From assembly GCF_000758685.1 (NCBI RefSeq), contig NZ_CP009286.1, forward strand, positions 3,316,501 through 3,380,500: 64,000 nucleotides of DNA. Direction: 5' to 3'. Source of the stretch: Paenibacillus stellifer. GTDB lineage: Bacteria; Bacillota; Bacilli; Paenibacillales; Paenibacillaceae. Positions 1 to 64,000 of the stretch are shown piece by piece. The notes beneath the pieces were generated by a model, which was not told where the DNA came from, ran no database searches, and saw only the letters and a program-made list of their open reading frames with translations. A program made the position numbers and the translations under genes. Position 1 is the stretch's first letter. Every line of letters begins with the position of its first letter.

Positions 1-1173
1 TGTCTTTGGTGAATTGATGATAAGCGACCGGGCATCCCCTACATTAGCGTGATAGCTGAACAGCTTCACTGAGTTAAGGAAGACCTTCAGTTGCTCATCA
101 TTTCCACTAAAGCCAAAGGAGAAAATCGATCCGGCGCCTTTCGGGAAATATTTCTCCGCAAGCTCCCGATACGGATTTCCCTCCGCAGCAGGATGACTCA
201 CCCAGCTTACCTTATCGTTCTGTTCCAGATATTTTACAACTTTCAAAGTGTTCGCAATTTGCTTGTCGACCCGTTCAGTAAGAGTCACCAATCCTTGAAT
301 CAGCAGAAAAGCGTCAAACGGGCTCAGTGCCGCCCCGAAATAGGCCAGGTAGCTAAGCCGGATTCTAGATGTGAACGGTGCGTCAGGGAAGACTTCCAAA
401 GTGCTGCGCTCACGCCCGGTGGCCTGATCCCGCAGTAGAAACTGCGGTTCTTCAAAATGAGGGAATTTGCCGTTTGCCCAGTTGAACTTGCCGTTCTCCA
501 CAATTACTCCGCCGATTGTCGTGCCATGCCCGCCGATCGCCTTGGTCGCCGAGTAAATGATAATATCAGCACCATGGGAGAACGAATCGAACAGGTATGG
601 CGTACCGAACGTATTATCAATAACCAGAGGAAGTCCGTTGTCATGCGCAATTTCAGCAATGGCTTCTACATCCAGGATCGTCGCATTAGGGTTGCTGATG
701 CTCTCGATCAGTATCGCTTTTGTGTCCGGTCCGATCGCCTGCCGGAAAGATTGAGGATCATCCGAATTCTCTACAAACTCCACTTTGACACCGAACTTCG
801 GGAACAGATGCTTGATTGCGTCAAAGGTTCCGCCGTAAAGTCTCGGTGTCGTCAGAATCGTTCCGCCCCCTTCCGCTAGGTTCAGCAGCGTGTATCCCAC
901 CGCAGCCATGCCGGATGCGACTGCGACCGCTCCCGTGCCCTTGTCCAAAGCCGTCAATCGTTGTTCCAGCACCGCTACGGTTGGGTTGCCAATCCGGGTG
1001 TACAGATAGCCGGCTTCCTCCATCCCGAACAGCTTCTCTGCCCGCTCGACGCTGCCAAGATCATAGGATGCCGTCTGATAGATCGGCACCGATACCGCAT
1101 ATTGATGCTCACTGGAATCGTAACCTGCTCTAACCTTCAAAGTGTCAAAGCCCAAAGGCTGATGTTCCGTCAT
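1..1173 (-). CDS. metY: O-acetylhomoserine sulfhydrylase, C-terminus cut by window edge
   Basis: PLP enzyme of the Cys/Met metabolism family that makes homocysteine from O-acetylhomoserine and sulfide in the cytoplasm. The frame starts with MTEHQPLGFDTLKVRAGYDS and stays open to base 1, giving 391 codons; family members have about 430. Visible family features are TRIGNPT (residues 59-65), VIDNTFG (184-190) with the PLP-contacting Asp186, and the Schiff-base lysine K211 in SATKAIGGHG. The start is ATG at 1173, preceded by GGGGAATTGAA. The NifX-like gene ends 26 bp upstream on the same strand, so the two are probably cotranscribed. O-succinylhomoserine or cystathionine gamma-synthase activity is less likely, because the N-terminal pattern is that of MetY. 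Confidence 0.9.
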   Translation of the reverse strand, partial: MTEHQPLGFDTLKVRAGYDSSEHQYAVSVPIYQTASYDLGSVERAEKLFGMEEAGYLYTRIGNPTVAVLEQRLTALDKGTGAVAVASGMAAVGYTLLNLAEGGGTILTTPRLYGGTFDAIKHLFPKFGVKVEFVENSDDPQSFRQAIGPDTKAILIESISNPNATILDVEAIAEIAHDNGLPLVIDNTFGTPYLFDSFSHGADIIIYSATKAIGGHGTTIGGVIVENGKFNWANGKFPHFEEPQFLLRDQATGRERSTLEVFPDAPFTSRIRLSYLAYFGAALSPFDAFLLIQGLVTLTERVDKQIANTLKVVKYLEQNDKVSWVSHPAAEGNPYRELAEKYFPKGAGSIFSFGFSGNDEQLKVFLNSVKLFSYHANVGDARSLIINSPKT

Positions 1174-1199
1174 TTCAATTCCCCACTTCCCTGATTAAA

Positions 1200-1556
1200 T
1201 TATTCTCTTGCCAGAATCGAACCCCTATTGGACTGAAGAAACCGAGTCAATCGATTCAGCGCCTTGTCTATAGGGGCCTCTACAGCCAGCGCCGTAACGC
1301 CGAATTGGCTCAATGCACCGATCGCTCCCCGCCCGATTTGTGCCGCAAGCACGCAGCCGCAATCGGACAATTCCTCCGCCATTGTCCGCAGCCTGTTAGG
1401 CTCATGTCCCTCTTGAGTTCTATCAGGCACAACCACTCTGCTCTCAATGAACGCATATTCTCCTGCATCTGAGATCTCATAGATCAGGAATCGGCTGCAT
1501 CGGCCGAAATGCTCATCCACGGTATAACCGTCGGAGCTGCCAACCGCCACTTTCAC
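1200..1556 (-). CDS. NifX/NifB-type dinitrogenase iron-molybdenum cofactor domain protein
   Basis: Small protein of about 118 residues consisting of one NifX/NafY-type domain (dinitrogenase Fe-Mo cofactor biosynthesis family). The domain shows at VKVAVGSSDGYTVDEHFGRC, where the HFGR turn is typical, and at a central DCGCVLAAQIGRGA segment with two cysteines that could bind a metal cluster. I chose GTG at 1556 because AAGGGGGAG (1566-1574) sits 9 nt upstream. An ATG at 1661 would add 35 residues unlike the family and would run into the hairpin at 1665-1689. No nif genes are visible, so nitrogenase maturation is not implied; such stand-alone domains also occur in non-fixers. It is followed 26 bp later by metY. 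Confidence 0.75.
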   Translation of the reverse strand: MKVAVGSSDGYTVDEHFGRCSRFLIYEISDAGEYAFIESRVVVPDRTQEGHEPNRLRTMAEELSDCGCVLAAQIGRGAIGALSQFGVTALAVEAPIDKALNRLTRFLQSNRGSILARE

Positions 1557-1651
1557 CTGTATGTTCTCCCCCTTCCGGCTTTCTGCTGCCTTGTCATGTT
1601 CAGCAATTCTCAAATGACCGTTTGTCTTTGTGTATGGGCCCCCTTCACCGT

Positions 1652-1690
1652 TAAAAAACAAAAGAGGCCCCTGTATAAATCAGGGGCCTC
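1652..1690 (-). terminator. Intrinsic terminator upstream of the NifX-like gene
   Basis: On the minus strand AGGCCCCTG pairs perfectly with CAGGGGCCT across a 7-nt loop and is followed by CTTTTGTTTTTT. It separates the oxidoreductase operon from the NifX-like/metY pair. Confidence 0.85.
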
Positions 1691-1860
1691 CATTGATATG
1701 GTCGGCATGTGAAGTTGTTCACAACAGTTCTTATTACTATATTTCCAATTGAATTACTATGCTTTAAATATAGCGAATTCACTAAGATACTTCAATCCTT
1801 ATTCCGTGAATAAACTGTGATATTTTCAGAATAAGGGATCATTCTCACTTATATTTTGGT

Positions 1861-1899
1861 TAAAGCAAACGGCAGACCCCGTAGGGCCCGCCGCTGCCG
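1861..1899 (-). terminator. Probable terminator of the 2-oxoacid oxidoreductase operon
   Basis: CGGCAG/CTGCCG outer stem with an inner GGG/CCC helix and an asymmetric internal loop, followed by TTTGCTTTAA. It lies 19 bp after the stop codon of the oxidoreductase alpha/beta gene. Confidence 0.6.
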
Positions 1900-1917
1900 A
1901 TCTATTACACTTCGATC

Positions 1918-4221
1918 TTATAGTTCCGGATGCTCGTGCTTCGCTTTCAGGCGGCTCCAGCGGCGCTCGACTTCTTCTTTGAAGCTGTTCAGCGCGGGCT
2001 CGTTCTCTTCCTTCAGCAGGTGGCGGGTCTTGCCCATTCCTTTGAGCCATTCCGTTACATCAACCCGTTTCTCCTTCTCTTCCGGGTTATACGTAATCGT
2101 GGTGACTCCCTGTTCCACTTCATACAGAGGGAAGAAGCAGGAGTCCACAGCCAGGGATACGAGCTTCGTACCCAGATGATCGTCTGTCATCCAGTTCAGC
2201 GGGCAAGCCGACAGGATTTTGCCGTAAGCCAGACCTTCGTTCTGGGCATACCACTGAGCCTTGGCGGCTTTCTTCACCAGATCCTGCGGGAAGGCTTCGC
2301 AGCCCGTAAAGACGTAAGGAACATTCGTTGCCGCCATAATCTGCGGCGTATCCTTATGCTGCGTTACTTTACCCTTCTGAGTCTTGCCGATGCTCGAAGT
2401 GGACGTACGATGTCCAATCGGCGTCGAATACGACTGCTGGGCACCAGTGTTCATGTAGCCCTCATTGTCATATTCCACGATGATCATCTTATGTCCGCGA
2501 AGCGCGGCGCCGATTGCCGGTCCCATACCGATATCCATACCACCGTCGCCGGTTACCATGACGAATGTGAAATCATCTTTCAGACCGAGTTCGTCCAGCT
2601 CGCCGCGGCGCTTGCGTTCCCAGAACATTTCGACGACACCGGACATCGTTGCCGCCCCGTTCTGGAAGAGGTTGTGGATGAACGTCGATTTATGGGAAGA
2701 ATACGGATAGCCCGTTGTTGTTACGTATGCGCAGCCCGTATGGTACAGAGCCACAACATCACCTTCAATACCTTTAAAGAACAGTTCCAGACCCGAGAAG
2801 ATGCCGCATCCAGGACAAGTTCCATGGCCCGGAGACAGGCGCTTCGGCTTCACGGTCAGACTGCGCAGCGGCGGAACTTTGACCTTCAGCTTGCCGGTTT
2901 CTTCATCCTTGTCAACCGTAATGAGTCCTGTCTTCAGCGACTCGAAGTTCAGCGGCTTAATCACCCGTTTCGGTGCGCTTTCCGGAGTTCCCGGATTGTG
3001 ACCGTAGTAGTCGAACGGAACCTTAACTTCGCCCGTCTCTGCCGCTTCGATCGCCAGCTGGAACAGGTTATGGCCGTCTTCGGAGAAGAAGTCCTTGCCG
3101 CCTACGCCGTAGATCCGGCTGATGACCTTGGTTGTTGTATTGCCGTAAGTGAACAGAGCTGCTTTGATTTCGTTAACCATATTGCCGCCATGAGCGCCGA
3201 ACGAATCAGCACGATCGCCTACGGTAACCGCCTTGACGTTCTTCAAGGCTTCGGCAATCTGCTTCTGCGGGAACGGACGGATAATATTCGGAGACAACGC
3301 GCCGGCCTTCACTCCCTGATTGCGAAGCTGGTCGACGACGTCCTTGATGATTTCCGATGCAGAGTTCAGCAGGAATACCGCAACTTCGGCATCTTCCATC
3401 CGGTATTGCTCCAGAATCGGATAGTGCCGCCCAGTCAGCTCGGCATATTCCTTGGCGATTTCTTCAAATACATCGCCGGCATTGTACATAGCTACCGACT
3501 GCTGGTATTTGTTGTTGATGTAATCCGGTTCGTTCATGTAAGGACCAACGGAAATCGGATTCTCGCGGTCGAGCGTATCGTCGTAGCCCTTTGGCTGCGG
3601 TCCGATGAAGCTCTGCACATCTTCACGCTTCGCGATAGCCTGTACACGGCGTTTCTGGTGAGAGGTGAAATAGCCGTCCATCGCTACAAGCACAGGCAGA
3701 CGCACCTTGGCATGCTCGGCAAGCTTGATTGCCATAATGTTCATATCGTATACGGACTGGGGATCACGGCACATCAGGATCGGCCAGCCTGTGTTCAGGG
3801 CAAAGTATAAGTCCGAATGGTCGCCGTGAATGTTCAGCGGACCGGAAATGGAGCGGCAGATCAGGTTCATGACCATCGGCATCCGTGTGCCGGACTGTAC
3901 CGGAAGCTGCTCCAGCATGTACAGGTAACCCTGCGCGCTGGTAGCGTTGAATACGCGGCCGCCGGCTGTCGAAGCGCCGTAGCAGATGCCCGCGGAGCTG
4001 TGCTCGCCGTCGGAAGGAACCAGCATGATATCATGCTGTCCGCTGGCTTTCATCGTATCAAGGAACTGCGCAACCTCCGTGGACGGGGAAATCGGGAAGT
4101 ACCCCATGACGTGATAATTGATCTGGTGAGCGGCATAAGCCGCCATTTCGTTGCCGGATTCATATAAAAATTTCTGCTCCACTTTGGCGGAGCCGACTTC
4201 TTTTTCATAATCGATTGCCAT
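1918..4221 (-). CDS. 2-oxoacid:ferredoxin oxidoreductase, fused alpha and beta subunits
   Basis: TPP- and Fe-S-dependent enzyme that interconverts a 2-oxoacid plus CoA with acyl-CoA, CO2 and reduced ferredoxin. The 767 residues hold two usual subunits in one chain. Residues 1 to about 410 are the alpha (PorA/KorA) part, with GYFPISPSTE near the start. Residues about 455-767 are the beta part, with CPGC at 469-472, C497, and the TPP-binding GDG (558-560) running to DNEGYMNTG. The layout is nearer the pyruvate type (PorA then PorB) than the KorAB type, but substrate cannot be settled by eye. The gamma/delta gene ends 25 bp upstream, and the ribosome site GAAAGGTGG precedes ATG 4221. Confidence 0.88.
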   Translation of the reverse strand: MAIDYEKEVGSAKVEQKFLYESGNEMAAYAAHQINYHVMGYFPISPSTEVAQFLDTMKASGQHDIMLVPSDGEHSSAGICYGASTAGGRVFNATSAQGYLYMLEQLPVQSGTRMPMVMNLICRSISGPLNIHGDHSDLYFALNTGWPILMCRDPQSVYDMNIMAIKLAEHAKVRLPVLVAMDGYFTSHQKRRVQAIAKREDVQSFIGPQPKGYDDTLDRENPISVGPYMNEPDYINNKYQQSVAMYNAGDVFEEIAKEYAELTGRHYPILEQYRMEDAEVAVFLLNSASEIIKDVVDQLRNQGVKAGALSPNIIRPFPQKQIAEALKNVKAVTVGDRADSFGAHGGNMVNEIKAALFTYGNTTTKVISRIYGVGGKDFFSEDGHNLFQLAIEAAETGEVKVPFDYYGHNPGTPESAPKRVIKPLNFESLKTGLITVDKDEETGKLKVKVPPLRSLTVKPKRLSPGHGTCPGCGIFSGLELFFKGIEGDVVALYHTGCAYVTTTGYPYSSHKSTFIHNLFQNGAATMSGVVEMFWERKRRGELDELGLKDDFTFVMVTGDGGMDIGMGPAIGAALRGHKMIIVEYDNEGYMNTGAQQSYSTPIGHRTSTSSIGKTQKGKVTQHKDTPQIMAATNVPYVFTGCEAFPQDLVKKAAKAQWYAQNEGLAYGKILSACPLNWMTDDHLGTKLVSLAVDSCFFPLYEVEQGVTTITYNPEEKEKRVDVTEWLKGMGKTRHLLKEENEPALNSFKEEVERRWSRLKAKHEHPEL

Positions 4222-4246
4222 TTCTCTTCCACCTTTCTCTCGAAAT

Positions 4247-5263
4247 TCAGATCTGTTCGACTAGATCGAAGGTATGACGGACCGTATTGGCTTCAGCGAA
4301 GCCTTCTTTCTCACGGACACGGGAGAGCGCCGAGGTCGGGCAGGCTTCCACGCATTTCAGGCAGCCCTTGCAGTATTGATAATCGATCCCTTTCAGGAAC
4401 ATCATCGTTCTGCCCTTCTTGTTGACAGTCTCTTCCCATACGAAGCACATGTCCGGACATACGGTATCGCACTCTGCGCAATTAATGCAGGATTCATTAT
4501 CATATTTCGGAATAAGTCCCGAACGGGATATGCTGAGATCTTTCAGGAAGCTCGTGCCCGGATTGACGATAGTTCCGCCGATCGGCTGAGTCTCGTAGCC
4601 TAGCGGAGAAGTGTCGGAACGGACGAACTCCGGCAAGCTTTCGCCTTCCGGAAGCTCGAAGGTCTGGAATTTCACTTCGTTATAGCCTCTGTCGAACGTC
4701 GTGATGGCCGATTGCACCGCTTGCGGATATTTCTTGCCGAGCGATTTCTCGATAACGGCCTTCATTGTGTCGGGATCAAGGAATGGGCAGAGACGGAACA
4801 GTCCGCCCAGCATGGCCATATTAACGCGGTTCTTCTCTTCCAGCGCGATGATCGTGGCGTCAACCACGGCGATCGTGCCGGCTGTAACACCCAGCAGCTC
4901 CTTCAGTTCCTCGGGTGATTTGGAGGAATTCACGAGCACGGTACTGTCTGCCTGGATGCCGCTCGTTACGTTGACGATCTTGCCCAGCGATTCATGGAAG
5001 ACGCCGACGACATGCGGTCGTTCAACCGGCGAGGTGTCGCGAATCGGAGTGTTCAAGTCGCAGAAGCGGATGTGAGCCTTAACCGGAGAGCCTTTCTTCT
5101 CCGAGCCGTAGGACGAGAAGCTGACGCCGTTCAAGTTAGCGCCTACGACTCCGGCTTCAGCCAGCATCTTGCCGGCAAGGTTCGCACCGAGACCTCCTAT
5201 GGATTCAAGACGGATCTCGAAGAACCCGAGTTCATTCACTTTCGGTAATTGTACCACCGACAT
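4247..5263 (-). CDS. 2-oxoacid:ferredoxin oxidoreductase, fused gamma and delta subunits
   Basis: 338-residue partner of the downstream alpha/beta protein. Residues about 12-200 are the gamma (PorG/KorC) domain, beginning with the glycine-rich IRLESIGGLGANLAGKMLAE. Residues about 245-325 form a delta-type ferredoxin domain with two [4Fe-4S] motifs: CINCAECDTVC (C259-C269) with C273, and CKGCLKCVEAC (C298-C308). Together the two genes encode a complete four-domain enzyme in only two proteins. The start ATG 5263 follows AAAGGGG. Transcription may begin at a promoter just upstream or at a distal one bearing CRP/FNR-like sites (see 5499-5561), which would suit an oxygen-sensitive enzyme. Confidence 0.88.
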   Translation of the reverse strand: MSVVQLPKVNELGFFEIRLESIGGLGANLAGKMLAEAGVVGANLNGVSFSSYGSEKKGSPVKAHIRFCDLNTPIRDTSPVERPHVVGVFHESLGKIVNVTSGIQADSTVLVNSSKSPEELKELLGVTAGTIAVVDATIIALEEKNRVNMAMLGGLFRLCPFLDPDTMKAVIEKSLGKKYPQAVQSAITTFDRGYNEVKFQTFELPEGESLPEFVRSDTSPLGYETQPIGGTIVNPGTSFLKDLSISRSGLIPKYDNESCINCAECDTVCPDMCFVWEETVNKKGRTMMFLKGIDYQYCKGCLKCVEACPTSALSRVREKEGFAEANTVRHTFDLVEQI

Positions 5264-5286
5264 AACCCCTTTCTTCTGTGTCAGCT

Positions 5287-5314
5287 AGAATAACATCCTG
5301 ATTGACTTTTTCAA
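5287..5314 (-). promoter_or_regulatory. Candidate proximal sigma-A promoter of the oxidoreductase operon
   Basis: Minus strand TTGAAA (5309-5314), 16 bp spacer, TATTCT (5287-5292). The expected start point is near 5280, giving a leader of about 17 nt. Confidence 0.45.
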
Positions 5315-5498
5315 AATTGTACCCTGATACCCGCCGCGGACGAAGTGATAAATCTTGCACAACGCGTCCAAACAACAATCAATAAAACTGATGGACAGGC
5401 CATATTTCACTTATATGCGGAAGGATGGTGTAACAGAAAGAGGAAGAAAGCTTCCACCAAAACCGATAAGTATGTCTAAAATGTGTCTTCCGCTGCAC

Positions 5499-5561
5499 TG
5501 TGACATTTGTTACCTCTAATCTAACTAAAAAAATAAAATTTAAGATGTTAAATTTGTCACA
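5499..5561 (-). promoter_or_regulatory. Two CRP/FNR/Rex-like operator sites and a distal promoter
   Basis: On the minus strand the upstream site reads TGTGA-CAAATT-TAACA (5546-5561), 9 of 10 positions of TGTGA-N6-TCACA. A second site reads TGTGA-CATTTG-TTACC on the plus strand at 5499-5514 (8 of 10). A weak -10 TAGATT (5518-5523) would place the start near 5511, with the better site centred about 42 bp upstream, the classic activator position. The second site would overlap the start point. The remainder of the 510-bp gap (5264-5773) is AT-rich, with no gene seen. Confidence 0.5.
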
Positions 5562-5632
5562 TTGAAGATGACCAAAATCACATTATATGAAAGAAAAAAA
5601 TCAAAACCCGGACTGTATGGCAAAAATAAGCA

Positions 5633-5668
5633 CAAAAAAGCCTCTTCTTCCTCCTAAAGTAGAGGCTT
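5633..5668 (-). terminator. Intrinsic terminator after pncB
   Basis: Minus-strand stem AAGCCTCT/AGAGGCTT followed by TTTTTGTG, about 105 bp downstream of the pncB stop codon. Confidence 0.75.
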
Positions 5669-5773
5669 GGAGAGGCTAAAATGAAAGCACAGATTTCTCT
5701 GCCGGAAAAATAATGTAACGATCATTGATTTTCACAAAAAAATCAAAAAATTTGCGGCGTGTAATGCCCCTGG

Positions 5774-7225
5774 CTAATCCCTGTCGGCCTGCAAATGATC
5801 CTTGATCAGCTCCTGCTTGCGGTTCCAGACTGTTTCGCTCAAGTTCACGCGGTACACCTCGGGGTTCAGCTTGCGCAAATATTCCGGCCAGAACAAATCG
5901 AGCTGCTCCCGGTGATACGAGCGGATCTCCTCTAGGCTCGGCAGTTGATAGACGCGCAAGCCGTTCTGATAGACAGGTTCCAGCATAGGCAGCGCCGTGT
6001 AAGCCTCAACCGTCTTCTGCAGGTAGGGATGCAGCGGGTTAAACAGCTTCACCGGCTGACCATCACGCGGGCTGGGCTCTCCGGGATAGCTGATGTAATC
6101 CGCCAGCGCTTTGCCTTTTGGACCGATGATGCGGAAGACGTCTTTCTGACCGGGAGTCGTGACTTTCTCCGGGTTGGAGGAAATCTTGATCGTCGGAATC
6201 ATCTTCCCGTTCTCCGCTTCGATTTCGACCAGCTTGTATACCCCTCCCAGGGCAGGCTGGTCCGAGGCTGTAATCAACTGGGTGCCGACGCCCCAGGAAT
6301 CGATTCGGGCCCCCTGAAGCTTCAAGTTCGAGATGGTGTTCTCGTCAAGATCATTGCTGGCAACGATTTTGACGTATGGAAGACCGGCTTCGTCCAGCAT
6401 TTTGCGCGCTTGAATCGACAGATAAGCGAGGTCTCCGCTGTCGAGCCGTATCGCGTTCATGCGCTTGCCTATGGCCTCCAGCTTCTTCGCTGTTGCAATG
6501 GCTTGGGGAACGCCGCTTCTGAGCGTATCGAATGTGTCAACCAGCAGTGTTACGCCTTCAGGCATCACCTTGGCGTAGATATCGAACGCCTCCTGCTCGC
6601 TGCCGAAGCTCTGCACCCAGGAATGGGCATGCGTTCCCTTCGCCGGGATGCCAAACATCCGGCCAGCCAGAAGGTTCGAGGTCGCGTCAAATCCAGCGAG
6701 ATACGCCGCCCGCGTCCCCCAGATCGCCGCATCCGCCTCCTGCGCTCTGCGCGTGCCGAATTCCATTAGAATATCGTTTCCGGCCACCTGCTTGATCCGG
6801 GCCGCCTTCGTCGCGATCAGCGTCTGGTAATTCATGAAGTTAAGGATGGCCGTCTCTACGAGCTGAGCCTCCATTATCGATCCCTCGACGCGTATTAGCG
6901 GTTCCTCCGGAAAGACAAGGGCTCCTTCTTTCATCGAATGGATGCTGCCCTGAAAATGAAACTGCAGCAGCTCTTCCAGAAACGCCGGGTCGTAGTTCTC
7001 CTCCTGTTCCGAGAGGTATCTTACATCCTCCTCCGTGAACCGGAGGCCGTCGATATAATTGACGATCCGCTCCAGACCGGCGAACACGGCGAATCCGTTC
7101 CCGAACGGCAGCTTGCGGAAATAGGCTTCAAACACCGCTCGCCGCTTGTGCGAACCGTTCACCCAATGGGCGTACATCATGTTGATCTGGTATTTATCCG
7201 TATGCAGAGCAAGCTCTCTGTTCAA
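5774..7225 (-). CDS. pncB: Nicotinate phosphoribosyltransferase
   Basis: Converts nicotinate, PRPP and ATP to nicotinate mononucleotide, the entry step of NAD salvage. The sequence is full length (about 483 residues) and strongly family-like: ALHTDKYQINMMYAHW at the N-terminus, EFGTRRAQ, the active-site histidine region KGTHAHSW, and VDTFDTLRSGVP. Start choice: the first ATG (7234) lies inside the Shine-Dalgarno sequence itself (CAGGAG directly touching ATG), so initiation there is unlikely. TTG at 7225, nine bases after GGAG, fits better. A terminator separates it from the upstream Nudix gene, yet the pairing with an NrtR-like regulator suggests shared control of NAD synthesis. Confidence 0.93.
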   Translation of the reverse strand: MNRELALHTDKYQINMMYAHWVNGSHKRRAVFEAYFRKLPFGNGFAVFAGLERIVNYIDGLRFTEEDVRYLSEQEENYDPAFLEELLQFHFQGSIHSMKEGALVFPEEPLIRVEGSIMEAQLVETAILNFMNYQTLIATKAARIKQVAGNDILMEFGTRRAQEADAAIWGTRAAYLAGFDATSNLLAGRMFGIPAKGTHAHSWVQSFGSEQEAFDIYAKVMPEGVTLLVDTFDTLRSGVPQAIATAKKLEAIGKRMNAIRLDSGDLAYLSIQARKMLDEAGLPYVKIVASNDLDENTISNLKLQGARIDSWGVGTQLITASDQPALGGVYKLVEIEAENGKMIPTIKISSNPEKVTTPGQKDVFRIIGPKGKALADYISYPGEPSPRDGQPVKLFNPLHPYLQKTVEAYTALPMLEPVYQNGLRVYQLPSLEEIRSYHREQLDLFWPEYLRKLNPEVYRVNLSETVWNRKQELIKDHLQADRD

Positions 7226-7274
7226 CTGATTCATCTCCTGTCATCAAACGCCGTTCCTTATCTTATAAAAGGCG

Positions 7275-7298
7275 GAAAAAGCGGCTCGCCGCCGCTTC
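7275..7298 (-). terminator. Terminator between the Nudix gene and pncB
   Basis: Minus strand AAGCGGC-GGCGA-GCCGCTT followed by TTTCCGCC. It sits about 85 bp after the Nudix stop and 50 bp before pncB, so it may attenuate read-through. Confidence 0.6.
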
Positions 7299-7386
7299 TC
7301 TTCCAGTACTCTATGAAATGGTTGCCGAATGCAAGGGAGTTACCCCGTACTTCCGGCTGCATGCTGTAGTATGGCCTTATTTGCCA

Positions 7387-8160
7387 TTACGTATAAATCG
7401 ACAGCAGTGGCTGATGGTCCGTGAACATGTACAGCTGTGCCGGCCGCTGCGAATATTGGTTCGAGCTAAGAGGGTTGCCCTCGCTGTCCCGTACTTCCTG
7501 AAGAATGCCCTGGCGGCTTCTTGTCGAGGTGATTTTGCGGATAAAGTTCGGCTCCTTGAATTCGGGGACCACCGTCTGAATCACTTGATACAGCTCGCTG
7601 AGCGTAAAATGAGGAGGCAAAAACTGCTTCGCGATCGTCGTCTGAAGCATCTGCTGCTGAATCCGCAAGTAAGCGTCGGTAATAATGTCGTGATGGTCAA
7701 AGGCCAGATCCAGCTCCTCAAGCGCCTCTCTCAAGGTGAACAGTCCCACCTCTCCTGCGTCGTCCGAGGCCTGGCGCTGCTCCAGCATCCACTCTTCCAC
7801 AAGCGCAAAGAACGCATGGCTGATAATCCAGCCGCGAGGGTCTCTGCCCGGGGTGCTGTAGACGCCAAGATACTCCAAATGTCCACCGTCCACACCGGTC
7901 TCTTCCTTCAGTTCGCGCTTCGCCGCATCGTAGATCGATTCATTCTCCTGGCAAAAGCCGCCCGGAAGCGCCCATTTACCTTCACACGGCCATTTCTTCC
8001 GCCGGACCAGCATAACCTTGAGCTCGCGCAGGGGCAGTGTCTTGGTGACGGTCTTTCGCTCTCTCTTCGTCAAGGTAAACATAACAATATCCGCCGGGAC
8101 CCCGTCCGGTGTCCGGTATTTTTTGGGATTATAGCTTTGTTCTCCGTTCTGGCTCACCAT
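7387..8160 (-). CDS. Nudix hydrolase with C-terminal winged helix, NrtR-like
   Basis: 257 residues in two domains. Residues about 20-165 are a Nudix fold with an intact Nudix box: GGFCQENE, seven residues, then REL-KEETGV. Residues about 180-257 resemble the winged-helix domain of the NAD-related regulator NrtR (HFTLSELYQVIQ, then PNFIRKI and GILQEV). In NrtR proteins the Nudix part binds ADP-ribose and the helix domain binds DNA; some members keep hydrolase activity, and the complete box here allows it. Location next to pncB supports a role in NAD homeostasis. A plain ADP-ribose pyrophosphatase of the same architecture remains possible. Start ATG 8160 follows AAAGGATGATTT. Confidence 0.75.
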   Translation of the reverse strand: MVSQNGEQSYNPKKYRTPDGVPADIVMFTLTKRERKTVTKTLPLRELKVMLVRRKKWPCEGKWALPGGFCQENESIYDAAKRELKEETGVDGGHLEYLGVYSTPGRDPRGWIISHAFFALVEEWMLEQRQASDDAGEVGLFTLREALEELDLAFDHHDIITDAYLRIQQQMLQTTIAKQFLPPHFTLSELYQVIQTVVPEFKEPNFIRKITSTRSRQGILQEVRDSEGNPLSSNQYSQRPAQLYMFTDHQPLLSIYT

Positions 8161-8183
8161 AAATCATCCTTTACCGCTGCTGA

Positions 8184-8212
8184 ATTATATTCGTATCCTT
8201 AAATGTTACCAA
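8184..8212 (-). promoter_or_regulatory. Promoter of the Nudix gene with an imperfect palindrome in the spacer
   Basis: Minus strand TTGGTA (8207-8212), 17 bp, TATAAT (8184-8189). The sequence GTAACATTTAAGGATAC (8193-8209) pairs at six of eight palindrome positions and spans the spacer, a plausible operator for autoregulation. Confidence 0.6.
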
Positions 8213-8307
8213 ATCTAAACTTCCAAAAGCAATAACCTTCTGCCAGACTAAAGGAACCCTTCTCTCAAAAGCCGGAATTTTGCATCCCATTGACAACGCC
8301 TTCTTTC

Positions 8308-8344
8308 AAAAAAGACCCTGCGGCTTGGCACAAGCGCAGGGTCT
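8308..8344 (-). terminator. Terminator of miaB-ricA
   Basis: Minus strand AGACCCTGCG.../...CGCAGGGTCT with a short mismatched apex, then TTTTTTG. It is about 50 bp after ricA. Confidence 0.85.
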
Positions 8345-8392
8345 GTTGCCGGATGGATAGGCTCGCAAGCGTCCGGCTTGAGCATCCTTCTG

Positions 8393-8845
8393 TTACTCGC
8401 CGCACTTCGACGGAGGCGTGTCCGTCCCGGCTTCGACATTGATCTTCTCCGATACGGTATCCCGGATGACGGAGACCACCAGTTGAAGCAGCTCGTTGAT
8501 TTCGCTCTGGCTCTGCTGGAATTCGGCTACGAGCGGGATGCTGTCGATCTCATCCTGCAGCTCGCTGATTTCAGCCTCGATCTTCTCCACCATAGTCTTG
8601 TTGCCGAGGCTCTCGAAGGCGACGATCTCCTTCTGCTTCTTCTTGATTTGGGAGATCAGCCCCTGCACACGGGTATGATCCTGAATCTTCTCTTCCGCCT
8701 GCTGAAAATGCCGCACTTCTTCGCTGGTCGAAATCAGCGAGGCAAGCTCGCTGGCCTTGGCCAATATGTCATCCCTGCCGATCAGTTCGCGATAGTCATT
8801 GGACATCGTTCCATACTGATTGACATGGCCTCTCTCCTCTGTCAT
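8393..8845 (-). CDS. ricA: RicA (YmcA), YlbF/YmcA family regulator subunit
   Basis: 150-residue, largely helical protein of the YlbF/YmcA family. In B. subtilis RicA forms the Fe-S-bearing RicA-RicF-RicT complex that helps RNase Y mature certain transcripts and affects Spo0A phosphorylation, biofilm and competence. Family features visible are ISTSEEVRHFQQAEEKI, a central helix with KKKQKEIVAFE, IPLVAEFQQSQSEINELLQLV, and a C-terminal cysteine in PPSKCGE consistent with cluster binding. Start ATG 8845 follows AAGGAGGG. It directly follows miaB with a 28-bp gap, as in B. subtilis. Its functional partner rny is in the same window at 19.8 kb. Confidence 0.88.
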   Translation of the reverse strand: MTEERGHVNQYGTMSNDYRELIGRDDILAKASELASLISTSEEVRHFQQAEEKIQDHTRVQGLISQIKKKQKEIVAFESLGNKTMVEKIEAEISELQDEIDSIPLVAEFQQSQSEINELLQLVVSVIRDTVSEKINVEAGTDTPPSKCGE

Positions 8846-8873
8846 GCCGATCCCTCCTTCTCTTGTTGTGATC

Positions 8874-10457
8874 TCACAGGGCTGCGGCCGTTTCGGCCAC
8901 GTATTCGCCTTTGATGTACCAGGTTTTGGTATCGGTAATCTTGACTTGGACGAAGGTGCCGATCAGCTCCTTTTGCCCTTCAAAATGCACCAGCTTATTG
9001 CTGCGCGTGCGGCCGGACAGAACATTCGCGTTGTTCTTGCTCTCGCCCTCGACCAGAATCTCTACTGTCCGGCCCATCATCCGGTCGTTGCCGGCGCGGC
9101 TCTGCTCGCTCAGCAGCTCGTTCAGGCGGCGGAGACGCTCGCTCTTGACCTCGGCGGGTACGTTATCCTCCATCGAGGCGGCCGGGGTGCCCTCGCGCGG
9201 CGAATAAATAAACGTGTATGCCATATCGAAACCGACTTCCCGAACAAGCGACATGGTCTCTTCGAACTGCTCCTCCGTCTCTCCAGGAAAGCCGACAATA
9301 ATATCGGTTGACAGAACAACATCCTTAACAGCACCCTTCAGCTTGCGGACAAGCTCCAGGTAAGTTTCACGGCTGTATTTGCGGCTCATGCGCTTCAGAA
9401 TGGCGTTGCTGCCGGATTGAACGGGGAGATGGATGCTCTCCATCAGGTTGCCGCCCTTGCCGAGCACTTGCACCAGCTTGTCGTCGAAGTCGCGCGGATG
9501 GGAGGTCATGAACCGGATCCGCGGGATATCGATCTTCCGGAGGTCATCCATCAAATCGCCGAAGGTATAATCCAGATCCGTGAAATCTTTGCCGTACGCA
9601 TTGACATTTTGTCCGAGCAGAGTCACTTCCTTGAAGCCCTGGCGGGCCAGCTCGCGAAGCTCGGCGATGACGTCCTCGGGTCTGCGGCTGCGCTCTTTCC
9701 CCCGAGTAAAAGGAACGATACAGTAGGTGCAGAACTTGTCGCACCCGTACATAATATTGACCCAAGCGCGCATGCCTTCCCGTTTCTTGGGCAGGTTCTC
9801 GATAATGTCGCCTTCCTTGGACCAGACTTCCACGACGAGCTCCTTGCTGAACACCGCTTCCTTGATCAGTGCGGGAAGCCGATGAAGATTATGGGTGCCG
9901 AATATTATATCGACAAAACCATGCTTGGCCATAATGCGGTTGACGACGCCCTCTTCCTGGGACATGCAGCCGCAGACGCCAAGCAGCAGGCCCGGCTTCT
10001 CCGTCTTGAGGTGCTTGAGATGACCAAGCTCGCCGAACACCTTATCCTCCGCGTTCTCCCGGATGGCACAAGTGTTGAGCAGAATGATGTCGGCCTGGTT
10101 CCGGTCCTCCGTGCTCCGGTAGCCCATCTGCTCCAGAAGTCCCTTCATCGTCTCGGTGTCATGCTCATTCATCTGGCAGCCGTAGGTGGTGATGGAATAG
10201 AGCTTGCCTTCTCCAAAGGTTCTCATATCCTCGGGAATAGCAAAATCATAATGAACCTCGATCTCTTCCTTCCCGCGGCGTTTGCCTTCTCTATAGTCGG
10301 GCTGGCTGTTCACCTGAATCGTTCTGCCCTTGATGCGGAAGGTGGTCTTGCCTTCTGCTTCGGCGATCACCTTGGCTCCGCTGAAATCGAAATATTTGGA
10401 ATAATCCTTGGCGCCCTTGCCGGATTTTAAGTCCGGTGAGCGGTTCTCCTTGGTCAT
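8874..10457 (-). CDS. miaB: tRNA-2-methylthio-N6-dimethylallyladenosine synthase MiaB
   Basis: Radical-SAM methylthiotransferase that adds the 2-methylthio group to i6A37 of tRNA. Three domains are visible in order: the N-terminal UPF0004 domain with cluster cysteines (TYGCQMN, NTCAIRE, GVCGCM), the radical-SAM core with CDKFCTYC, and a C-terminal TRAM domain ending near [16 protein letters not shown]. Two ATG codons are possible. That at 10487 lacks a ribosome site; that at 10457 (MTKENRSPD) has AAGGA about ten bases upstream and is preferred. Its paralogue rimO is at 25.9 kb; MiaB is distinguished by its longer N-terminus and [12 protein letters not shown] signature. It is cotranscribed with ricA. 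Confidence 0.93.
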
Positions 10458-10682
10458 GAAGTACACATCCTTATCTGAGTCATTCATAGCATCTAGTGGT
10501 ATCGAATTGCATATCCAAACGCCTGGCGGCGTCCATTAAGCAAAGGCTACTGCAGCAAATACAGGCAGCAGACAGCACATATACCCATGAATCGTTTAGT
10601 TTTAAATATATCATATTTATGGCTTAAAATCTTTACTATCCATAACGTCCCCATCCATTACACTGATTTAAGCCGATCAATC

Positions 10683-10724
10683 AAAAAGCCGGGCACCGCA
10701 TATACAGCATGCAGTACCCGGCTT
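10683..10724 (-). terminator. Terminator after the rhaD fragment
   Basis: Minus strand AAGCCGGG.../...CCCGGCTT with an additional GCAT/ATGC helix, followed by TTTGATTG. It is the original rhaD terminator, still intact. Confidence 0.75.
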
Positions 10725-10761
10725 GAAACCGGTAATATATATTAGTCACATAAATGAATGC

Positions 10762-11151
10762 TTATAGCTCGAGAATACCGGCCTTAGGCGTTACGCCAAA
10801 AGCTTTAGCCAGCGCCTCCAGCTCCGAATCGGTGATGACCTGCTTGATCTCGCGTCCACCAGTCAAATTGTAGACAGCCACCGCTTTTTCAACCGTCTCG
10901 ATGAGGCCGAATGTGGAATCCATAGCGGATCCGGTTCCGAGTATGCCGTGATGCGGCCAAATGACAACAAGCGAGTCCTTCATCTTCTTGGCCGTTTCCC
11001 GTCCGATCTCGTTGCTGCCCGGCACGATCCATGGCAGGATGCTTACGCCGTCCGGGAAGACAACGAGGCATTCCGTACACATTTGCCAGAGGGTCTTCGT
11101 GAACTTGAGTTCATCCAGAAGTATATGCTGGGCCAATGTGATAAGGTCATT
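10762..11151 (-). pseudogene. rhaD: Truncated rhamnulose-1-phosphate aldolase (rhaD), C-terminal half only
   Basis: The reading frame encodes the last ~130 residues of a class II aldolase closely resembling Rha[48 protein letters not shown] and [12 protein letters not shown]. Intact RhaD has about 275 residues and cleaves L-rhamnulose-1-phosphate. Similarity begins at NDLITLA, so the N-terminal half, with part of the metal site, is missing. The upstream edge merges at 11140-11151 with the tail of a DeoR-type regulator on the opposite strand. An ATG at 11166 keeps the frame open but lies in foreign sequence. It is most likely nonfunctional. Confidence 0.8.
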
Positions 11152-11298
11152 CTCTTGGCGGATCATACGAAATTTGACAAGACCGCCTTCTCCGGTCTGG
11201 CGGAGCTTGAACGAATCGATTATCTCATCACAGACCGCAAACCCAACGAGAAATGGTCGCGGCGGCTGTCGGAAGTAGGTATCGAGCTGATCTACTGA
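11140..11298 (+). pseudogene. C-terminal remnant of a DeoR-family regulator
   Basis: The plus frame from [14 protein letters not shown] to GIELIY* matches the end of the sugar-binding domain of DeoR/GlpR repressors (the family pattern is ...VIVLADHSKF, then a hydrophobic tail). About 50 codons remain; the helix-turn-helix and most of the effector domain are gone. Upstream codons of this frame are the antisense of the rhaD fragment. The two truncated genes meet 5' to 5', as expected if a divergent rhaD/regulator pair lost its central part in one deletion. Confidence 0.65.
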
Positions 11299-11310
11299 TC
11301 TCTTTTAAAA

Positions 11311-11353
11311 AAGACGAAGCGGCCGCCGGCTCTGCCGGTGACCGCTTGCTTTT
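11311..11353. terminator. Bidirectional terminator
   Basis: AAGCGG...CCGGC-TCT-GCCGG...CCGCTT stem, with GCTTTTGTT on the plus side and CGTCTTTTTT on the minus side. It serves the DeoR remnant (+) and ybaK (-). Confidence 0.75.
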
Positions 11354-11385
11354 GTTACCCATATATTGAAATCTCGATCTTGGAT

Positions 11386-11886
11386 CTAAAGCGTGCCGGA
11401 ATCGTCATGTTCCTTCACTACCCCGGCGAACACCGCAGACACCGCTTCAGCGAGCAGCTTCGGCGGCAGCTCTATCTGCATCCCGATCTTGCCGGCACTG
11501 ACTGCCATAAGCTGCAGATTCTCCGCACTGTCGTCGATGAAGGTGGGGTATAGCTTCTTCATACCGACAGGCGAGCAGCCGCCTCTGATGTAGCCCGTCC
11601 ATTTCTGCAGCTCCTTTACGGGCAGCATCTCGATCTTCTTCTCGCCCGCAGCTTTGGCCGCTTTCTTGAGATCCAGCTCTTCTGCGGCGGGAATGACAAA
11701 GACGTACAGATTGCTGCCGCTGTGTGCGACCAGCGTCTTGTATACCTGCTCCACCGATTTGCCTATCTTCTCCGCGACTGCCGTGGCATGGATCTGACCG
11801 TCTTCGCTGTCATAAGCCAATATTCCGTAGGATATCCCTTTCGCATCCAGAAGACGCATTGCGTTCGTCTTGACTGCTGCTTTCAT
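11386..11886 (-). CDS. ybaK: Cys-tRNA(Pro)/Cys-tRNA(Cys) deacylase, YbaK family
   Basis: 166-residue aminoacyl-tRNA deacylase fold protein that hydrolyses mischarged Cys-tRNA(Pro). Family signs are the opening KTNAMRLLDAKGISYGILAYD, the conserved basic VYKTLVAHSG region, IPAAEELDLKKAAKAAG, and the catalytic-loop pattern YIRGGCSPVGMKK. Length fits the family (about 155-165). ATG 11886 is the only reasonable start. It stands alone between a bidirectional terminator and the IS110 insertion. Confidence 0.9.
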   Translation of the reverse strand: MKAAVKTNAMRLLDAKGISYGILAYDSEDGQIHATAVAEKIGKSVEQVYKTLVAHSGSNLYVFVIPAAEELDLKKAAKAAGEKKIEMLPVKELQKWTGYIRGGCSPVGMKKLYPTFIDDSAENLQLMAVSAGKIGMQIELPPKLLAEAVSAVFAGVVKEHDDSGTL

Positions 11887-11983
11887 GCTTTCATTACCCC
11901 CGTTCCCCTATTCCTGATACTAATTTAACACAATACGGCGGCCCGAAGGCAAACGTATTAATTTATCCCTAATGATTCACAGG

Positions 11984-11989
11984 TATAAT
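11984..11989 (+). promoter_or_regulatory. Orphan -10 box left of the IS110 element
   Basis: TATAAT on the plus strand with no convincing -35. It points towards the phospholipase-like gene at 13817, from which the inserted IS now separates it. Confidence 0.3.
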
Positions 11990-12010
11990 GGAAGAGGAAT
12001 AACAGGATAA

Positions 12011-12017
12011 AGGAGCC
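12011..12017 (+). repeat. Left subterminal inverted repeat of the IS110 element
   Basis: AGGAGCC, the reverse complement of GGCTCCT at 13692-13698. Only seven bases match, so this is suggestive rather than proven. Confidence 0.45.
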
Positions 12018-12121
12018 ATTCCTGTAATGAATTAATCTGAGGTTTGAATGAAAAAAGCGCCTTCTGTATACTGGGAAACGTTCCGACCAAAGAACAATTT
12101 CAGCATAGGAGGCACTCTATC

Positions 12122-13417
12122 ATGAAGTATAAACAATCGAAGAAACAGAATCAACGAATCACCCGAATTTCCGAAAATACCCTCGTGGTCGGCGCAGATA
12201 TCGCCAAAGATACCCATGTGGCTCGCGCCATAGACTTTCGAGGGATCGAACTGGGTAAGGATTGTGTGTTCTCTAATACCCGTGCCGGACTCGAGCAACT
12301 GGTTCAGTGGATGAAGGAGCTTCAGCAGGAGCATGCCAAGAGTGACGTCCTCTTCGGTATTGAGCCCACCGGACACTACTGGTTTACGCTGGCGGAATAT
12401 TTAGGGCGGCAGGGCATTCCTTTGGTCATTGTGAATCCGCATCACGTACACAAAAGCAAAGAACTGGAAGACAATTCACCCACGAAAAGTGACTATAAAG
12501 ATGCCAAGGTCATTGCCGATTTGGTGCGAAACGGGAAGTACAGCGAGCCCAAACTGCCAACGAGCGTTTACGCCGACCTGCGGATTCTCATGAATCTTCG
12601 GGAGAAGATCATGGTGAACTTCGGACAGGTGCAAAGACGGGTGCAGAACTGGCTGGACCGCTTTTTTCCGGAGTACACGCAGGTGTTCAAAGACTGGGAA
12701 GGCAAGGCATCACGCATTACGCTTAGCGAGTTTCCAACGCCAGGAGAAATCGTAGAGATGGGCACAGAGGCCATTGTCCAGCGGTGGAAAAAAGACGTAA
12801 AACGAGCCGTAGGGGCGAAACGAGCGCTGCACCTCATGGAAACGGCGAGGCGTTCCATCGGGCTTACGGAAGGACTTCCCGGAGCGAAAGTGGAGATCAA
12901 GACGCTTCTGGAGCAGTATGAGATGTTCGCCAGACAACTCGAAGAGATTCTGGCCGAGGTGGAACGTCTCCTTGCTCAAATTCCGGGAACGAAAGAGATG
13001 CTTACCGTTCCGGGCGTAGCCGTAGTTACGTTGGCAGGGTTTCTCGCCGAAGTCGGGGATCTGAGCGGTTACGAGCATGGACAGCAGATTATTCGGCTCG
13101 CCGGACTAAACCTCAAGGAGAACAGTTCGGGAAAGAAAAAGGGCAAATCCAGTATTACTAAACGTGGACGCGCACGCCTAAGGGCGCTGCTGTTCCGGGC
13201 GGTGATGCCCATGGTGGCAAAGAACGCCGAGTTTAAGGCACTGCACCAGTATTTCACCAAGCGAAGTCAAAATCCGCTCAAGAAAAAGCAATCCCTTGTA
13301 GCCTTGTGTGGGAAGCTCATTCGCGTGCTTCATACGCTCGGAACCAAGCAGGTTCCGTACAACGCAAACGACGTGTTAGGGCCGGTGCGTCAGGCTCAGT
13401 TACAGATGGCAGCTTAA
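12122..13417 (+). CDS. IS110-family transposase (DEDD recombinase)
   Basis: 431-residue recombinase. The N-terminal RuvC-like domain carries the DEDD residues: D26 in VVGADIAKDTH, E81 in GIEPTGHYW, and D124/D127 in KSDYKDAKV. A coiled-coil region follows (about 265-310). The C-terminal Transposase_20 domain opens with LTVPGVAVVTLAGFLAEVG and holds the serine-containing KSSITKRGRARLRALL segment. ATG 12122 was chosen because ATAGGAGG (12106-12113) lies just upstream; an ATG at 12044 would add 26 atypical residues. The frame is intact, so the element may be active. Together with a bridge RNA such proteins recombine DNA in a programmable way. Confidence 0.9.
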   Translation: MKYKQSKKQNQRITRISENTLVVGADIAKDTHVARAIDFRGIELGKDCVFSNTRAGLEQLVQWMKELQQEHAKSDVLFGIEPTGHYWFTLAEYLGRQGIPLVIVNPHHVHKSKELEDNSPTKSDYKDAKVIADLVRNGKYSEPKLPTSVYADLRILMNLREKIMVNFGQVQRRVQNWLDRFFPEYTQVFKDWEGKASRITLSEFPTPGEIVEMGTEAIVQRWKKDVKRAVGAKRALHLMETARRSIGLTEGLPGAKVEIKTLLEQYEMFARQLEEILAEVERLLAQIPGTKEMLTVPGVAVVTLAGFLAEVGDLSGYEHGQQIIRLAGLNLKENSSGKKKGKSSITKRGRARLRALLFRAVMPMVAKNAEFKALHQYFTKRSQNPLKKKQSLVALCGKLIRVLHTLGTKQVPYNANDVLGPVRQAQLQMAA

Positions 13418-13690
13418 GCCAAACCGAATTCATGTTTACCGCCGGACCGGAATGAGCCAAGACAACGGAAGCACGGAGCAGCCGTAGGAATTATTCCATA
13501 AGGGCAACGACCCTGTAAAGGAGCAAGAAACGGCGTCCACCTTTTGAGAGGCAGAACGAAGGAATGTAAGGGCTAAGACCCAGCGTGACATGGGAGGGTA
13601 AGCCGTCAAAAGAAGGTGTGGATATCCAAGGTGCGATCAGAGGAATTATCTAAGGGTTGGAAATAATCCCCCGACCTCTATTCCCGCCAC
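13418..13690 (+). ncRNA. Candidate bridge RNA in the right-end tail of the IS110 element
   Basis: Structured non-coding tail with several hairpins: AGGG-CAACGA-CCCT near 13501, GGG-CTAAGA-CCC near 13570, a long imperfect helix between CCACCTTTTG (about 13537) and CAAAAGAAGGTGTGG (about 13606), and a terminal hairpin AGAGG/CCTCT (13639-13643, 13675-13679) with an inner ATTAT/ATAAT helix separated by an internal loop. IS110 elements encode such RNAs in a non-coding end, on the right for IS1111-type members. The assignment is inferred from position and folding, not from a model search. Confidence 0.55.
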
Positions 13691-13691
13691 C

Positions 13692-13698
13692 GGCTCCT
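13692..13698 (+). repeat. Right subterminal inverted repeat of the IS110 element
   Basis: GGCTCCT, matching the left repeat AGGAGCC in inverted orientation. Confidence 0.45.
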
Positions 13699-13816
13699 CC
13701 AGAAAATAATGTCATCCTTACATGACTTCTCCATCTCTCGATCTGTCAATGAGTGAAAATCCGAGAAAGAGTGAGTAAACAAGAGATTTTATTAATTTAT
13801 AGTGGGAGGAATCAAG

Positions 13817-14797
13817 GTGCCTAATTTGTGGATGCATATCGAGTACGGACGACAGCTTGAACGCGATCTGCAAGGCAGCCGGCTGTTCCCGGCCGCTTCG
13901 CAGCGGTGGCGGCAGCTGTACCAGTTGGGATGTCAAGGACCTGATCTGTTGTATTACTACGGTTTTCTCCCTTGGAAAAAAGACATCCAGGCCGGTCTCA
14001 TCGGCGACCTCATTCATGGCACCAACTGCGGGCCGGTCCTGATGGAGTTCTGGGACCGGGTGCTTGAACTTCCGGATGCGCAGCGGGAGCAGGCTACGGC
14101 CTACTTCGCCGGATTCGTGACGCATCATCTGCTGGACCGAAACCTCCATCCCTACATCAATTGGAAGGCGGGATACAAGTACAGGGACCATCAGCGGTTC
14201 GAAATACTGCTGGACACCGTCTTCCTCGCCTGGCTTAACGGAGAGCGTACATGGGAGCAGCCGGGCTGGAAGCAAATCGACGCAGGTCCGAAGCTGCCTT
14301 CCTCCATTATCTCTATCCTTCATGACACGACAGTCTCGCATTTCGTGGAAGCCGAAGGCTTCCCGCAGTCCGGCTGGCAGGAAGCGTACCGGGATGTGGT
14401 GCTGGCGCAGCGTCTGCTGTTCGACCCGCACGGCTGGAAGAAAAAAATCGTGCGCGGCCCGAATGCCGGACTGTTCTACCGCAAGCCGAGTCCGGCCGAG
14501 ACGAAGCTGGATGTATTGAATGAACGCAAAGCTCCCTGGCGGCATTCGGCCCTGTATTCAGAGGTCCGGACGGAGAGCGTGCCGGAGCTGTGGGAGCTGG
14601 CGCTGGCAGAGGGCCGTGCCGTTCTCGGAGCGCTCGCCGGATGGCTGTCCGCCCACAATCCCGCTGAAGCGAATAACCGGCGCGAGCATTTCCGGGGTCT
14701 CTTGGGCAACCGCTCCTATGATACCGGCAAGGACTGCGCCTCCAATCTGATCAATCAGTATGCAGAGCCGATTTGGGACACTGCGGCAAGCAGCTGA
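13817..14797 (+). CDS. Zinc-dependent phospholipase C family protein
   Basis: About 326 residues resembling the zinc-dependent phospholipase C (PF00882) family. Metal-binding histidines are visible near the start (WMHIEYGRQL), in GDLIHGTN, and in the paired FAGFVTHHLLDRNLHPY segment; ILHDTTVSHF follows. No signal peptide is seen, so it is probably intracellular, unlike the secreted toxins of the family; substrate unknown. GTG 13817 is preferred because GGGAGGA lies seven bases upstream, whereas GTG 13802 would be inside that site. The IS110 element sits directly upstream and probably removed its native promoter. Confidence 0.75.
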   Translation: MPNLWMHIEYGRQLERDLQGSRLFPAASQRWRQLYQLGCQGPDLLYYYGFLPWKKDIQAGLIGDLIHGTNCGPVLMEFWDRVLELPDAQREQATAYFAGFVTHHLLDRNLHPYINWKAGYKYRDHQRFEILLDTVFLAWLNGERTWEQPGWKQIDAGPKLPSSIISILHDTTVSHFVEAEGFPQSGWQEAYRDVVLAQRLLFDPHGWKKKIVRGPNAGLFYRKPSPAETKLDVLNERKAPWRHSALYSEVRTESVPELWELALAEGRAVLGALAGWLSAHNPAEANNRREHFRGLLGNRSYDTGKDCASNLINQYAEPIWDTAASS

Positions 14798-14860
14798 AGG
14801 CTCTGGCTCTGTTCAAGCGTCCAACGGTTTTCTGCCAATCTAGTGCTGGCCTCCTCAACA

Positions 14861-14907
14861 AAAGAAACCGCGAAGAAAAGCCCCTCGGCAGTTCTTCGCG
14901 GTTTTTA
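14861..14907. terminator. Bidirectional terminator between convergent genes
   Basis: AACCGCGAAGAA/TTCTTCGCGGTT, a 12-bp perfect stem, with TTTTT on the plus side and TTTCTTTTG on the minus side. It closes the phospholipase-like gene (+) and the MFS gene (-). Confidence 0.9.
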
Positions 14908-14952
14908 GCTTGCCTGCCCGTTCACTGCTATCCCTTCCGGCCGGTAAGCTCT

Positions 14953-16281
14953 TTATGAGACAAATCCTTCCGCCCCGTCCGTATCGCTCTTTAGCCCGTA
15001 CGAACCAGGCTCAGTTTTCACTAGGCTGTCCTTCTTTCCCTGCTCCACATTCACTTTCAAGAGGATCGCAATGCCAAGTCCGAAGAACAAGATCAGCGAC
15101 AAAATCCCCAGACGCTGGCTTCCGGTCAGTTGTCCGACAAGTCCGAACACGAACGGCCCAAAGATCGAGGAGAATTTGCTCGTGATATTCACGAAGCCGA
15201 ACAGCTCTCCGGTACGGTGTGCCGGCATAAGATCACTGAGCATGGCGCGTGAAATCGACTGGCTTCCCCCTTGGACAAGCCCTACCAGAATAGCGAGCGC
15301 ATAGAAGTGAACAGCTTTGGTCATGCCGAAACCCAGCGCAACGATCAGCACGTAGACCAGCAGCGAGATGATCAGCGTCCGCTTCGCTCCAAGGCGGCCC
15401 GCTGCCTTTCCGAGCAGCAGCGTGCTGGGGAAGCCGACGAACTGTGTAATCAGCAGCGCAAGTATCAAATCGCTCGTTCCGATGCCGATAGTCGCGCCAT
15501 AGATAGTCGCCATCAGGATGATCGTGTTGATGCCGTCATTGTAGAACCAGAACGCAGCAATCAGCTTGAACAGCTGCGGATAACGCCGGATATCCCGGTA
15601 CGTTCCCGCGATCCGTTGTACCCCCGCCCGCATATAGCCCGCCGCGTTCAGGTTCTCCTTGCTCTGTCTGGGCAGATTAGGCACTCTTCGCATGATCGGC
15701 AGTGCGAACACGAGCCACCACAGCCCTACGGATATGAACGCGAGGCGCGTTCCGGCCAGCGAATCGCTGAGGCCCAGCACCGAAGGCATCTGGATCATGA
15801 CCAGATTCACAGCCAGCAGCAGCCCGCCGCCCACATACCCGGCAGCATATCCTTTGGCCGAAATCTCATCGCGTTTCTCCGAAGGCACCAGGTCGGGCAG
15901 CATTGAATCATAGAAGGAGTTGCTCCCTGCGAACCCGATCGTCGACAGAACCAGAAGTGTGGAGGCTATCAGCCAGTCTCCCCGTTCCACGAGAGCGAAG
16001 CCGGCTGTTGCGGCCATACCGAGCAGTGAGAAGCAGGTCAACAGGCTCGTTTTTTTACCCGATAAATCCGAAACCGCACCCAGCAGCGGCGACAGCAAGG
16101 CAACAAGCGCCATACCGATCGCATGCGTATAGGCCAGGTAAGAGGCGGCGGTATTCTTGGGCAGTCCGTCGGCGGCAACGGAGCTGTAGAAAATGGGCAG
16201 CACCGCAGCCAGCACCGTAGTCGCATAGGCGGAATTGGCCCAATCGTACATGATCCAGGCCCTGACGGCTTTTTTATTCAC
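14953..16281 (-). CDS. MFS transporter, UMF1/Atg22-like family
   Basis: 442-residue integral membrane protein with about twelve hydrophobic segments. The opening KAVRAWIMYDWANSAYATTV is the signature of the UMF1 branch of the major facilitator superfamily, related to the vacuolar effluxer Atg22. Other visible parts are LSPLLGAVSDLSGKKT (the motif A-like loop after TM2) and SRAMLSDLMPAHRTGELFGF in the second half. Substrate unknown; related eukaryotic proteins export amino acids. The start is GTG 16281 after AAAGGTGAAAGC. It stands alone, with a -10 box at 16346-16351. Confidence 0.8.
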   Translation of the reverse strand: MNKKAVRAWIMYDWANSAYATTVLAAVLPIFYSSVAADGLPKNTAASYLAYTHAIGMALVALLSPLLGAVSDLSGKKTSLLTCFSLLGMAATAGFALVERGDWLIASTLLVLSTIGFAGSNSFYDSMLPDLVPSEKRDEISAKGYAAGYVGGGLLLAVNLVMIQMPSVLGLSDSLAGTRLAFISVGLWWLVFALPIMRRVPNLPRQSKENLNAAGYMRAGVQRIAGTYRDIRRYPQLFKLIAAFWFYNDGINTIILMATIYGATIGIGTSDLILALLITQFVGFPSTLLLGKAAGRLGAKRTLIISLLVYVLIVALGFGMTKAVHFYALAILVGLVQGGSQSISRAMLSDLMPAHRTGELFGFVNITSKFSSIFGPFVFGLVGQLTGSQRLGILSLILFFGLGIAILLKVNVEQGKKDSLVKTEPGSYGLKSDTDGAEGFVS

Positions 16282-16345
16282 GCTTTCACCTTTCTTTCAC
16301 CTTCTTCTCAAGGACGAACCCTCGGGAAACCGGCAGTTTGCCTCT

Positions 16346-16351
16346 ATTATA
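16346..16351 (-). promoter_or_regulatory. Probable -10 box of the MFS gene
   Basis: TATAAT on the minus strand, 65 bp upstream of the start codon; no clear -35. The rest of the 316-bp gap 16282-16597 holds only the pduL terminator. Confidence 0.45.
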
Positions 16352-16506
16352 CCGAAGAAAGTTCATGAGCATAGACAGAAATGATTTGCGCAATGTTAAA
16401 TGTCACTGTAATCATGTCCGAACTATTTAGAGGCTTTAAGAGGATTGTGAATGTCACCGTGCAGGGCGTACGATTAGTTGCCGCTGGGACTGATGCCCCA
16501 GACAAC

Positions 16507-16533
16507 CAAAAAAGCGGGGGATTTCTCCCCCGC
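16507..16533 (-). terminator. Terminator of pduL
   Basis: GCGGGGG-AGAAAT-CCCCCGC followed by TTTTTTGG on the minus strand. Confidence 0.9.
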
Positions 16534-16597
16534 CTGGCCTGCTAACTTGTACATGTGAAATATGGATGGTATTAAGGATACCGTACAGGTAACCTGA

Positions 16598-17170
16598 TTA
16601 ATCGACGATCTCGGCGGTGTCGCCGTTGCTTGCGCCTGCAGCGTTCGCTTCGTCGGTGTCGATGTGCATATCAAGCGAAAAGCTCTCGGACACGCGCGCA
16701 ATGACATTTTCCAGCACAAGGCCGCGTTCGCCGCCAAGACGAACCTTCAGCAGCTGCTTGTCGGCAATGCCCCATTTTTCAGCATCGGATGTATGAAAAT
16801 GAATGTGACGGGCCGCCACGATAACGCCTTTCTCCAGTTCAACTTCGCCTGCCGGTCCCTTCAGCGTAATGCCAGGGGTTCCATCGATCTTGCCGGATTC
16901 GCGGACAGGTGCTTTCACGCCGATCGCAAATGCGTCGGTACGGGAAATTTCAACCTGGGATGCGGGACGAACCGGTCCCAGAATTCTTACTTTGTCGAAT
17001 TTGCCTTTGCTGCCGATAACCGCTACGGTTTCATTGGCTGCAAATTGTCCAGGCTGGGAGAGCGGTTTGAATTCGGTCAGCTGATAGCCAGGTCCGAACA
17101 ACGCCTCCACATGTTCTTGCGTTAGGTGAATATGTCTGGCCGACACACCTACGGGTACTGTCTTACTCAT
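16598..17170 (-). CDS. pduL: Phosphate propanoyltransferase PduL
   Basis: 190-residue enzyme that exchanges phosphate and CoA on propanoyl or acetyl groups (acyl-CoA plus phosphate to acyl-phosphate). It contains the two half-domains typical of PduL, each opening with a zinc-binding histidine motif: VGVSARHIHLT (residues 8-18) and IVAARHIHFHT (about 117-127). No encapsulation peptide is evident at the N-terminus and no microcompartment genes are near, so this is probably the free-standing housekeeping form that substitutes for or supplements Pta in acetate metabolism. It has its own terminator. Confidence 0.93.
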   Translation of the reverse strand: MSKTVPVGVSARHIHLTQEHVEALFGPGYQLTEFKPLSQPGQFAANETVAVIGSKGKFDKVRILGPVRPASQVEISRTDAFAIGVKAPVRESGKIDGTPGITLKGPAGEVELEKGVIVAARHIHFHTSDAEKWGIADKQLLKVRLGGERGLVLENVIARVSESFSLDMHIDTDEANAAGASNGDTAEIVD

Positions 17171-17242
17171 CGTAAGTCACTCCTTGTATTTTCTCTATAA
17201 TTTGTACAAGCCACTGACCATTATACTCCTATTTCATCCAAA

Positions 17243-17275
17243 ATAAAAAGGAACCTATACATGATAGGCCTCCTT
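17243..17275 (-). terminator. Terminator of the dipeptidase gene
   Basis: Minus strand AAGGAGGCCTAT-CATGT-ATAGGTTCCTT with one mismatch region, followed by TTTATTTT. Confidence 0.75.
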
Positions 17276-17332
17276 ATAACCAAGAGTTCGCATTTTCGTC
17301 AATGGATGATTTTGTCTATACTGGAGTCTCTC

Positions 17333-18319
17333 CTATGGAGCCGCAGGTAAATTTTTATGTAAAAAAGTGAACGCGTTGCCGTGCATCCAACCTCTGACCC
17401 GATCCTCGGGGTAACGGGCCAGCAGCTGCTCGACCAGCGCCGGATAACAGCCGGGATGCTCCAATCCCTCCACCCAGGCATCGATACCGTCAAAGTCCGA
17501 TCCGAACATAAGCTGCTTCTCTCCTCCAAGGCTGCATACATGTTCGACATGCTTCAGCAGATCCGGAATCGCCGCTGTACCGTGTTCACTGACGAACGGC
17601 GGGAAGAACGTCAGACCCATCCTGCCGTCCATTGATATGATGGCCCGAATCTGCTCATCGGTCAAATTGCGGACATGCCCACAGACTGCCTTCGCATTGG
17701 AATGGGAAGCTATGAACGGGCGGGCGGCCAGCTCCGCAAGCTCCCAGAATCCTGCCTCCGACAGATGGGAGACATCGAGCAGCATGCCTTTCTGATTGCA
17801 CCACTCCACAAGCTTACGCCCTTTGTTCGTCAAACCGCCGTTCCGCTGCTCCAGCACGCCGTCCGCCGCCCAATTCGCATAATTCCAGGTAAGCCCAAGC
17901 AGCCGGACTCCGAGGTCGAAGGCCGCTTCCGCATAGAACAGATTGCCTTCCAGCCCCTCCGCGCCCTCTATCGACAAAAGCCCCCAGAGCGTGCTGTTCC
18001 CTGGCGTGGGCGTATGCCCGATCTTCTCCACTTCTTCCTTCCAGCGAAGATGCTTCACGCCTCCCTGCTCCAGCACCTGCCGGCGAAACCGCTCGATCTG
18101 TCCCAGAATAAGCTCAAATTTCGGAATACCCCACTTTTGCGATAAATAGATGGCAAAGCACTGAAGAACGACACCTCCAGATTTTAATCTCTCCCCCGAG
18201 GCGTCCAGCGGGCCGCCTTTCAAGAAATCGGTCTCCGGATGCTCCAGCAGGCGGCTGAGCACATCGCAGTGAAAATCCGCCACTTCGACTTTTGGCTGAC
18301 TTGATCCCGGATTGTTCAT
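17333..18319 (-). CDS. Membrane dipeptidase (renal dipeptidase) family protein
   Basis: 328-residue metallo-dipeptidase of the peptidase M19 family, which cleaves dipeptides (often L-D or D-containing). The two-zinc site is visible: VADFHCDVL (residues 13-21), the glutamate in LLSIEGAEGL, LLDVSHLSEAGF, FIASHSNAKAV, and the aspartate in FGSDFDGID. No signal or membrane anchor is present, so it is cytosolic despite the family name. In many Bacillales the same gene lies between spoVS and the oxidoreductase/miaB genes, as here. Confidence 0.9.
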   Translation of the reverse strand: MNNPGSSQPKVEVADFHCDVLSRLLEHPETDFLKGGPLDASGERLKSGGVVLQCFAIYLSQKWGIPKFELILGQIERFRRQVLEQGGVKHLRWKEEVEKIGHTPTPGNSTLWGLLSIEGAEGLEGNLFYAEAAFDLGVRLLGLTWNYANWAADGVLEQRNGGLTNKGRKLVEWCNQKGMLLDVSHLSEAGFWELAELAARPFIASHSNAKAVCGHVRNLTDEQIRAIISMDGRMGLTFFPPFVSEHGTAAIPDLLKHVEHVCSLGGEKQLMFGSDFDGIDAWVEGLEHPGCYPALVEQLLARYPEDRVRGWMHGNAFTFLHKNLPAAP

Positions 18320-18348
18320 GAGAGTTGTCCTCCTTTTTATTCCATAGC

Positions 18349-18379
18349 AAAAAGCCTGTCTACTTTACGTAAACAGGCT
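18349..18379 (-). terminator. Terminator of spoVS
   Basis: AGCCTGT/ACAGGCT stem around an AT-rich 13-nt loop, then TTTTTGC on the minus strand. It lies between spoVS and the dipeptidase gene. Confidence 0.8.
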
Positions 18380-18400
18380 CACTGCTTGAATTCTCTATTT

Positions 18401-18661
18401 CTATCTCGGCTCAACGATTAATTTAATGGCTGTTCGGTCTTCTCCATCAATGACAATGTCGGTAAACGCAGGGATGCAGATCAGGTCAACGCCGCTTGGT
18501 GCAACAAACCCCCGGGCTATCGCAACTGCTTTGATAGCTTGATTCAGAGCCCCAGCCCCGATGGCCTGTAGTTCGGCCGCCCCACGCTCGCGAAGAACAC
18601 CTGCTAATGCACCGGCAACGGAATTCGGATTGGATTTGGCTGATACTTTTAATACATCCAT
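18401..18661 (-). CDS. spoVS: Stage V sporulation protein S
   Basis: 86-residue Alba-like small protein required for normal progression of spore coat assembly and septation control in B. subtilis. The sequence MDVLKVSAKSNPNSVAGALA is near-invariant in the family, and the full length of 86 matches. ATG 18661 follows GGGGAGGT; the longer frame to 18703 is not needed. A sigma-H-like promoter lies upstream at 18717-18743, as expected for an early sporulation gene. ymdB and rny follow to the right on the same strand, as in B. subtilis. Confidence 0.95.
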   Translation of the reverse strand: MDVLKVSAKSNPNSVAGALAGVLRERGAAELQAIGAGALNQAIKAVAIARGFVAPSGVDLICIPAFTDIVIDGEDRTAIKLIVEPR

Positions 18662-18716
18662 AGTAAGTACCTCCCCTGGGAAAAAGAATAGGTGTTCTTC
18701 CACTACTTTAGATGTT

Positions 18717-18743
18717 ATTCGCGCGGCAATGAAAAATTCCTTC
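18717..18743 (-). promoter_or_regulatory. Sigma-H-type promoter of spoVS
   Basis: Minus strand GAAGGAATT (18735-18743), 11 bp, CGCGAAT (18717-18723), against the consensus RNAGGAWWW-N11-12-RNNGAAT. Only the first base of the -10 departs. spoVS is a sigma-H gene in B. subtilis. Confidence 0.7.
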
Positions 18744-18868
18744 TTTTTTGAATCCCTTCACAGAAATTGGTACAAAAGATGCGAGTTATCGATATAACAA
18801 AGATCACAATTCTCCACGACCGAACAAAATCGTCCTATAGACCCAACCGTCGCCGCTTCGCCTCAGCT

Positions 18869-19663
18869 CTAATTCATTACCCACTCATCTTCACGCATAC
18901 GGATCTTCTCAAGCTTCTTCGCTTTGCCGGTGTCTTCATCCAGCTCGGTGAACAGTCCATGGAGCATCCACTTTCCTTCATCGACGACAAAACGGGACGG
19001 AAGCTGGGTTGTAAATTTGTAGAGTACCGCATCTTTTTCCATACCCAAAATTCCTTCTCTTGAACCAACCATACCCGCATCCGTCAAATAAGCCGTTCCC
19101 CCGGGCAAAATCACATCATCGTTACTCTGCACATGGGTATGAGTTCCTACGACAATAGATGCGCGTCCATCCATGAACCAGCCCATCGCAATCTTCTCAG
19201 AAGTAGCTTCGGCATGGAAATCGACCAGAATGCATTTATGATTACGTCTAAGCTCATCCACAATTTCCTCACCAGTGCGGAACGGACAGTCGATGGCTGG
19301 CAAAAAGGTTCGGCCCTGCAGATTGACGATCGCGAGCTGCTTGCCGTTCCCCTTCACAACCGTATATCCCTGTCCCGGCGTCCCGGGCGGGAAGTTGGCC
19401 GGTCTTACCATGCGGGGCTCATCGTCGATAAAATCGAAAATGCCCTTGTTGTCCCAGGTATGATTGCCCATGGTAATCCCGTGAACACCCCAGTTGAAAA
19501 ATTCATTGGCGATTGCAGAAGTGATGCCGCGGCCGGCGGCCGCATTTTCACCGTTAACAATAATGATATGCGGCTGGTATTTGTCCTTAAGAAGCGGCAG
19601 CGTCTCTTTCAGTGCCTTGCGTCCAGTGTTCCCGACTATATCTCCGATAAACAGAACTTTGAT
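18869..19663 (-). CDS. ymdB: YmdB-type phosphodiesterase with apparent AUC start codon
   Basis: Cyclic-nucleotide phosphodiesterase of the YmdB/TIGR00282 metallophosphoesterase family, linked in B. subtilis to biofilm and motility switching. Conserved metal-site motifs are visible: FIGDIVGNTGRK, NGENAAAG, MGNHTWDNK, DFHAEATSE and GTHTHVQ. The family N-terminus (usually MKVLFIGDI) is present as KVLFIGDI preceded by ATC at 19661-19663, with AGGAGG eight bases upstream. The in-frame stop TAG is only six codons further up, and no ATG, GTG or TTG occurs between. Length from ATC is 264 residues, the same as B. subtilis YmdB. The first in-frame ATG is at MGNHTW and would delete two metal motifs. Confidence 0.85.
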   Translation of the reverse strand: MKVLFIGDIVGNTGRKALKETLPLLKDKYQPHIIIVNGENAAAGRGITSAIANEFFNWGVHGITMGNHTWDNKGIFDFIDDEPRMVRPANFPPGTPGQGYTVVKGNGKQLAIVNLQGRTFLPAIDCPFRTGEEIVDELRRNHKCILVDFHAEATSEKIAMGWFMDGRASIVVGTHTHVQSNDDVILPGGTAYLTDAGMVGSREGILGMEKDAVLYKFTTQLPSRFVVDEGKWMLHGLFTELDEDTGKAKKLEKIRMREDEWVMN

Positions 19664-19721
19664 CGTAATCTCCTCCTAATTGTATGCAGCGAACCGGCTT
19701 GTACAGCCGGCAATGGATCTA

Positions 19722-19761
19722 AAGTTAAAGAAAAGTGACACCGCAGAGGCGCCACTTTTCT
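19722..19761 (-). terminator. Terminator between rny and ymdB
   Basis: AAAAGTG/CACTTTT outer stem with mismatched inner pairs, then CTTTAACTTT on the minus strand. It may allow partial read-through into ymdB. Confidence 0.6.
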
Positions 19762-19769
19762 GATTATAC

Positions 19770-21311
19770 CTATTTAGCGTACTCAACTGCCCGTGTCTCT
19801 CGAATAACGGTAACTTTGATATGACCCGGGTAATCCAGTTCATTTTCAATCGTCTTCGTAATATCACGCGCCAGACGGAAAGCTTCGGCATCGTCGATCT
19901 TATCCGGCTGTACCATGACGCGCACCTCGCGTCCAGCTTGGATCGCATAAGACTTCTCGACGCCTTCGAAAGATTCGGAAATCTCCTCCAGCTTCTCCAA
20001 ACGCTTGATGTAGGTCTCCAGCGTCTCCCGGCGTGCGCCCGGTCTTGCCGCAGACAAGGCATCTGCTGCTCCGACCAGCATGGCGATGACCGAAGTCGCT
20101 TCGGCATCCCCGTGGTGGGATGCGATACTGTTGATGACAACAGGATGTTCCTTGTATTTCTTCGCAAGCTCCACGCCGATTTCGACGTGAGAACCTTCTA
20201 CTTCATGATCCAGCGCTTTGCCGATATCATGCAGTAATCCCGCCCGTTTGGCTAGCACGATGTCTTCCCCAAGCTCACCGGCCATCAGTCCGGTCAAATA
20301 AGCAACCTCCATAGAGTGCTTCAGTACGTTCTGACCGTAGCTCGTGCGGAACTTCAATCGACCGAGAATCTTGATCAAATCCGGGTGCAGGCCGTGAACG
20401 CCAACCTCAAAGGTTGCCTGTTCGCCGTATTCCCGAATGCGCTCGTCGACTTCCTTGCGGGATTTCTCGACCATTTCCTCAATGCGAGCTGGATGAATGC
20501 GCCCGTCCGCCACCAGTTTCTCAAGCGCGGTACGCGCCACTTCACGGCGGATCGGATCGAATCCCGACAGAATAACCGCTTCCGGCGTATCATCGATAAT
20601 GAGGTCGATGCCGGTAAGAGTCTCAAGTGCACGAATATTCCGGCCTTCGCGTCCGATAATCCGGCCCTTCATTTCCTCATTCGGAAGTGTAACGACGGAT
20701 ACCGTTGTTTCCGCCACATGATCGGCAGCGCAGCGCTGGATAGCCAGCGTAATGATTTCACGGGACTTCTTATCCGCTTCCTCCTTGGCCTGCTGCTCGA
20801 TATCCTTGATCATCTGAGCGGTTTCATGACGGACTTCCTGTTCTACATTGGATAGGATAATGCTTCTAGCGTCTTCCATGCTCAGGTTCGAGATGCGTTC
20901 CAGCTCGGTAACCTGATTTTTGTAAATGACCTCGATTTGCTGCTGGGTTTCATCAATTCGTTTCTCTTTGTTAGCCACTTGTTCTTCTTTTCGTTCAAGC
21001 GATTCCATTTTTTTATCCAGCGATTCTTCCTTTTGCAGCAACCGTCTTTCCTGACGTTGGATTTCATTCCGACGTTCACGAGTTTCCTTCTCAGCCTCGG
21101 TTCGGATTCTGTGGACTTCGTCCTTAGCCTCCAACACCGTTTCCTTCTTCAACGCTTCCGCTTCCTTCTTCGCGTTCTCCACGATTAGGGCGGCGGCTTG
21201 CTCCGCGCTGGAAATTTTAGCTTCTGCAAGGGATTTCCGAATAAAATAACCGAACCCAAAGAATAATGTCGCTACAACGAGAACGATAATGATCCAGATC
21301 CAGGTAGCCAT
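19770..21311 (-). CDS. rny: Ribonuclease Y
   Basis: Membrane-anchored endoribonuclease that starts decay of many mRNAs in Firmicutes. About 513 residues: one N-terminal transmembrane helix ([19 protein letters not shown]), a long charged coiled coil (about 30-180), a KH domain ([15 protein letters not shown]), and an HD domain with [14 protein letters not shown]. The start is ATG 21311, six bases after GGAGGTG. The upstream in-frame GTG (21320) is part of that ribosome site and should be ignored. The order rny-ymdB-spoVS is conserved in Bacillales. RicA, a partner for processing specificity, is encoded at 8.4 kb. Confidence 0.96.
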
Positions 21312-21621
21312 CTGTTTCACCTCCTCGTTGGTTCCTCCAAGGCATTCCTTGGGATTTGTGCAGTTGTCAAACTATCCGTTCATCACCATACAAAAAACCG
21401 GTAAATTCACCGATTGCCGAACTGCACATGCTTCACATGCACACTGCCCGCCGCATCCGGCGATTACATTTCATATGAATTGACACGTGAATCAAACCTG
21501 AAAATGATACCCTTTTTTGGGAAGGAAAAAGGATTCAATGTCATGCCGATTCATGTTATATTCTATAGTTTATAAAAAGACATTGTCAAGAGAGTCGATA
21601 CCAGGCACAAAGTCAAGGAGA

Positions 21622-22356
21622 TCACTCGAATTCATTCAAATCCTCGAATTCTCCTGCATCCGCTTCGTCCTCCTTGAGGGAATTGAGCACAACTCGGACG
21701 ATTTCGCCGGAGTATCCCCGTCTCATCAAAAAGGCCCCGGTCTTTCGTCTCTTATCCATAAGATCCCCGCGGATCGTATTCCATTTCTTGGCGCCAAGCT
21801 GCATGGCGCTCTCTTTCTCCTGCTCTGGACTGATCTCTCCAAGCGCTTCGGCAATCGTCTCTTTCGCGATCCCCTTGCCGCGCAGTTCCTGTCTCACCCA
21901 CAGCTTGCCCCTGCGGTGGGCGGTCACCCGCTGCTCCGCCCATTGTCTCGCGTACTGATCGTCGTCGATCAGACGTTCCCGGATTAACCGGCCCAGGACT
22001 TCCTCAACAACAGTCTCGCCGATTTCTTTCTGGCGTAAACGCCGGGTCATCTCCATCGCTGTCCGGGGCTTGCGCTCCAGATAACGAAGACCTTCCACAT
22101 AGGCTCTCTGCTTCTCGTCGGCCAGGACGACCTCTTCCAGCTCCGCTTTGGTGAACACACTGCCCGTGATCATCCGGTATTTAATCATGATATCCTCATG
22201 AACGCTCAACCGGTAAGGGCCGAAATGCAGCAGATAACGGTAACCGGATCTGGGCTCCCTCTCAACCTTGGTTATCGTCAGCTCCTCGCCATCCGGGAAC
22301 TCCGCCAGCACGTTCTCTTCCTGACGGTCATCCTCGGCTTCCAGCTGTATCGTCAT
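21622..22356 (-). CDS. recX: RecX, regulator of RecA
   Basis: About 244 residues. RecX proteins bind RecA filaments and modulate recombination and the SOS response. Helical three-repeat pattern visible: GLRYLERKPRTAMEMTRRLR, RLIRERLIDDDQYARQWAEQR, KLWVRQELRGKGIAKETIAEAL, and a final RRGYSGEIVRVVL. The N-terminal ~75 residues (TITKVEREPRSGYRYLLHFG) are the extension seen in Gram-positive members. ATG 22356 (MTIQLEAED) has GGAGGATA at good spacing; the longer frame to 22374 begins inside the site. It lies just downstream of recA but behind a terminator. Confidence 0.88.
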   Translation of the reverse strand: MTIQLEAEDDRQEENVLAEFPDGEELTITKVEREPRSGYRYLLHFGPYRLSVHEDIMIKYRMITGSVFTKAELEEVVLADEKQRAYVEGLRYLERKPRTAMEMTRRLRQKEIGETVVEEVLGRLIRERLIDDDQYARQWAEQRVTAHRRGKLWVRQELRGKGIAKETIAEALGEISPEQEKESAMQLGAKKWNTIRGDLMDKRRKTGAFLMRRGYSGEIVRVVLNSLKEDEADAGEFEDLNEFE

Positions 22357-22393
22357 GGTGCGTATCCTCCACAATATTTTGAGTTTGACATAC

Positions 22394-22427
22394 TAAAAAA
22401 GGCGCCTTTGTTAGGACAAGGGCGCCT
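22394..22427 (-). terminator. Terminator of recA
   Basis: AGGCGCC/GGCGCCT perfect 7-bp stem, 14-nt loop, then TTTTTTAG on the minus strand, 40 bp before recX. Confidence 0.85.
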
Positions 22428-22445
22428 GTATATCTATCCATCGGA

Positions 22446-23507
22446 TTATTCGATTTCCAGCAGCGCCTGCTCTTCTTCTTTCTCCGCTTGCAGTTCCGAT
22501 TCTGTCGGAGCGGCTACAAGAGTGCTGAGATTACTCGCTTCACGAATCTTGTTCTCAATTGTAAGGGCCAGGTTCTGATTCTCTTTCAGGAACTGCTTCG
22601 CGTTCTCACGGCCTTGGCCTAAACGCTCGCCTTCATAGGAATACCAGGCCCCGCTCTTGTTGACGATATCCATTTCCGTTCCGATATCTACAAGACTGCC
22701 TTCTCTCGAAATACCTTCGCCATACATGATATCGATGTCTGCCTGCTTGAACGGCGGAGCAACCTTGTTCTTCACAACCTTGATGCGGGTGCGGTTACCT
22801 ACGATGTCGTTGCCCATCTTGATGCTCTCTACGCGCCGTACGTCAAGACGAATAGTCGAATAGAACTTCAACGCGCGTCCGCCCGGTGTCGTTTCCGGGT
22901 TGCCGAACATAACGCCGATCTTCTCGCGAAGCTGATTGATGAAGATAGCAATCGTCTTCGATTTGTTGATCGACCCGGACAGCTTGCGAAGAGCCTGGGA
23001 CATCAGACGAGCTTGAAGACCGACATGGGAATCTCCCATTTCGCCTTCAATTTCCGCCTTCGGCACAAGCGCCGCTACAGAGTCGACGACAATGATATCA
23101 ACCGCGCCGCTGCGCACCAGCGCTTCGGCGATTTCCAGCGCTTGTTCGCCCGTATCCGGCTGGGACAGCAGCAGTTCGTCAATATTGACGCCCAGCTTGC
23201 TCGCATAGCTTGGGTCCAACGCATGCTCCGCGTCAATAAACGCAGCTTGTCCGCCGGCCTTCTGTACTTCAGCAATGGCATGCAGGGCAACTGTCGTCTT
23301 ACCCGACGATTCTGGTCCGTACACTTCAATAATCCGGCCTTTCGGAAGGCCGCCGATTCCAAGCGCAATATCAAGAGCCAGCGATCCGCTCGGCACGATT
23401 TCGACCTGCATATGAGTCGACTCACCCAGCTTCATAATGGAACCTTTACCGAATTGTTTCTCAATTTGACGAAGCGCCATCTCCAGCGCTGCACGACGAT
23501 CTGACAA
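22446..23507 (-). CDS. recA: RecA recombinase
   Basis: 353-residue DNA-dependent ATPase that forms filaments for homologous recombination and triggers LexA cleavage. Walker A is GPESSGKTT (64-72); Walker B is [19 protein letters not shown]; the L2 region is [20 protein letters not shown]. It opens with [20 protein letters not shown], as expected, and ends in an acidic tail ([12 protein letters not shown]). The promoter at 23594-23622 carries an upstream LexA-type box, so SOS control is likely. It is followed by its own terminator and recX. Confidence 0.98.
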
Positions 23508-23593
23508 TCAGATCACATCCTTTTCTCTATTTATATAATAAAAAATCTCATTGAACACTTTGCAGGAAGGGCAACAACTGTTCCTATGGATCT

Positions 23594-23622
23594 ATTGTAC
23601 CTTGTTTTGGGGTGTTTGCCAA
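23594..23622 (-). promoter_or_regulatory. Sigma-A promoter of recA
   Basis: Minus strand TTGGCA (23617-23622), exactly 17 bp, TACAAT (23594-23599). The leader would be about 80 nt. Confidence 0.8.
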
Positions 23623-23631
23623 GCATTTTTT

Positions 23632-23645
23632 CGAACATACATTCG
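23632..23645 (-). promoter_or_regulatory. LexA/DinR-type SOS box upstream of recA
   Basis: CGAATGTATGTTCG on the minus strand, against the Bacillus consensus CGAACRNRYGTTYG (one mismatch). It ends ten bases before the -35 box. Nothing further was recognised in 23646-23874. Confidence 0.8.
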
Positions 23646-23874
23646 TTTTTTTGACCTCGTATCACATAATTCCCTTTTATTGTTAAATCGAGATCGAAGC
23701 CTTGACTCCGTTAGAAATAGGAAGCTAATACGGAACGGAACCGCTGCCAAGCGTTGGCTTAAGCCTTGACCATCCACGGATAACGACTTGACACGTCCCA
23801 TAGACGACTAGCGTTTACCGGCAAATGAAAGGCCAATTCCATACCCGAAGCATATAAAATCACCTATTTGAAAG

Positions 23875-23912
23875 CAAAAACCGCGGCAAAGAGAGATCAA
23901 TGCCACGGTTCT
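23875..23912 (-). terminator. Terminator of cinA
   Basis: AACCGTGGCA/TGCCGCGGTT, ten pairs with one G-T, followed by TTTGC on the minus strand. It separates cinA from the recA promoter. Confidence 0.8.
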
Positions 23913-23987
23913 TCCGCAATACATTCATTATATATGACCTGGAGGAATCATTTCAAGCCTGCAGCCTGAGCTGCCATACGGATTAAC

Positions 23988-25244
23988 TTACCCGCGTTCC
24001 ACAAGCCGGCGCCACAGACGGTACAGGATCGCCTTGACAGAGTTGACCCGGATGTTCTGCCGGTCGCCTCTCAGCCTTAGCTCGAACACATCCGTTCTGC
24101 CGTTTCGCTCTGCGATTCCGATATAGACAAGGCCAACCGGCTTCCGCTCCGAATGGCCCGGTCCTGCGACACCGGTTACCGACAGGCCGAAATCGCTGTC
24201 CACAATTGTACGGACCTGCTCCGCCAGAGCCTGGGCCACCTCACGGCTGACTGCTCCCGGAGCTTCCTCCCCTTCGAGATAATTCTGCGGAACATTCAGC
24301 AGCTTCATCTTCATTTCATTGGAATAGCACACAATGCCTCCCTGAAAAACCGATGAGCTGCCGGGAATGCTGGTCAGGCTTTCCATGAGCATGCCCCCAG
24401 TACAGCTCTCGGCGCAGCTGACCGTAATTCCGGCATTCGCCATCCATTCCACCAGTACCTGTTCGAGCGGAACGTCGGTATCGGCGTACAGATGCTCCGG
24501 AAGTATATTCCGGATCTTCTCTTGCAGCGCATCCAGCTTCGCCATTGCCTCATTCTGAGAAGGCGCCTTGGTCGAAATCCGGACCGTGACCTCGCCTTCC
24601 TTGGCGTATGGAGCAAGGGTGGGATCATTCTGACCATGAATCAGGTTGATCAACTTGTCTTCAAGCAGCGATTCCCCGATTCCGGCGAACTTGAGCATTT
24701 TGGAATACAGCGGCATTTCTTCGGTCAGAGCATGCTGAAGCAGCCACGGTTTCGCTTTGTTCGCGAACATGGGCTTCATCTCCCGAGGCGGGCCGGGCAG
24801 AACGACATAGTATGTATTCTGATCCTTCAGGGCTACCCCTACCGCCAGTCCGGACTCATTGTGCAGCGGAGTCGAATCGTCAATGACCAGTGCCTGCTTG
24901 CGATTGTTCTCTGTCATGCTGACCCCGCGCTCACTGAAGAAGCGCTCCACATGGCTCATCGCCACAGGGTCGAGATAGAGTCCCCGGCCCAGGGATGCAG
25001 CCAGCGCATCCTTCGTCAGATCGTCCTCCGTCGGCCCGATTCCGCCTGTAAACAGAATAAGATCCGCCCGTGTTTTGGCAATTTCTATGGCCTGCTGCAG
25101 CCGGCTGCTGTTATCCCCAACGACAGTTTGGAAATAGACATCAATTCCGAGTGCGGCAAGCTCAACGGAGAGGAACTGGGCGTTGCTGTTCACAATTTGA
25201 CCCAGCAGCAGCTCGGTGCCGACCGCAATGATTTCTGCTTTCAT
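23988..25244 (-). CDS. cinA: CinA: competence/damage-inducible protein
   Basis: 418 residues in two parts. The N-terminal MoCF/MoaB-like domain (about 1-170: IIAVGTELLLGQIVNSNAQ, LILFTGGIGPTEDDLTKDA) acts in ADP-ribose and NAD-breakdown product hydrolysis in studied members. The C-terminal CinA domain (about 255-418: VSCAESCTGGMLMESLT, SVTGVAGPGHSERKPVG) is the nicotinamide-nucleotide deamidase-like part. It may connect with the NAD salvage genes at 6-8 kb. The order pgsA-cinA-recA is conserved in Firmicutes. Confidence 0.93.
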   Translation of the reverse strand: MKAEIIAVGTELLLGQIVNSNAQFLSVELAALGIDVYFQTVVGDNSSRLQQAIEIAKTRADLILFTGGIGPTEDDLTKDALAASLGRGLYLDPVAMSHVERFFSERGVSMTENNRKQALVIDDSTPLHNESGLAVGVALKDQNTYYVVLPGPPREMKPMFANKAKPWLLQHALTEEMPLYSKMLKFAGIGESLLEDKLINLIHGQNDPTLAPYAKEGEVTVRISTKAPSQNEAMAKLDALQEKIRNILPEHLYADTDVPLEQVLVEWMANAGITVSCAESCTGGMLMESLTSIPGSSSVFQGGIVCYSNEMKMKLLNVPQNYLEGEEAPGAVSREVAQALAEQVRTIVDSDFGLSVTGVAGPGHSERKPVGLVYIGIAERNGRTDVFELRLRGDRQNIRVNSVKAILYRLWRRLVERG

Positions 25245-25367
25245 ACCTTTCGCCTCCTATGATCAACCGCCAATACTGGCGTATAAGAACAGGGCAGTCA
25301 GGATCCGGTCCCGCTGCCCCGATTCAGCCTTGCTTCAGGTGGTTGTAAGCTTGCTGTCTGATTTGAA

Positions 25368-25955
25368 TCAGGCATGGTGCGATTGAAGCAGATCCTTGTT
25401 CTTCACAAAATAATCGATTCCCGAGTAGATCGTAATAAGCGCCGCGGCCCAAATGGCGATCGTGTCAAAAGGGATGCCCACGAACTCGAGCGGGAAATTG
25501 TTAAGGAGCAGCAGCGAGATCGCAACGATCTGCAAAACCGTCTTCGCCTTTCCCCATTTGCTGGCCGCGACAACTTTGCCGTCGAGCAGCGCGACCTGCC
25601 GGAGTCCGGTCACAGCAAATTCACGGCTGATGATGACGATGGCGATCCAGGAATCGCATCTTCCCAGTTCAACGAGCGAGATCAGAACAGCCGTAACAAG
25701 CAGCTTATCCGCCAGCGGATCGAGCAGCTTGCCAAGATTGGTCACCATATTATATTTACGGGCGATATATCCGTCGATGCCATCTGTGCTGGCCGCGAGC
25801 AAAAAGATAACGGCAGCGATCAGATGGTTCACCGGAAGCTGAAACGAACCCCAATGCAGCGGCTCCGGGTAAATATTGAGATCGACCAGCAGAAAAAACA
25901 TCATGATGGGAATCAAACAGATGCGGGCTAATGTAATGCGGTTGGGTAAATTCAC
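25368..25955 (-). CDS. pgsA: CDP-diacylglycerol-glycerol-3-phosphate 3-phosphatidyltransferase
   Basis: 195-residue membrane enzyme that makes phosphatidylglycerol phosphate, the committed step to phosphatidylglycerol and cardiolipin. The CDP-alcohol phosphotransferase signature is complete: STDGIDGYIARKYNMVTNLG followed by KLLDPLADKLL (pattern D-x2-DG-x2-AR-x8-G-x3-D-x3-D). About five hydrophobic segments. The start codon is GTG and overlaps the rimO stop as GTGA, so translation is probably coupled. Confidence 0.95.
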   Translation of the reverse strand: MNLPNRITLARICLIPIMMFFLLVDLNIYPEPLHWGSFQLPVNHLIAAVIFLLAASTDGIDGYIARKYNMVTNLGKLLDPLADKLLVTAVLISLVELGRCDSWIAIVIISREFAVTGLRQVALLDGKVVAASKWGKAKTVLQIVAISLLLLNNFPLEFVGIPFDTIAIWAAALITIYSGIDYFVKNKDLLQSHHA

Positions 25956-27280
25956 TGAAGTTCCTCCCCTGACAAATCATATTCAAAAGCGTGGGTGATC
26001 CGGACCTTCGTCATTTCCCCAATGCCGAGATTGCTGCCCTTGACAAACACCTCTCCGTCAATCTCCGGTGCGTCGTACTGCGAACGGCCCACATACACAT
26101 CGCTGCGTCCGTCGTAACGTTCCACCAGAACGTCCAGAACCTGTCCCACAAACCGGCTGCCACGATTCTTCGTTACTTCCCGCTGCAGCTCCATCAAAGT
26201 ATTGGCCCGCCATTCCTTCACGTCCTCCGGCACCTGGTTCGGCAGTCGGGAGGCCGGCGTTCCTTCTTCCATGGAATATGTAAATACGCCGAGCCGGTCA
26301 AAGCCGATTTCACTCACAAAGTCGCAAAGACGCTGGAAATCCTCTTCTGTCTCCCCGGGAAATCCGACGATCAGCGAGGTGCGCAGAGAGACTTCCGGAA
26401 TATATTCCCGAATGCGCGCAACGAGTTCGCGTGTATCGCGCTGCCTGCCCGGCCTGCGCATCCGCTTCAGAATGGAGTCTTCGCTGTGCTGCAGCGGCAT
26501 GTCCACATACTTGCAGATTTTCGGGTTGGATGCCATCGTCTTGATCAGCTCTTCGGTAAAAAAGCCGGGATATGCATAATGAAGCCGGACCCATTCGATT
26601 CCTTCTACTTCGCTTACCCGGTTCAAAAGCTCGGGAAGCTTGAACTCGCCGTACAAGTCTGTCCCGTAATTGGTGGAATCCTGAGCGATAAGGCTGACTT
26701 CCTTAACGCCTTGCGAAGCCAGTGTCTGCACCTCCGAAACAACGGATTCCATGGTGCGGCTGCGGAATGCCCCCCGCATGATAGGAATGCTGCAGAAGGT
26801 ACAGTTGTTGTCGCATCCCTCCGCAATCTTCACATAAGTCGTGAAACGCGGTGTCGACACCTTGCGGGGAAGCGCCTCTTCATAATTGAATACCGGATTG
26901 CCGACCCATACCGGACGCCGGCCTCTGACAGCTTCATCCACAATCTGCACGATGTTATGGAAGTCGCCGGTGCCCACAATCCCATCGATTTCCGGCATTT
27001 CCTCCATCAGCTCGGCCTTGTACCGCTGCGTCAGGCAGCCAGAAACGATCAGCGCTTTTAGATTGCCGCTCTCCTTCAGCTCCGCTAGCTCCAGAATCGT
27101 ATTGACCGATTCTTCCTTCGCCGCATCGATAAAGCCGCAAGTATTTACGATAATGACTGTTGCCTCTTCCTTCTCCTCCACGAGCGTGTATCCGCGTTCA
27201 TGAACCAACCCGGACATAATTTCCGAGTCGACCAGATTCTTCTCGCATCCGAGCGTTACGATGTTGATTTTTTCTGTCAT
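25952..27280 (-). CDS. rimO: Ribosomal protein S12 methylthiotransferase RimO
   Basis: About 442 residues. Radical-SAM methylthiotransferase acting on the conserved aspartate of ribosomal protein S12. Order of parts: UPF0004 domain (VTLGCEKNLVDSEIM, NTCGFIDAAKEES, SGCLTQRY), radical-SAM core with CDNNCTFCSIP, and a TRAM-like end. GCEKNLVDSE and the CGFIDAAKEES segment separate RimO from MiaB. The second ATG (27280) is chosen: the first, at 27286, is part of the GGGGGATG ribosome site. Promoter at 27345-27374. Confidence 0.94.
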   Translation of the reverse strand: MTEKINIVTLGCEKNLVDSEIMSGLVHERGYTLVEEKEEATVIIVNTCGFIDAAKEESVNTILELAELKESGNLKALIVSGCLTQRYKAELMEEMPEIDGIVGTGDFHNIVQIVDEAVRGRRPVWVGNPVFNYEEALPRKVSTPRFTTYVKIAEGCDNNCTFCSIPIMRGAFRSRTMESVVSEVQTLASQGVKEVSLIAQDSTNYGTDLYGEFKLPELLNRVSEVEGIEWVRLHYAYPGFFTEELIKTMASNPKICKYVDMPLQHSEDSILKRMRRPGRQRDTRELVARIREYIPEVSLRTSLIVGFPGETEEDFQRLCDFVSEIGFDRLGVFTYSMEEGTPASRLPNQVPEDVKEWRANTLMELQREVTKNRGSRFVGQVLDVLVERYDGRSDVYVGRSQYDAPEIDGEVFVKGSNLGIGEMTKVRITHAFEYDLSGEELQ

Positions 27281-27344
27281 GGTCATCCCCCAATAATGAA
27301 AGCCCTAAGCCTTAATCCCAATCCCTATCCACATTATCTCAACA

Positions 27345-27374
27345 AGTATAATATAGCCGCATTTGCGCTGTCAA
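27345..27374 (-). promoter_or_regulatory. Sigma-A promoter of rimO-pgsA
   Basis: Minus strand TTGACA (27369-27374, perfect), 18 bp, TATACT (27345-27350). Its -35 lies at the end of the yajQ terminator T-tract. Confidence 0.75.
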
Positions 27375-27423
27375 AAACACGCAGAACCCCGCAGAGCCTG
27401 CTGGCTTCAGGTCATCTGCGGGG
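27373..27423 (-). terminator. Terminator of yajQ
   Basis: CCCCGCAGA/TCTGCGGGG, nine perfect pairs, followed by TTCTGCGTGTTTTTG on the minus strand. Confidence 0.75.
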
Positions 27424-27432
27424 ATAAAGGGG

Positions 27433-27924
27433 TCATTTCATATTGGTATACTGCAGGTCCAGCGGAAGATCCGCATTGTTGAGAAGTTTGATGATCTGCT
27501 GCAGATCGTCGCGGCTCTTGCCCGTGACCCGGATCTGGTCGCCCTGGATCTGGCTCTTGACCTTAAGCTTGGAATCGCGGATGAGCACGTTGATCTTCTT
27601 GGCGTTCTCCTGATCGATCCCCTGCTTCAATCCTAGCCGCTGGCGTACCGTGCCAAGCGCCGCCGGCTCGATTTTGCCGAAATCCAGGTTCTTCAGGGTA
27701 ATTCCTCTCTTCACCATTTTGGATTGCAAAATATCGATTACCGCATTCAGCTTATACTCGTCGTCCGATACGATAATCAACGCGTCCTTTTCCAGCTTGA
27801 GGTTGCTCTTGGTGCCTTTGAAGTCGAAGCGGTTCTGGATCTCTTTCTCCGTCTGATGGATCGCGTTGGTTAATTCCTGAATGTCCATTTTGGATACAAT
27901 GTCGAATGAGCTTTCCGAAGCCAT
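27433..27924 (-). CDS. yajQ: YajQ family nucleotide-binding protein
   Basis: 163-residue UPF0234/YajQ protein, a two-domain ferredoxin-like fold. Family signs are [38 protein letters not shown], and [18 protein letters not shown] (here read [12 protein letters not shown]). YajQ proteins in Proteobacteria bind cyclic di-GMP or act as a chaperone-like factor; the role in Firmicutes is not settled. It is a single-gene unit bounded by a terminator. Confidence 0.92.
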
Positions 27925-28020
27925 CGTTTCACGCCCTTTGCTACAAGTTTCAGCTTATATTATATGAAAAAGCGGCGGACAAGTCTAACCGCCCTGTTTC
28001 CATTTGTCCGCTATATAACA

Positions 28021-28064
28021 AACAAGCCTCCCACAAGGGGTGTTTCACCCTTGCCCGGGAGGCG
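28021..28064 (-). terminator. Terminator of the small membrane protein gene
   Basis: GCCTCCC...CAAGGGTG-AAA-CACCCCTTG...GGGAGGC, a long stem with one interruption, then TTGTTTGTTAT on the minus strand. Confidence 0.8.
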
Positions 28065-28097
28065 TGCTGCTGTCAAACATGAAGCTGTATAGCTCCG

Positions 28098-28259
28098 TTA
28101 TCTGCTCCGGGCCGGGGCACGGAACATATCCAGAACGCCCAGAACGATATGCGCCAGGCCGAACCCCAATATTCCGTAACCCCAAGCACTGGGTGTCAAA
28201 TAATAACCGAGCAGACTAACAATGATCCCAAGTCCGGTTACGATCCAACTGACCGTCAT
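28098..28259 (-). CDS. Small two-helix membrane protein, unknown function
   Basis: 53 residues starting MTVSWIVTGLGIIVSLLGYY, with two hydrophobic helices (about 5-22 and 27-45) and a basic tail (MFRAPARSR). GCGAGGTG eight bases before ATG 28259 supports this start; the longer frame to 28280 begins in the ribosome site. I do not recognise the family. It sits between rodZ and yajQ with its own terminator. Confidence 0.6.
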   Translation of the reverse strand: MTVSWIVTGLGIIVSLLGYYLTPSAWGYGILGFGLAHIVLGVLDMFRAPARSR

Positions 28260-28344
28260 CGATTGTACACCTCGCTTCAATGGATGAACTGCTAGACATT
28301 AATAGGTTCTCCATCTCTGCTAAGTCTATACAACACTTCAGCCT

Positions 28345-29316
28345 TTATTGGCCGGTAGTGTTTCCGGCATCCTGAGTGCCATCCGTACCGGTATCGCCGG
28401 TAGTGCCTGAGCCTTCGGTCGACGAACCGTCATCCAGCTTCAGCAAAATACGGGACGTCGATTTGCCGTCCGTAACCGGCTGGCCGTTAACCGTGATCTG
28501 GGTCGCGGGAGAGTATCCCGACTTGATATACATGCCCTGGCTGTCGAGTGTAAAATTCAGCGTATCTCCGGCTTCGGTGCTTCCATAGCTGAGCTTCTCG
28601 CCCTGTGAATTCGTGCCGCGATATACTTCAAGCCAGCTCTTGCCGCTAGCGGTTATAACCACCTGCGGATTCGCCCCTGACACCTTGAATATCGTGGTTT
28701 TGCCGGATTTGCCGTCCTGAACCACTGCGCCGCTGCCCGCGTCAGGTGACGGAGATACCGACGGCGATGGCGAAGGAGAGACTTCTCCCGACGGAACCGC
28801 AGATTCCCCTGCAGCTCCGGCCGAAGGAGAAGGCGTCGCCCCGCCTGCGCCGGCCGAAGCCGCTACAGGTGAAGGCATCTGCGTACTGGTGGTAATCGGG
28901 CTCACGTCCGTCTGCTTGTCGTTCGATTTGCCCCAATCGGAAGCATACATATAAATGACCACTACAATCAGTACGGGAAAAATCCACATCAGTAGCGTCG
29001 GCAGCCATTTCGGATTCCGTCCGCTCTCGGGTCTGCGGCTTCGGCTCTGAAGCACAGACTCCATAGTAGACGACTCCTGTACAGGCGCGGGAACGCTTCC
29101 CGGCTCCTGCATCAACTCGTCAGGATTGAGGCCGACCGCCTCCGCGTATGTCTTGATAAATGCACGGACATAGAAGCTTCCGGGGAGCACCTTGTAATCT
29201 CCCGCCTCGATCGCTTCGAGATATTTTTTGCGAATTTTCGTAACCTCTTGAACATCGTCAAGACTCATGCCTTTCTGCAGACGAGCCTCTTTCAACTGCC
29301 GGCCCAGTTCCGACAT
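28345..29316 (-). CDS. rodZ: RodZ-like cell-shape protein (YmfM)
   Basis: 323 residues. N-terminal helix-turn-helix of the RodZ type (1-70: LGRQLKEARLQKGMSLDDVQ, KYLEAIEAGDYKVLPG), a basic stretch, one transmembrane helix (about 104-124), a long low-complexity linker rich in Pro, Ser, Ala and Gly (about 140-200), and an extracellular beta domain (DUF4115: SWLEVYRGTNSQGEKLSYG). RodZ links MreB filaments to the membrane and wall-synthesis machinery. It sits immediately after ymfK, as in B. subtilis, where it is followed by pgsA; here two small genes and rimO intervene. Confidence 0.88.
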   Translation of the reverse strand: MSELGRQLKEARLQKGMSLDDVQEVTKIRKKYLEAIEAGDYKVLPGSFYVRAFIKTYAEAVGLNPDELMQEPGSVPAPVQESSTMESVLQSRSRRPESGRNPKWLPTLLMWIFPVLIVVVIYMYASDWGKSNDKQTDVSPITTSTQMPSPVAASAGAGGATPSPSAGAAGESAVPSGEVSPSPSPSVSPSPDAGSGAVVQDGKSGKTTIFKVSGANPQVVITASGKSWLEVYRGTNSQGEKLSYGSTEAGDTLNFTLDSQGMYIKSGYSPATQITVNGQPVTDGKSTSRILLKLDDGSSTEGSGTTGDTGTDGTQDAGNTTGQ

Positions 29317-29343
29317 GCTATGACCTCCTCGTTGTATATGTTG

Positions 29344-30111
29344 TTACAGATCGTCGCTGTAGCTGCCGGTAAAAGTATCGTATACAATTTCCTCACTCGG
29401 CGTGTTGCGAAGCTCGATCAGAATGTCAAAGTCGTCGTACGTATATTCAGATTCCCGCACAAAAATATCGGGGTGCTCGATGACCTTCACACTCGGCATA
29501 GCCATAATCTCTTTCAGGAGATTGTAATGCTTCTCATTGGATCGGATGGTGCTGACGATACCGTCGATGATAAACACATTATGCGGGTTCATCTCATCCT
29601 CAGCCAATTGGCTGCGCACCGTCTGACGAAGCATGGTCGAAGAGACAAAGGTCCAACGCTTCATGGCGCACACGCTGCCGGCGATGATCGATTCCGTCTT
29701 GCCGACTCTCGGCATGCCCCGGAGACCGATAACCTGGCTGCCTTCGCGCTTGAACAGTTCCCCGAGAAAATCGACAAGAAGACCAAGCTCGTCGCGGGTG
29801 AACCGGAATGTCTTCCGGTCATCGGAGTCCCTGTCGATATAGCGGCCGTGACGGACAGCCAAAATATCAACCAGCCGCGGAGCGCGCAGGGCGGTAACCG
29901 TAATATTCTCCACCTTCTTGAGCATGTCGCCCATAAGGCTGATCTTCTCGTCGTCATCCGTTTCAAGCAGCATTCCCCGCGTCTTGCCTTCCACGCCGTT
30001 GATGGTCAGGATGTTGACCTCAAGCATCCCGAGCATGGAGGCGATGTCTCCAAGAAGCCCGGGCCGATTCTTATGTATCTTGTATTCCATGTACCACTGT
30101 TTGTATTCCAA
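29344..30111 (-). CDS. ymfK: DUF3388 protein, YmfK-like (ACT domain plus P-loop-like region)
   Basis: 255 residues. The N-terminal 75 look like an ACT regulatory domain (EYKIHKNRPGLLGDIASMLG, VNILTINGVEG). The middle has a glycine-rich stretch GLRGMPRVGKTESI resembling a P-loop, and the end is acidic. Homologous to B. subtilis YmfK; no biochemical role is known to me. The start is TTG 30111, six bases after GAGGTG. It lies between ymfJ and rodZ in the conserved ymfF-HIJK-rodZ order. Confidence 0.8.
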   Translation of the reverse strand: MEYKQWYMEYKIHKNRPGLLGDIASMLGMLEVNILTINGVEGKTRGMLLETDDDEKISLMGDMLKKVENITVTALRAPRLVDILAVRHGRYIDRDSDDRKTFRFTRDELGLLVDFLGELFKREGSQVIGLRGMPRVGKTESIIAGSVCAMKRWTFVSSTMLRQTVRSQLAEDEMNPHNVFIIDGIVSTIRSNEKHYNLLKEIMAMPSVKVIEHPDIFVRESEYTYDDFDILIELRNTPSEEIVYDTFTGSYSDDL

Positions 30112-30205
30112 CTTCTACACCTCGTATTGTGAATTGACGCTTCTTCCGCCGTTTGCCGGAATTCCACATGATCCGACAAGCCTCTCCGTTACACGGGTCA
30201 TGTTA

Positions 30206-30234
30206 ATGATATATAAAAAGAAATTGAAAGGCAA
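30206..30234 (-). promoter_or_regulatory. Candidate promoter of ymfK-rodZ
   Basis: Minus strand TTGCCT (30229-30234), 17 bp, TATCAT (30206-30211), lying after the ymfJ terminator. Confidence 0.4.
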
Positions 30235-30290
30235 GGTCAAAGCCCGGATTAGATCTAGAAGTAATACCCAGAAGCGTTCTCACCGCATAG

Positions 30291-30312
30291 AAAAGCTCCC
30301 CAAAGGGGAGCT
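30291..30312 (-). terminator. Terminator of ymfJ
   Basis: AGCTCCCC-TTT-GGGGAGCT, then TTTCTATG on the minus strand. Confidence 0.75.
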
Positions 30313-30321
30313 CTCCGCAGG

Positions 30322-30585
30322 TTATGCGTTTTGCTTCGCCAGCTTCACCATAAGGGAAGCGATGGTCTGGCGCTGACTTTCGTCGCCCACATCCCACAGC
30401 TCCTTGATCGCCCGGTTCGAAGCGTTCTGCGGGTCGACTTTCTTATCGAGGAATTCCCCGATTTCGTAAGCCAGCTTGGAAATGGTGTCCTCGCTCATGC
30501 CGACTTTTTCGGCCTGAATGACCCGTTCACCCAAAAATCTCTTCCAGGTATCGTAGTTCTTGATGACAGTTGATTCTGTTGACAT
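30322..30585 (-). CDS. ymfJ: DUF3243 protein, YmfJ-like
   Basis: 87-residue helical cytoplasmic protein matching the DUF3243 family (B. subtilis YmfJ, 85 residues). Visible: YDTWKRFLGERVIQAEKVGM, IGEFLDKKVDPQNASNRAIK, LWDVGDESQRQTIASLMVKL. Function unknown. It is located between ymfI and ymfK exactly as in B. subtilis and followed by a terminator. Confidence 0.88.
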   Translation of the reverse strand: MSTESTVIKNYDTWKRFLGERVIQAEKVGMSEDTISKLAYEIGEFLDKKVDPQNASNRAIKELWDVGDESQRQTIASLMVKLAKQNA

Positions 30586-30715
30586 ATGAAATCCTCCTTC
30601 GTGATTGGACCGGCGCGATGCTGTTGAAGCGCCTGTCTACAAATTTAAGATTTATAAGCAACAGCTTTATAATGCCCTCAAGAAGCATCCGTAATCCCGG
30701 GTGAGTTCGGTAACA

Positions 30716-31483
30716 TCAGGTAATCCATCCACCGTTCGGGCTAATAATCTGGCCGTTGATATATCCCGACTCAGGCAGCGCCAAAAAATACACCAGCGAG
30801 GAAATTTCATCCGGAAGCGCCAATCGCCCGGCCGGAATTTCCTCCTCCAGCATCCGCACTTCATCCTCAGCCAGATTATCCAGCATTGAAGTCCGGACGG
30901 CTCCGGGAGCCACCGCGTTAACCGTAACTCCCGAAGGAGCTAGCTCGCGGGCCAGAGCCTTTGTAAAAGCATTGACCCCTCCTTTGCTGGCTGAATAAGC
31001 GACCTCGCAGGAAGCCCCCGAAATCCCCCATACGGAGGATACATTGATAATCCGGCCATAGCGCTGCGACACCATATAGGGCATGAAAATCTGACTGCAC
31101 AGAAATGTGCCTTTTAAATTGACCGCCATTACGTCATCCCATTCTTCTTCGGAAAGGTCGGCGAGCATTCCATAGTGGGATCTGCCCGCGTTGTTGACCA
31201 GAATATCCGGCTGCATGCCGTTCGCTTCAAGCCTTTCGGCCATGCGCAGCAGCTGGCTTTTATCCCGAAGGTCGGCCGACACCGTCATCACCTGCGCTCC
31301 GGCTTCCATGCACTTTCTGGCAACCTCATTGGCCGCTTCGTGTGAATTCATATAGTGGACGACAACCTTCATCCTTGCCGAGGCAAAGCGTTCGACGATC
31401 GCTCCGCCGATTCCCCCGCTTCCTCCCGTTACCAGCACTGTCGTTTCTCCAAGCGGCTTGCCGATTCCTCCCAGGCCATTCAC
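30716..31483 (-). CDS. ymfI: SDR-family reductase YmfI, EF-P modification reductase
   Basis: 255-residue short-chain dehydrogenase. NAD(P) motif TGGSGGIGGAIV, NNAGRSHYG, catalytic Ser in INVSSVWG and YSASK motif (AYSASKGGVNAF), ending VAPGAVRTSM and GQIISPNGGW. B. subtilis YmfI reduces the 5-aminopentanone group on elongation factor P. A fabG-like oxoacyl-ACP reductase is the alternative, but the ymfF-ymfH-ymfI context favours the EF-P role. The start is GTG 31483; its G is shared with the ymfH stop codon (TAGTG). A start a few codons later cannot be excluded. Confidence 0.85.
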   Translation of the reverse strand: MNGLGGIGKPLGETTVLVTGGSGGIGGAIVERFASARMKVVVHYMNSHEAANEVARKCMEAGAQVMTVSADLRDKSQLLRMAERLEANGMQPDILVNNAGRSHYGMLADLSEEEWDDVMAVNLKGTFLCSQIFMPYMVSQRYGRIINVSSVWGISGASCEVAYSASKGGVNAFTKALARELAPSGVTVNAVAPGAVRTSMLDNLAEDEVRMLEEEIPAGRLALPDEISSLVYFLALPESGYINGQIISPNGGWIT

Positions 31484-32763
31484 TAAGGATTCACCACCAC
31501 AGATACCGCCAGCTGATTCCAGTCGATGTGTGAAAGCAAGCGTTCGTTGACTTCCTCGAGCGTGATCGATTCATACTGCGGCAGCACGTCGAAGAAATCT
31601 CCGCCCCTGAACTGATAGCGCGTAAATTCATGCGCAATGCTCTCGGGGGAGTTCAGCATCCGCAAATAACCGCCGATCTTCTTGTTGCGGGCCCGAATAA
31701 AATCGGATTCATTGAACCCGGACACAAGCAGCGGCTCAATCTCCTCCCGGATTCGCTTAAGAAGAAGCTCGGGGTCCTTCGTATCGCCGCCGATCGCTGA
31801 GAATGCATACTGCGGGGAGCTGTTGTATTCATGGCCGAAGCTGTCGGTAATCAGCTCTTCATCGTACAGCTTCTGATACAGGGATGTACTGCTGCCAAGA
31901 AGCAGGTCAAGCATCAGCTTGGTGGTGAGATCCCTGCGGACAGCATCTTTTCCGGTCAGGCCGGCTTCCCGTTCCTTAAATCCGAACAGACATTTGGGCA
32001 TCGATACAGGCAGCTTGTTCTCCAATCGCGTCTGGCCGACCTCCACAGGCTCTTTTGCAAAAATACGATCAATTTCGCCCTGAGTCTCATACGCTTTGCG
32101 CGCCTGATTGCTACGAACCAGGTCCAGAACCGCTTGGGGATCAACGCCTCCCACGATAAACAGCAGCATGTTGCTCGGGTGATAGAACGCGTTGTAGCAG
32201 GTGTACAGCGTCTCTTTGGTGATCGTGGAGATCGATTCCACCGTGCCTGCGATATCGATCCGTACCGGGTTGACCGAATACATCGCTTCGATTAATCCGA
32301 AGTACACCCGCCAATCCGGATTATCGGCATACATGTTGATCTCCTGGCCTATAATCCCTTTTTCCTTCTCGACGTTCTGATCGGTGAAATAAGGCCGCTG
32401 CACGAAATCGATCAGTGTCTCTAAATTGGTCTCAATCTTCTCCGTCGCGGAGAATAAGTATACGGTCTGCTCAAAGCTTGTAAAAGCGTTGGCTGACGCT
32501 CCGTTGGAGGCAAAAGTCGCAAAAATATCGCCTTCCGGCTCTTCGAACATTTTATGCTCCAGAAAATGGGCGATGCCATCAGGAACCGAGATTTCCTCTC
32601 CGCCCGCTACCTTAAAGTGATTATCAATCGAACCGTAGTTGGTTGCAAATGTAGCATAAGTCTTCTTGAAATCCGGCTTTGGCAGCACGAATACCTTCAG
32701 TCCGTTATCCAGCTCTTCCGCATACAGCGTCTCCTGGAGCCGTTCGTAATGGATCTGTTCCAT
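31483..32763 (-). CDS. ymfH: M16 family metallopeptidase YmfH, catalytic partner
   Basis: 426-residue insulinase-like peptidase. The inverted zinc motif is intact: HFLEHKMFE (H-x2-E-H) and the third ligand in KEKGIIGQEINMY. Two M16 halves (about 1-210 and 215-426), with the second-half RY-like substrate motif region around IAHEFTRYQFRGG. Such proteins usually work as heterodimers with a non-catalytic partner, here YmfF, encoded four bases upstream. The pair is associated with EF-P 5-aminopentanol modification in current naming; the substrate is unknown. Confidence 0.88.
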   Translation of the reverse strand: MEQIHYERLQETLYAEELDNGLKVFVLPKPDFKKTYATFATNYGSIDNHFKVAGGEEISVPDGIAHFLEHKMFEEPEGDIFATFASNGASANAFTSFEQTVYLFSATEKIETNLETLIDFVQRPYFTDQNVEKEKGIIGQEINMYADNPDWRVYFGLIEAMYSVNPVRIDIAGTVESISTITKETLYTCYNAFYHPSNMLLFIVGGVDPQAVLDLVRSNQARKAYETQGEIDRIFAKEPVEVGQTRLENKLPVSMPKCLFGFKEREAGLTGKDAVRRDLTTKLMLDLLLGSSTSLYQKLYDEELITDSFGHEYNSSPQYAFSAIGGDTKDPELLLKRIREEIEPLLVSGFNESDFIRARNKKIGGYLRMLNSPESIAHEFTRYQFRGGDFFDVLPQYESITLEEVNERLLSHIDWNQLAVSVVVNP

Positions 32764-32766
32764 CCG

Positions 32767-34053
32767 CTATTCCTCCTTCTGCCCTGTCAGGAAATAAATC
32801 GTATCCAACTGGACCGTTTCGGCGGCCCGCTTCACGTCCTCCGCACCGGTAGCTTCAATCTGCTGCATCAGTTCCTCGGTGCTCCGGTCTTTCCCGGACA
32901 GCTGACGGTTAAAGTCATACGAAATCATTTCAAAAGCGGAGTCCTGAATCTCAGACAACAGATTGCGAATCATAGCCTTCGTCTGAATCAGCTCCAGTTC
33001 GCTGATCTGGCCGTCCTTAATATCCTCGAGCTGCTTGCGAATGATGTCAACTGCTTTGGCGTAGTTCGGAATTTCGATGCCCGACTGAATCGTCGCGATG
33101 CCCTTGTGGCCGTCGTAACGGGAGGACGCATAATAGGCGAGGCTCTCCTTCTCGCGCACATTCACGAACAGCTTGGAATGCGGGTAGCCTCCAAGAATCC
33201 CGTTATACATCAGCATGTGGGCGTAGCTGTCATCGCCGTAAGTAATTGAGGTGCGCAGCCCCATGTTGAGCTTGCCCTGTCCGACCTCCATCACTTCTTC
33301 GATGGTCTTAACCTCGGACACGGTCTTGGGCGTGAAGCAAGACTGGTAAGGAGCATCCTTGCGGCTGCCAAGTCCGAAATAGCGGGTTACCAGTTGCTCC
33401 ACTTCCTCCGGAGTCGTGTCTCCGACCACATACAAATCAAGAATCACACTGTTCAGCCAAGACTGATATGACTGATATAACGAGTCCGGCGTAATGCCTT
33501 CCAAATCTTTGCGCTGTCCCAGCGCGTTAAGCCGGTATGGTTCGTTCCGGCACATTTCCTCCATACAGCGTTCGGCAGCGTAACGAATCTTGTCATTGAC
33601 GATGGACTCGAGCTTCTTGCGGACCGTCTCGCGTTCGGTGTGCACATAGGAGGAGCGGAAGCTTCCGTTCTCCAGAGCGGGCTTCGTCAGCACTTCACCC
33701 AGAAAAGCGAAGGATTGCTCCAGCAGGTTCTCCTTCGTAGACACGAAGGAGTCATTGATCGTATCCATACGGAACTGAACGATCTGATAATCTCCCCGTT
33801 TGTATACATCGAAGCCAAAGCCCGCTCCGTACAGCTCCTCCAGACGCTCCCGGAACCGGGTCGTCTCCGGATAGCTGACCGTTCCGCGGCGCAGCACAAA
33901 GGGAATAAGAGCGGTAGGGGTTACCGTCTCTTCAGCAAGCGGAATGCCGGCGTATAGTGAAACTGCATAAGTCTTAAACGTCTTGGTCGGCAAAACATGA
34001 ATCCGGATGCCGCCTGCGTCGCTATGATGGAACACGTGATTGGTCAAGTCCAA
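32767..34053 (-). CDS. ymfF: M16 family protein YmfF, non-catalytic partner
   Basis: 428-residue M16 fold protein without the zinc motif: at the position of H-x2-E-H it has ALIPFVLRRGT. The second half keeps the substrate-clamp pattern ESLAYYASSRYDG. It therefore probably forms a heterodimer with YmfH, as in other split M16 enzymes. ymfF and ymfH are separated by a few bases and surely cotranscribed. The gene opens MDLTNHVFHHSDAGGIRIHV. Confidence 0.85.
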   Translation of the reverse strand: MDLTNHVFHHSDAGGIRIHVLPTKTFKTYAVSLYAGIPLAEETVTPTALIPFVLRRGTVSYPETTRFRERLEELYGAGFGFDVYKRGDYQIVQFRMDTINDSFVSTKENLLEQSFAFLGEVLTKPALENGSFRSSYVHTERETVRKKLESIVNDKIRYAAERCMEEMCRNEPYRLNALGQRKDLEGITPDSLYQSYQSWLNSVILDLYVVGDTTPEEVEQLVTRYFGLGSRKDAPYQSCFTPKTVSEVKTIEEVMEVGQGKLNMGLRTSITYGDDSYAHMLMYNGILGGYPHSKLFVNVREKESLAYYASSRYDGHKGIATIQSGIEIPNYAKAVDIIRKQLEDIKDGQISELELIQTKAMIRNLLSEIQDSAFEMISYDFNRQLSGKDRSTEELMQQIEATGAEDVKRAAETVQLDTIYFLTGQKEE

Positions 34054-34121
34054 AACTCCTTTACGGCTTGAATGGGATGCCTATATTCCAAGTTTATGAA
34101 GTAGTATTCATTCTAAACCAT

Positions 34122-34166
34122 TCCAAAGTAAGGAAGCAACCGGCGGAGAATCGGCCGGTTGCTTCC
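34122..34166 (-). terminator. Terminator of sleB
   Basis: GAAGCAACCGGC/GCCGGTTGCTTC, a 12-bp perfect stem, followed by a weak tract CTTACTTTGG on the minus strand. Confidence 0.65.
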
Positions 34167-34210
34167 ATGGAGCCGCGTATTCCGGAGCAACCGGGCATAG
34201 CGGCTAAGGC

Positions 34211-35056
34211 TTACATGCAGAAAATGTGCTGGCCGATCGTTTTCACCTGCGGCCGGGACCAAATCCATTTTGATGTTGCGGTTTTGGGATTGAAATAATA
34301 CAGGCAGCCGCCAGAAGGATCCCAGCCGTTCAGAGCCTGCTGCACGGCCTTCCGGGCAGTCTCATTGGGTTCCAGATAAATCTGCCCGTCCGCTACTGCT
34401 GTGAATGCGCCAGGCTGGAAGATTACCCCCGACGGCGTATTCGGGAAGCTCGGCGACTTCACCCGATTCAAAATGACCGCAGCTACCGCCACCTGGCCTT
34501 CAAAGGGCTCGCCTCGGGATTCTCCATACACAGCATTAGCCATGATCTTTAAATCGTTCTCGGACAGTCCCATGGAATTGCCGGACGACAGCTCGGCCGC
34601 AGCGGTATTTGTTTTGTTGGACTCCTTATTTTTACCGGCTGTAGCCGTTCCCTCAGAAGGTTCGGTTGGACGCCACGCCTTGGTGGCATTGTACAATCTC
34701 AGCTTCGTCTTGGCACCGACGACACCATCGGCGACCATCCCGAATTTCCACTGAAACCATTTCACCGATTTCAGCGTGGAGCTGCCGAAGCTGCTGTCGA
34801 TTTTGCCGTCATAGTAACCCAAATACTTGAGGCGGCCCTGCAGCTCATATACATCCTGCCCGGATGCGCCGTATTTAAGCGGCGTCGTTCCGAATACAGG
34901 CATGGCCGAATCATCAGTGGCTTCCGCCGCTGAAGAAGCATCCTGCCTCTGCTCTGAACGAACGGTGCTCTTAGGGGCCGAGAAGTGTTCCACCAGCGGC
35001 GCCGATGCCACAACCAGGGCAAGAACGGCGATTATCCATAGCTTTTGATTCTTCAT
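34211..35056 (-). CDS. sleB: Spore cortex-lytic enzyme, SleB-like cell wall hydrolase
   Basis: 281 residues: an N-terminal export signal (LWIIAVLALVVASAPL), a peptidoglycan-binding domain (about 62-122: ASGQDVYELQGRLKYLGYYDG), a linker rich in Thr/Asn/Lys, and a C-terminal Hydrolase_2 lytic domain (about 165-281) with the catalytic glutamate in ANAVYGESRGEPFEGQVAVA. SleB-type enzymes degrade cortex peptidoglycan during germination. A sigma-G-like promoter (35107-35136) supports forespore expression. The usual partner ypeB is not next to it, so it may be a paralogue (compare CwlJ/SleB family members). Confidence 0.85.
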   Translation of the reverse strand: MKNQKLWIIAVLALVVASAPLVEHFSAPKSTVRSEQRQDASSAAEATDDSAMPVFGTTPLKYGASGQDVYELQGRLKYLGYYDGKIDSSFGSSTLKSVKWFQWKFGMVADGVVGAKTKLRLYNATKAWRPTEPSEGTATAGKNKESNKTNTAAAELSSGNSMGLSENDLKIMANAVYGESRGEPFEGQVAVAAVILNRVKSPSFPNTPSGVIFQPGAFTAVADGQIYLEPNETARKAVQQALNGWDPSGGCLYYFNPKTATSKWIWSRPQVKTIGQHIFCM

Positions 35057-35106
35057 TGGGCTTCGCTCTACCTTTCTCTTGTAAGTTCTGCATGGATGGC
35101 TACCGT

Positions 35107-35136
35107 TATTATGACGACACGGCGGTAATCCTATGC
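35107..35136 (-). promoter_or_regulatory. Sigma-G-type promoter of the sleB-like gene
   Basis: Minus strand GCATA (35132-35136), exactly 18 bp, CATAATA (35107-35113), fitting GHATR-N18-CATNHTA. The leader would be about 45 nt. Confidence 0.7.
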
Positions 35137-35218
35137 ACTCCCTCCAAGAGAGGCAATGATGAGCACTGAGGCAGGCGGCACGGTGGTTCCAAGAGGATGT
35201 CTCCTGATTTCGGACGAC

Positions 35219-35253
35219 AAAAAGGCGTTCCCCTCCGATGAGAAGGAACGCCT
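35219..35253 (-). terminator. Terminator of spoIIIE
   Basis: AGGCGTTCC/GGAACGCCT, nine perfect pairs, then TTTTTGTCG on the minus strand. Confidence 0.85.
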
Positions 35254-35275
35254 GACCACTCCTTTATACCGCTGC

Positions 35276-37942
35276 TCAGGAGCTAATCCGGTTCTGCTGA
35301 TATTGCTCAAGCGATATCAGCACCTCGCGCGGCTTGCTTCCCTCATATGGCCCAATTACGCCCCGTGCCTCCATGGAATCGATCAGCCTCGCAGCTCTGG
35401 TATATCCAACGCGCATCCGGCGCTGCAGCAGGGAGACCGATGCCTGCTTCGCCTCAAGCACGATCTGAACTGCTTGATCATACAGTTCGTCCTGCGGCTC
35501 TTCGGCTTCCGAAGACATCTCGTCAATCTCAGGTACGATCGACTCATCGTATTCCGCTTCGCCCTGGCTGCTGACATAATGAACGATCGCTTCCACTTCC
35601 GCATCACTCATGAAAGCGCCCTGAACGCGAATCGGCTTGGAGGAACCCATCGGCATAAAGAGCATATCTCCGCGTCCGAGCAGCTTCTCCGCACCCGCCA
35701 TATCGAGAATCGTCCGGGAGTCCACCTGTGAAGACACACCGAAAGCGATACGGGACGGGATATTTGCCTTGATAACGCCGGTAATAACGTCTACGGACGG
35801 TCGTTGGGTAGCGATAATCAGGTGAATGCCGGCCGCGCGCGCCATCTGGGCAAGCCGGCATATGGCATCCTCGACATCGCCCGCGGCGACCATCATCAAA
35901 TCGGCCAACTCGTCAACGATAACGACGATGTAGGGCAGGACGGCGGCGGGATTATCCTTCATCAGCTGATTATAGCCTTCCACATTGCGCGTTCCCGATT
36001 TGGAGAACAGCTCGTACCGCTTCTCCATCTCGACCACGATCTTCTTAAGGGCCAGGCTGGCGCGTTTCGGATCGGTAACCACAGGAGCCATGAGATGTGG
36101 AATGCCGTTATATACATTCAGCTCGACCATCTTGGGGTCGACCATCAGAAATTTGACTTCTTCCGGCTTCGCCTTGTACAAGATGCTCGTGATGATGCCG
36201 TTGATGCAGACCGACTTGCCGGAACCCGTAGCGCCGGCAACAAGAAGATGGGGCATCCGTGCCAGATTGCCGATAATGGTCTGGCCCGAAATATCGCGTC
36301 CGAAGGCGATTGTCAGCTTGGATTCTGCCTCCTGGAAAATTGGGGTCTCCATCACTTCTCTCATGGTAACCAACGATACCTCCGGATTAGGCACCTCGAT
36401 GCCGATCGCGGATTTGCCCGGGATAGGCGCTTCCATCCGGATGTCCTTTGCCGCCAGCGCCAACGCAATGTCATCCGTCAAATTAACGATCCGGCTAACC
36501 TTGACCCCGATATCCGGCTGGATTTCGTAGCGGGTAACCGCTGGTCCGCGTACGACCTCAAGAACCTTGGCGCGTACGCCGAAGCTCTCGAGCGTCGCCT
36601 CGAGCTTGCGGGCCGTCTGCATATAGTCATTCTGATCGCTGCCCTTTCCGCCGTTGTTAGGCTTGGACAACAGACGGAAATGCGGAAGCTTGTACGGCTT
36701 TGGCTTCGGCACCGGTTTGGGCTCTTCCGCCCCGGATATCGGCTCGGCAGATCCGGTCGACACTGCGTCCGTCACACTGCCCACTTCCGCTGCCAATGCA
36801 TCAGGCTCCGCTTGTGACAGTTCGGGATCGCCGAAATCATTCGGCGTCTGTCCAGTGTCCAGCTCCAGATCTCCAGTACGCATGCTGCTGCGGGCCGCAG
36901 GCGAGAACTCGCCCCATTCCTCCCGCTCTTCTTCGCTCAGCCCCTCCGAGCGGATATGCTGGAAGAAATCGCGGATAATCGGCGTAACCTCTTCCAGATC
37001 CTCTTCCTCCGGATGAAAATCTTCGAAGTCATCAAAGTTGTCATTCGAAGATGCCGTGAATCCCGACATAATCGGCATGGCTTCAGCCGGAAGCGCAGGC
37101 TCTTCCTCCAATTCCGGGTTAGATTCTACACGTTCCCGGGCTGGCTTGCGCTGCATCAGCCGCTCGAAGAATTGAGGAGCCTTGCGGCTTGGCAGCGACG
37201 TCTCCTGTTCCTCCTCGTCTTCCTCATCCTCTTCAGCCTCCACATGCTGCGCCTTCCCTCTGCCGCCGGATGTACGGCTTGCTATGGGAACGGCCTTCGG
37301 CCGATTGGCCGCTCTCTTCTTCAGCTCCTTGGCCAGCTTCACCAGCCTGACGCGCAGAAGACCGAACAGCTCGATATAGGAAAGGTTCGTCACCAGCATG
37401 AAGCTGATCGCCAGCATCACGATCATGATCAGCTTCGCGCCAAGCGTCCCGAACAGCATTAGCAGCAGAGCGAATGTCAGCCCGCCCGCGTAACCGCCTC
37501 CGATATCTTTACCGAGCATGTAGACGCTATCGCTTTCAGCGCCGGGTTTCAGAGCAGCGGCCAAATCCTTCTGCGTCTGTGAAATGACATTGCCGGGATG
37601 CAGCATTGAAACGGGTCCAAGCTTCTGTTCCATCGTCGAGATGGTACTCATAAGACAGAGCGAAAGGACCAGGAGAAAGACTCCAGTATAGCGGCTCGAC
37701 CAGTTGGTGGGCCATTTGCGGAAGATCATGACTGACAATCCATAATAGATGCCCACCAAGGGAAGCACGAAGTAAAATCTGCCAAGCAGGTAGCCAGCCA
37801 GGTTAGAAAGAGACCTGCCCACGGCTGCCTCGCCGGACAGAGCAATCACCGAGAATGTAATAAGCAGAATGCCGTAAATTTCGTATTTTAAGACGCTGCC
37901 GAGCAGCGCCTTCTTTTTTTTGCGTTTTTTCCGTTTTGCCAC
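35276..37942 (-). CDS. spoIIIE: DNA translocase SpoIIIE/FtsK
   Basis: About 888 residues. Basic start ([14 protein letters not shown]), four or five N-terminal transmembrane helices (to about 165), a long acidic, low-complexity linker (about 190-400), then the ATPase motor with Walker [14 protein letters not shown] and Walker [14 protein letters not shown], and a C-terminal winged-helix gamma domain ([20 protein letters not shown]) that reads orientation sequences. It pumps chromosomes across septa, including into the forespore. GTG 37942 follows GGGGGTGG at good spacing; the frame to 37990 is an extension. Position beside ylzJ/tepA matches B. subtilis spoIIIE rather than sftA. Confidence 0.93.
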
Positions 37943-38014
37943 GCCAGCCACCCCCGGAACAACATTATACCATATAATGGCGTGGCGCACCTATGTTCTG
38001 TTTTTGGTCCTACA

Positions 38015-38230
38015 TCACTGCCGGAGGTCGATAATGGCCCCTGGTGCAAGCCCGGAATCCAGATAGCGGTTCAGCGGACAATTCAGCAGCCGGATTACTC
38101 TCCCCCTGCCTTCATCAAGCGGTTCGACCTGCATCAGAATTCCCTGTACGACGACTTCGCGGGAAGATGGCGGCGCTTGAATCGCTCCTTCCCAGACCTG
38201 CTCAGCCGAGAGAACGGAGTATAGTATCAT
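38015..38230 (-). CDS. ylzJ: YlzJ-like protein
   Basis: 71-residue protein opening [15 protein letters not shown] and ending [14 protein letters not shown], the pattern of the YlzJ family found beside tepA and spoIIIE in Bacillales. Function unknown. Its ATG overlaps the tepA stop as ATGA, so translation is likely coupled. Confidence 0.82.
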
Positions 38231-38994
38231 TGCGTCAGTCCTCCCGCTTCGGCCGGGGAGGCCTTGAAGGCAATGAGCTCGTTCAATTTCGACATTGCGG
38301 TTCCTATCCCTCCGACTTCATCCATCAAGCCGAACGACACCGCATCCGTACCGCCAACAGCCGTTCCGATATCGCGGTTTAGCTCGCCCGTCTTGAACAT
38401 TAAATCCTTGAACTGCTCTGGCGAAATCCGGGAGTGGGAAGTGACGAAACGCACAACCCGTTCCTGCATCTTCTCCATATATTCGAAGGTCTGAGGAACC
38501 CCAATGACCAGCCCGTTCATCCGGATCGGATGAATGGTCATGGTCGCACTCTCTGCTATGATGGAGTAGCTCGAGGAGACGGCGATAGGAACGCCGATGC
38601 TATGCCCTCCGCCGACCACTACAGTTACCGTAGGCTTCGATAACGAGGCGATCATTTCAGCAATTGCCAGCCCCGCCTCGACGTCTCCGCCGACGGTGTT
38701 CAGGATGATGAGGATTCCCTTGACAGTCTTGCTCTGCTCGGCAGCAACAAGCTGCGGGATAATATGCTCATATTTCGTCGTTTTGTTATGCGGCGGCATA
38801 ATAATATGCCCCTCAATCTGGCCGATTATAGTGATGCAGTAAATTTCCGGCTCGACGGTTGGAACAGCCGTCTGTCCGAATTCCTTCATCATCCCGACCG
38901 TTCCATTCGACTGCATCCCTTCGTCGGGTGGCTGAGTAGCCGGATCGGGCGTCTCGTTCACATATACCGTCTCAATTGCTTGATCATCTTTCAT
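38227..38994 (-). CDS. tepA: ClpP-like translocation-enhancing protease TepA
   Basis: About 255 residues of the ClpP/crotonase-like serine peptidase fold. Catalytic triad candidates are present: serine in GGGHSIGVP, histidine in TMTIHPIRM, and aspartate in GLMDEVGG. The N-terminal ~45 residues are an extra acidic extension. In B. subtilis TepA (YmfB) was linked to protein export and spore assembly. ATG 38994 follows AAGGGAG; the frame to 39114 includes unlikely upstream sequence. It overlaps ylzJ by four bases. Confidence 0.88.
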
Positions 38995-39111
38995 GCTCAG
39001 CACTCCCTTTGTCTGCCAGGCCGGTTCGGGGCCGGTCCTTTCGCATGGGTAATGGAATCTCCAGGTTAGTATGACGTTCCTCTCCCCGTATCTATGCACA
39101 GCCATAGACGC

Positions 39112-39174
39112 CAAAAAGCCTTTCCGCCGTGGAAACCGTCCAATATTTCCAGGCGAAAAGGCTTATTCGATTGA
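39112..39174 (-). terminator. Terminator of rnjB
   Basis: AAGCCTTT...CGCC-TGGAAA / TTTCC-ACGGCG...AAAGGCTT long stem with bulges, then TTTGGCG on the minus strand. Confidence 0.75.
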
Positions 39175-39201
39175 TTATCTAGAAATGAGGTAGCTCAGGT
39201 A

Positions 39202-40881
39202 TTACACTTCCATGATAATTGGCAGAATCATCGGTCTCCGGCGGGTCTGCTCATACAGGAAGCGGCCAAGCGAATCCTTGACGCTCGTCTTGAGCGATGC
39301 CCACTCATTCACCTTCTCGCTCATGAGGCGCTGAAGGGTGCTGGATACGATGCGGTTCGCTTCGTCAAGCAGCCCCTCCGATTCGCGGACATACACAAAT
39401 CCGCGGGAAATGATGTCGGGACCGGAGACGATTGCTCCGTTTTGCTTGCTCAGCGTTACTACGACGACCAGGATACCATCTTGCGACAGCAGTTTGCGGT
39501 CGCGAAGCACGATATTGCCGACATCGCCGACGCCAAGTCCGTCGATCAGCACATTGCCGGAAGTTACCTTGCCGGCTTTGCGAGCCGATCCTCCCTGAAT
39601 TTCCACAACTTCACCAAGCTCGGTGATAAAGATATTGTCCGGATCGACGCCGACGGATTGCGCCAGAAGCGCATGTCTGCGCTGCATGCGGTATTCACCG
39701 TGAATCGGAATGAAGAACTTCGGTTTCATCAGATTGAGCATCAGTTTAAGCTCTTCCTGACTGCCGTGACCTGATACGTGCACACCGGAGTTCGAACCGC
39801 TGTAGATAACGTCGGCTCCAAGACGGAATAGCTCGTCAATCGTGCGGCCAATATATTTCTCGTTACCCGGTACCGGGGTAGCCGCGATGATAACCGTATC
39901 GCCAGGCAGAATATCCACCTTGCGATGGCTGGAGCGAGCCATCCGTGTCAGCGCTGACATCGGCTCTCCCTGGCTGCCTGTGCAGAGAACGACGACGCGG
40001 TTGGCCGCCATCCGGTTCATCTCTTCAGGCTCAATCAGCATGCCATCCGGCATATGCAGATAACCGAGCTCGGAAGCGATGGACACGACGTTGACCATGC
40101 TGCGGCCGATAACGGTAATCTTGCGTCCCGTCTGCTCCGCAGCATTGACGACCTGCTGAATGCGGTGAACGTTGGAGGCGAAGGTCGCCACGACTACACG
40201 TTGCTCGGCTTTGCGGAAAATATCCTCCAGCACGACGCCAACATTCTTCTCCGAAGGCGTGAAGCCCGGCTTCTCCGCGTTCGTACTGTCAGACATCAGT
40301 GCCAGTACGCCGCGTTGTCCGATTTCGGCCATGCGGTGCAGGTTCGCAAATTGACCATTGACTGGGGTATGGTCGAATTTGAAGTCACCCGTATGGACAA
40401 CGTTGCCTTCCGGAGTCTCGATGCATACGCCGACGGAATCCGGAATACTGTGATTCGTGCGGAAGAACGTTACGACGAGCGTGCTTCCGAGCTTGACTTC
40501 CGAATCCTCGTGAATCAGAATGCGCTTGGTCTCACCAAGCAGATTGGCTTCCTTAAGCTTATTCTCTACAAGTCCAAGCGTGAGCTTCGTTCCGTATACC
40601 GGAACGTTCAGATGCTTAAGCACATAAGGCAGGCCTCCGATATGGTCTTCGTGACCATGTGTCAGCACAATGCCTCTTACCTTGTCGCGGTTCTCCGTCA
40701 AATAGGAAATATCCGGAATAACGATATCAATGCCGAGCATATCCTCTTCTGGGAACTTCAATCCCGAATCCACGACGACAATGTCGTTACCGTATTGGAC
40801 TACGTACATGTTTTTTCCGATCTCACCGACTCCGCCCAATGCGAAGATCATCAGTTTATCGTTGTTGTTTTTTTTGGACAA
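39202..40881 (-). CDS. rnjB: Ribonuclease J
   Basis: 559-residue beta-CASP metallo-beta-lactamase RNase with 5' exo- and endonuclease activity on RNA. Zinc-site motif LTHGHEDHIGGLPY, later HTGDFKFDH and the beta-CASP motifs (SDSTNAEKPG, VATFASNVHRI, HVSGHGSQEE, FFIPIHGEYR). It begins with TTG 40881, ten bases after AGGAGGG. Eight consecutive A residues in codons 3-5 could cause slippage. Location upstream of tepA and after dapA matches rnjB of B. subtilis rather than rnjA. Confidence 0.92.
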   Translation of the reverse strand: MSKKNNNDKLMIFALGGVGEIGKNMYVVQYGNDIVVVDSGLKFPEEDMLGIDIVIPDISYLTENRDKVRGIVLTHGHEDHIGGLPYVLKHLNVPVYGTKLTLGLVENKLKEANLLGETKRILIHEDSEVKLGSTLVVTFFRTNHSIPDSVGVCIETPEGNVVHTGDFKFDHTPVNGQFANLHRMAEIGQRGVLALMSDSTNAEKPGFTPSEKNVGVVLEDIFRKAEQRVVVATFASNVHRIQQVVNAAEQTGRKITVIGRSMVNVVSIASELGYLHMPDGMLIEPEEMNRMAANRVVVLCTGSQGEPMSALTRMARSSHRKVDILPGDTVIIAATPVPGNEKYIGRTIDELFRLGADVIYSGSNSGVHVSGHGSQEELKLMLNLMKPKFFIPIHGEYRMQRRHALLAQSVGVDPDNIFITELGEVVEIQGGSARKAGKVTSGNVLIDGLGVGDVGNIVLRDRKLLSQDGILVVVVTLSKQNGAIVSGPDIISRGFVYVRESEGLLDEANRIVSSTLQRLMSEKVNEWASLKTSVKDSLGRFLYEQTRRRPMILPIIMEV

Positions 40882-41240
40882 ATGAATCTAACCCTCCTAA
40901 ATTAATGTTGGACGTCATATGTTATTTAAATACAGACCTTCAATTGTACAGGCGCCATGCGCAATGAAATAGCAGAATAATCCGCCAAAACGAACTACAA
41001 AGGCCTAACGAATAACCTTAACGAGAGTCCTCCGCACCCGGGAGCACACTTCTGTGTAGGCGGACAGCTGCTATTCGGACAACGGCACTCCACCACCGCC
41101 TTCATACAATTCGCGATTGCACAAAGAAACGTCAGTAATGGTAAAAAATGCCCATGCATCCGGACAGACTTAGAGCGTTAACCAATAACGGAAAAATTGC
41201 CGCGTATTCAATTTTTAACCGCACCCAGTCACTTAAACCC

Positions 41241-41246
41241 ATTATA
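41241..41246 (-). promoter_or_regulatory. Candidate -10 box for rnjB, with a long leader
   Basis: A perfect TATAAT on the minus strand, with TTGTTT 18 bp upstream as a weak -35. It implies a leader of about 350 nt containing GTCCGCC...GGAGGAC-type pairing (about 41027-41065). No gene is convincing in the 612-bp gap 40882-41493; a 69-codon frame at 41132-41341 looks spurious. Confidence 0.4.
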
Positions 41247-41433
41247 CATGATATTTTTGTCAAAAAACAAGTCGCGGGAATCAGATAGACATATTCTTCC
41301 CCGGGAAGCGGACAAACTTGCGTTCCCCGCCCCGAAATCATGATTCAGAAATAATCGCCTGCAATCATCATTAAGCTCCCTGCCTTTTACCTAGTGATCG
41401 AGAGCCATTAATCATGCAGCATATCAAATATGT

Positions 41434-41467
41434 ATAAAAAAACCAGGCCCTTCTCAAGGACCCGGTT
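41434..41467 (-). terminator. Terminator of dapA
   Basis: AACCGGGTCCTT-GAG-AAGGGCCTGGTT followed by TTTTTTATAC on the minus strand. Confidence 0.85.
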
Positions 41468-41493
41468 CATAAAATGATATTCATCTGATCAGT

Positions 41494-42369
41494 TCAAAGG
41501 ACAAGCTTCTTGATAAATTCGGCCTCCGACTCATTCGGGGAGATCAGAGGCAGACGGACGGAGCCTACGCTGACGCCTTTAAGCTCCAGCGCATACTTGA
41601 CCGCCGAAGGATTCGGCAGCGGATGCGGACACTCGAACAGCCCCTTGAAGACCGGAAACAGCGCTCTGTGCAGCCGGCCCGCTTCCTGAACATTGCCCTC
41701 CAAAAAGGAATTGATCATTTCAGACATGCGTCTGCCTTCGATATGGCTGGCTACACTGATAATGCCGTGTCCCCCGACCGCCATCATCGGCAGCCCCGCT
41801 GAATCGTCGCCCGAGTAGACATGGAAGTCCGGTTGGCAATCAGCGGCGATTAAGGCAACATGATCGACCGATGCGCACTCCTTGGTCGCTACAATGTTCG
41901 GAATGCGCGACAGGCGCAGCGTCGTCTCCGCACTCATGCAGATGCCCGTCCGGCTAGGAACGTTGTAGAGAATGAGCGGAAGCTTCGTCTCGCCGGCAAT
42001 CGCCGAGAAATGGCGGTACAGACCTTCCTGGTTCGGCTTGTTGTAATAGGGAACGACCAGCAGAGCGCCGTCAACGCCGATGGCTTCCGCTTCCTTCGTA
42101 AGTTCGATCGAATGCTTGGTGCTGTTGGAACCGGTGCCTGCGATCACCTTGCAGCGCCCAGCCGCTTTGTCCAGGACAAAGGAAAACATCTGCAGCTTCT
42201 CTTTATCGCTCAGCGTAGGTGACTCGCCGGTTGTTCCGCAGACAACGAGCGCCTCCGACTTCTGCTCTTCTATCAGGTAATCGACGAGAGCGGCTGTTGC
42301 CTGCCAGTCGATTTCCCCCTCCTTGTCGAAAGGAGTGACCATTGCTGTAATAAGTCTTCCAAAATCCAC
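41494..42369 (-). CDS. dapA: 4-hydroxy-tetrahydrodipicolinate synthase
   Basis: 291-residue class I aldolase that condenses pyruvate and aspartate semialdehyde, the first step specific to lysine and dipicolinate. Schiff-base lysine in VATKECASVD, catalytic tyrosine in LILYNVPSRTG, and the GTTGESPTL substrate loop are present. It follows dapG by 15 bp and is part of the dpaAB-dapGA cluster that supplies both peptidoglycan and spore-core dipicolinic acid. Confidence 0.96.
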   Translation of the reverse strand: MDFGRLITAMVTPFDKEGEIDWQATAALVDYLIEEQKSEALVVCGTTGESPTLSDKEKLQMFSFVLDKAAGRCKVIAGTGSNSTKHSIELTKEAEAIGVDGALLVVPYYNKPNQEGLYRHFSAIAGETKLPLILYNVPSRTGICMSAETTLRLSRIPNIVATKECASVDHVALIAADCQPDFHVYSGDDSAGLPMMAVGGHGIISVASHIEGRRMSEMINSFLEGNVQEAGRLHRALFPVFKGLFECPHPLPNPSAVKYALELKGVSVGSVRLPLISPNESEAEFIKKLVL

Positions 42370-42384
42370 TCTGAATTCCTCCTG

Positions 42385-43605
42385 TTAACGGTGTAATTCA
42401 AACTTGGAATGCAGCGCGCGTAGGCTTTGCACCATATCTTCCTTCTTGACCAGAACCCAGATTGTCGTGTTGGAGTCGGCTGATTGCAGGATTTGGATGT
42501 TATGGGCGCTAAGCGCCTCAACGATTCGGGCCATAATGCCGGGAACGCCGTTGATGCCGCCCCCGATCACGGATACTTTGACGCAGCCGGAAAGGCTTTT
42601 CGGACGAAGCCCGATTTCCTGAAGTGCAGCGATCGCTTTCTCCGAGCTGCAATCAAATACGGTATAGACGGCGCTTGTCGGCGTCACATTAATAAAATCC
42701 ACGCTGATGCCGGCATCCGCCATGCTCTTGAAGATTTGAAGCTGAACCCCTGTACCGTTGCCGTCCGGGCAATCGACTGAGATCTGTGTAATATTGCTGA
42801 CATAGGCGATCCCGGTAACATAGCGGTCTACAATGCCGGTTGAGATATCCTGAAACCCTTCCGGATGCGTGACCAGCGTTCCTTCGCCGTCTGAGAACGT
42901 TGAGCGCACACGGACCGGAATCTGAGCCTGCATGGCAATCTCTACGGCGCGCGGATGAATGACCTTGGCGCCCTGGTAGGCCATGTTGCAGATTTCGGTG
43001 TAGCTCACATAGGTCAGCGGCTTCGCGTCCTCAACAATACGAGGATCGGCGGTCAGAATGCCGTTGACGTCGGTGTAAATGTCGACCATATCCGCCCGGA
43101 GAGCTGCGCCCAGTGCCGTAGCGGAGGTGTCACTTCCACCCCGGCCGAGAGTTGTGAAGTCGCCTTCTTCCGTCTGTCCCTGAAAGCCGGTGACGATGAC
43201 AACCTTCTGGCCGCGCAGCTCGCGCTGTATCCGTTCGGGCCGCACATCGAGAATCCGGGCATTGCTGTAGCTGTTATCCGTAAGAAACCCTGCCTGGGCT
43301 CCGGTGAGCACCGTGGCAGGGATGCCTTCGCTTACAAGAAGACTGCACAGCGTCGTTGCCGATATGATTTCACCGCAGCACAGCAGTAAATCCTTTTCGC
43401 GGTCGGGTAGGGCGTCGCCGTTCTGAACGGCCCAGTCGAGGAGCGTGTCCGTCGCATACGGCTCACCCCGGCGGCCCATGGCGGATACCACAATAACGAG
43501 GCTGTAACCGTGCTCCAGCTCCCGCTTTACATGCCGGATGACATGCTCTCTCGCCTGAGGGGTGGACAGCGAGGTGCCGCCGAATTTTTGCACTAAAATA
43601 CCCAT
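42385..43605 (-). CDS. dapG: Aspartate kinase I
   Basis: 406 residues. Phosphorylates aspartate, starting the lysine/threonine/methionine/dipicolinate pathway. Kinase domain with VQKFGGTSL, TLGRGGSDTSATAL and VDIYTDVNGILTADP, followed by two ACT domains (about 255-406) that bind regulatory amino acids. Length and context match B. subtilis DapG, the isozyme inhibited by meso-diaminopimelate. The 200-bp upstream gap, where asd lies in B. subtilis, is structured (see 43606-43806). Confidence 0.95.
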   Translation of the reverse strand: MGILVQKFGGTSLSTPQAREHVIRHVKRELEHGYSLVIVVSAMGRRGEPYATDTLLDWAVQNGDALPDREKDLLLCCGEIISATTLCSLLVSEGIPATVLTGAQAGFLTDNSYSNARILDVRPERIQRELRGQKVVIVTGFQGQTEEGDFTTLGRGGSDTSATALGAALRADMVDIYTDVNGILTADPRIVEDAKPLTYVSYTEICNMAYQGAKVIHPRAVEIAMQAQIPVRVRSTFSDGEGTLVTHPEGFQDISTGIVDRYVTGIAYVSNITQISVDCPDGNGTGVQLQIFKSMADAGISVDFINVTPTSAVYTVFDCSSEKAIAALQEIGLRPKSLSGCVKVSVIGGGINGVPGIMARIVEALSAHNIQILQSADSNTTIWVLVKKEDMVQSLRALHSKFELHR

Positions 43606-43806
43606 GAATGATTCCTCCAGTTAGTAAACAACAAGCTGCATCTATTTCTCGTTCGCGGGTCGATAGTCAGCTTAATAAGCATACGGACCCCCGGCCCGCC
43701 GCTGCATAACATGCAGGGAATGCGAGAAATGGGTTGCCGTCCCCCGGGGAGGAGGACGGCTGAGATCTGCGGCTGCACTAGCCCAGGCAGTCAACAGACA
43801 AATCAA
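43606..43806 (-). promoter_or_regulatory. Structured leader between dpaB and dapG
   Basis: Minus-strand pairings: ATTTCTCG (43723-43730) with CGAGAAAT (43644-43651), enclosing a hairpin CTGCAT-GTT-ATGCAG (43702-43716). A separate GCCGTCC/GGACGGC stem lies at 43736-43760, with no T-tract. No known riboswitch class was recognised. A GGAGG ribosome site for dapG follows. Confidence 0.4.
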
Positions 43807-44403
43807 TTATGCTGAATGAAACCGTTCGATGATCATCGGCTGCAGCTGGGAGCCTTGAAGCGCCGCGTAGCACGCTTCGGGAATCAGCTCCATCTTCGCT
43901 ACCAATGAATTCGGCTTCGCTTGCGGGTTATCCTGTCCGAACGGAACGAAATATATATTCTTCGTTACCAGAAGCTTCGCGATATTGGCTGCGTTCAAAC
44001 CGAGTCCGTCGTTGGTCGAGATCGCGAGAACGAGCGGACGTCCGTTGCGCATTTGGCATTTGGCCGCCATCAGGACGGGGCCGTCGGTCATGGCATTGGC
44101 CAACTTGCTAGTGGTATTTCCTGTGCAGGGTGCAATAGTCAGCACATCAAGCAGCTTGGATGGACCCAGCGGTTCCGCTTCAACAATTGTAGAAATGATA
44201 TCATTCCCCGTTATTTCTTTCAACTGTTTTAGCCAATTTTCTGATGTGCCGAACCGGGTATCCGTTGACAATACGGAAGCCGAGACAATCGGTACAACAT
44301 TGGCTCCTTCCTCGACGAAACGCTTAATCTGGGGCATGACCTCCGAAAAGGTGCAGTGCGAACCGGTGATCGCGTAGCCTACCGTCTTGCCTTGCCAGTT
44401 CAT
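43807..44403 (-). CDS. dpaB: Dipicolinate synthase subunit B
   Basis: 198-residue flavoprotein-like subunit (SpoVFB) that with DpaA oxidises dihydroxy-tetrahydrodipicolinate to dipicolinic acid in the mother cell. It shows a flavoprotein fold: TVGYAITGSHCTFSEVMPQI, VLTIAPCTGNTTSKLANAMTDG and LVLAISTNDGLGLNAANI. The ATG overlaps the dpaA stop by four bases. Present only in endospore formers. Confidence 0.95.
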   Translation of the reverse strand: MNWQGKTVGYAITGSHCTFSEVMPQIKRFVEEGANVVPIVSASVLSTDTRFGTSENWLKQLKEITGNDIISTIVEAEPLGPSKLLDVLTIAPCTGNTTSKLANAMTDGPVLMAAKCQMRNGRPLVLAISTNDGLGLNAANIAKLLVTKNIYFVPFGQDNPQAKPNSLVAKMELIPEACYAALQGSQLQPMIIERFHSA

Positions 44404-45299
44404 CCTTTATCCCCCTTTGTCAAAGACCGTTCCGATATGGACAGCAAAAGTGCGCCCGCCATAATCATGCCAGCGCTCTTGGGCGCGACAATGCCGGGAA
44501 GGCCCGGAGCGAGAAGCGCCGTTATTCCCCGTTTCTCTGCATAACGAAAATCCACCCCGCCCGGTGCCGATGCCAAGTCGATGATGCAGGCATGCCTCGG
44601 CAGGCGGGACAGTACCTTAGCCGTCAATATCAGATCGGGTACGGTATTGAACACATAATCCGCATCGCCTACATGCTCGGGGAGTCGGTCTGTCATGAAC
44701 GGCTTCCACCCCATCACCTCGGCCCGTGCAAAATGCTCCCGCTTCCGCACACCGGCCGATACCCTTGCGCCAAGCCCCTGCAGGCTCTTGGCCATGGTGA
44801 AGCCGGTCCTTCCGAGTCCAAGCACGAGAGCGTGCGAGCCGTGAATGGTGAAATCCGTATTCTGAATCGCCATTACAAGCGCGCCCTCGGCGGTCGGTAT
44901 CGAATTGTAGATCGCGACATCATCGCGGTTCAGAAGCTCGACCAGATCCAGTCCGGCTTCCACACACAGCGATTTCAGGTACGTCTTCGCCATCCCGGTA
45001 TAGACTGTACAGTGTCCGGGCAGCGCCCTCATCAGTTCCGCATCCAGCCGCAGCGGTCCGCTGGCGTACTTGGCGCTGATGTTGCCTTCGTCATCGCAGC
45101 CAACCGTCGGCAGCACCAGCACATCCGCCTGAGCGAGAAGAGCCCCCGACAGCTCCTCCAGTTCCACCCCATCACAGGGCGTTTCCCACATATCAAACCC
45201 GGCAGCGCTTACTGCCGCATCCATCTCCACACATTTCCGCATCACTTCGATTTGTCTTGCGTCTCCGCCCAGGAATACGATCCTGACGCCAGTCAGCAT
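44400..45299 (-). CDS. dpaA: Dipicolinate synthase subunit A
   Basis: 299-residue NAD(P)-binding subunit (SpoVFA). Rossmann motif LVLGLGRTGFTMAKSLQGLG (about 153-172), an N-terminal VFLGGDARQIEVMRKC segment, and IIDLASAPGGVDF typical of the family. A sigma-K-like promoter at 45342-45370 agrees with mother-cell expression late in sporulation. It is translationally coupled to dpaB. Confidence 0.95.
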   Translation of the reverse strand: MLTGVRIVFLGGDARQIEVMRKCVEMDAAVSAAGFDMWETPCDGVELEELSGALLAQADVLVLPTVGCDDEGNISAKYASGPLRLDAELMRALPGHCTVYTGMAKTYLKSLCVEAGLDLVELLNRDDVAIYNSIPTAEGALVMAIQNTDFTIHGSHALVLGLGRTGFTMAKSLQGLGARVSAGVRKREHFARAEVMGWKPFMTDRLPEHVGDADYVFNTVPDLILTAKVLSRLPRHACIIDLASAPGGVDFRYAEKRGITALLAPGLPGIVAPKSAGMIMAGALLLSISERSLTKGDKG

Positions 45300-45341
45300 A
45301 AGGATGACGCTCCTTTCACCATTGCTACTTCAACCATGAAG

Positions 45342-45370
45342 CATCATATGCATCCGCCCGAATTTAGGTG
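45342..45370 (-). promoter_or_regulatory. Sigma-K-type promoter of dpaA-dpaB
   Basis: Minus strand CACC (45367-45370), 16 bp, CATATGATG (45342-45350), against MACM-N16-CATANNNTA; one mismatch at the last position. The leader would be about 37 nt. Confidence 0.65.
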
Positions 45371-45468
45371 AATGACACAGTGGAGCCGCACTGTCCCATC
45401 TCTTCACTACTTCATGCAGGCTGAAAATGGTATTCCAGGTTTAACTGGCAAGGCCGTTCTCCGGGCAC

Positions 45469-45497
45469 AAAAAAACGAGCGCCATTTAGGCGCCCGC
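45469..45497 (-). terminator. Terminator of the DUF1835 gene
   Basis: CGGGCGCC-TAAAT-GGCGCTCG followed by TTTTTTTGTG on the minus strand. Confidence 0.9.
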
Positions 45498-45527
45498 CAG
45501 CACATCTTTTCTTCATTCCGGCTATTC

Positions 45528-46553
45528 CTAGCCTGTCACCGGCTTCTCCTCCCGGCTGTCCCAACGCCAGGCCGCATGATATCCTTCAAGATGAATCCCG
45601 CCATACCATTGATCAATCCCCTGCTCCTGCACCCGGTCGGCCTTGTTGTCCAGAACGCGCTCACCAAGCCCAGTCAGGGATACCTGACGACCCAGAAATC
45701 CGGGTATCTGCTCCATCCGGGCGGGCCCTCCAGCCTGTTCAGCGGATTCCGTTCCGCTTATGACCAGAAGGGGATGAGGTTCCTTCGCCAGTCCCGACAG
45801 CATATGCCAGTACTCCAAATCTCCCATTCCCAGAATGCTCAGCCTGTCTGTTACCTGCCTGAACAGATCAAGCGGCGTACAGTCCCCCTGACGGAGTACA
45901 CGCAAGGTCGCAAGCTCGGCGATGCCAAGGCCATTGTCCACAGATGGAAGCCTGGACAGATGGGCTTTGAATGCATCATACGCAAATGAAAGCTCCGATG
46001 CCTGCAGCTCCTCCCGGCTATGCTCAAGGAAATAGGCCATATCGAGCGGATTGGCGGAGGTATAGGCTTCCCATAGACGGCTTCCCAGACTCATTTCACG
46101 CGTGCCGATGGGCCGCCATGTCCGGTTCAGGCTCATCAGCTGGCTTACCGTCAACTGACCTAACCCATGAAAAGGCTCAATCCCCGGAAACTCGCCGATG
46201 CATAGCAAATGAAGACGCGTCTCCCCCAGGTTGCGGCTGCTGAACCAGTGAAGAAGATAAGACAGCATGCTCTGATCGAACAAATCATGCTCGAACCACA
46301 ATACGATCTCGTCATGACGGTTGAACTCCTCCAGCCTGCGCTCCTGCTCGGCGCAGCCCGATTTGAAGTCTTCCGCCGAAATCCCGATACTCTTCTCCAG
46401 CACTTGAGCGCGAAGATCCATCGCTTCCGGCGCCGACAGGTTCGAAGTGAGCGGACCAGCCGAATAAATTTCTCTCCACGCCAGCACCTCTCCTTCAATA
46501 CCGCCTTCCAGCAGCTTGTCCGAGACCGCATCACCATTGACAATATGCAGCAT
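45528..46553 (-). CDS. DUF1835 domain protein
   Basis: 341 residues. The start MLHIVNGDAVSDKLLEGGIEG and the segment IVLWFEHDLFDQSMLSYLLHW are typical of DUF1835 proteins of Bacillales; a C-terminal helical part (about 180-341) resembles the associated DUF3658-type region. Function unknown; soluble, no signal or membrane segment. It lies between dut and dpaA, where B. subtilis has ymxH, and is transcribed as its own unit with terminators on both sides. Confidence 0.75.
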   Translation of the reverse strand: MLHIVNGDAVSDKLLEGGIEGEVLAWREIYSAGPLTSNLSAPEAMDLRAQVLEKSIGISAEDFKSGCAEQERRLEEFNRHDEIVLWFEHDLFDQSMLSYLLHWFSSRNLGETRLHLLCIGEFPGIEPFHGLGQLTVSQLMSLNRTWRPIGTREMSLGSRLWEAYTSANPLDMAYFLEHSREELQASELSFAYDAFKAHLSRLPSVDNGLGIAELATLRVLRQGDCTPLDLFRQVTDRLSILGMGDLEYWHMLSGLAKEPHPLLVISGTESAEQAGGPARMEQIPGFLGRQVSLTGLGERVLDNKADRVQEQGIDQWYGGIHLEGYHAAWRWDSREEKPVTG

Positions 46554-46589
46554 GGAAACCTCCTTATTGTTCGGTTGTTAGACCGCTAA

Positions 46590-46634
46590 TAAAAAGCGGC
46601 TGCACGTTCCTTCTCCAGGATGTACAACCGCTTG
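46590..46634 (-). terminator. Terminator of dut
   Basis: AAGCGGTTGTAC.../GTGCAGCCGCTT stem with two mismatches, then TTTATTAG on the minus strand. Confidence 0.75.
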
Positions 46635-46655
46635 GTGATTATAGAAATCGTCTGT

Positions 46656-47102
46656 TTATTTACCGGTGTGGCCAAAGCCGCCCGCGCCCCGCTCGGTTTC
46701 GTCCAGCGTCTCTACATGTTCGACCGTAACGGCCGGAACGGTCTGGAATACCATCTGGGCGATGCGTTCATTCCGCGCAATGGTGAATGGCTCCTGGCCC
46801 AGATTGATCAGCAGCACCTTGATTTCTCCACGGTAGTCGGCATCGATTGTACCAGGCGTGTTCAAGCAGGTGATGCCAGCTTTGAGCGCCAGCCCGCTGC
46901 GGGGGCGTATCTGGGCTTCCAGCCCGTCCGGCATAGCAATCGCGATGCCTGTCGGCACGAGCGCCCGCTGGCCGGGGGCCAGGGTAAGCTCGCCGGATAC
47001 GGCGGCAAAGAGGTCATAGCCGGAAGCCTGCTCCGACATTTTGCGGGGAAGATTCACATCTTCATTGCCGGGAAGCTTGAGCATTTGTACGTAAATGGAC
47101 AA
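46656..47102 (-). CDS. dut: dUTP diphosphatase (trimeric dUTPase)
   Basis: About 148 residues. Hydrolyses dUTP to dUMP, keeping uracil out of DNA and feeding dTMP synthesis. The conserved motifs are all present: [41 protein letters not shown] and the C-terminal [11 protein letters not shown] clamp. Start uncertain: ATG 47108 is embedded in the ribosome site (GAGGAGAG directly before it); TTG 47102 is eight bases after AGGAG, and a further ATG lies at 47084. All of these overlap the end of mlpA (stop at 47062), so the genes are translationally linked. Confidence 0.92.
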
Positions 47103-48345
47103 GATCATCTCTCCTCATTGTAGCAATTACTTTATCCGAGGTGCCGACCATCGCCGCAGACAGTGGCTGCGCGAACATCCGGTCCAGCACCTGGTTGATT
47201 TCGTATATGGTCACGTTCTGGATTTTGGCAATGACATCGTTAAGAGACTCATGACGTCCGAGCATCAGCTCGTTTTTACCCATCCGGTTCATACGGCTGC
47301 TCGTGCTCTCAAGACTCAGAATCAGGCTGCCCTTGAGCTGCTCCTTGCCCTTGCGGATTTCATCTTCATCCAATCCCTTAGCCGCGAGCTCAGCCAGCAT
47401 CTCCTTCGTCAGTTCCATGACATCCTTCGTCTGCTTCGGCGCCGTGCCGGCATAGACCGTGAACAGACCGCTGTCGGCCTGGGCGCTGTGGTAGGAGTAC
47501 ACGGAGTAGGCGAGTCCGCGCTTTTCGCGAATTTCCTGGAATAGCCGGGAACTCATCCCGCCGCCCACCGCGTTGTTGATCAGCACCATTGCATACTGCA
47601 GCGGGTCCTCAATCGAACACCCCGGAAGGGACAGGCAAATATGATTCTGTTCGGTCTTCTTCCGGCGGAAGAGCAAATCGCCATGAAAATCCGGCGGCAC
47701 CAGCGGAGCAGAAGTCCCGTGATTATTGAACGAACCGAAATACTGCTCCAGCAGCTCTATGACGCTGTCGTCAAAGTTGCCCGCCACACTGATCACGGTA
47801 TTTTCAACTGTATACTGAGCCTGCATATAAGCCCGAAGATCATCCGGCGTCATCGTCTCAAGCCGTTCCTTCAGCCCCAGAATGGAATAGGCGAGCGGGT
47901 GGCTGCCGTATGCGGCCATCGACATCAGATCATGCACGAGATCATCCGGCGTATCCTCATACATCGAGATTTCTTCCAGGATCACGTTCTTCTCCTTCGC
48001 CAGTTCTCCGGCATCCAGTTTGGAACGGAAGAACATATCCGCCAGCACATCGACTGCAATGGGAAGATGCTCATCCAGCACTTTGGCGTAGTAGCACGTA
48101 TATTCCTTTGAGGTAAAAGCATTCACATTGCCGCCTATGGCGTCGAATTGTTCCGCAATCTGCTTGGCGTCAAAGCGGTCGGTTCCTTTGAACAGCATAT
48201 GCTCGATAAAATGGGAAATCCCGTTATTGTCAGGCGTTTCGTTCCGCGATCCCGTCTTGACCCAAATGCCGAACGAGACGGAGCGGCCCGTCGCAATCTT
48301 CTCCATGACAACACGGAGCCCGTTTGATAATACCTTTTTTTCCAC
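47062..48345 (-). CDS. mlpA: M16 family zinc peptidase MlpA/YmxG
   Basis: About 427 residues. Processing-peptidase-like protease with intact zinc motif [11 protein letters not shown] (H-x2-E-H) and the distal glutamate in [17 protein letters not shown]. The second half carries the [14 protein letters not shown] substrate motif. GTG 48345 is chosen ([15 protein letters not shown] follows), because CAGGAGG lies at good spacing; the longer frame to 48411 covers a repeat element. It is the third M16-fold gene in the window, beside ymfH and ymfF, and the only one acting without a split partner nearby. Confidence 0.9.
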
Positions 48346-48382
48346 GTAAAAATCCTCCTGGCCCATGGCTTGCCTTGCTTGA

Positions 48383-48477
48383 AAGGATAAACACCTGATA
48401 ACGTCATCCAAGGCGCTGTGCGTTTACCGAGAATGATAAGAGTGAGATAAGCGCTAAACTTATAACTTCTTATATTG
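48383..48477. repeat. Two-hairpin repeat element, copy A, upstream of mlpA
   Basis: Reads on the plus strand AAGGATAAACACCTGA, then an imperfect hairpin, then AATGATAAG (48432-48440) pairing with CTTATATT (48469-48476) and an inner ATAAG/CTTAT helix (48447-48451, 48459-48463). Related to copies B and C near rimP. It ends 38 bp before the mlpA start codon. Confidence 0.65.
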
Positions 48478-48594
48478 AGCATTTTGCAGAACCCCTTGAA
48501 GCGATTTCAATCCGCAATCAAGCGTTCATCTTCGAGTGATGCAATATGCTGATCAAAAACCCGGGTGACTTATATCCTACCAGAAACATCCTCT

Positions 48595-49578
48595 TCACTC
48601 AACGCCGGCAGGCAAAACGCGCTCGGGCGACAGCGTCTCGCTTACCGTGCCAAGGGTCAGTCCCTTCGCCCGGATGCCGCGGATCATGCCGCGAAGCGCC
48701 TTGGAAGAGGCATTCGTCGGATGCATCAGCACAAGCGTACCTGGCTCTGCCTTGGTGGTGATCTTGGCGATCACCGAATCGGGGGAGGGGTTGCGCCAGT
48801 CCACCGTATCCACGGTCCACAGCACCGTCTTGAGTCCAAGCTCGCGGGCAATTTCCACCGTCTCCTGATTGTAATCTCCGGACGGCGGTGCGAACCAGCG
48901 GTTCTCCACACCAAGGCTCGATTTCAGCAGCGATTTCGTCTTCTCGATTTCCATGGTGGCTCTCGCCCGGCTAAGCGTGCTCATGTTCGGATGCGTATAG
49001 GCATGATTCTCGATCTCATGTCCTCGCTTCTGGATTTCCAGAGCCAGTTCACGATTTTTGCTGAGCCAGCTCCCGTCCAGAAAAAAAGTAGCCTTCACCT
49101 TCTCCTGGTCCAAAATATCGAGCATCGGAATCAGGTACTCGTTCCCCCAGGCGACATTGATCATAAAGGCAACCATCGGCTTCGCCGGATTGCCCCGGTA
49201 GATGGGCTGGGCACCCAGCTCATCCAGGCCGACAGAGGGAGGTGTCTGCTTATATACATACGGAATCGGAGAATCTGCCGGCAGAAGCAGCGCTTTCCGG
49301 TAAGTTCCCTCAACATCCACCTCCAGCCCATTGTAGCCAGGTATCGCCTTCCAGATCCGGTCCACCCTGGCGTCCACCGGCGCCTCCTTGAGCTGGGTCG
49401 CACGGGCTTCGATACGGCTGCGCAGCTCGTCTCCCTTATCCGCAAGCATTGCGGGCAGTGCGGCGACTTCGCCGCTCCGCTGCTCCGACAGCATATCCTT
49501 AATCGGTCCCGCCGTGCTGCCAAGGCCGATCACAACAGCCATACAGGCAAGCGCAACCGCTGCTTTCTCCAGTTTCAT
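48595..49578 (-). CDS. ylxY: Sporulation polysaccharide deacetylase-like protein YlxY
   Basis: About 327 residues with an N-terminal membrane anchor or signal (KAAVALACMAVVIGLGS) and a NodB-type domain (about 135-327). Metal histidines are present in EIENHAYTHPNMS and a WTVDTVDW motif follows, but the usual catalytic Asp of motif 1 (TFDDG or TFDISWG) is replaced: the segment reads AFMINVAWGNEY. It may thus be inactive as a deacetylase. Endospore-former-specific family located between pnp and mlpA as in B. subtilis. ATG 49578 follows TAGGAGG. It is preceded by a structured RNA region with a terminator (49732-49875). Confidence 0.88.
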   Translation of the reverse strand: MKLEKAAVALACMAVVIGLGSTAGPIKDMLSEQRSGEVAALPAMLADKGDELRSRIEARATQLKEAPVDARVDRIWKAIPGYNGLEVDVEGTYRKALLLPADSPIPYVYKQTPPSVGLDELGAQPIYRGNPAKPMVAFMINVAWGNEYLIPMLDILDQEKVKATFFLDGSWLSKNRELALEIQKRGHEIENHAYTHPNMSTLSRARATMEIEKTKSLLKSSLGVENRWFAPPSGDYNQETVEIARELGLKTVLWTVDTVDWRNPSPDSVIAKITTKAEPGTLVLMHPTNASSKALRGMIRGIRAKGLTLGTVSETLSPERVLPAGVE

Positions 49579-49731
49579 ATCCGGCTTCCTCCTACGGCTG
49601 CGAGGCTGTGCCTTCGATTCAGCCGTCTGCCGCAACCTTTTTGTCCAGCCTATGAGACAGGTTCAGCCAATATGACTTGTCAGCGGAAAAGATATATGCG
49701 CGCAATAGAAGAAGCCGCCGGTATCCGAACG

Positions 49732-49758
49732 TAAAAATAACTCCACATCGTGGAGTTA
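49732..49758 (-). terminator. Terminator-like hairpin in the ylxY leader
   Basis: TAACTCCA-CGATG-TGGAGTTA, an 8-bp perfect stem, followed by TTTTTACG on the minus strand, 150 bp before ylxY. It could end a small RNA or act as an attenuator. Confidence 0.75.
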
Positions 49759-49875
49759 CGGCGTCTGCGGGACTCACCGCACCCCCCGAGGCGTACGGCA
49801 ACAATTACCCGCATGAGCCCGCGTCCGATCAGGCGCCCGCCGTTTCCTGAGATCGGAACCGGGATAAGCGGGTAA
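49759..49875 (-). ncRNA. Candidate structured RNA or attenuator upstream of ylxY
   Basis: Nested perfect helices on the minus strand: TTACCCGC (49868-49875) with GCGGGTAA (49805-49812); CCCG (49860-49863) with CGGG (49818-49821); TCCGATC (49851-49857) with GATCGGA (49824-49830). The apical part contains CAGGAAACGGCGGG. A TGCGG/CCGCA hairpin (49766-49781) follows, then the terminator at 49732-49758. I do not recognise a known riboswitch class. Confidence 0.5.
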
Positions 49876-49907
49876 GCTTCCCTTTATTCAACTTGATTGT
49901 TCAATTT

Positions 49908-49947
49908 GAAAAAAAGAGCCAGAATGGTTGATCCTGCCTCTTTTCTT
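49908..49947 (-). terminator. Terminator of pnp
   Basis: AAAAGAGGCAG/CTGGCTCTTTT with a 12-nt loop, then TTTC on the minus strand. Confidence 0.8.
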
Positions 49948-49999
49948 GTACTCTCGATTCCAAGCGTCCGAAATCGAAGCTGCCACTAACCACAGGCTA

Positions 50000-52096
50000 T
50001 TAAGCCTTGGTCTCAGCGGTAAGAATCGCTTTGCGGGACAGGTTGACACGGCCCTGCTGGTCGATTTCGGTAACCTTGACGGTAATCGTATCGCCGATTG
50101 CGACAACATCCTCAACCTTGCCAACGCGCTCTGTGGAGAGCTGGGAGATGTGCACGAGTCCATCTTTGCCCGGTAAAATTTCTACAAATGCGCCGAACTT
50201 CTCGATGCGTTTAACCGTGCCGACATAGATTTCGCCTACAACAACTTCGCGAACGATGCCCTCGATGATGGAACGGGCCTTCTGGTTCATCTCATCGTTC
50301 GAGGAAGCGATAAATACGCGGCCATCCTGCTCGATGTCGATCTTCACGCCGGTTTCTTCGATGATCTTGTTGATGATCTTGCCGCCTGCTCCGATAACAT
50401 CGCGGATTTTATCCGGATTGATCTGCATGATGATGATTTTAGGCGCATACTGGGAGAGGCTCTCTCTCGGCTTCGAGATGGCTTCCATCATTTTGCCCAG
50501 AATGAACATCCGGCCTTCCTTGGCCTGCTCCAGCGCTTCCTGAAGAATCTTCCGGTCGATGCCGTCGATCTTGATATCCATCTGGATCGCCGTTACGCCT
50601 TCTGCGGTACCTGCAACCTTGAAGTCCATATCGCCGAGATGGTCTTCCATGCCTTGAATATCCGTCAGAATGGAGACATGCTCTCCGTCCTTGATGAGAC
50701 CCATCGCCACGCCGGCAACCGGCGCCTTGATCGGCACACCTGCATCCATCATCGCCAGAGTACTGGCGCAGATGCTCGCCTGAGACGTCGAACCATTCGA
50801 TTCCAGCACTTCGGATACAAGACGGATCGTGTACGGGAATTCTGTTTCATTCGGAATCACCTTGGACAATGCACGCTCGCCGAGCGCTCCATGACCGATT
50901 TCGCGGCGACCCGGTGCTCTAAGCGGACGGGCTTCACCTACGCTGAACGGAGGGAAATTGTAATGATGCATGAACCGCTTCGTTTCCGTCAGATCGATGC
51001 CGTCCAGAATCTGTACATCACCAAGGGCGCCAAGCGTACATACGCTGAGTGCCTGGGTTTGACCGCGTGTAAACAGACCCGAACCATGCGTACGGGGCAG
51101 CAGAGATGTATCGCACTCGATTGGACGGATTTCGTTCAGTTTACGGCCATCCGGACGAACCTTCTCATGCGTGATGAGGCGTCTGACTTCCTCTTTGACG
51201 ATGTCGTGAAGCACTTCCTTCACATCGGCAATGAGCTCAGGCGTCTCGATGTATTTCTCCGTGAAGACTTCCACGGTTTCATTGTTGATGGCATCGATCG
51301 CATCCTGGCGGGCATGCTTCTCGGCGATTTTAACCGCCTCGACGAGCCGACCATGCGCAAATGCACGGACTTCGGCGTTCACGTCTGCGTTGACGGCATG
51401 CAGTTTGACCGCCATTTTTTCCTTGCCGGCGATCTCAACCAGCTCTTCGATCTTCGCAACAATGCTGCGGATTTCTTCATGGCCGAACATAATCGCTTCG
51501 AGCATGACTTCTTCCGGCACTTCATTCGCTTCCGCTTCCACCATCATGATGGCGTCTTTGGTTCCCGCCACAACGAGATAGATGTCGCTCTCTTCCTGCT
51601 GGGCAATCGTCGGATTGACGATAAATTCACCGCCGATGCGTCCTACGACAACACCGCCGATCGGACCGCTGAACGGTACATCCGAAATGCTCAGCGCAGC
51701 CGAGGTTCCGATCATGGCCGCGATTTCAGGCGAGCAGTCCTGGTCCACACTCATTACAAGGTTCAGTACCTGGACGTCATTGCGGAAGCCTTCCGGGAAC
51801 AGCGGGCGAATCGGCCGGTCGGTCAGTCGGCTGGACAAAATCGCCTTCTCGCTCGGTCTTCCTTCGCGCTTGATGAAGCCGCCGGGAATTTTGCCTACTG
51901 CGTACAGGCGCTCTTCATAGTTGACGGTCAGCGGGAAGAAGTCCAGATCCTTCGGCTCGCTGGAGGCTGTAACCGTACAGAGTACCGAAGTATCGCCGTA
52001 ACGGACCATAACCGCAGCGTTCGCCTGCTTGGCAAGCCGCCCCGTTTCCAGAACGAGAGTTCTGCCCCCGAGCTGCATTTCTACTTGTTTTTGCAT
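50000..52096 (-). CDS. pnp: Polyribonucleotide nucleotidyltransferase (PNPase)
   Basis: 698-residue phosphorolytic 3' exoribonuclease, a degradosome component. Order: first RNase PH domain (1 to about 145), helical domain, second RNase PH domain (about 310-540) with [15 protein letters not shown] and [19 protein letters not shown], then KH ([18 protein letters not shown]) and S1 ([20 protein letters not shown]) domains. With rny, rnjB and ricA in the window this forms a notable set of RNA-decay genes. A terminator lies between it and rpsO. Confidence 0.97.
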
Positions 52097-52216
52097 AAAG
52101 TCCCTCCTTGGATGTTCAAGATAGCTTTATCTTAGGATAGGACTGTTTGTCCTCTCCCTATTCATTGATGCAGCGGCTTGGCCTTGCTGTAAAGATATAT
52201 CATGGTTAATTGCAAG

Positions 52217-52263
52217 CAAAAAGACGGCCCGGCCTTTCGCTTCAGGGAAAAGCAGCCGTCTTC
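52217..52263 (-). terminator. Terminator between rpsO and pnp, distal
   Basis: AAGACGGC/GCCGTCTT stem around a long A/G-rich loop, then TTTGC on the minus strand. Confidence 0.7.
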
Positions 52264-52311
52264 TCACGTCCAAATGGCCGCATACGAATTGCTAAATTTT
52301 TCCTTAATTTT

Positions 52312-52380
52312 CAAAAAGCAACCCAGCTGTCCCGCTGACGCTTCTCGGAAGCACATACGGTGAACAACCAGGCTGCTTTC
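52312..52380 (-). terminator. Terminator of rpsO, proximal
   Basis: AAGCAGCCTGG.../...CTGGGTTGCTT outer pairing with an inner GCTTCCGAGAAGC hairpin, followed by TTTTTG on the minus strand. Confidence 0.6.
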
Positions 52381-52398
52381 TGGTAACCTTATGGATTA

Positions 52399-52668
52399 TT
52401 AACGACGCAATCCCAGTTTCTCGATCAAAGCACTGTAACGCTGCACGTCTTTGTTCTTCAAATATGCAAGCAGCTTACGGCGTTGGCCTACCATCTTCAG
52501 CAATCCGCGACGGGAATGATGATCCTTCTTGTGCGTACGCAGGTGGTCGGTCAGATTAACGATGTTCTCCGTAAGGATAGCAATTTGTACTTCAGGAGAT
52601 CCGGTATCGGACTCGTGAGTCTTGTGCTCGTCGATCAGTTGTTGCTTGCGTTCTTGTGTCAATGCCAT
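52399..52668 (-). CDS. rpsO: 30S ribosomal protein S15
   Basis: 89 residues, the usual length. Binds the central domain of 16S rRNA early in 30S assembly. Opens [20 protein letters not shown] and contains [34 protein letters not shown] and the end [15 protein letters not shown] 52668 follows AAGGAGGTGA. It has its own sigma-A promoter (52777-52805). Confidence 0.98.
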
Positions 52669-52776
52669 CCTGTTCACCTCCTTCATTATAATCGCCTGTG
52701 GCCTCGTCACCGTCCGGTGACCTCGAATGACCAAGCCAAGGTTAGAGTTGTCTGGGCTCGCCCGGCAACGTTAATC

Positions 52777-52805
52777 AGTATAGCACTATCGGATACAAAA
52801 GTAAA
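52777..52805 (-). promoter_or_regulatory. Sigma-A promoter of rpsO
   Basis: Minus strand TTTACT (52800-52805), exactly 17 bp, TATACT (52777-52782). The leader would be about 100 nt. Confidence 0.7.
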
Positions 52806-52870
52806 CGCGCAAAGAGGAAAGAATAGGAATGATTCCATCATACGGTTTAACTGTGCTTGTGTCTGTATAG

Positions 52871-53824
52871 CTAGACTTTCTTATTCTTCAAAAGATTCTC
52901 TGCTGTCTCGGCATCCAGACGGATCTGCGAGACGAGAGCGTCGATAGAGTCGAACTTGCGCTCCGGACGGATAAACTCAACGAGCTCCACCGTCATCTCC
53001 CGGCCGTACACATCTCCGGAGAAATGGAGTAAATGCACTTCGAAGGTCGGCGCCGTCACGCCTTCATGAAAAGTCGGCTTAACTCCGACATTCATGACGC
53101 CCGGCAGTACATCGCCATCAAGATGGGCTAGAACAGCATAGACGCCTTTGGCGGGGATAACGTACCTGTCCTCCAGCCGCAGATTGGCGGTTGGGAAACC
53201 GATCGTCCGGCCCCGCTGCTCGCCGTGCTCCACCACGCCGCGAAGATGATAACAGCGGCCGAACCACAGGTTGGCCAGCTCCATAGCGCCGGTCTGCAGA
53301 GCCTTGCGGATGCCGGAGCTGCTCACCTTCTCACCGTTCAATTGAAACGGAGGGACGGTCTCAACCTGCATGAAGTCAAGGCCCAGTTCCCGAAGCTTGT
53401 CAGCGTCGCCCTCCCCCTTGTATCCGAAATGGAAGTCAAAACCGACCACCGCCATCGAAATATTCAGGGGACGCAGCATATTCGCGACAAATTCCTCCGG
53501 GCTGACCTTTGAAAGCTGATCGTTAAACTCGATGACATACATAATGTCGACACCCATCTCGTCGAGCAGCTGCGCTTTGTCGGCCGGAGGAGTCAGATAG
53601 CCTTCATAATCGCCTTTGCCCATAACATCTTTGGGATGAGGGTAAAAAGTGATCACAGCCGCGGGAACACCTTCTTCGCGGGCTTTCGATACCGCTGCGG
53701 TGATCACGCTCGCATGCCCGCGATGCAGGCCGTCGAACTGTCCCAGAGCAGCAATTTGCGGCTGCTGCGGGATTCCTTCCGCATTCCCGGGCGGCACCGG
53801 ATAGGTTAACGTTACGGTTCTCAC
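52871..53824 (-). CDS. ribF: Bifunctional riboflavin kinase / FMN adenylyltransferase
   Basis: 317 residues making FMN and then FAD from riboflavin. The N-terminal FAD synthetase domain has ALGQFDGLHRGHASVI and FDFHFGYKGEGD; the C-terminal riboflavin kinase domain (about 185-317) has RTIGFPTANLRLEDRYVIPA and GVYAVLAHLDGDVLPGVMNVG. Placement between truB and rpsO matches B. subtilis ribC. No FMN riboswitch was seen upstream. Confidence 0.95.
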   Translation of the reverse strand: MRTVTLTYPVPPGNAEGIPQQPQIAALGQFDGLHRGHASVITAAVSKAREEGVPAAVITFYPHPKDVMGKGDYEGYLTPPADKAQLLDEMGVDIMYVIEFNDQLSKVSPEEFVANMLRPLNISMAVVGFDFHFGYKGEGDADKLRELGLDFMQVETVPPFQLNGEKVSSSGIRKALQTGAMELANLWFGRCYHLRGVVEHGEQRGRTIGFPTANLRLEDRYVIPAKGVYAVLAHLDGDVLPGVMNVGVKPTFHEGVTAPTFEVHLLHFSGDVYGREMTVELVEFIRPERKFDSIDALVSQIRLDAETAENLLKNKKV

Positions 53825-53948
53825 GCTGCATTCACCTGCATTTCACTAATATAATAGCAATTCAAGCTGCCTGTTGATTCAACAAGGCATTTATTAACGG
53901 AGAGCCGAGGACTCCCTGGCACGGATACAAGCCCTCTATGCTTCGCTC

Positions 53949-54872
53949 TTACTTCTGGCCAGCCTCCGAGAACACCTTCACAGGTGCAATCGAGCCCGTC
54001 TCCTCGCGCTCATAAATGCCAAGAAAGACTCCCGTCCGGTCGTAGAGACGAATCGGGCCCTTCTCTTGTACCGCAGGGTTGACCGCTTGTGCGGACAGCC
54101 GCTGTCCTTGTAGAGCCGCTGCCCGCTTCTCGTCCGACACGGTGAAAGCAGGCATATGCGAAATGGCTTCATCCGCCGGAATCAGAAAAGGCTGCAGTGT
54201 TCCGTTCAGGCAGTGTTCAGCGATCTGATCCAGTGTCAGGCACCGCTCTTCCCGGATTCCAGCAGACATCGTCCGCTCAAGCCTGACCATCACGCCAGGG
54301 AGCGACAGCGCGCGTCCAATGTCCACGCACAGCGTACGGATATACGTTCCTTTGGAGCACAGCACCCGAAACGTAATATCAGGGTATTTGCCGTCCCAAA
54401 CCATATTCAGCATTTCGATTTCGTAGATTTCGACTTCCCGGCTTTTGCGCTCTACCGTTTTGCCTTCCCGGGCAAGTTCGTAGAGCCGTTTGCCGCCAAC
54501 CTTGACCGCGGAGTACATCGGAGGCGTCTGGGAAATGACACCTTTAAACGAATTCAGTGTCTTTCTTACTTCTTCCTCGCTGATGTGAACCTCGTCTGCC
54601 GCTTCCGTGATGGTGCCCGTAAGGTCCTCTGTGTCGCTTGACATGCCGAGCCTTAATGTTGCGACATACTCTTTGGGCAGCTCCTGGATATATTCGACAA
54701 CCCGGGTAGCCCGTCCAAGACAGAGCGGCAGTACGCCGGTAACCTGGGGATCGAGCGTACCGGTATGGCCGATCCGCTTCATACCGAGCAGACGGCGCGC
54801 TTTGGCGACGACGTCATGCGAGGTAAAGCCCGCCGGCTTGTACACGGCAAGTACGCCTTCGTAGTCGCTCAT
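53949..54872 (-). CDS. truB: tRNA pseudouridine(55) synthase
   Basis: 307 residues. Converts U55 of tRNA to pseudouridine. Motifs: GVLAVYKPAGFTSHDVV, the catalytic aspartate in RIGHTGTLDPQVTGVLPLCL, and RFLCSKGTYIRTLC-like VLCSKGTYIRTLCVDIG. A small C-terminal PUA-like domain (from about 245) is present. It overlaps the nrnA stop by four bases. Confidence 0.96.
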   Translation of the reverse strand: MSDYEGVLAVYKPAGFTSHDVVAKARRLLGMKRIGHTGTLDPQVTGVLPLCLGRATRVVEYIQELPKEYVATLRLGMSSDTEDLTGTITEAADEVHISEEEVRKTLNSFKGVISQTPPMYSAVKVGGKRLYELAREGKTVERKSREVEIYEIEMLNMVWDGKYPDITFRVLCSKGTYIRTLCVDIGRALSLPGVMVRLERTMSAGIREERCLTLDQIAEHCLNGTLQPFLIPADEAISHMPAFTVSDEKRAAALQGQRLSAQAVNPAVQEKGPIRLYDRTGVFLGIYEREETGSIAPVKVFSEAGQK

Positions 54873-55846
54873 AGAAGCCGGCTGACCTCCTTCACTACAT
54901 GAGGAATCGCCTGCTCCAGAGGCAGATCAACCTTCGCTCCTGCTGCCCGGGTATGCCCGCCTCCGCCGAAGGTCTGCGCAAGCGCCGCGACGTTGACTTT
55001 GCCCGCCGACCGAAAGCTCACCTTAACCGCCTGGTCATGAATTACCTTGAAGAGCATGCCAACCTCGACGCCCCGGATATTGCGGGGATAATTCACAATT
55101 CCCTCCAGATCCTCGTTCGCTGCTCCGCAGTCCAGCATGTCCTGCGGCGTCACGCTGACCCAGGCAACATCGCCGTTCGGCGACATCTCAAGCGTCTGGA
55201 GCGCACGGCTCAGCACCTTCACCTGAGGCAGGGTCATTTCTTCAAGCAGCGTTTCGGCCAGCTCCGGACCCTTGACGCCATGTGACAGCAGATCCGATGC
55301 GGCTTCCATCACTTTCGGGGTCGTATTCGTATAGCGAAACCCGCCGGTATCCGTCAGGAGCCCCGTGTACAAGGCGGTTGCGATGTCGATGTTCCAGGCG
55401 ATATCGAATGTCTTCAGCAGATCATACAGGATTTCCGCCGTTGCGGCGGCGTCCGGTTTGATCAGCTGAACGGCTCCATATCCGTTATTGGTAGGATGGT
55501 GATCAATATTGACGATGGACGCTCCCGGCTCGAAATAGCGCTGGGTCAGACCCACCCGCTGAAAATCGGCGCAGTCCACACAGATGACGTTGCTGAAGGT
55601 GCGTTCCGGGGGATTGACCGACATATTGGCAATTTTGTCCGCTTCCCACAGATAGTTCATGCGTGTAGGAATCGGCCCTTCATTCAGCATACTGAATTTC
55701 TTGCCCAGACATGAGAGAAGCCAGCCCACCGCTAGGGTTGAGCTGACTGCATCTCCGTCCGGCTGAATATGCGACACTACAAGAAAATCATCGTGGTCCA
55801 GCAGAAATTGCTTTGTCTGCCGAAGACTTTGTTCATAGCTCTGCAT
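54869..55846 (-). CDS. nrnA: DHH/DHHA1 phosphoesterase, NrnA-type
   Basis: 325 residues. NrnA degrades short oligoribonucleotides and dephosphorylates pAp. DHH motifs: SHIQPDGDAVSSTLA (motif I), CVDCADFQRVG, VNIDHHPTNNGYG (the DHH triad) and TDTGGFRYTN; the DHHA1 domain ends with FGGGGHTRAAGAKV. It lies between rbfA and truB, an order found in many Firmicutes, while B. subtilis has nrnA elsewhere. It overlaps truB. Confidence 0.93.
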   Translation of the reverse strand: MQSYEQSLRQTKQFLLDHDDFLVVSHIQPDGDAVSSTLAVGWLLSCLGKKFSMLNEGPIPTRMNYLWEADKIANMSVNPPERTFSNVICVDCADFQRVGLTQRYFEPGASIVNIDHHPTNNGYGAVQLIKPDAAATAEILYDLLKTFDIAWNIDIATALYTGLLTDTGGFRYTNTTPKVMEAASDLLSHGVKGPELAETLLEEMTLPQVKVLSRALQTLEMSPNGDVAWVSVTPQDMLDCGAANEDLEGIVNYPRNIRGVEVGMLFKVIHDQAVKVSFRSAGKVNVAALAQTFGGGGHTRAAGAKVDLPLEQAIPHVVKEVSRLL

Positions 55847-55861
55847 TCGCCGTCTCCTTTA

Positions 55862-56221
55862 TTATTCCTTACTTTCATCCGGTTTGCCGATATCGCCCAG
55901 CAGCTTCTCAATCCGGCTGCCATATGCGACGGACTCGTCAAACTTGAAGATCAGCTCCGGCGTATGCCGGAGGCGGATCGCCTTGCCAAGCTCCGTGCGG
56001 AGAAAGCCGTTCGCCTTCTCGATCGCTTTAAGCGAAGCGTTCTTCTGCTCGTCGTCTCCGAAGACACTCAAGTAAACCTTGGCCTGGGAGAGATCGTTCG
56101 TGACATCGACACCTGTTACGGTGACGAAGCCAACTCGCGGATCTTTGAGCTCGCCCTGAATCAGCCGGCTCAGTTCCTTCTTGATTTGTTCGCCGACGCG
56201 TCCGGCTCTAATTTTGGACAT
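55862..56221 (-). CDS. rbfA: Ribosome-binding factor A
   Basis: 119-residue KH-like protein that aids late 30S maturation and 16S processing. Typical segments: RAGRVGEQIKKELSRLIQGE, LKDPRVGFVTVTGVDVTNDL, AKVYLSVFGDDEQK and LGKAIRLRHTPELIFKFDES. Follows infB with a 19-bp gap; ylxP, found between them in B. subtilis, is absent. Confidence 0.96.
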   Translation of the reverse strand: MSKIRAGRVGEQIKKELSRLIQGELKDPRVGFVTVTGVDVTNDLSQAKVYLSVFGDDEQKNASLKAIEKANGFLRTELGKAIRLRHTPELIFKFDESVAYGSRIEKLLGDIGKPDESKE

Positions 56222-56240
56222 ATTTCTTCACCTCTTTAAG

Positions 56241-58883
56241 TTAGCGCTCCACGGTTTCCATGATGAACGCTTCGATGACGTCGCCTTCTTGGACGTCATT
56301 ATAGCGTTCCAATGTAATGCCGCATTCATAACCCTGCGCTACTTCCTTGGCATCATCCTTGAAGCGTTTCAGGGAGTCGATCTTGCCCTCGAACACGACG
56401 ATGCCGCTGCGGATAACGCGTGTCTCGGCATTCCGCGCGATTTTGCCGTCCGTAACCATACAACCGGCAACAGCGCCCACCTTGCTGATCTTGAAGACGT
56501 TGCGCACTTCGGCGTGTCCGATAACGCTCTCCTTGTACACCGGCTCCAGCATGCCCTTCATGGCTTGCTCGATCTCCTCGATGACATTGTAGATGATGTT
56601 GTGCAGACGAACGTCGACCTTCTCCTGCTCGGCGGCAGCCTTCGTCTGGGCGTCAGGACGGACGTTGAAGCCGATCACGATGGCATTGGAAGCGGCAGCC
56701 AGTGTAATGTCGGATTCAGTGATTGCGCCGGCACCGCTATGAATGATCTTGACGCGCACGCCTTCCACTTCAATCTTGGCAAGCGAGCTCTTGAGTGCTT
56801 CGACCGAACCCTGCACGTCACCCTTGATGATAACGTTAAGGTCTTTGATTTCGCCCTCTTTAATATGCTTGAACAGATCATCCAGCGTTACGCGGCTGTT
56901 CGTGTTAAGCTCGGACTGACGCTGCGTGATCGCACGCTTGTCGGCGATTTGACGCGCCTTCCGCTCGTCTTCGAACACCATGAACGGATCGCCGGCTTGC
57001 GGCACTTCCGTAAGACCCGTAATTTCGATCGGAGTGGATGGTCCGGCTTCCTTCAGTCTGCGTCCCTTGTCGTTCACCATGACGCGGACACGTCCGAAGC
57101 AGTTCCCTGCAACGAAGGCGTCGCCTACCTTCAGTGTACCGTTCTGCACGAGAATGCGGGCAACAGGTCCGCGACTCTTATCCAGCTCGGCTTCGATAAC
57201 AGTACCGCGAGCCCGTTTGTCCGGATTCGCCTTGTATTCGTTGACCTCTGCCACGAGCAGGATCATTTCGAGCAGGTCTTCAAGACCGATGCGCTGTTTG
57301 GCCGACACATTAACGAAGATCGTGTCGCCGCCCCACTCTTCCGGCACCAGCTCATAATTGGTGAGCTCCTGCTTCACACGGTCAGGGTCTGCACCCGGCT
57401 TGTCGATCTTGTTGACCGCTACGATAATGGGAAGTCCAGCGGCTTTGGCGTGGTTGATCGCTTCAACCGTCTGCGGCATAACGCCGTCGTCGGCCGCTAC
57501 AACGATAATGGTCATATCAGTAACCTGTGCTCCGCGTGCGCGCATTGCCGTAAAGGCTTCGTGACCCGGAGTATCGAGGAACGTAATTTTCTTATGGTTG
57601 ATTTCGACCTGGTAAGCGCCGATATGCTGGGTGATACCGCCTGCTTCACCGCTTGTCACGTTCGTGGAACGGATGGCGTCGAGCAGGGTTGTTTTACCAT
57701 GGTCGACGTGACCCATGATGGTTACAACAGGAGGACGGGCCTTCAGATCTTCCGGAGCGTCATTCTCCTCGACCGTCTCGAAGCGGTCTTCCTCTACCGG
57801 AATCTTCACTTCGACTTCAACGCCGAACTCGCCGGCGAGCAGTTGAATGGTGTCGATATCGAGCTCCTGGTTGATGGTAGCCATTACGCCCATCAGAATG
57901 AGCTTCTTGATAACCTCGGAAGCATCCTTATGCAGCAGCTTGGCGGTCTCGCCGACCGTCATGTTGCCGCGAACAATAATCTTCTTCGGCGTATTGTCGA
58001 TCTTCTCGCGGCGTTCCGTCTGCTGCTGGTACTTGCCGCGCTGGTTCTTGCCGCCGCGTCCGTTATTCCGGAAGCCGCCGTTCTTGCCGTCTTCAAAGCG
58101 CTTCTGGCCGCCACCGCCGCCGGAACGGTTCTTGTTCCGGTCGCCGCCGCGGTTGAAGTCCCCGCCCTGCTGGGAACGGCTTTCACCGGAACGCGGTGCG
58201 CTGCCTTGTCCCTGCGGGCGATTTCCGCCGCCGCCAAAGCCGCCTTGGCGCTGGCCTCCGCCCTGTCCCTGCGGACGGTTTTCGCCCTGGCGCGGCGCTC
58301 CGCCTTGTCCTTGCGGACGGTTGCCGCTGCTCGGACGAGGCGCGCCGCCTTGTCCCTGCGGACGGCCTTCACCCTGGCGGGGAGCGCCGCCTTGTCCCTG
58401 CGGACGGCCTTCGCCCTGACGAGGCGCTCCGCCTTGTCCTTGCGGACGGCCGCCACTCTGGCGCTGTGCTCCGCCTTGTCCCTGCGGACGCTGCTGAACG
58501 GAGCCTGATTGATTTCTGCGGGAATCCTGCCCGCTTTGAGGTCTGGACGACATGGTCGATTGGTTTTGGTTTGGTTTGTTCATACCTACCTGCTTTTCTG
58601 TTTGATTTTTGTTATTGGCTGGAGCATCTGCAGTTGCGGTTGCCGCTTGCTGGACCGGACGGCCTCCGCCGGCGTTCTCCCGTTTCGCCGCCGCATTGCT
58701 CTTAATATCCTTAAAGAACTGCTCCACCTTCGATACGGCGTCATTCTCCATGACGCTCATATGATTATTCACCGGAACGTTCAGTCGTTTCAGGATTGTA
58801 ATAATTTCCTTGCTGCTCATGTTCAGTGATTTGGCATATTCGTACACACGCAGCTTATCCTTGCTGTCTTGTTGTTTAGTCAA
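56241..58883 (-). CDS. infB: Translation initiation factor IF-2
   Basis: 880-residue GTPase that places initiator tRNA on the 30S subunit. N-terminal IF2_N domain (1-52), then an unusual glycine/glutamine/arginine-rich linker (about 130-285) made largely of a 14-residue repeat [14 protein letters not shown], a second IF2_N domain (about 300-350), the G domain with GHVDHGKT (391-398), DTPGHEAF and NKID, and the C-terminal beta-barrel and tRNA-binding domains. Expected length and order otherwise. Its start overlaps ylxQ. Confidence 0.97.
58176..58490 (-). repeat. Tandem repeat inside infB (42-bp unit)
   Basis: Encodes IF-2 residues 132-236. Repeats of RPQGQGG-[AG]-[PQ]-R-Q-[GS]-G-x, three nearly exact and several degenerate copies. 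The DNA unit (plus strand CCTTGTCCCTGCGGACGG core) is also well conserved, suggesting recent expansion. Confidence 0.85.
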
Positions 58884-59205
58884 TCATTCCACCTCCGACA
58901 TTGTCTCCGAGCTGCTTGGAGATCATTTCCGCGAATCCTTTATCCGTGACCGCCAGTACGACGCGTCCGTCTTTCCCGATTGAGGCTCCAAGCAAATCCC
59001 GGTTAAATTCGATCACGAGCGGAATATTGTAGGTCCCGCATTTGTCGCGGAATTTCTTCTGAGTATTATCCGAAGCGTCTCCCGCCAGGAGAACCAGCTT
59101 CGCTTCCGCCGAACGGACCGCTTTCAGCACACTTTCTTCGCCGGTCACCACTTTCCCGGCCCGCATCGCGAGACCGAGATTGGACAACGCCCTACTCATC
59201 GTCAC
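58876..59205 (-). CDS. ylxQ: Ribosomal L7Ae-family protein YlxQ
   Basis: 109 residues of the L7Ae/L30e/S12e kink-turn-binding fold: [39 protein letters not shown] and a central [20 protein letters not shown]. It probably binds k-turn RNA and is part of the nusA-infB operon. GTG 59205 is used, eight bases after AAGGA; an in-frame ATG at 59199 is too far. It overlaps both ylxR (14 bp) and infB. Confidence 0.93.
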
Positions 59206-59503
59206 CAGCAGCTTCCTTGGCGGCTAAGAACTGCTCCTCCACAGATACGAAATCCCGAGCCAGCTGTTCATAGATTTCCTGGCTTACAGGAACCTTCAGC
59301 GCCCGGTCCAGCGCCTTGGTCTTCTGTGCAAGCTTGAAGCATTCCAGCTTACCGCAAATATAAGCTCCGCGGCCTGATTTCTTGCCGGTCAGATCGATAA
59401 GCACTTCTCCATCCGGCGTTCTAACGATTCGGATCAGCTCTTTCTTCGGCATCATTTCCTGACTAGCGACGCATTTGCGCAGCGGCACTTTTTTCTGTTT
59501 CAT
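59192..59503 (-). CDS. ylxR: YlxR (RnpM), DUF448 RNA-binding protein
   Basis: 103 residues. Conserved positively charged start KVPLRKCVASQEMMPKKELI and the central GKKSGRGAYICGKLECFKLA are the family signature. YlxR binds RNase P RNA in B. subtilis and modulates its activity. It lies between nusA and ylxQ as in nearly all Firmicutes. Confidence 0.95.
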   Translation of the reverse strand: MKQKKVPLRKCVASQEMMPKKELIRIVRTPDGEVLIDLTGKKSGRGAYICGKLECFKLAQKTKALDRALKVPVSQEIYEQLARDFVSVEEQFLAAKEAAGDDE

Positions 59504-59526
59504 CTACAGCCACCCGCCTTCTATAA

Positions 59527-60624
59527 TTAGTCGATGGAGACGGAATCCTGATGCATTTCATCACTTGGCGTTTTGGGTCTGCCGAATTCCTGCTCCGCCT
59601 GGGTCTCGCTCTTGATGTCGATCTTCCAGCCTGTCAGCTTGGCCGCCAGACGCGCGTTCTGCCCTTTGATGCCGATGGCAAGCGACAGCTGATAATCAGG
59701 CACGATTACGCGGGCCATCTTCTCGGCTTCGAACACTTGAACCTCCAGAACCTTGGAAGGGCTGAGCGCATTCGCCACATATTCCTCGACGGATTCCGAA
59801 TAGCGCACAATATCGATTTTCTCGCCGCGCAGCTCCGTTACGATCGTCTGGACGCGCATGCCGCGGGGACCGACGCAGGAGCCAACCGGGTCCACTTCGG
59901 CATTGCGGGAATAGACGGCGATCTTGGAGCGGAAGCCCGCTTCCCGGGCTACGGACCGTATTTCTACGACACCGTCGAAAATTTCCGGAACTTCAAGCTC
60001 GAACAAGCGCTTCAGGAGGCCCGGATGCGTGCGGGACAGCAAAATTTGCGGACCCTTGGTCGTGTTCTCGACCTTCGTAATATAAGCCTTGATCCGTTCG
60101 CCATGCTTGAATTTCTCACCCGGCATCAATTCGTTCAGCGGAAGAACCGCTTCGATCTTGCCAAGATCGACATACACATTGCGAAGATCCTGACGCTGCA
60201 CGATACCGGTCACGATATCTTCTTCCTTGTCGATAAAAGCATTGTAGATCAGGCCGCGTTCCGCCTCGCGAATGCGCTGCGTCACAACCTGCTTGGCGGT
60301 CTGGGCAGCGATGCGTCCGAAGTCTCTCGGGGTTACCTCAAGCTCAGCCACATCTTCCAGCTGAAAATGCGGGTTGATTTCGCGTGCCGCCGGAAGAGAA
60401 ATCTCAGTGCGCGGATCCAGCACCTCTTCGACAATCAGCTTGCGCGCATACACCTTGATAACGCCGGTATTGCGGTTCATGTCGACACGAACGTTCTGCG
60501 CGGCGTTGAAATTTCGTTTGTAGCTGGAGATCAGCGCCGCCTCAATGGCCTCGAACAGCACATCTTTGCTGATGCCTTTCTCTCTCTCCAGTTCATTCAT
60601 AGCTTCGATAAAATCCATACTCAT
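59527..60624 (-). CDS. nusA: Transcription termination/antitermination protein NusA
   Basis: 365 residues, without the C-terminal acidic repeats of Proteobacteria. N-terminal RNA-polymerase-binding domain (1-125), S1 domain (about 135-200: EEDIVTGIVQRQDLRNVYVD), and KH1/KH2 domains (about 205-345) with GSCVGPRGMRVQTIVTEL and AIGIKGQNARLAAKLTGW. Its influence on terminators makes it relevant to the many intrinsic terminators seen here. Confidence 0.97.
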   Translation of the reverse strand: MSMDFIEAMNELEREKGISKDVLFEAIEAALISSYKRNFNAAQNVRVDMNRNTGVIKVYARKLIVEEVLDPRTEISLPAAREINPHFQLEDVAELEVTPRDFGRIAAQTAKQVVTQRIREAERGLIYNAFIDKEEDIVTGIVQRQDLRNVYVDLGKIEAVLPLNELMPGEKFKHGERIKAYITKVENTTKGPQILLSRTHPGLLKRLFELEVPEIFDGVVEIRSVAREAGFRSKIAVYSRNAEVDPVGSCVGPRGMRVQTIVTELRGEKIDIVRYSESVEEYVANALSPSKVLEVQVFEAEKMARVIVPDYQLSLAIGIKGQNARLAAKLTGWKIDIKSETQAEQEFGRPKTPSDEMHQDSVSID

Positions 60625-60672
60625 GAAAAATCCGGTCCCCCTTTCAAAACCTAAACAAGAAGTTTTAATTCT

Positions 60673-61134
60673 TTAGAAAATAATGGCCAATCTCGCGCTG
60701 GCGACTTTGGCGTACGGAACGACATGCTGTTTTTTGCCTGCAGAGATGAGCATTTCCCCGTCTTCAAACGAAAGCAGCCGGCCTTCAAATTCCTTCAGGC
60801 CACCGATCGGCTCGTAAGTCGTGACGAACACGTCCTTACCGACAGCCTTGGATACTTCCTCCGCCTTCTTAAGCGGACGCTCGGCCCCCGGAGAGGATAC
60901 TTCCAGGAAATAGGCTCCCGGGATCGGGTCGTTCTCGTCAAGCTTTGTGCTGAGGTACTCGCTGATAACTCCGCAGTCGTCGATATCGATGCCGCCGTCC
61001 TTGTCCACGAATACGCGCAGGAAGAAATTGGAGCCTTCCTTCACATATTCCACATCCACCAGTTCGAATCCATTCTCGTCCAGATAGGGTTTCAGCATCG
61101 TTTCAACAGTGTCCTTGATTTTGGATGCGCTCAA
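60673..61134 (-). CDS. rimP: Ribosome maturation factor RimP
   Basis: About 153 residues. Acts in 30S assembly. N-terminal domain with [20 protein letters not shown] and [39 protein letters not shown], and a C-terminal SH3-like domain ending [11 protein letters not shown]. Two TTG codons are possible: 61140, only three bases after GGAGGT, and 61134, nine bases away and preferred. It begins the rimP-nusA-ylxR-ylxQ-infB-rbfA operon. Two-hairpin repeats lie upstream. Confidence 0.94.
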
Positions 61135-61175
61135 ATACAACTAACCTCCACGTACTTGTCTTATGCTCTATGCAA

Positions 61176-61270
61176 GGATAAACGCCTGACGGCATCATTC
61201 AGACACCAGGCGTTTAGTGAGAAATATAAGGCTCTAAATAAGCAAAACGCTTATAAATTCTTATATTTCA
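61176..61270. repeat. Two-hairpin repeat element, copy B, upstream of rimP
   Basis: Hairpin I: AAACGCCTG (61180-61188) with CAGGCGTTT (61207-61215). Hairpin II: AAATATAAG (61222-61230) with CTTATATTT (61260-61268) and inner ATAAGC/GCTTAT (61238-61243, 61249-61254). It ends 42 bp before the rimP start, nearly the same spacing as copy A to mlpA. Confidence 0.7.
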
Positions 61271-61275
61271 AATAA

Positions 61276-61337
61276 GAAACGGCTGCGCCGCCATCCGGCC
61301 ATAGCCTTGGGTGCGGCATGATGCGGCGTTGTTGCCG
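61276..61337 (-). repeat. Long hairpin between repeat copies B and C
   Basis: ACGGC-TG-CGCCGC (61276 onwards) pairs with GCGGCG-TTGTT-GCCGT (to 61337). It may be part of the rimP leader or a further repeat unit. No promoter was convincing in this 425-bp gap. Confidence 0.4.
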
Positions 61338-61356
61338 TCAGGGCTTCCCCTACCTT

Positions 61357-61447
61357 GGAAGCACGGCAGAAGCATCACTGTACCATCCGCTTCCCGTTAA
61401 AATATAAGATATCTCATAAGCGGGAGGCTTATAACTCTTATATTTCA
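61357..61447. repeat. Two-hairpin repeat element, copy C
   Basis: Hairpin I: GGAAGC (61357-61362) with GCTTCC (61391-61396). Hairpin II: AAATATAAG (61402-61410) with CTTATATTT (61439-61447) and inner ATAAGC/GCTTAT (61418-61423, 61429-61434). Hairpin II shares the arms with copy B, but the loops differ. Confidence 0.6.
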
Positions 61448-61474
61448 AAGATAAAGAGTGGGTTTCCCCACTCT
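61447..61474 (-). terminator. Terminator of polC
   Basis: AGAGTGGG-GAAA-CCCACTCT, an 8-bp stem with a GAAA tetraloop, followed by TTATCTTTG on the minus strand. Confidence 0.75.
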
Positions 61475-61563
61475 CTGCGCAACGGATCTTATCTCATTAT
61501 TACCAGAAAAATTATACCATAGCCTTACATCACTGACAAGTGCCGGCCCTTTACTCCGCTCAC

Positions 61564-64000
61564 CTAGAACAGGGACAGCTGATTGCTCTCCGGAAGTCCG
61601 CGGAAGCAGCCCATATTGGTCAGGAGTTCGACAATCGTCTTGCTCGCTTTGGACTTCTGCTGGAAGTCCTCAATTGACAGGAACTCACCCGCATCCTTAG
61701 CAGCCGCGATGTTCTTGGCGGCGTTCTCGCCAATTCCCGCCAAAGCGGAGAAAGGAGGGATCAGGCTGTCTCCGTCAACCGTAAACTTGGTTGCATCCGA
61801 CCGGTACAGGTCAAGGGTCTTGAAGGTAAAGCCCCGCGCCGTCATTTCCAGCGCCATCTCAAGAATCGGAAGCAGCGCCTTCTCCTTCGGCAGAGCCTGG
61901 AATCCCTTGCCTTCGATTTCGATGATCGCCTTCAGAATGGCATCGTAGCCCTGGCAGCACAGCTCGATGTCGAAATCAGCCGCCCGAACGGAGAAGTAGG
62001 TCGCATAATACTCGATCGGATGGTAGAGCTTGAAGTAAGCGGTCCGTACAGCGGATATTACGTAAGCTGCGGCATGCGCCTTCGGGAACATGTACTGGAT
62101 CTTGAGGCAGGAATCAATGTACCAGGCCGGAACCTTGCATTTCTTCATTTCCTCAATCCATTCCGGCGTAAGCCCCTTGCCCTTACGAACGCTCTCGGTA
62201 ATCTTGAAGGCCAGGCCCGCGTCCATACCAGCTTTGTAAATCAGATAGAGCATGATGTCGTCGCGGCAGCCGATTACGGTCTTGATGTTGCAGGTGCCGT
62301 TCTTGATCAGCTCCTGGGCATTCCCGAGCCATACCCCGGTCCCGTGGGACAGACCGGAAATCTGAAGTAAGTCAGCGAAGCTCGACGGCTTCGATTCGAT
62401 GAGCATCTGGCGAACGAACTTCGTGCCCATTTCCGGCACCCCGTAGGTGGCGACCGGCGTCCGGATTTGCTCCGGCGTCACGCGCAGCGATTCCGTAGAG
62501 TTGAACATGCTCATGACCTTAGGATCGTTCATCGGAATGGTCGTCGGGTCAATGCCCGTCAAATCCTGAAGCATACGCATCATGGTCGGATCGTCGTGCC
62601 CCAGAATATCGAGCTTCAAGAGGTTCGAGTCAAATGCATGATAGTCGAAATGGGTTGTCTTCCACTCGGCGTTGACATCGTCGGCCGGATACTGCACCGG
62701 GGTGATGTCCTCGACCTCCATATAATCCGGAACGACGACTATACCGCCCGGATGCTGTCCGGTGCTTCGCTTGACGCCCGTGCAGCCGGCGGCGAGACGC
62801 TGAAGCTCCGCGCCCCGCCAGCGCTTGTGATGGTCTTCCTCGTATTTCTTCGCGAACCCGTATGCCGTCTTCTCGGCGACGGTGCCGATTGTGCCGGCAC
62901 GGAATACGCTCTTCTCGCCGAACATGACCTTCGTGAAATTATGCGCCTCCGGCTGGTATTCGCCGGAGAAGTTAAGGTCAATATCGGGGACCTTGTCTCC
63001 CTTGAAGCCGAGGAAGGTCTCGAACGGGATATCCTGGCCCTCTCCCTTCATGGGCTGTCCGCAGTCCGGACACAGCTTGTCCGGAAGGTCAAAGCCGCTC
63101 GGCACGCTGCCGTCGAGAAACCATTCGCTGTGCCGGCACTCGGAATTGCGGCAAATATAGTGGGCCGGCAGCGGATTAACCTCAGAGATGCCGAGGAACA
63201 TTGCGACGACGGAGGAACCGACGGAGCCCCGGGAACCGACGAGATAGCCGTCGCGGTTTGACTTTTTGACAAGCCGCTCGGAAATCAGATAGTTCGCCGA
63301 GAAGCCGTATTTGATGATCGGCGCCAGCTCTTTTTCCAATCGGGCAGTGACGACCTCGGGCAGCTCCTCGCCGTAAATCTCTCTCGCCGTGCGGTAACAG
63401 GTTTCGCGGATCTCTTCGTCCGCCCCTTCGATGTTCGGGGTGAACAATTCGCTCGGAAAGAGCGGGTACTCCTCGAAGCGTTCGGCCAGCTCCACCGTGT
63501 TCGTGACGACGACTTCCATTGCCTTCTCGGTACCGAGAAACGCGAACTCCTCCAGCATCTCCTCCGTAGTCCGGAAATGGGCGTCCGGCTTGCGCTGGTC
63601 CTTAAGCGGACTGAACCCGGTGATGCCATGGATCGTAATATCGCGGAACAGCTTGTCGCGCGGCTCCAGGTAATGCACGTTCCCGGTTGCGATTACCGGC
63701 TTGTTCAATTTCTCCCCGATCTCGCAAATCCGTCTGACGACATCCCGCAGCTCCTCGGGGCTGGCCACGAATCCTTTGTCCACCAGATGCATGTACATCG
63801 TCAAAGGCTGGATTTCCAGCACATCGTAGAATTCGGCGACTTCAATCGCCTCTTCAACCGTTTTGTTCAGCACAGTCTCGAAGAATTCGCCGCGCTCGCA
63901 TCCCGAGATGACCAGCAGTCCGTCGCGCAGCTCCGTCAGCTTCGATTTAGGTATGCAGGGAACACGTTTAAAGTATTCCGTATGCGACATCGAAATCAGC
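61564..64000 (-). CDS. polC: DNA polymerase III PolC, N-terminus beyond window edge
   Basis: C-terminal ~811 residues of the Gram-positive replicative polymerase (intact about 1440). The frame is open to the last base; [14 protein letters not shown] enters from the missing part, so the methionine at 63990 is internal. Visible: part of the PHP region ([18 protein letters not shown]), the polymerase palm with [24 protein letters not shown] and [12 protein letters not shown] (catalytic aspartates), fingers with [16 protein letters not shown], and a C-terminal helix-hairpin-helix region ([15 protein letters not shown]). The zinc-binding cysteines [11 protein letters not shown] and LCPDCGQP are present. 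The rimP operon follows after a terminator. Confidence 0.97.

Follow-up and report, generated by a model that had tools for sequence, protein, structure and literature searches.

Members of the IS110 family of insertion sequences are RNA-guided wherever this has been tested, as stated in the sections drawn on here of three papers (PMC11187229, PMC11208160, PMC11208158). In those portions of the literature that were consulted, the targets named for IS110/IS1111 elements are specific ones, namely REP elements, attC sites of integrons or a conserved stretch of another transposase gene. For the IS1111 group, excerpts of one paper give transposases of 330-350 aa and subterminal inverted repeats usually of 11-13 bp, with 7 and 3 bp extensions (PMC11187229), and excerpts of another give these repeats as 7-17 bp (PMC11208160).

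The element described here lies in a window of 64,000 nucleotides, the whole stretch of DNA analysed, within the 5.66 Mb single-contig chromosome of Paenibacillus stellifer (coordinates are those of the window, and features lie on the + strand unless stated otherwise). By its protein it is a member of the IS110 family, and it works like a bridge/seekRNA element; very probably, it is an RNA-guided element that reads a target of the Shine-Dalgarno (SD) type. A search of titles and abstract beginnings in the open-licence literature found no report of an SD-targeting IS110-family element; four papers that one of the searches brought up deal, by their titles, with RfaH/NusG and not with transposons.

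The element, its recombinase and its exact insertion

The whole element occupies 12016..13808 (1793 bp, CCATTCC...GTGGGAG), a span that includes the second copy of the AG core (13807-13808). The genome holds eight near full-length copies, window copy included, and additionally one fragment that consists of the tail alone (80%); the seven other copies each have between 3 and 9 positions that differ from the window copy. The window element is apparently intact. The boundaries can be read directly from this comparison: all eight copies span CCATTCC (12016) to GTGGGAG (13808), and the flanks beyond are unrelated. An earlier note on this DNA had set the right boundary at about 13710, which falls short, since all eight copies stay alike up to 13808. 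AAATAAT (13704-13710), which the note had read as a match in the right flank, therefore lies inside the element, and it is found in none of the eight true 60-nt right flanks.

The recombinase gene (12122..13417) encodes 431 aa from its ATG. The protein matches DEDD_Tnp_IS110 and Transposase_20 in Pfam and 'IS110 family RNA-guided transposase' in NCBIfam, and these matches, together with an alignment with IS621, reveal a DEDD RuvC-like domain and a Tnp domain with the catalytic SG. The alignment covers E60, D102/D105 and S241-G242 of IS621, the first D being outside the aligned stretch; the roles of these residues are those given in the consulted part of PMC11208158, and the matching of aligned letters to IS621 residue numbers is our own assignment. 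By homology, the recombination chemistry would be that of IS621. The transposase ATG is 106 nt from the left end, with a promoter-like TTGAAT-17-TATACT (12044..12072; consensus scan only) ahead of the gene, and the stop codon is 391 nt from the right end; no intrinsic-terminator-like site was found in 11950-13900. Comparison of end pairs identified a short subterminal repeat, AATTAAT, at the left (12030..12036) and, inverted, at the right (13791..13797, - strand), 14 and 11 bp from the element ends. Subterminal inverted repeats of 7-8 bp recur at this position in 18 of the 47 distinct end pairs, and they change in step, since AATTAAT and AAGTAAT are each present at both ends together.

The left target, TAAAGGAG (12008..12015), is identical to eight of the nine bases of the left guide described below (13515-13523), and the right target, GAATCAA (13809..13815), starts at the first base past the right end; in G089, a congeneric relative, an uninterrupted AAAGGAGGAATCAAGGTG stands instead. 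This relative is empty at three of the four sites queried (AAAGGAG/GAATCAAGGTG, TTTTAGGAG/GAAAACAAATG and AAGGGAG/GCTATATCCATG), and at all three the insertion was exact, with no bases lost or duplicated at the junction. The core is probably AG, in the window the last two bases of the left target (12014-12015), because AG is all that left targets ending in GAG and in CAG have in common with the right end GGGAG.

The noncoding tail and its target guides

The proposed bridge/seekRNA, which would be made from the element and bound by the recombinase, is encoded by the noncoding region and right end at 13418..13808, conserved among 24 aligned relatives. That the element encodes such an RNA is well supported by the fit between guides and flanks. 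The target-guide hairpin (13481..13534) is laid out as GCCGU, loop, AGGGCAACGACCCU, loop, ACGGC; its GCCGU...ACGGC stem shows compensatory changes, and both this stem and the apical AGGGCAACGACCCU stem-loop (13501-13514) are seen in the local fold. The consensus fold of the 24 sequences has 36 pairs, eight with compensatory changes (both sides changed in 14 at stem column pair 148/194), and covariation contributes little to its energy, -2.5 of -25.5 kcal/mol. The structured tail of the earlier note was not borne out for the tail as a whole, which folds no better than shuffles (z -0.15) and without the guide stem; the hairpin itself reaches z -1.3 in the local fold, with 21 of 200 shuffles equally good. 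Rfam gave no matches at gathering scores in the whole window and, in the element region with E allowed up to 5, only a single weak hit to a snoRNA. A possible donor-binding loop was picked out by eye at 13631..13684, where CUCUAUUCC (13676-13684) is similar to C[C/T]ATTCC of the left end and may pair with the donor.

Both target guides lie in the one hairpin. On its 5' side, the right guide AUUAUUCC (13490..13497), whose last C faces the core G, pairs with its own right flanks above shuffles; on its 3' side, the left guide GUAAAGGAG (13515..13523), a Shine-Dalgarno sequence, matches its own left flanks above shuffles and covaries in classes B and C (see below). The guide-target correspondence that the earlier note had supposed is thus real, but it resides here and not in a terminal hairpin, and does not run through AGAGGAAT or AAATAAT. 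The segment 13486-13504, which had been likened to the left boundary by its spacing, does belong to the guide-loop sequence, but the flank it partners is the right one and not the left one with which it was compared.

Relatives were drawn from the best 80 of 578 loci in named genomes and from matches in 22 of 60 relative genomes. Of the 127 loci collected ahead of the viral-contig scan, 18 were set aside, being cut-outs or duplicates of other loci or, in one case, the relic L017; among the 109 examined, 14 had no recognised guide hairpin and 95 were tabulated, 21 of which were left out of the tests for want of a called end, of sufficient flank or of a class A, B or C guide. The 74 insertions used (eight own, 66 in relatives) comprise 63 of class A, the eight own-genome copies all among them, two of class B and nine of class C; L043 was kept in class A with a left end that is probably miscalled, and L025, L049 and L051 have an N in a flank. 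In addition, relatives were found in 49 plasmid records, 48 of them under 60% identity, and at 21 loci in viral contigs, with the guide hairpin recognised in eight; a near-identity DNA comparison with a phage collection gave no match.

Across the 74 insertions, the fit of guides to their own flanks exceeds that to shuffled flanks and peaks in one register. For the left guide the in-register score was z 4.6 within class A (63 insertions; other six registers -1.1 to 1.6) and z 10.3 for all 74, where wrong registers reach 4.5 (z 3.1, 3.7, 4.5). For the right guide, offset 6 gave z 4.4 within class A, where the only wrong register to score is offset 7 (z 2.65; other seven offsets at most 1.2), and z 4.3 for all 74, with wrong registers at z 2.2 to 3.4. 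Wrong registers score in the pooled classes because the classes differ in composition. The right-guide signal at offset 6 persisted when each of 32 guide contexts was counted once (z 4.0, p 0.0002) and against internally shuffled flanks (z 3.2). Across right-flank positions 2 to 7 the excess pairing amounts to a modest value of about 0.05 to 0.13 at each position, and pairing with the right flank is weak past a few bases; throughout, guide variation within class A is small and the rows in the tests are related to each other.

In Paenibacillus cremeus, a distant IS110 relative (L058:4446-6225) interrupts a class A element within its guide-RNA region, splitting a conserved AACGAAG|GAATG. The hairpin of this relative (L058:5926) carries a left guide UCAACGAAG and a right guide CAUUCC, both fitting that site, and its targets may be the RNA genes of other members of the IS110 family. 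The genome of P. stellifer also holds a relic of a related element (L017:2570-2870; G000:C1 about 882570-882870), with guide region and right end and no adjoining transposase gene. Doubled right ends, as if insertion had occurred at the SD-like right end of an older element, are seen in L019:4670-4720 and L136, and in L092 a left end directly follows a right end.

Shine-Dalgarno targets, changed guides and rival explanations

The left-guide letters UAAAGGAG are a Shine-Dalgarno sequence, for which the complement in 16S rRNA is the anti-SD, and the target read by the two guides appears to be of this type, AAAGGAG|GAAT (the bar marks the insertion point; target strings AAAGGAGG and AAAGGAGGAAT). 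Class A left flanks are closed by GGAG in 58 of 63 insertions and by AAGGAG in 39, GGAG|G holds for 46 of the 63, and the viral-contig loci L128-L130 and L133 are also at AAGGAG. In the own genome, AAGGAGG-N4-9-ATG is found at 375 sites versus 108 for the reversed pattern. In 39/63 class A, 2/2 class B and 1/9 class C insertions, the core is followed at 4-14 nt by a start codon that opens at least 50 codons. The 24 class A insertions that lack one include three of the eight own-genome copies; five have it (L001, L002, L005, L006 and L007), L003 and L004 have an ATG 15 nt past the core and joined flanks that also form a 120-codon open frame, and L008 has neither. In the rest of the window, the same test is passed by 1091 of 7137 AG sites (15%), 109 of 642 GGAG, 38 of 149 AGGAG, 17 of 55 AAGGAG and 5 of 11 AAAGGAG. 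As five of 11 AAAGGAG sites pass by themselves, the motif largely explains the placement: the element follows the guide, and the guide is an SD.

The right end GTGGGAG, followed by the target G, rebuilds GGGAGG in 49 of the 63 class A insertions; in the window this rebuilt SD spans the right junction (13804..13809), 7 nt ahead of the GTG (13817) that opens the downstream frame, and would be used in translation. Given the promoter-like site and the absence of a terminator-like one in 11950-13900, read-through into the downstream gene is also possible. A rival explanation is that insertion is much less specific, and that the copies at SD sites are those that survive by virtue of the SD rebuilt by the right end; the 49 rebuilt sites speak for it, and genomes cannot separate selection from targeting. 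However, survival would not call for a guide that spells AAAGGAG, and class C elements also end in GGGAG at the right, yet rarely sit before starts (1/9); we hold this explanation to be improbable.

Lineages with changed guides sit at correspondingly changed targets, in the same register. In class B, the left guide of L073 is CATACGAG versus a flank of ACATACGAG, guide and flank of L077 are both TATACGAG, and the right guide contains CCUCC, an anti-SD string. In class C, from a Bacillus-Cytobacillus group, the left guide is GUGGGGCAG in seven of nine insertions and the left flank GGGGCAG in six (L086, L087, L088, L093, L094, L096), with related letters in L083, L084 and L095; right flanks are mostly TTTAGTTG variants, and that of L093 is exactly complementary to the right guide over 8 nt. 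In a tree of 59 transposases, from which L077 was left out, class C forms a single clade, and two changes are needed to account for class B and four for class A, with deep placement unsure because long branches meet (L097 with class C). The element recurs in other Bacillota. Class A guides are present in Paenibacillaceae, Alicyclobacillaceae, Clostridiaceae, Bacillaceae and one Mycoplasmatota bin and, by guide letters alone, in Peptococcaceae. Three guide classes with matching genomic niches in one transposase lineage amount to a natural reprogramming experiment.

Some further loci extend this picture of guide variation. A guide CATACGAG/TATACGAG with a CCUCC right guide is found in L073, L077 and L082 (the last from the guide alone), and L073 and L082 are on separate tree branches, as if the cut point had shifted twice within an SD. 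A distant group, at 39-46% identity (e.g. L108, L110, L111, L113, L115, L116, L118, L123-L125, L127), has other loop letters. In Neobacillus (L178, G123:C1:2797500-2804500), the class C target repeat, a AACGGGGCAG-type imperfect palindrome, occurs nine times in 7 kb and separates short ORFs, the five of at least 100 aa all on one strand, in what looks like a cassette array.

With GGAG at the end of 58 of the 63 class A left flanks, only a short part of the target is invariant, and the recombinase protein itself could read it, the strings in the tail being coincidental or serving another purpose. Against this, wherever the loop letters changed (L073, L077 and the nine class C insertions) the flanks changed too, in the same register, and the family is RNA-guided wherever tested, in the consulted sections of the papers cited above; a protein reading GGAG is thus given little credence. 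That the guides lie in the terminal hairpin (13639-13679), as first proposed, is scarcely credible: the quoted letters are present at 11993-12000 and 13704-13710, but the second match is inside the element and the first, AGAGGAAT, occurs in one of eight left flanks, at chance level (the tail shares 0 to 3 8-mers with each of 16 flanks of 60 nt, and the maximum of 3 is not in the window's flank), so both are refuted, although the donor loop may yet lie in the hairpin region. In the relative, the empty version of the window site has a changed AGAGGAAT string. For AGAGGAAT and AAATAAT, other copies carry the same tail beside unrelated flanks, which the earlier note had itself named as telling against its proposal; this is not the case for the guides at 13490-13497 and 13515-13523, because the copies share a short GGAG|G-type target.

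According to the preferred reading, that of an RNA-guided element reading an SD-type target, the recombinase would work with a bridge/seekRNA-type RNA from the noncoding stretch between stop codon and right end, in which one hairpin presents the right guide (13490-13497) and the left guide (13515-13523), together reading AAAGGAG|GAAT. The element would insert after the AG core without loss or duplication, its + strand always in the SD sense, and as the right end supplies GTGGGAG, the downstream gene would usually keep a GGGAGG ahead of its start. A wider proposal, the chances of which we judge to be evenly balanced, is that a long-lived RNA-guided transposon lineage has adopted a translation-start signal as its guide, homes to the SDs of many genes and rebuilds the signal from its own right end, thus spreading at gene starts while the downstream gene is still translated much as before and can be reached by read-through transcription that starts in the element. 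As the guide is a functional motif ahead of many genes, target choice and gene expression would be linked by the guide itself, which suggests a route by which such an element may reach several copies with little damage.

Comparison with known systems

The noncoding region carries guides for both target strands, as judged by sequence fit in permutation tests. The position of the RNA, downstream, and the order of the guides, with the top-strand guide 5' of the bottom-strand guide, are IS1111-like; the 5'-3' guide order of IS621 is the reverse of that of the window element. A reverse order is also described for ISEc21 (consulted part of PMC11187229). The earlier note was right about an IS110-type element with a target-guiding RNA downstream of the transposase, but its IS1111 label does not fit cleanly, because the protein is too long (431 aa, against 330-350 aa for that group) and the subterminal repeats are short, 7-8 bp in 18 of 47 end pairs. 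These repeats agree with the 7-17 bp definition (PMC11208160) and not with 11-13 bp or with 7 and 3 bp extensions (PMC11187229), as worded in the excerpts used. The element does not fit the IS110 group in the narrow sense either, in which the noncoding region is upstream of the transposase; the guide hairpin here is downstream.

As far as the sections consulted of PMC11187229 describe them, the IS1111-group seekRNA elements ISEc11, ISPa11 and ISKpn4 resemble the window element in having the noncoding region downstream of the transposase, a top-strand-pairing guide 5' of the bottom-strand-pairing guide in one hairpin, a target that is not duplicated, and natural redirection via changed guides; the window element differs from them in its protein of 431 aa, its repeats of 7-8 bp at 14 and 11 bp from the ends, and its SD-type target. 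With IS621, as covered by the parts drawn on of PMC11208160 and PMC11208158, it shares an IS110-family recombinase with DEDD and SG motifs and the guiding of both target strands by guides that overlap at a dinucleotide core, whereas IS110-group RNAs are mostly upstream, in the left end, and IS621 targets REP elements. In protein length, the window element resembles the IS110 subgroup with transposases of 395-455 aa and, in its downstream noncoding region, the exceptional members of the IS110 family that have one (both from excerpts of PMC11187229).
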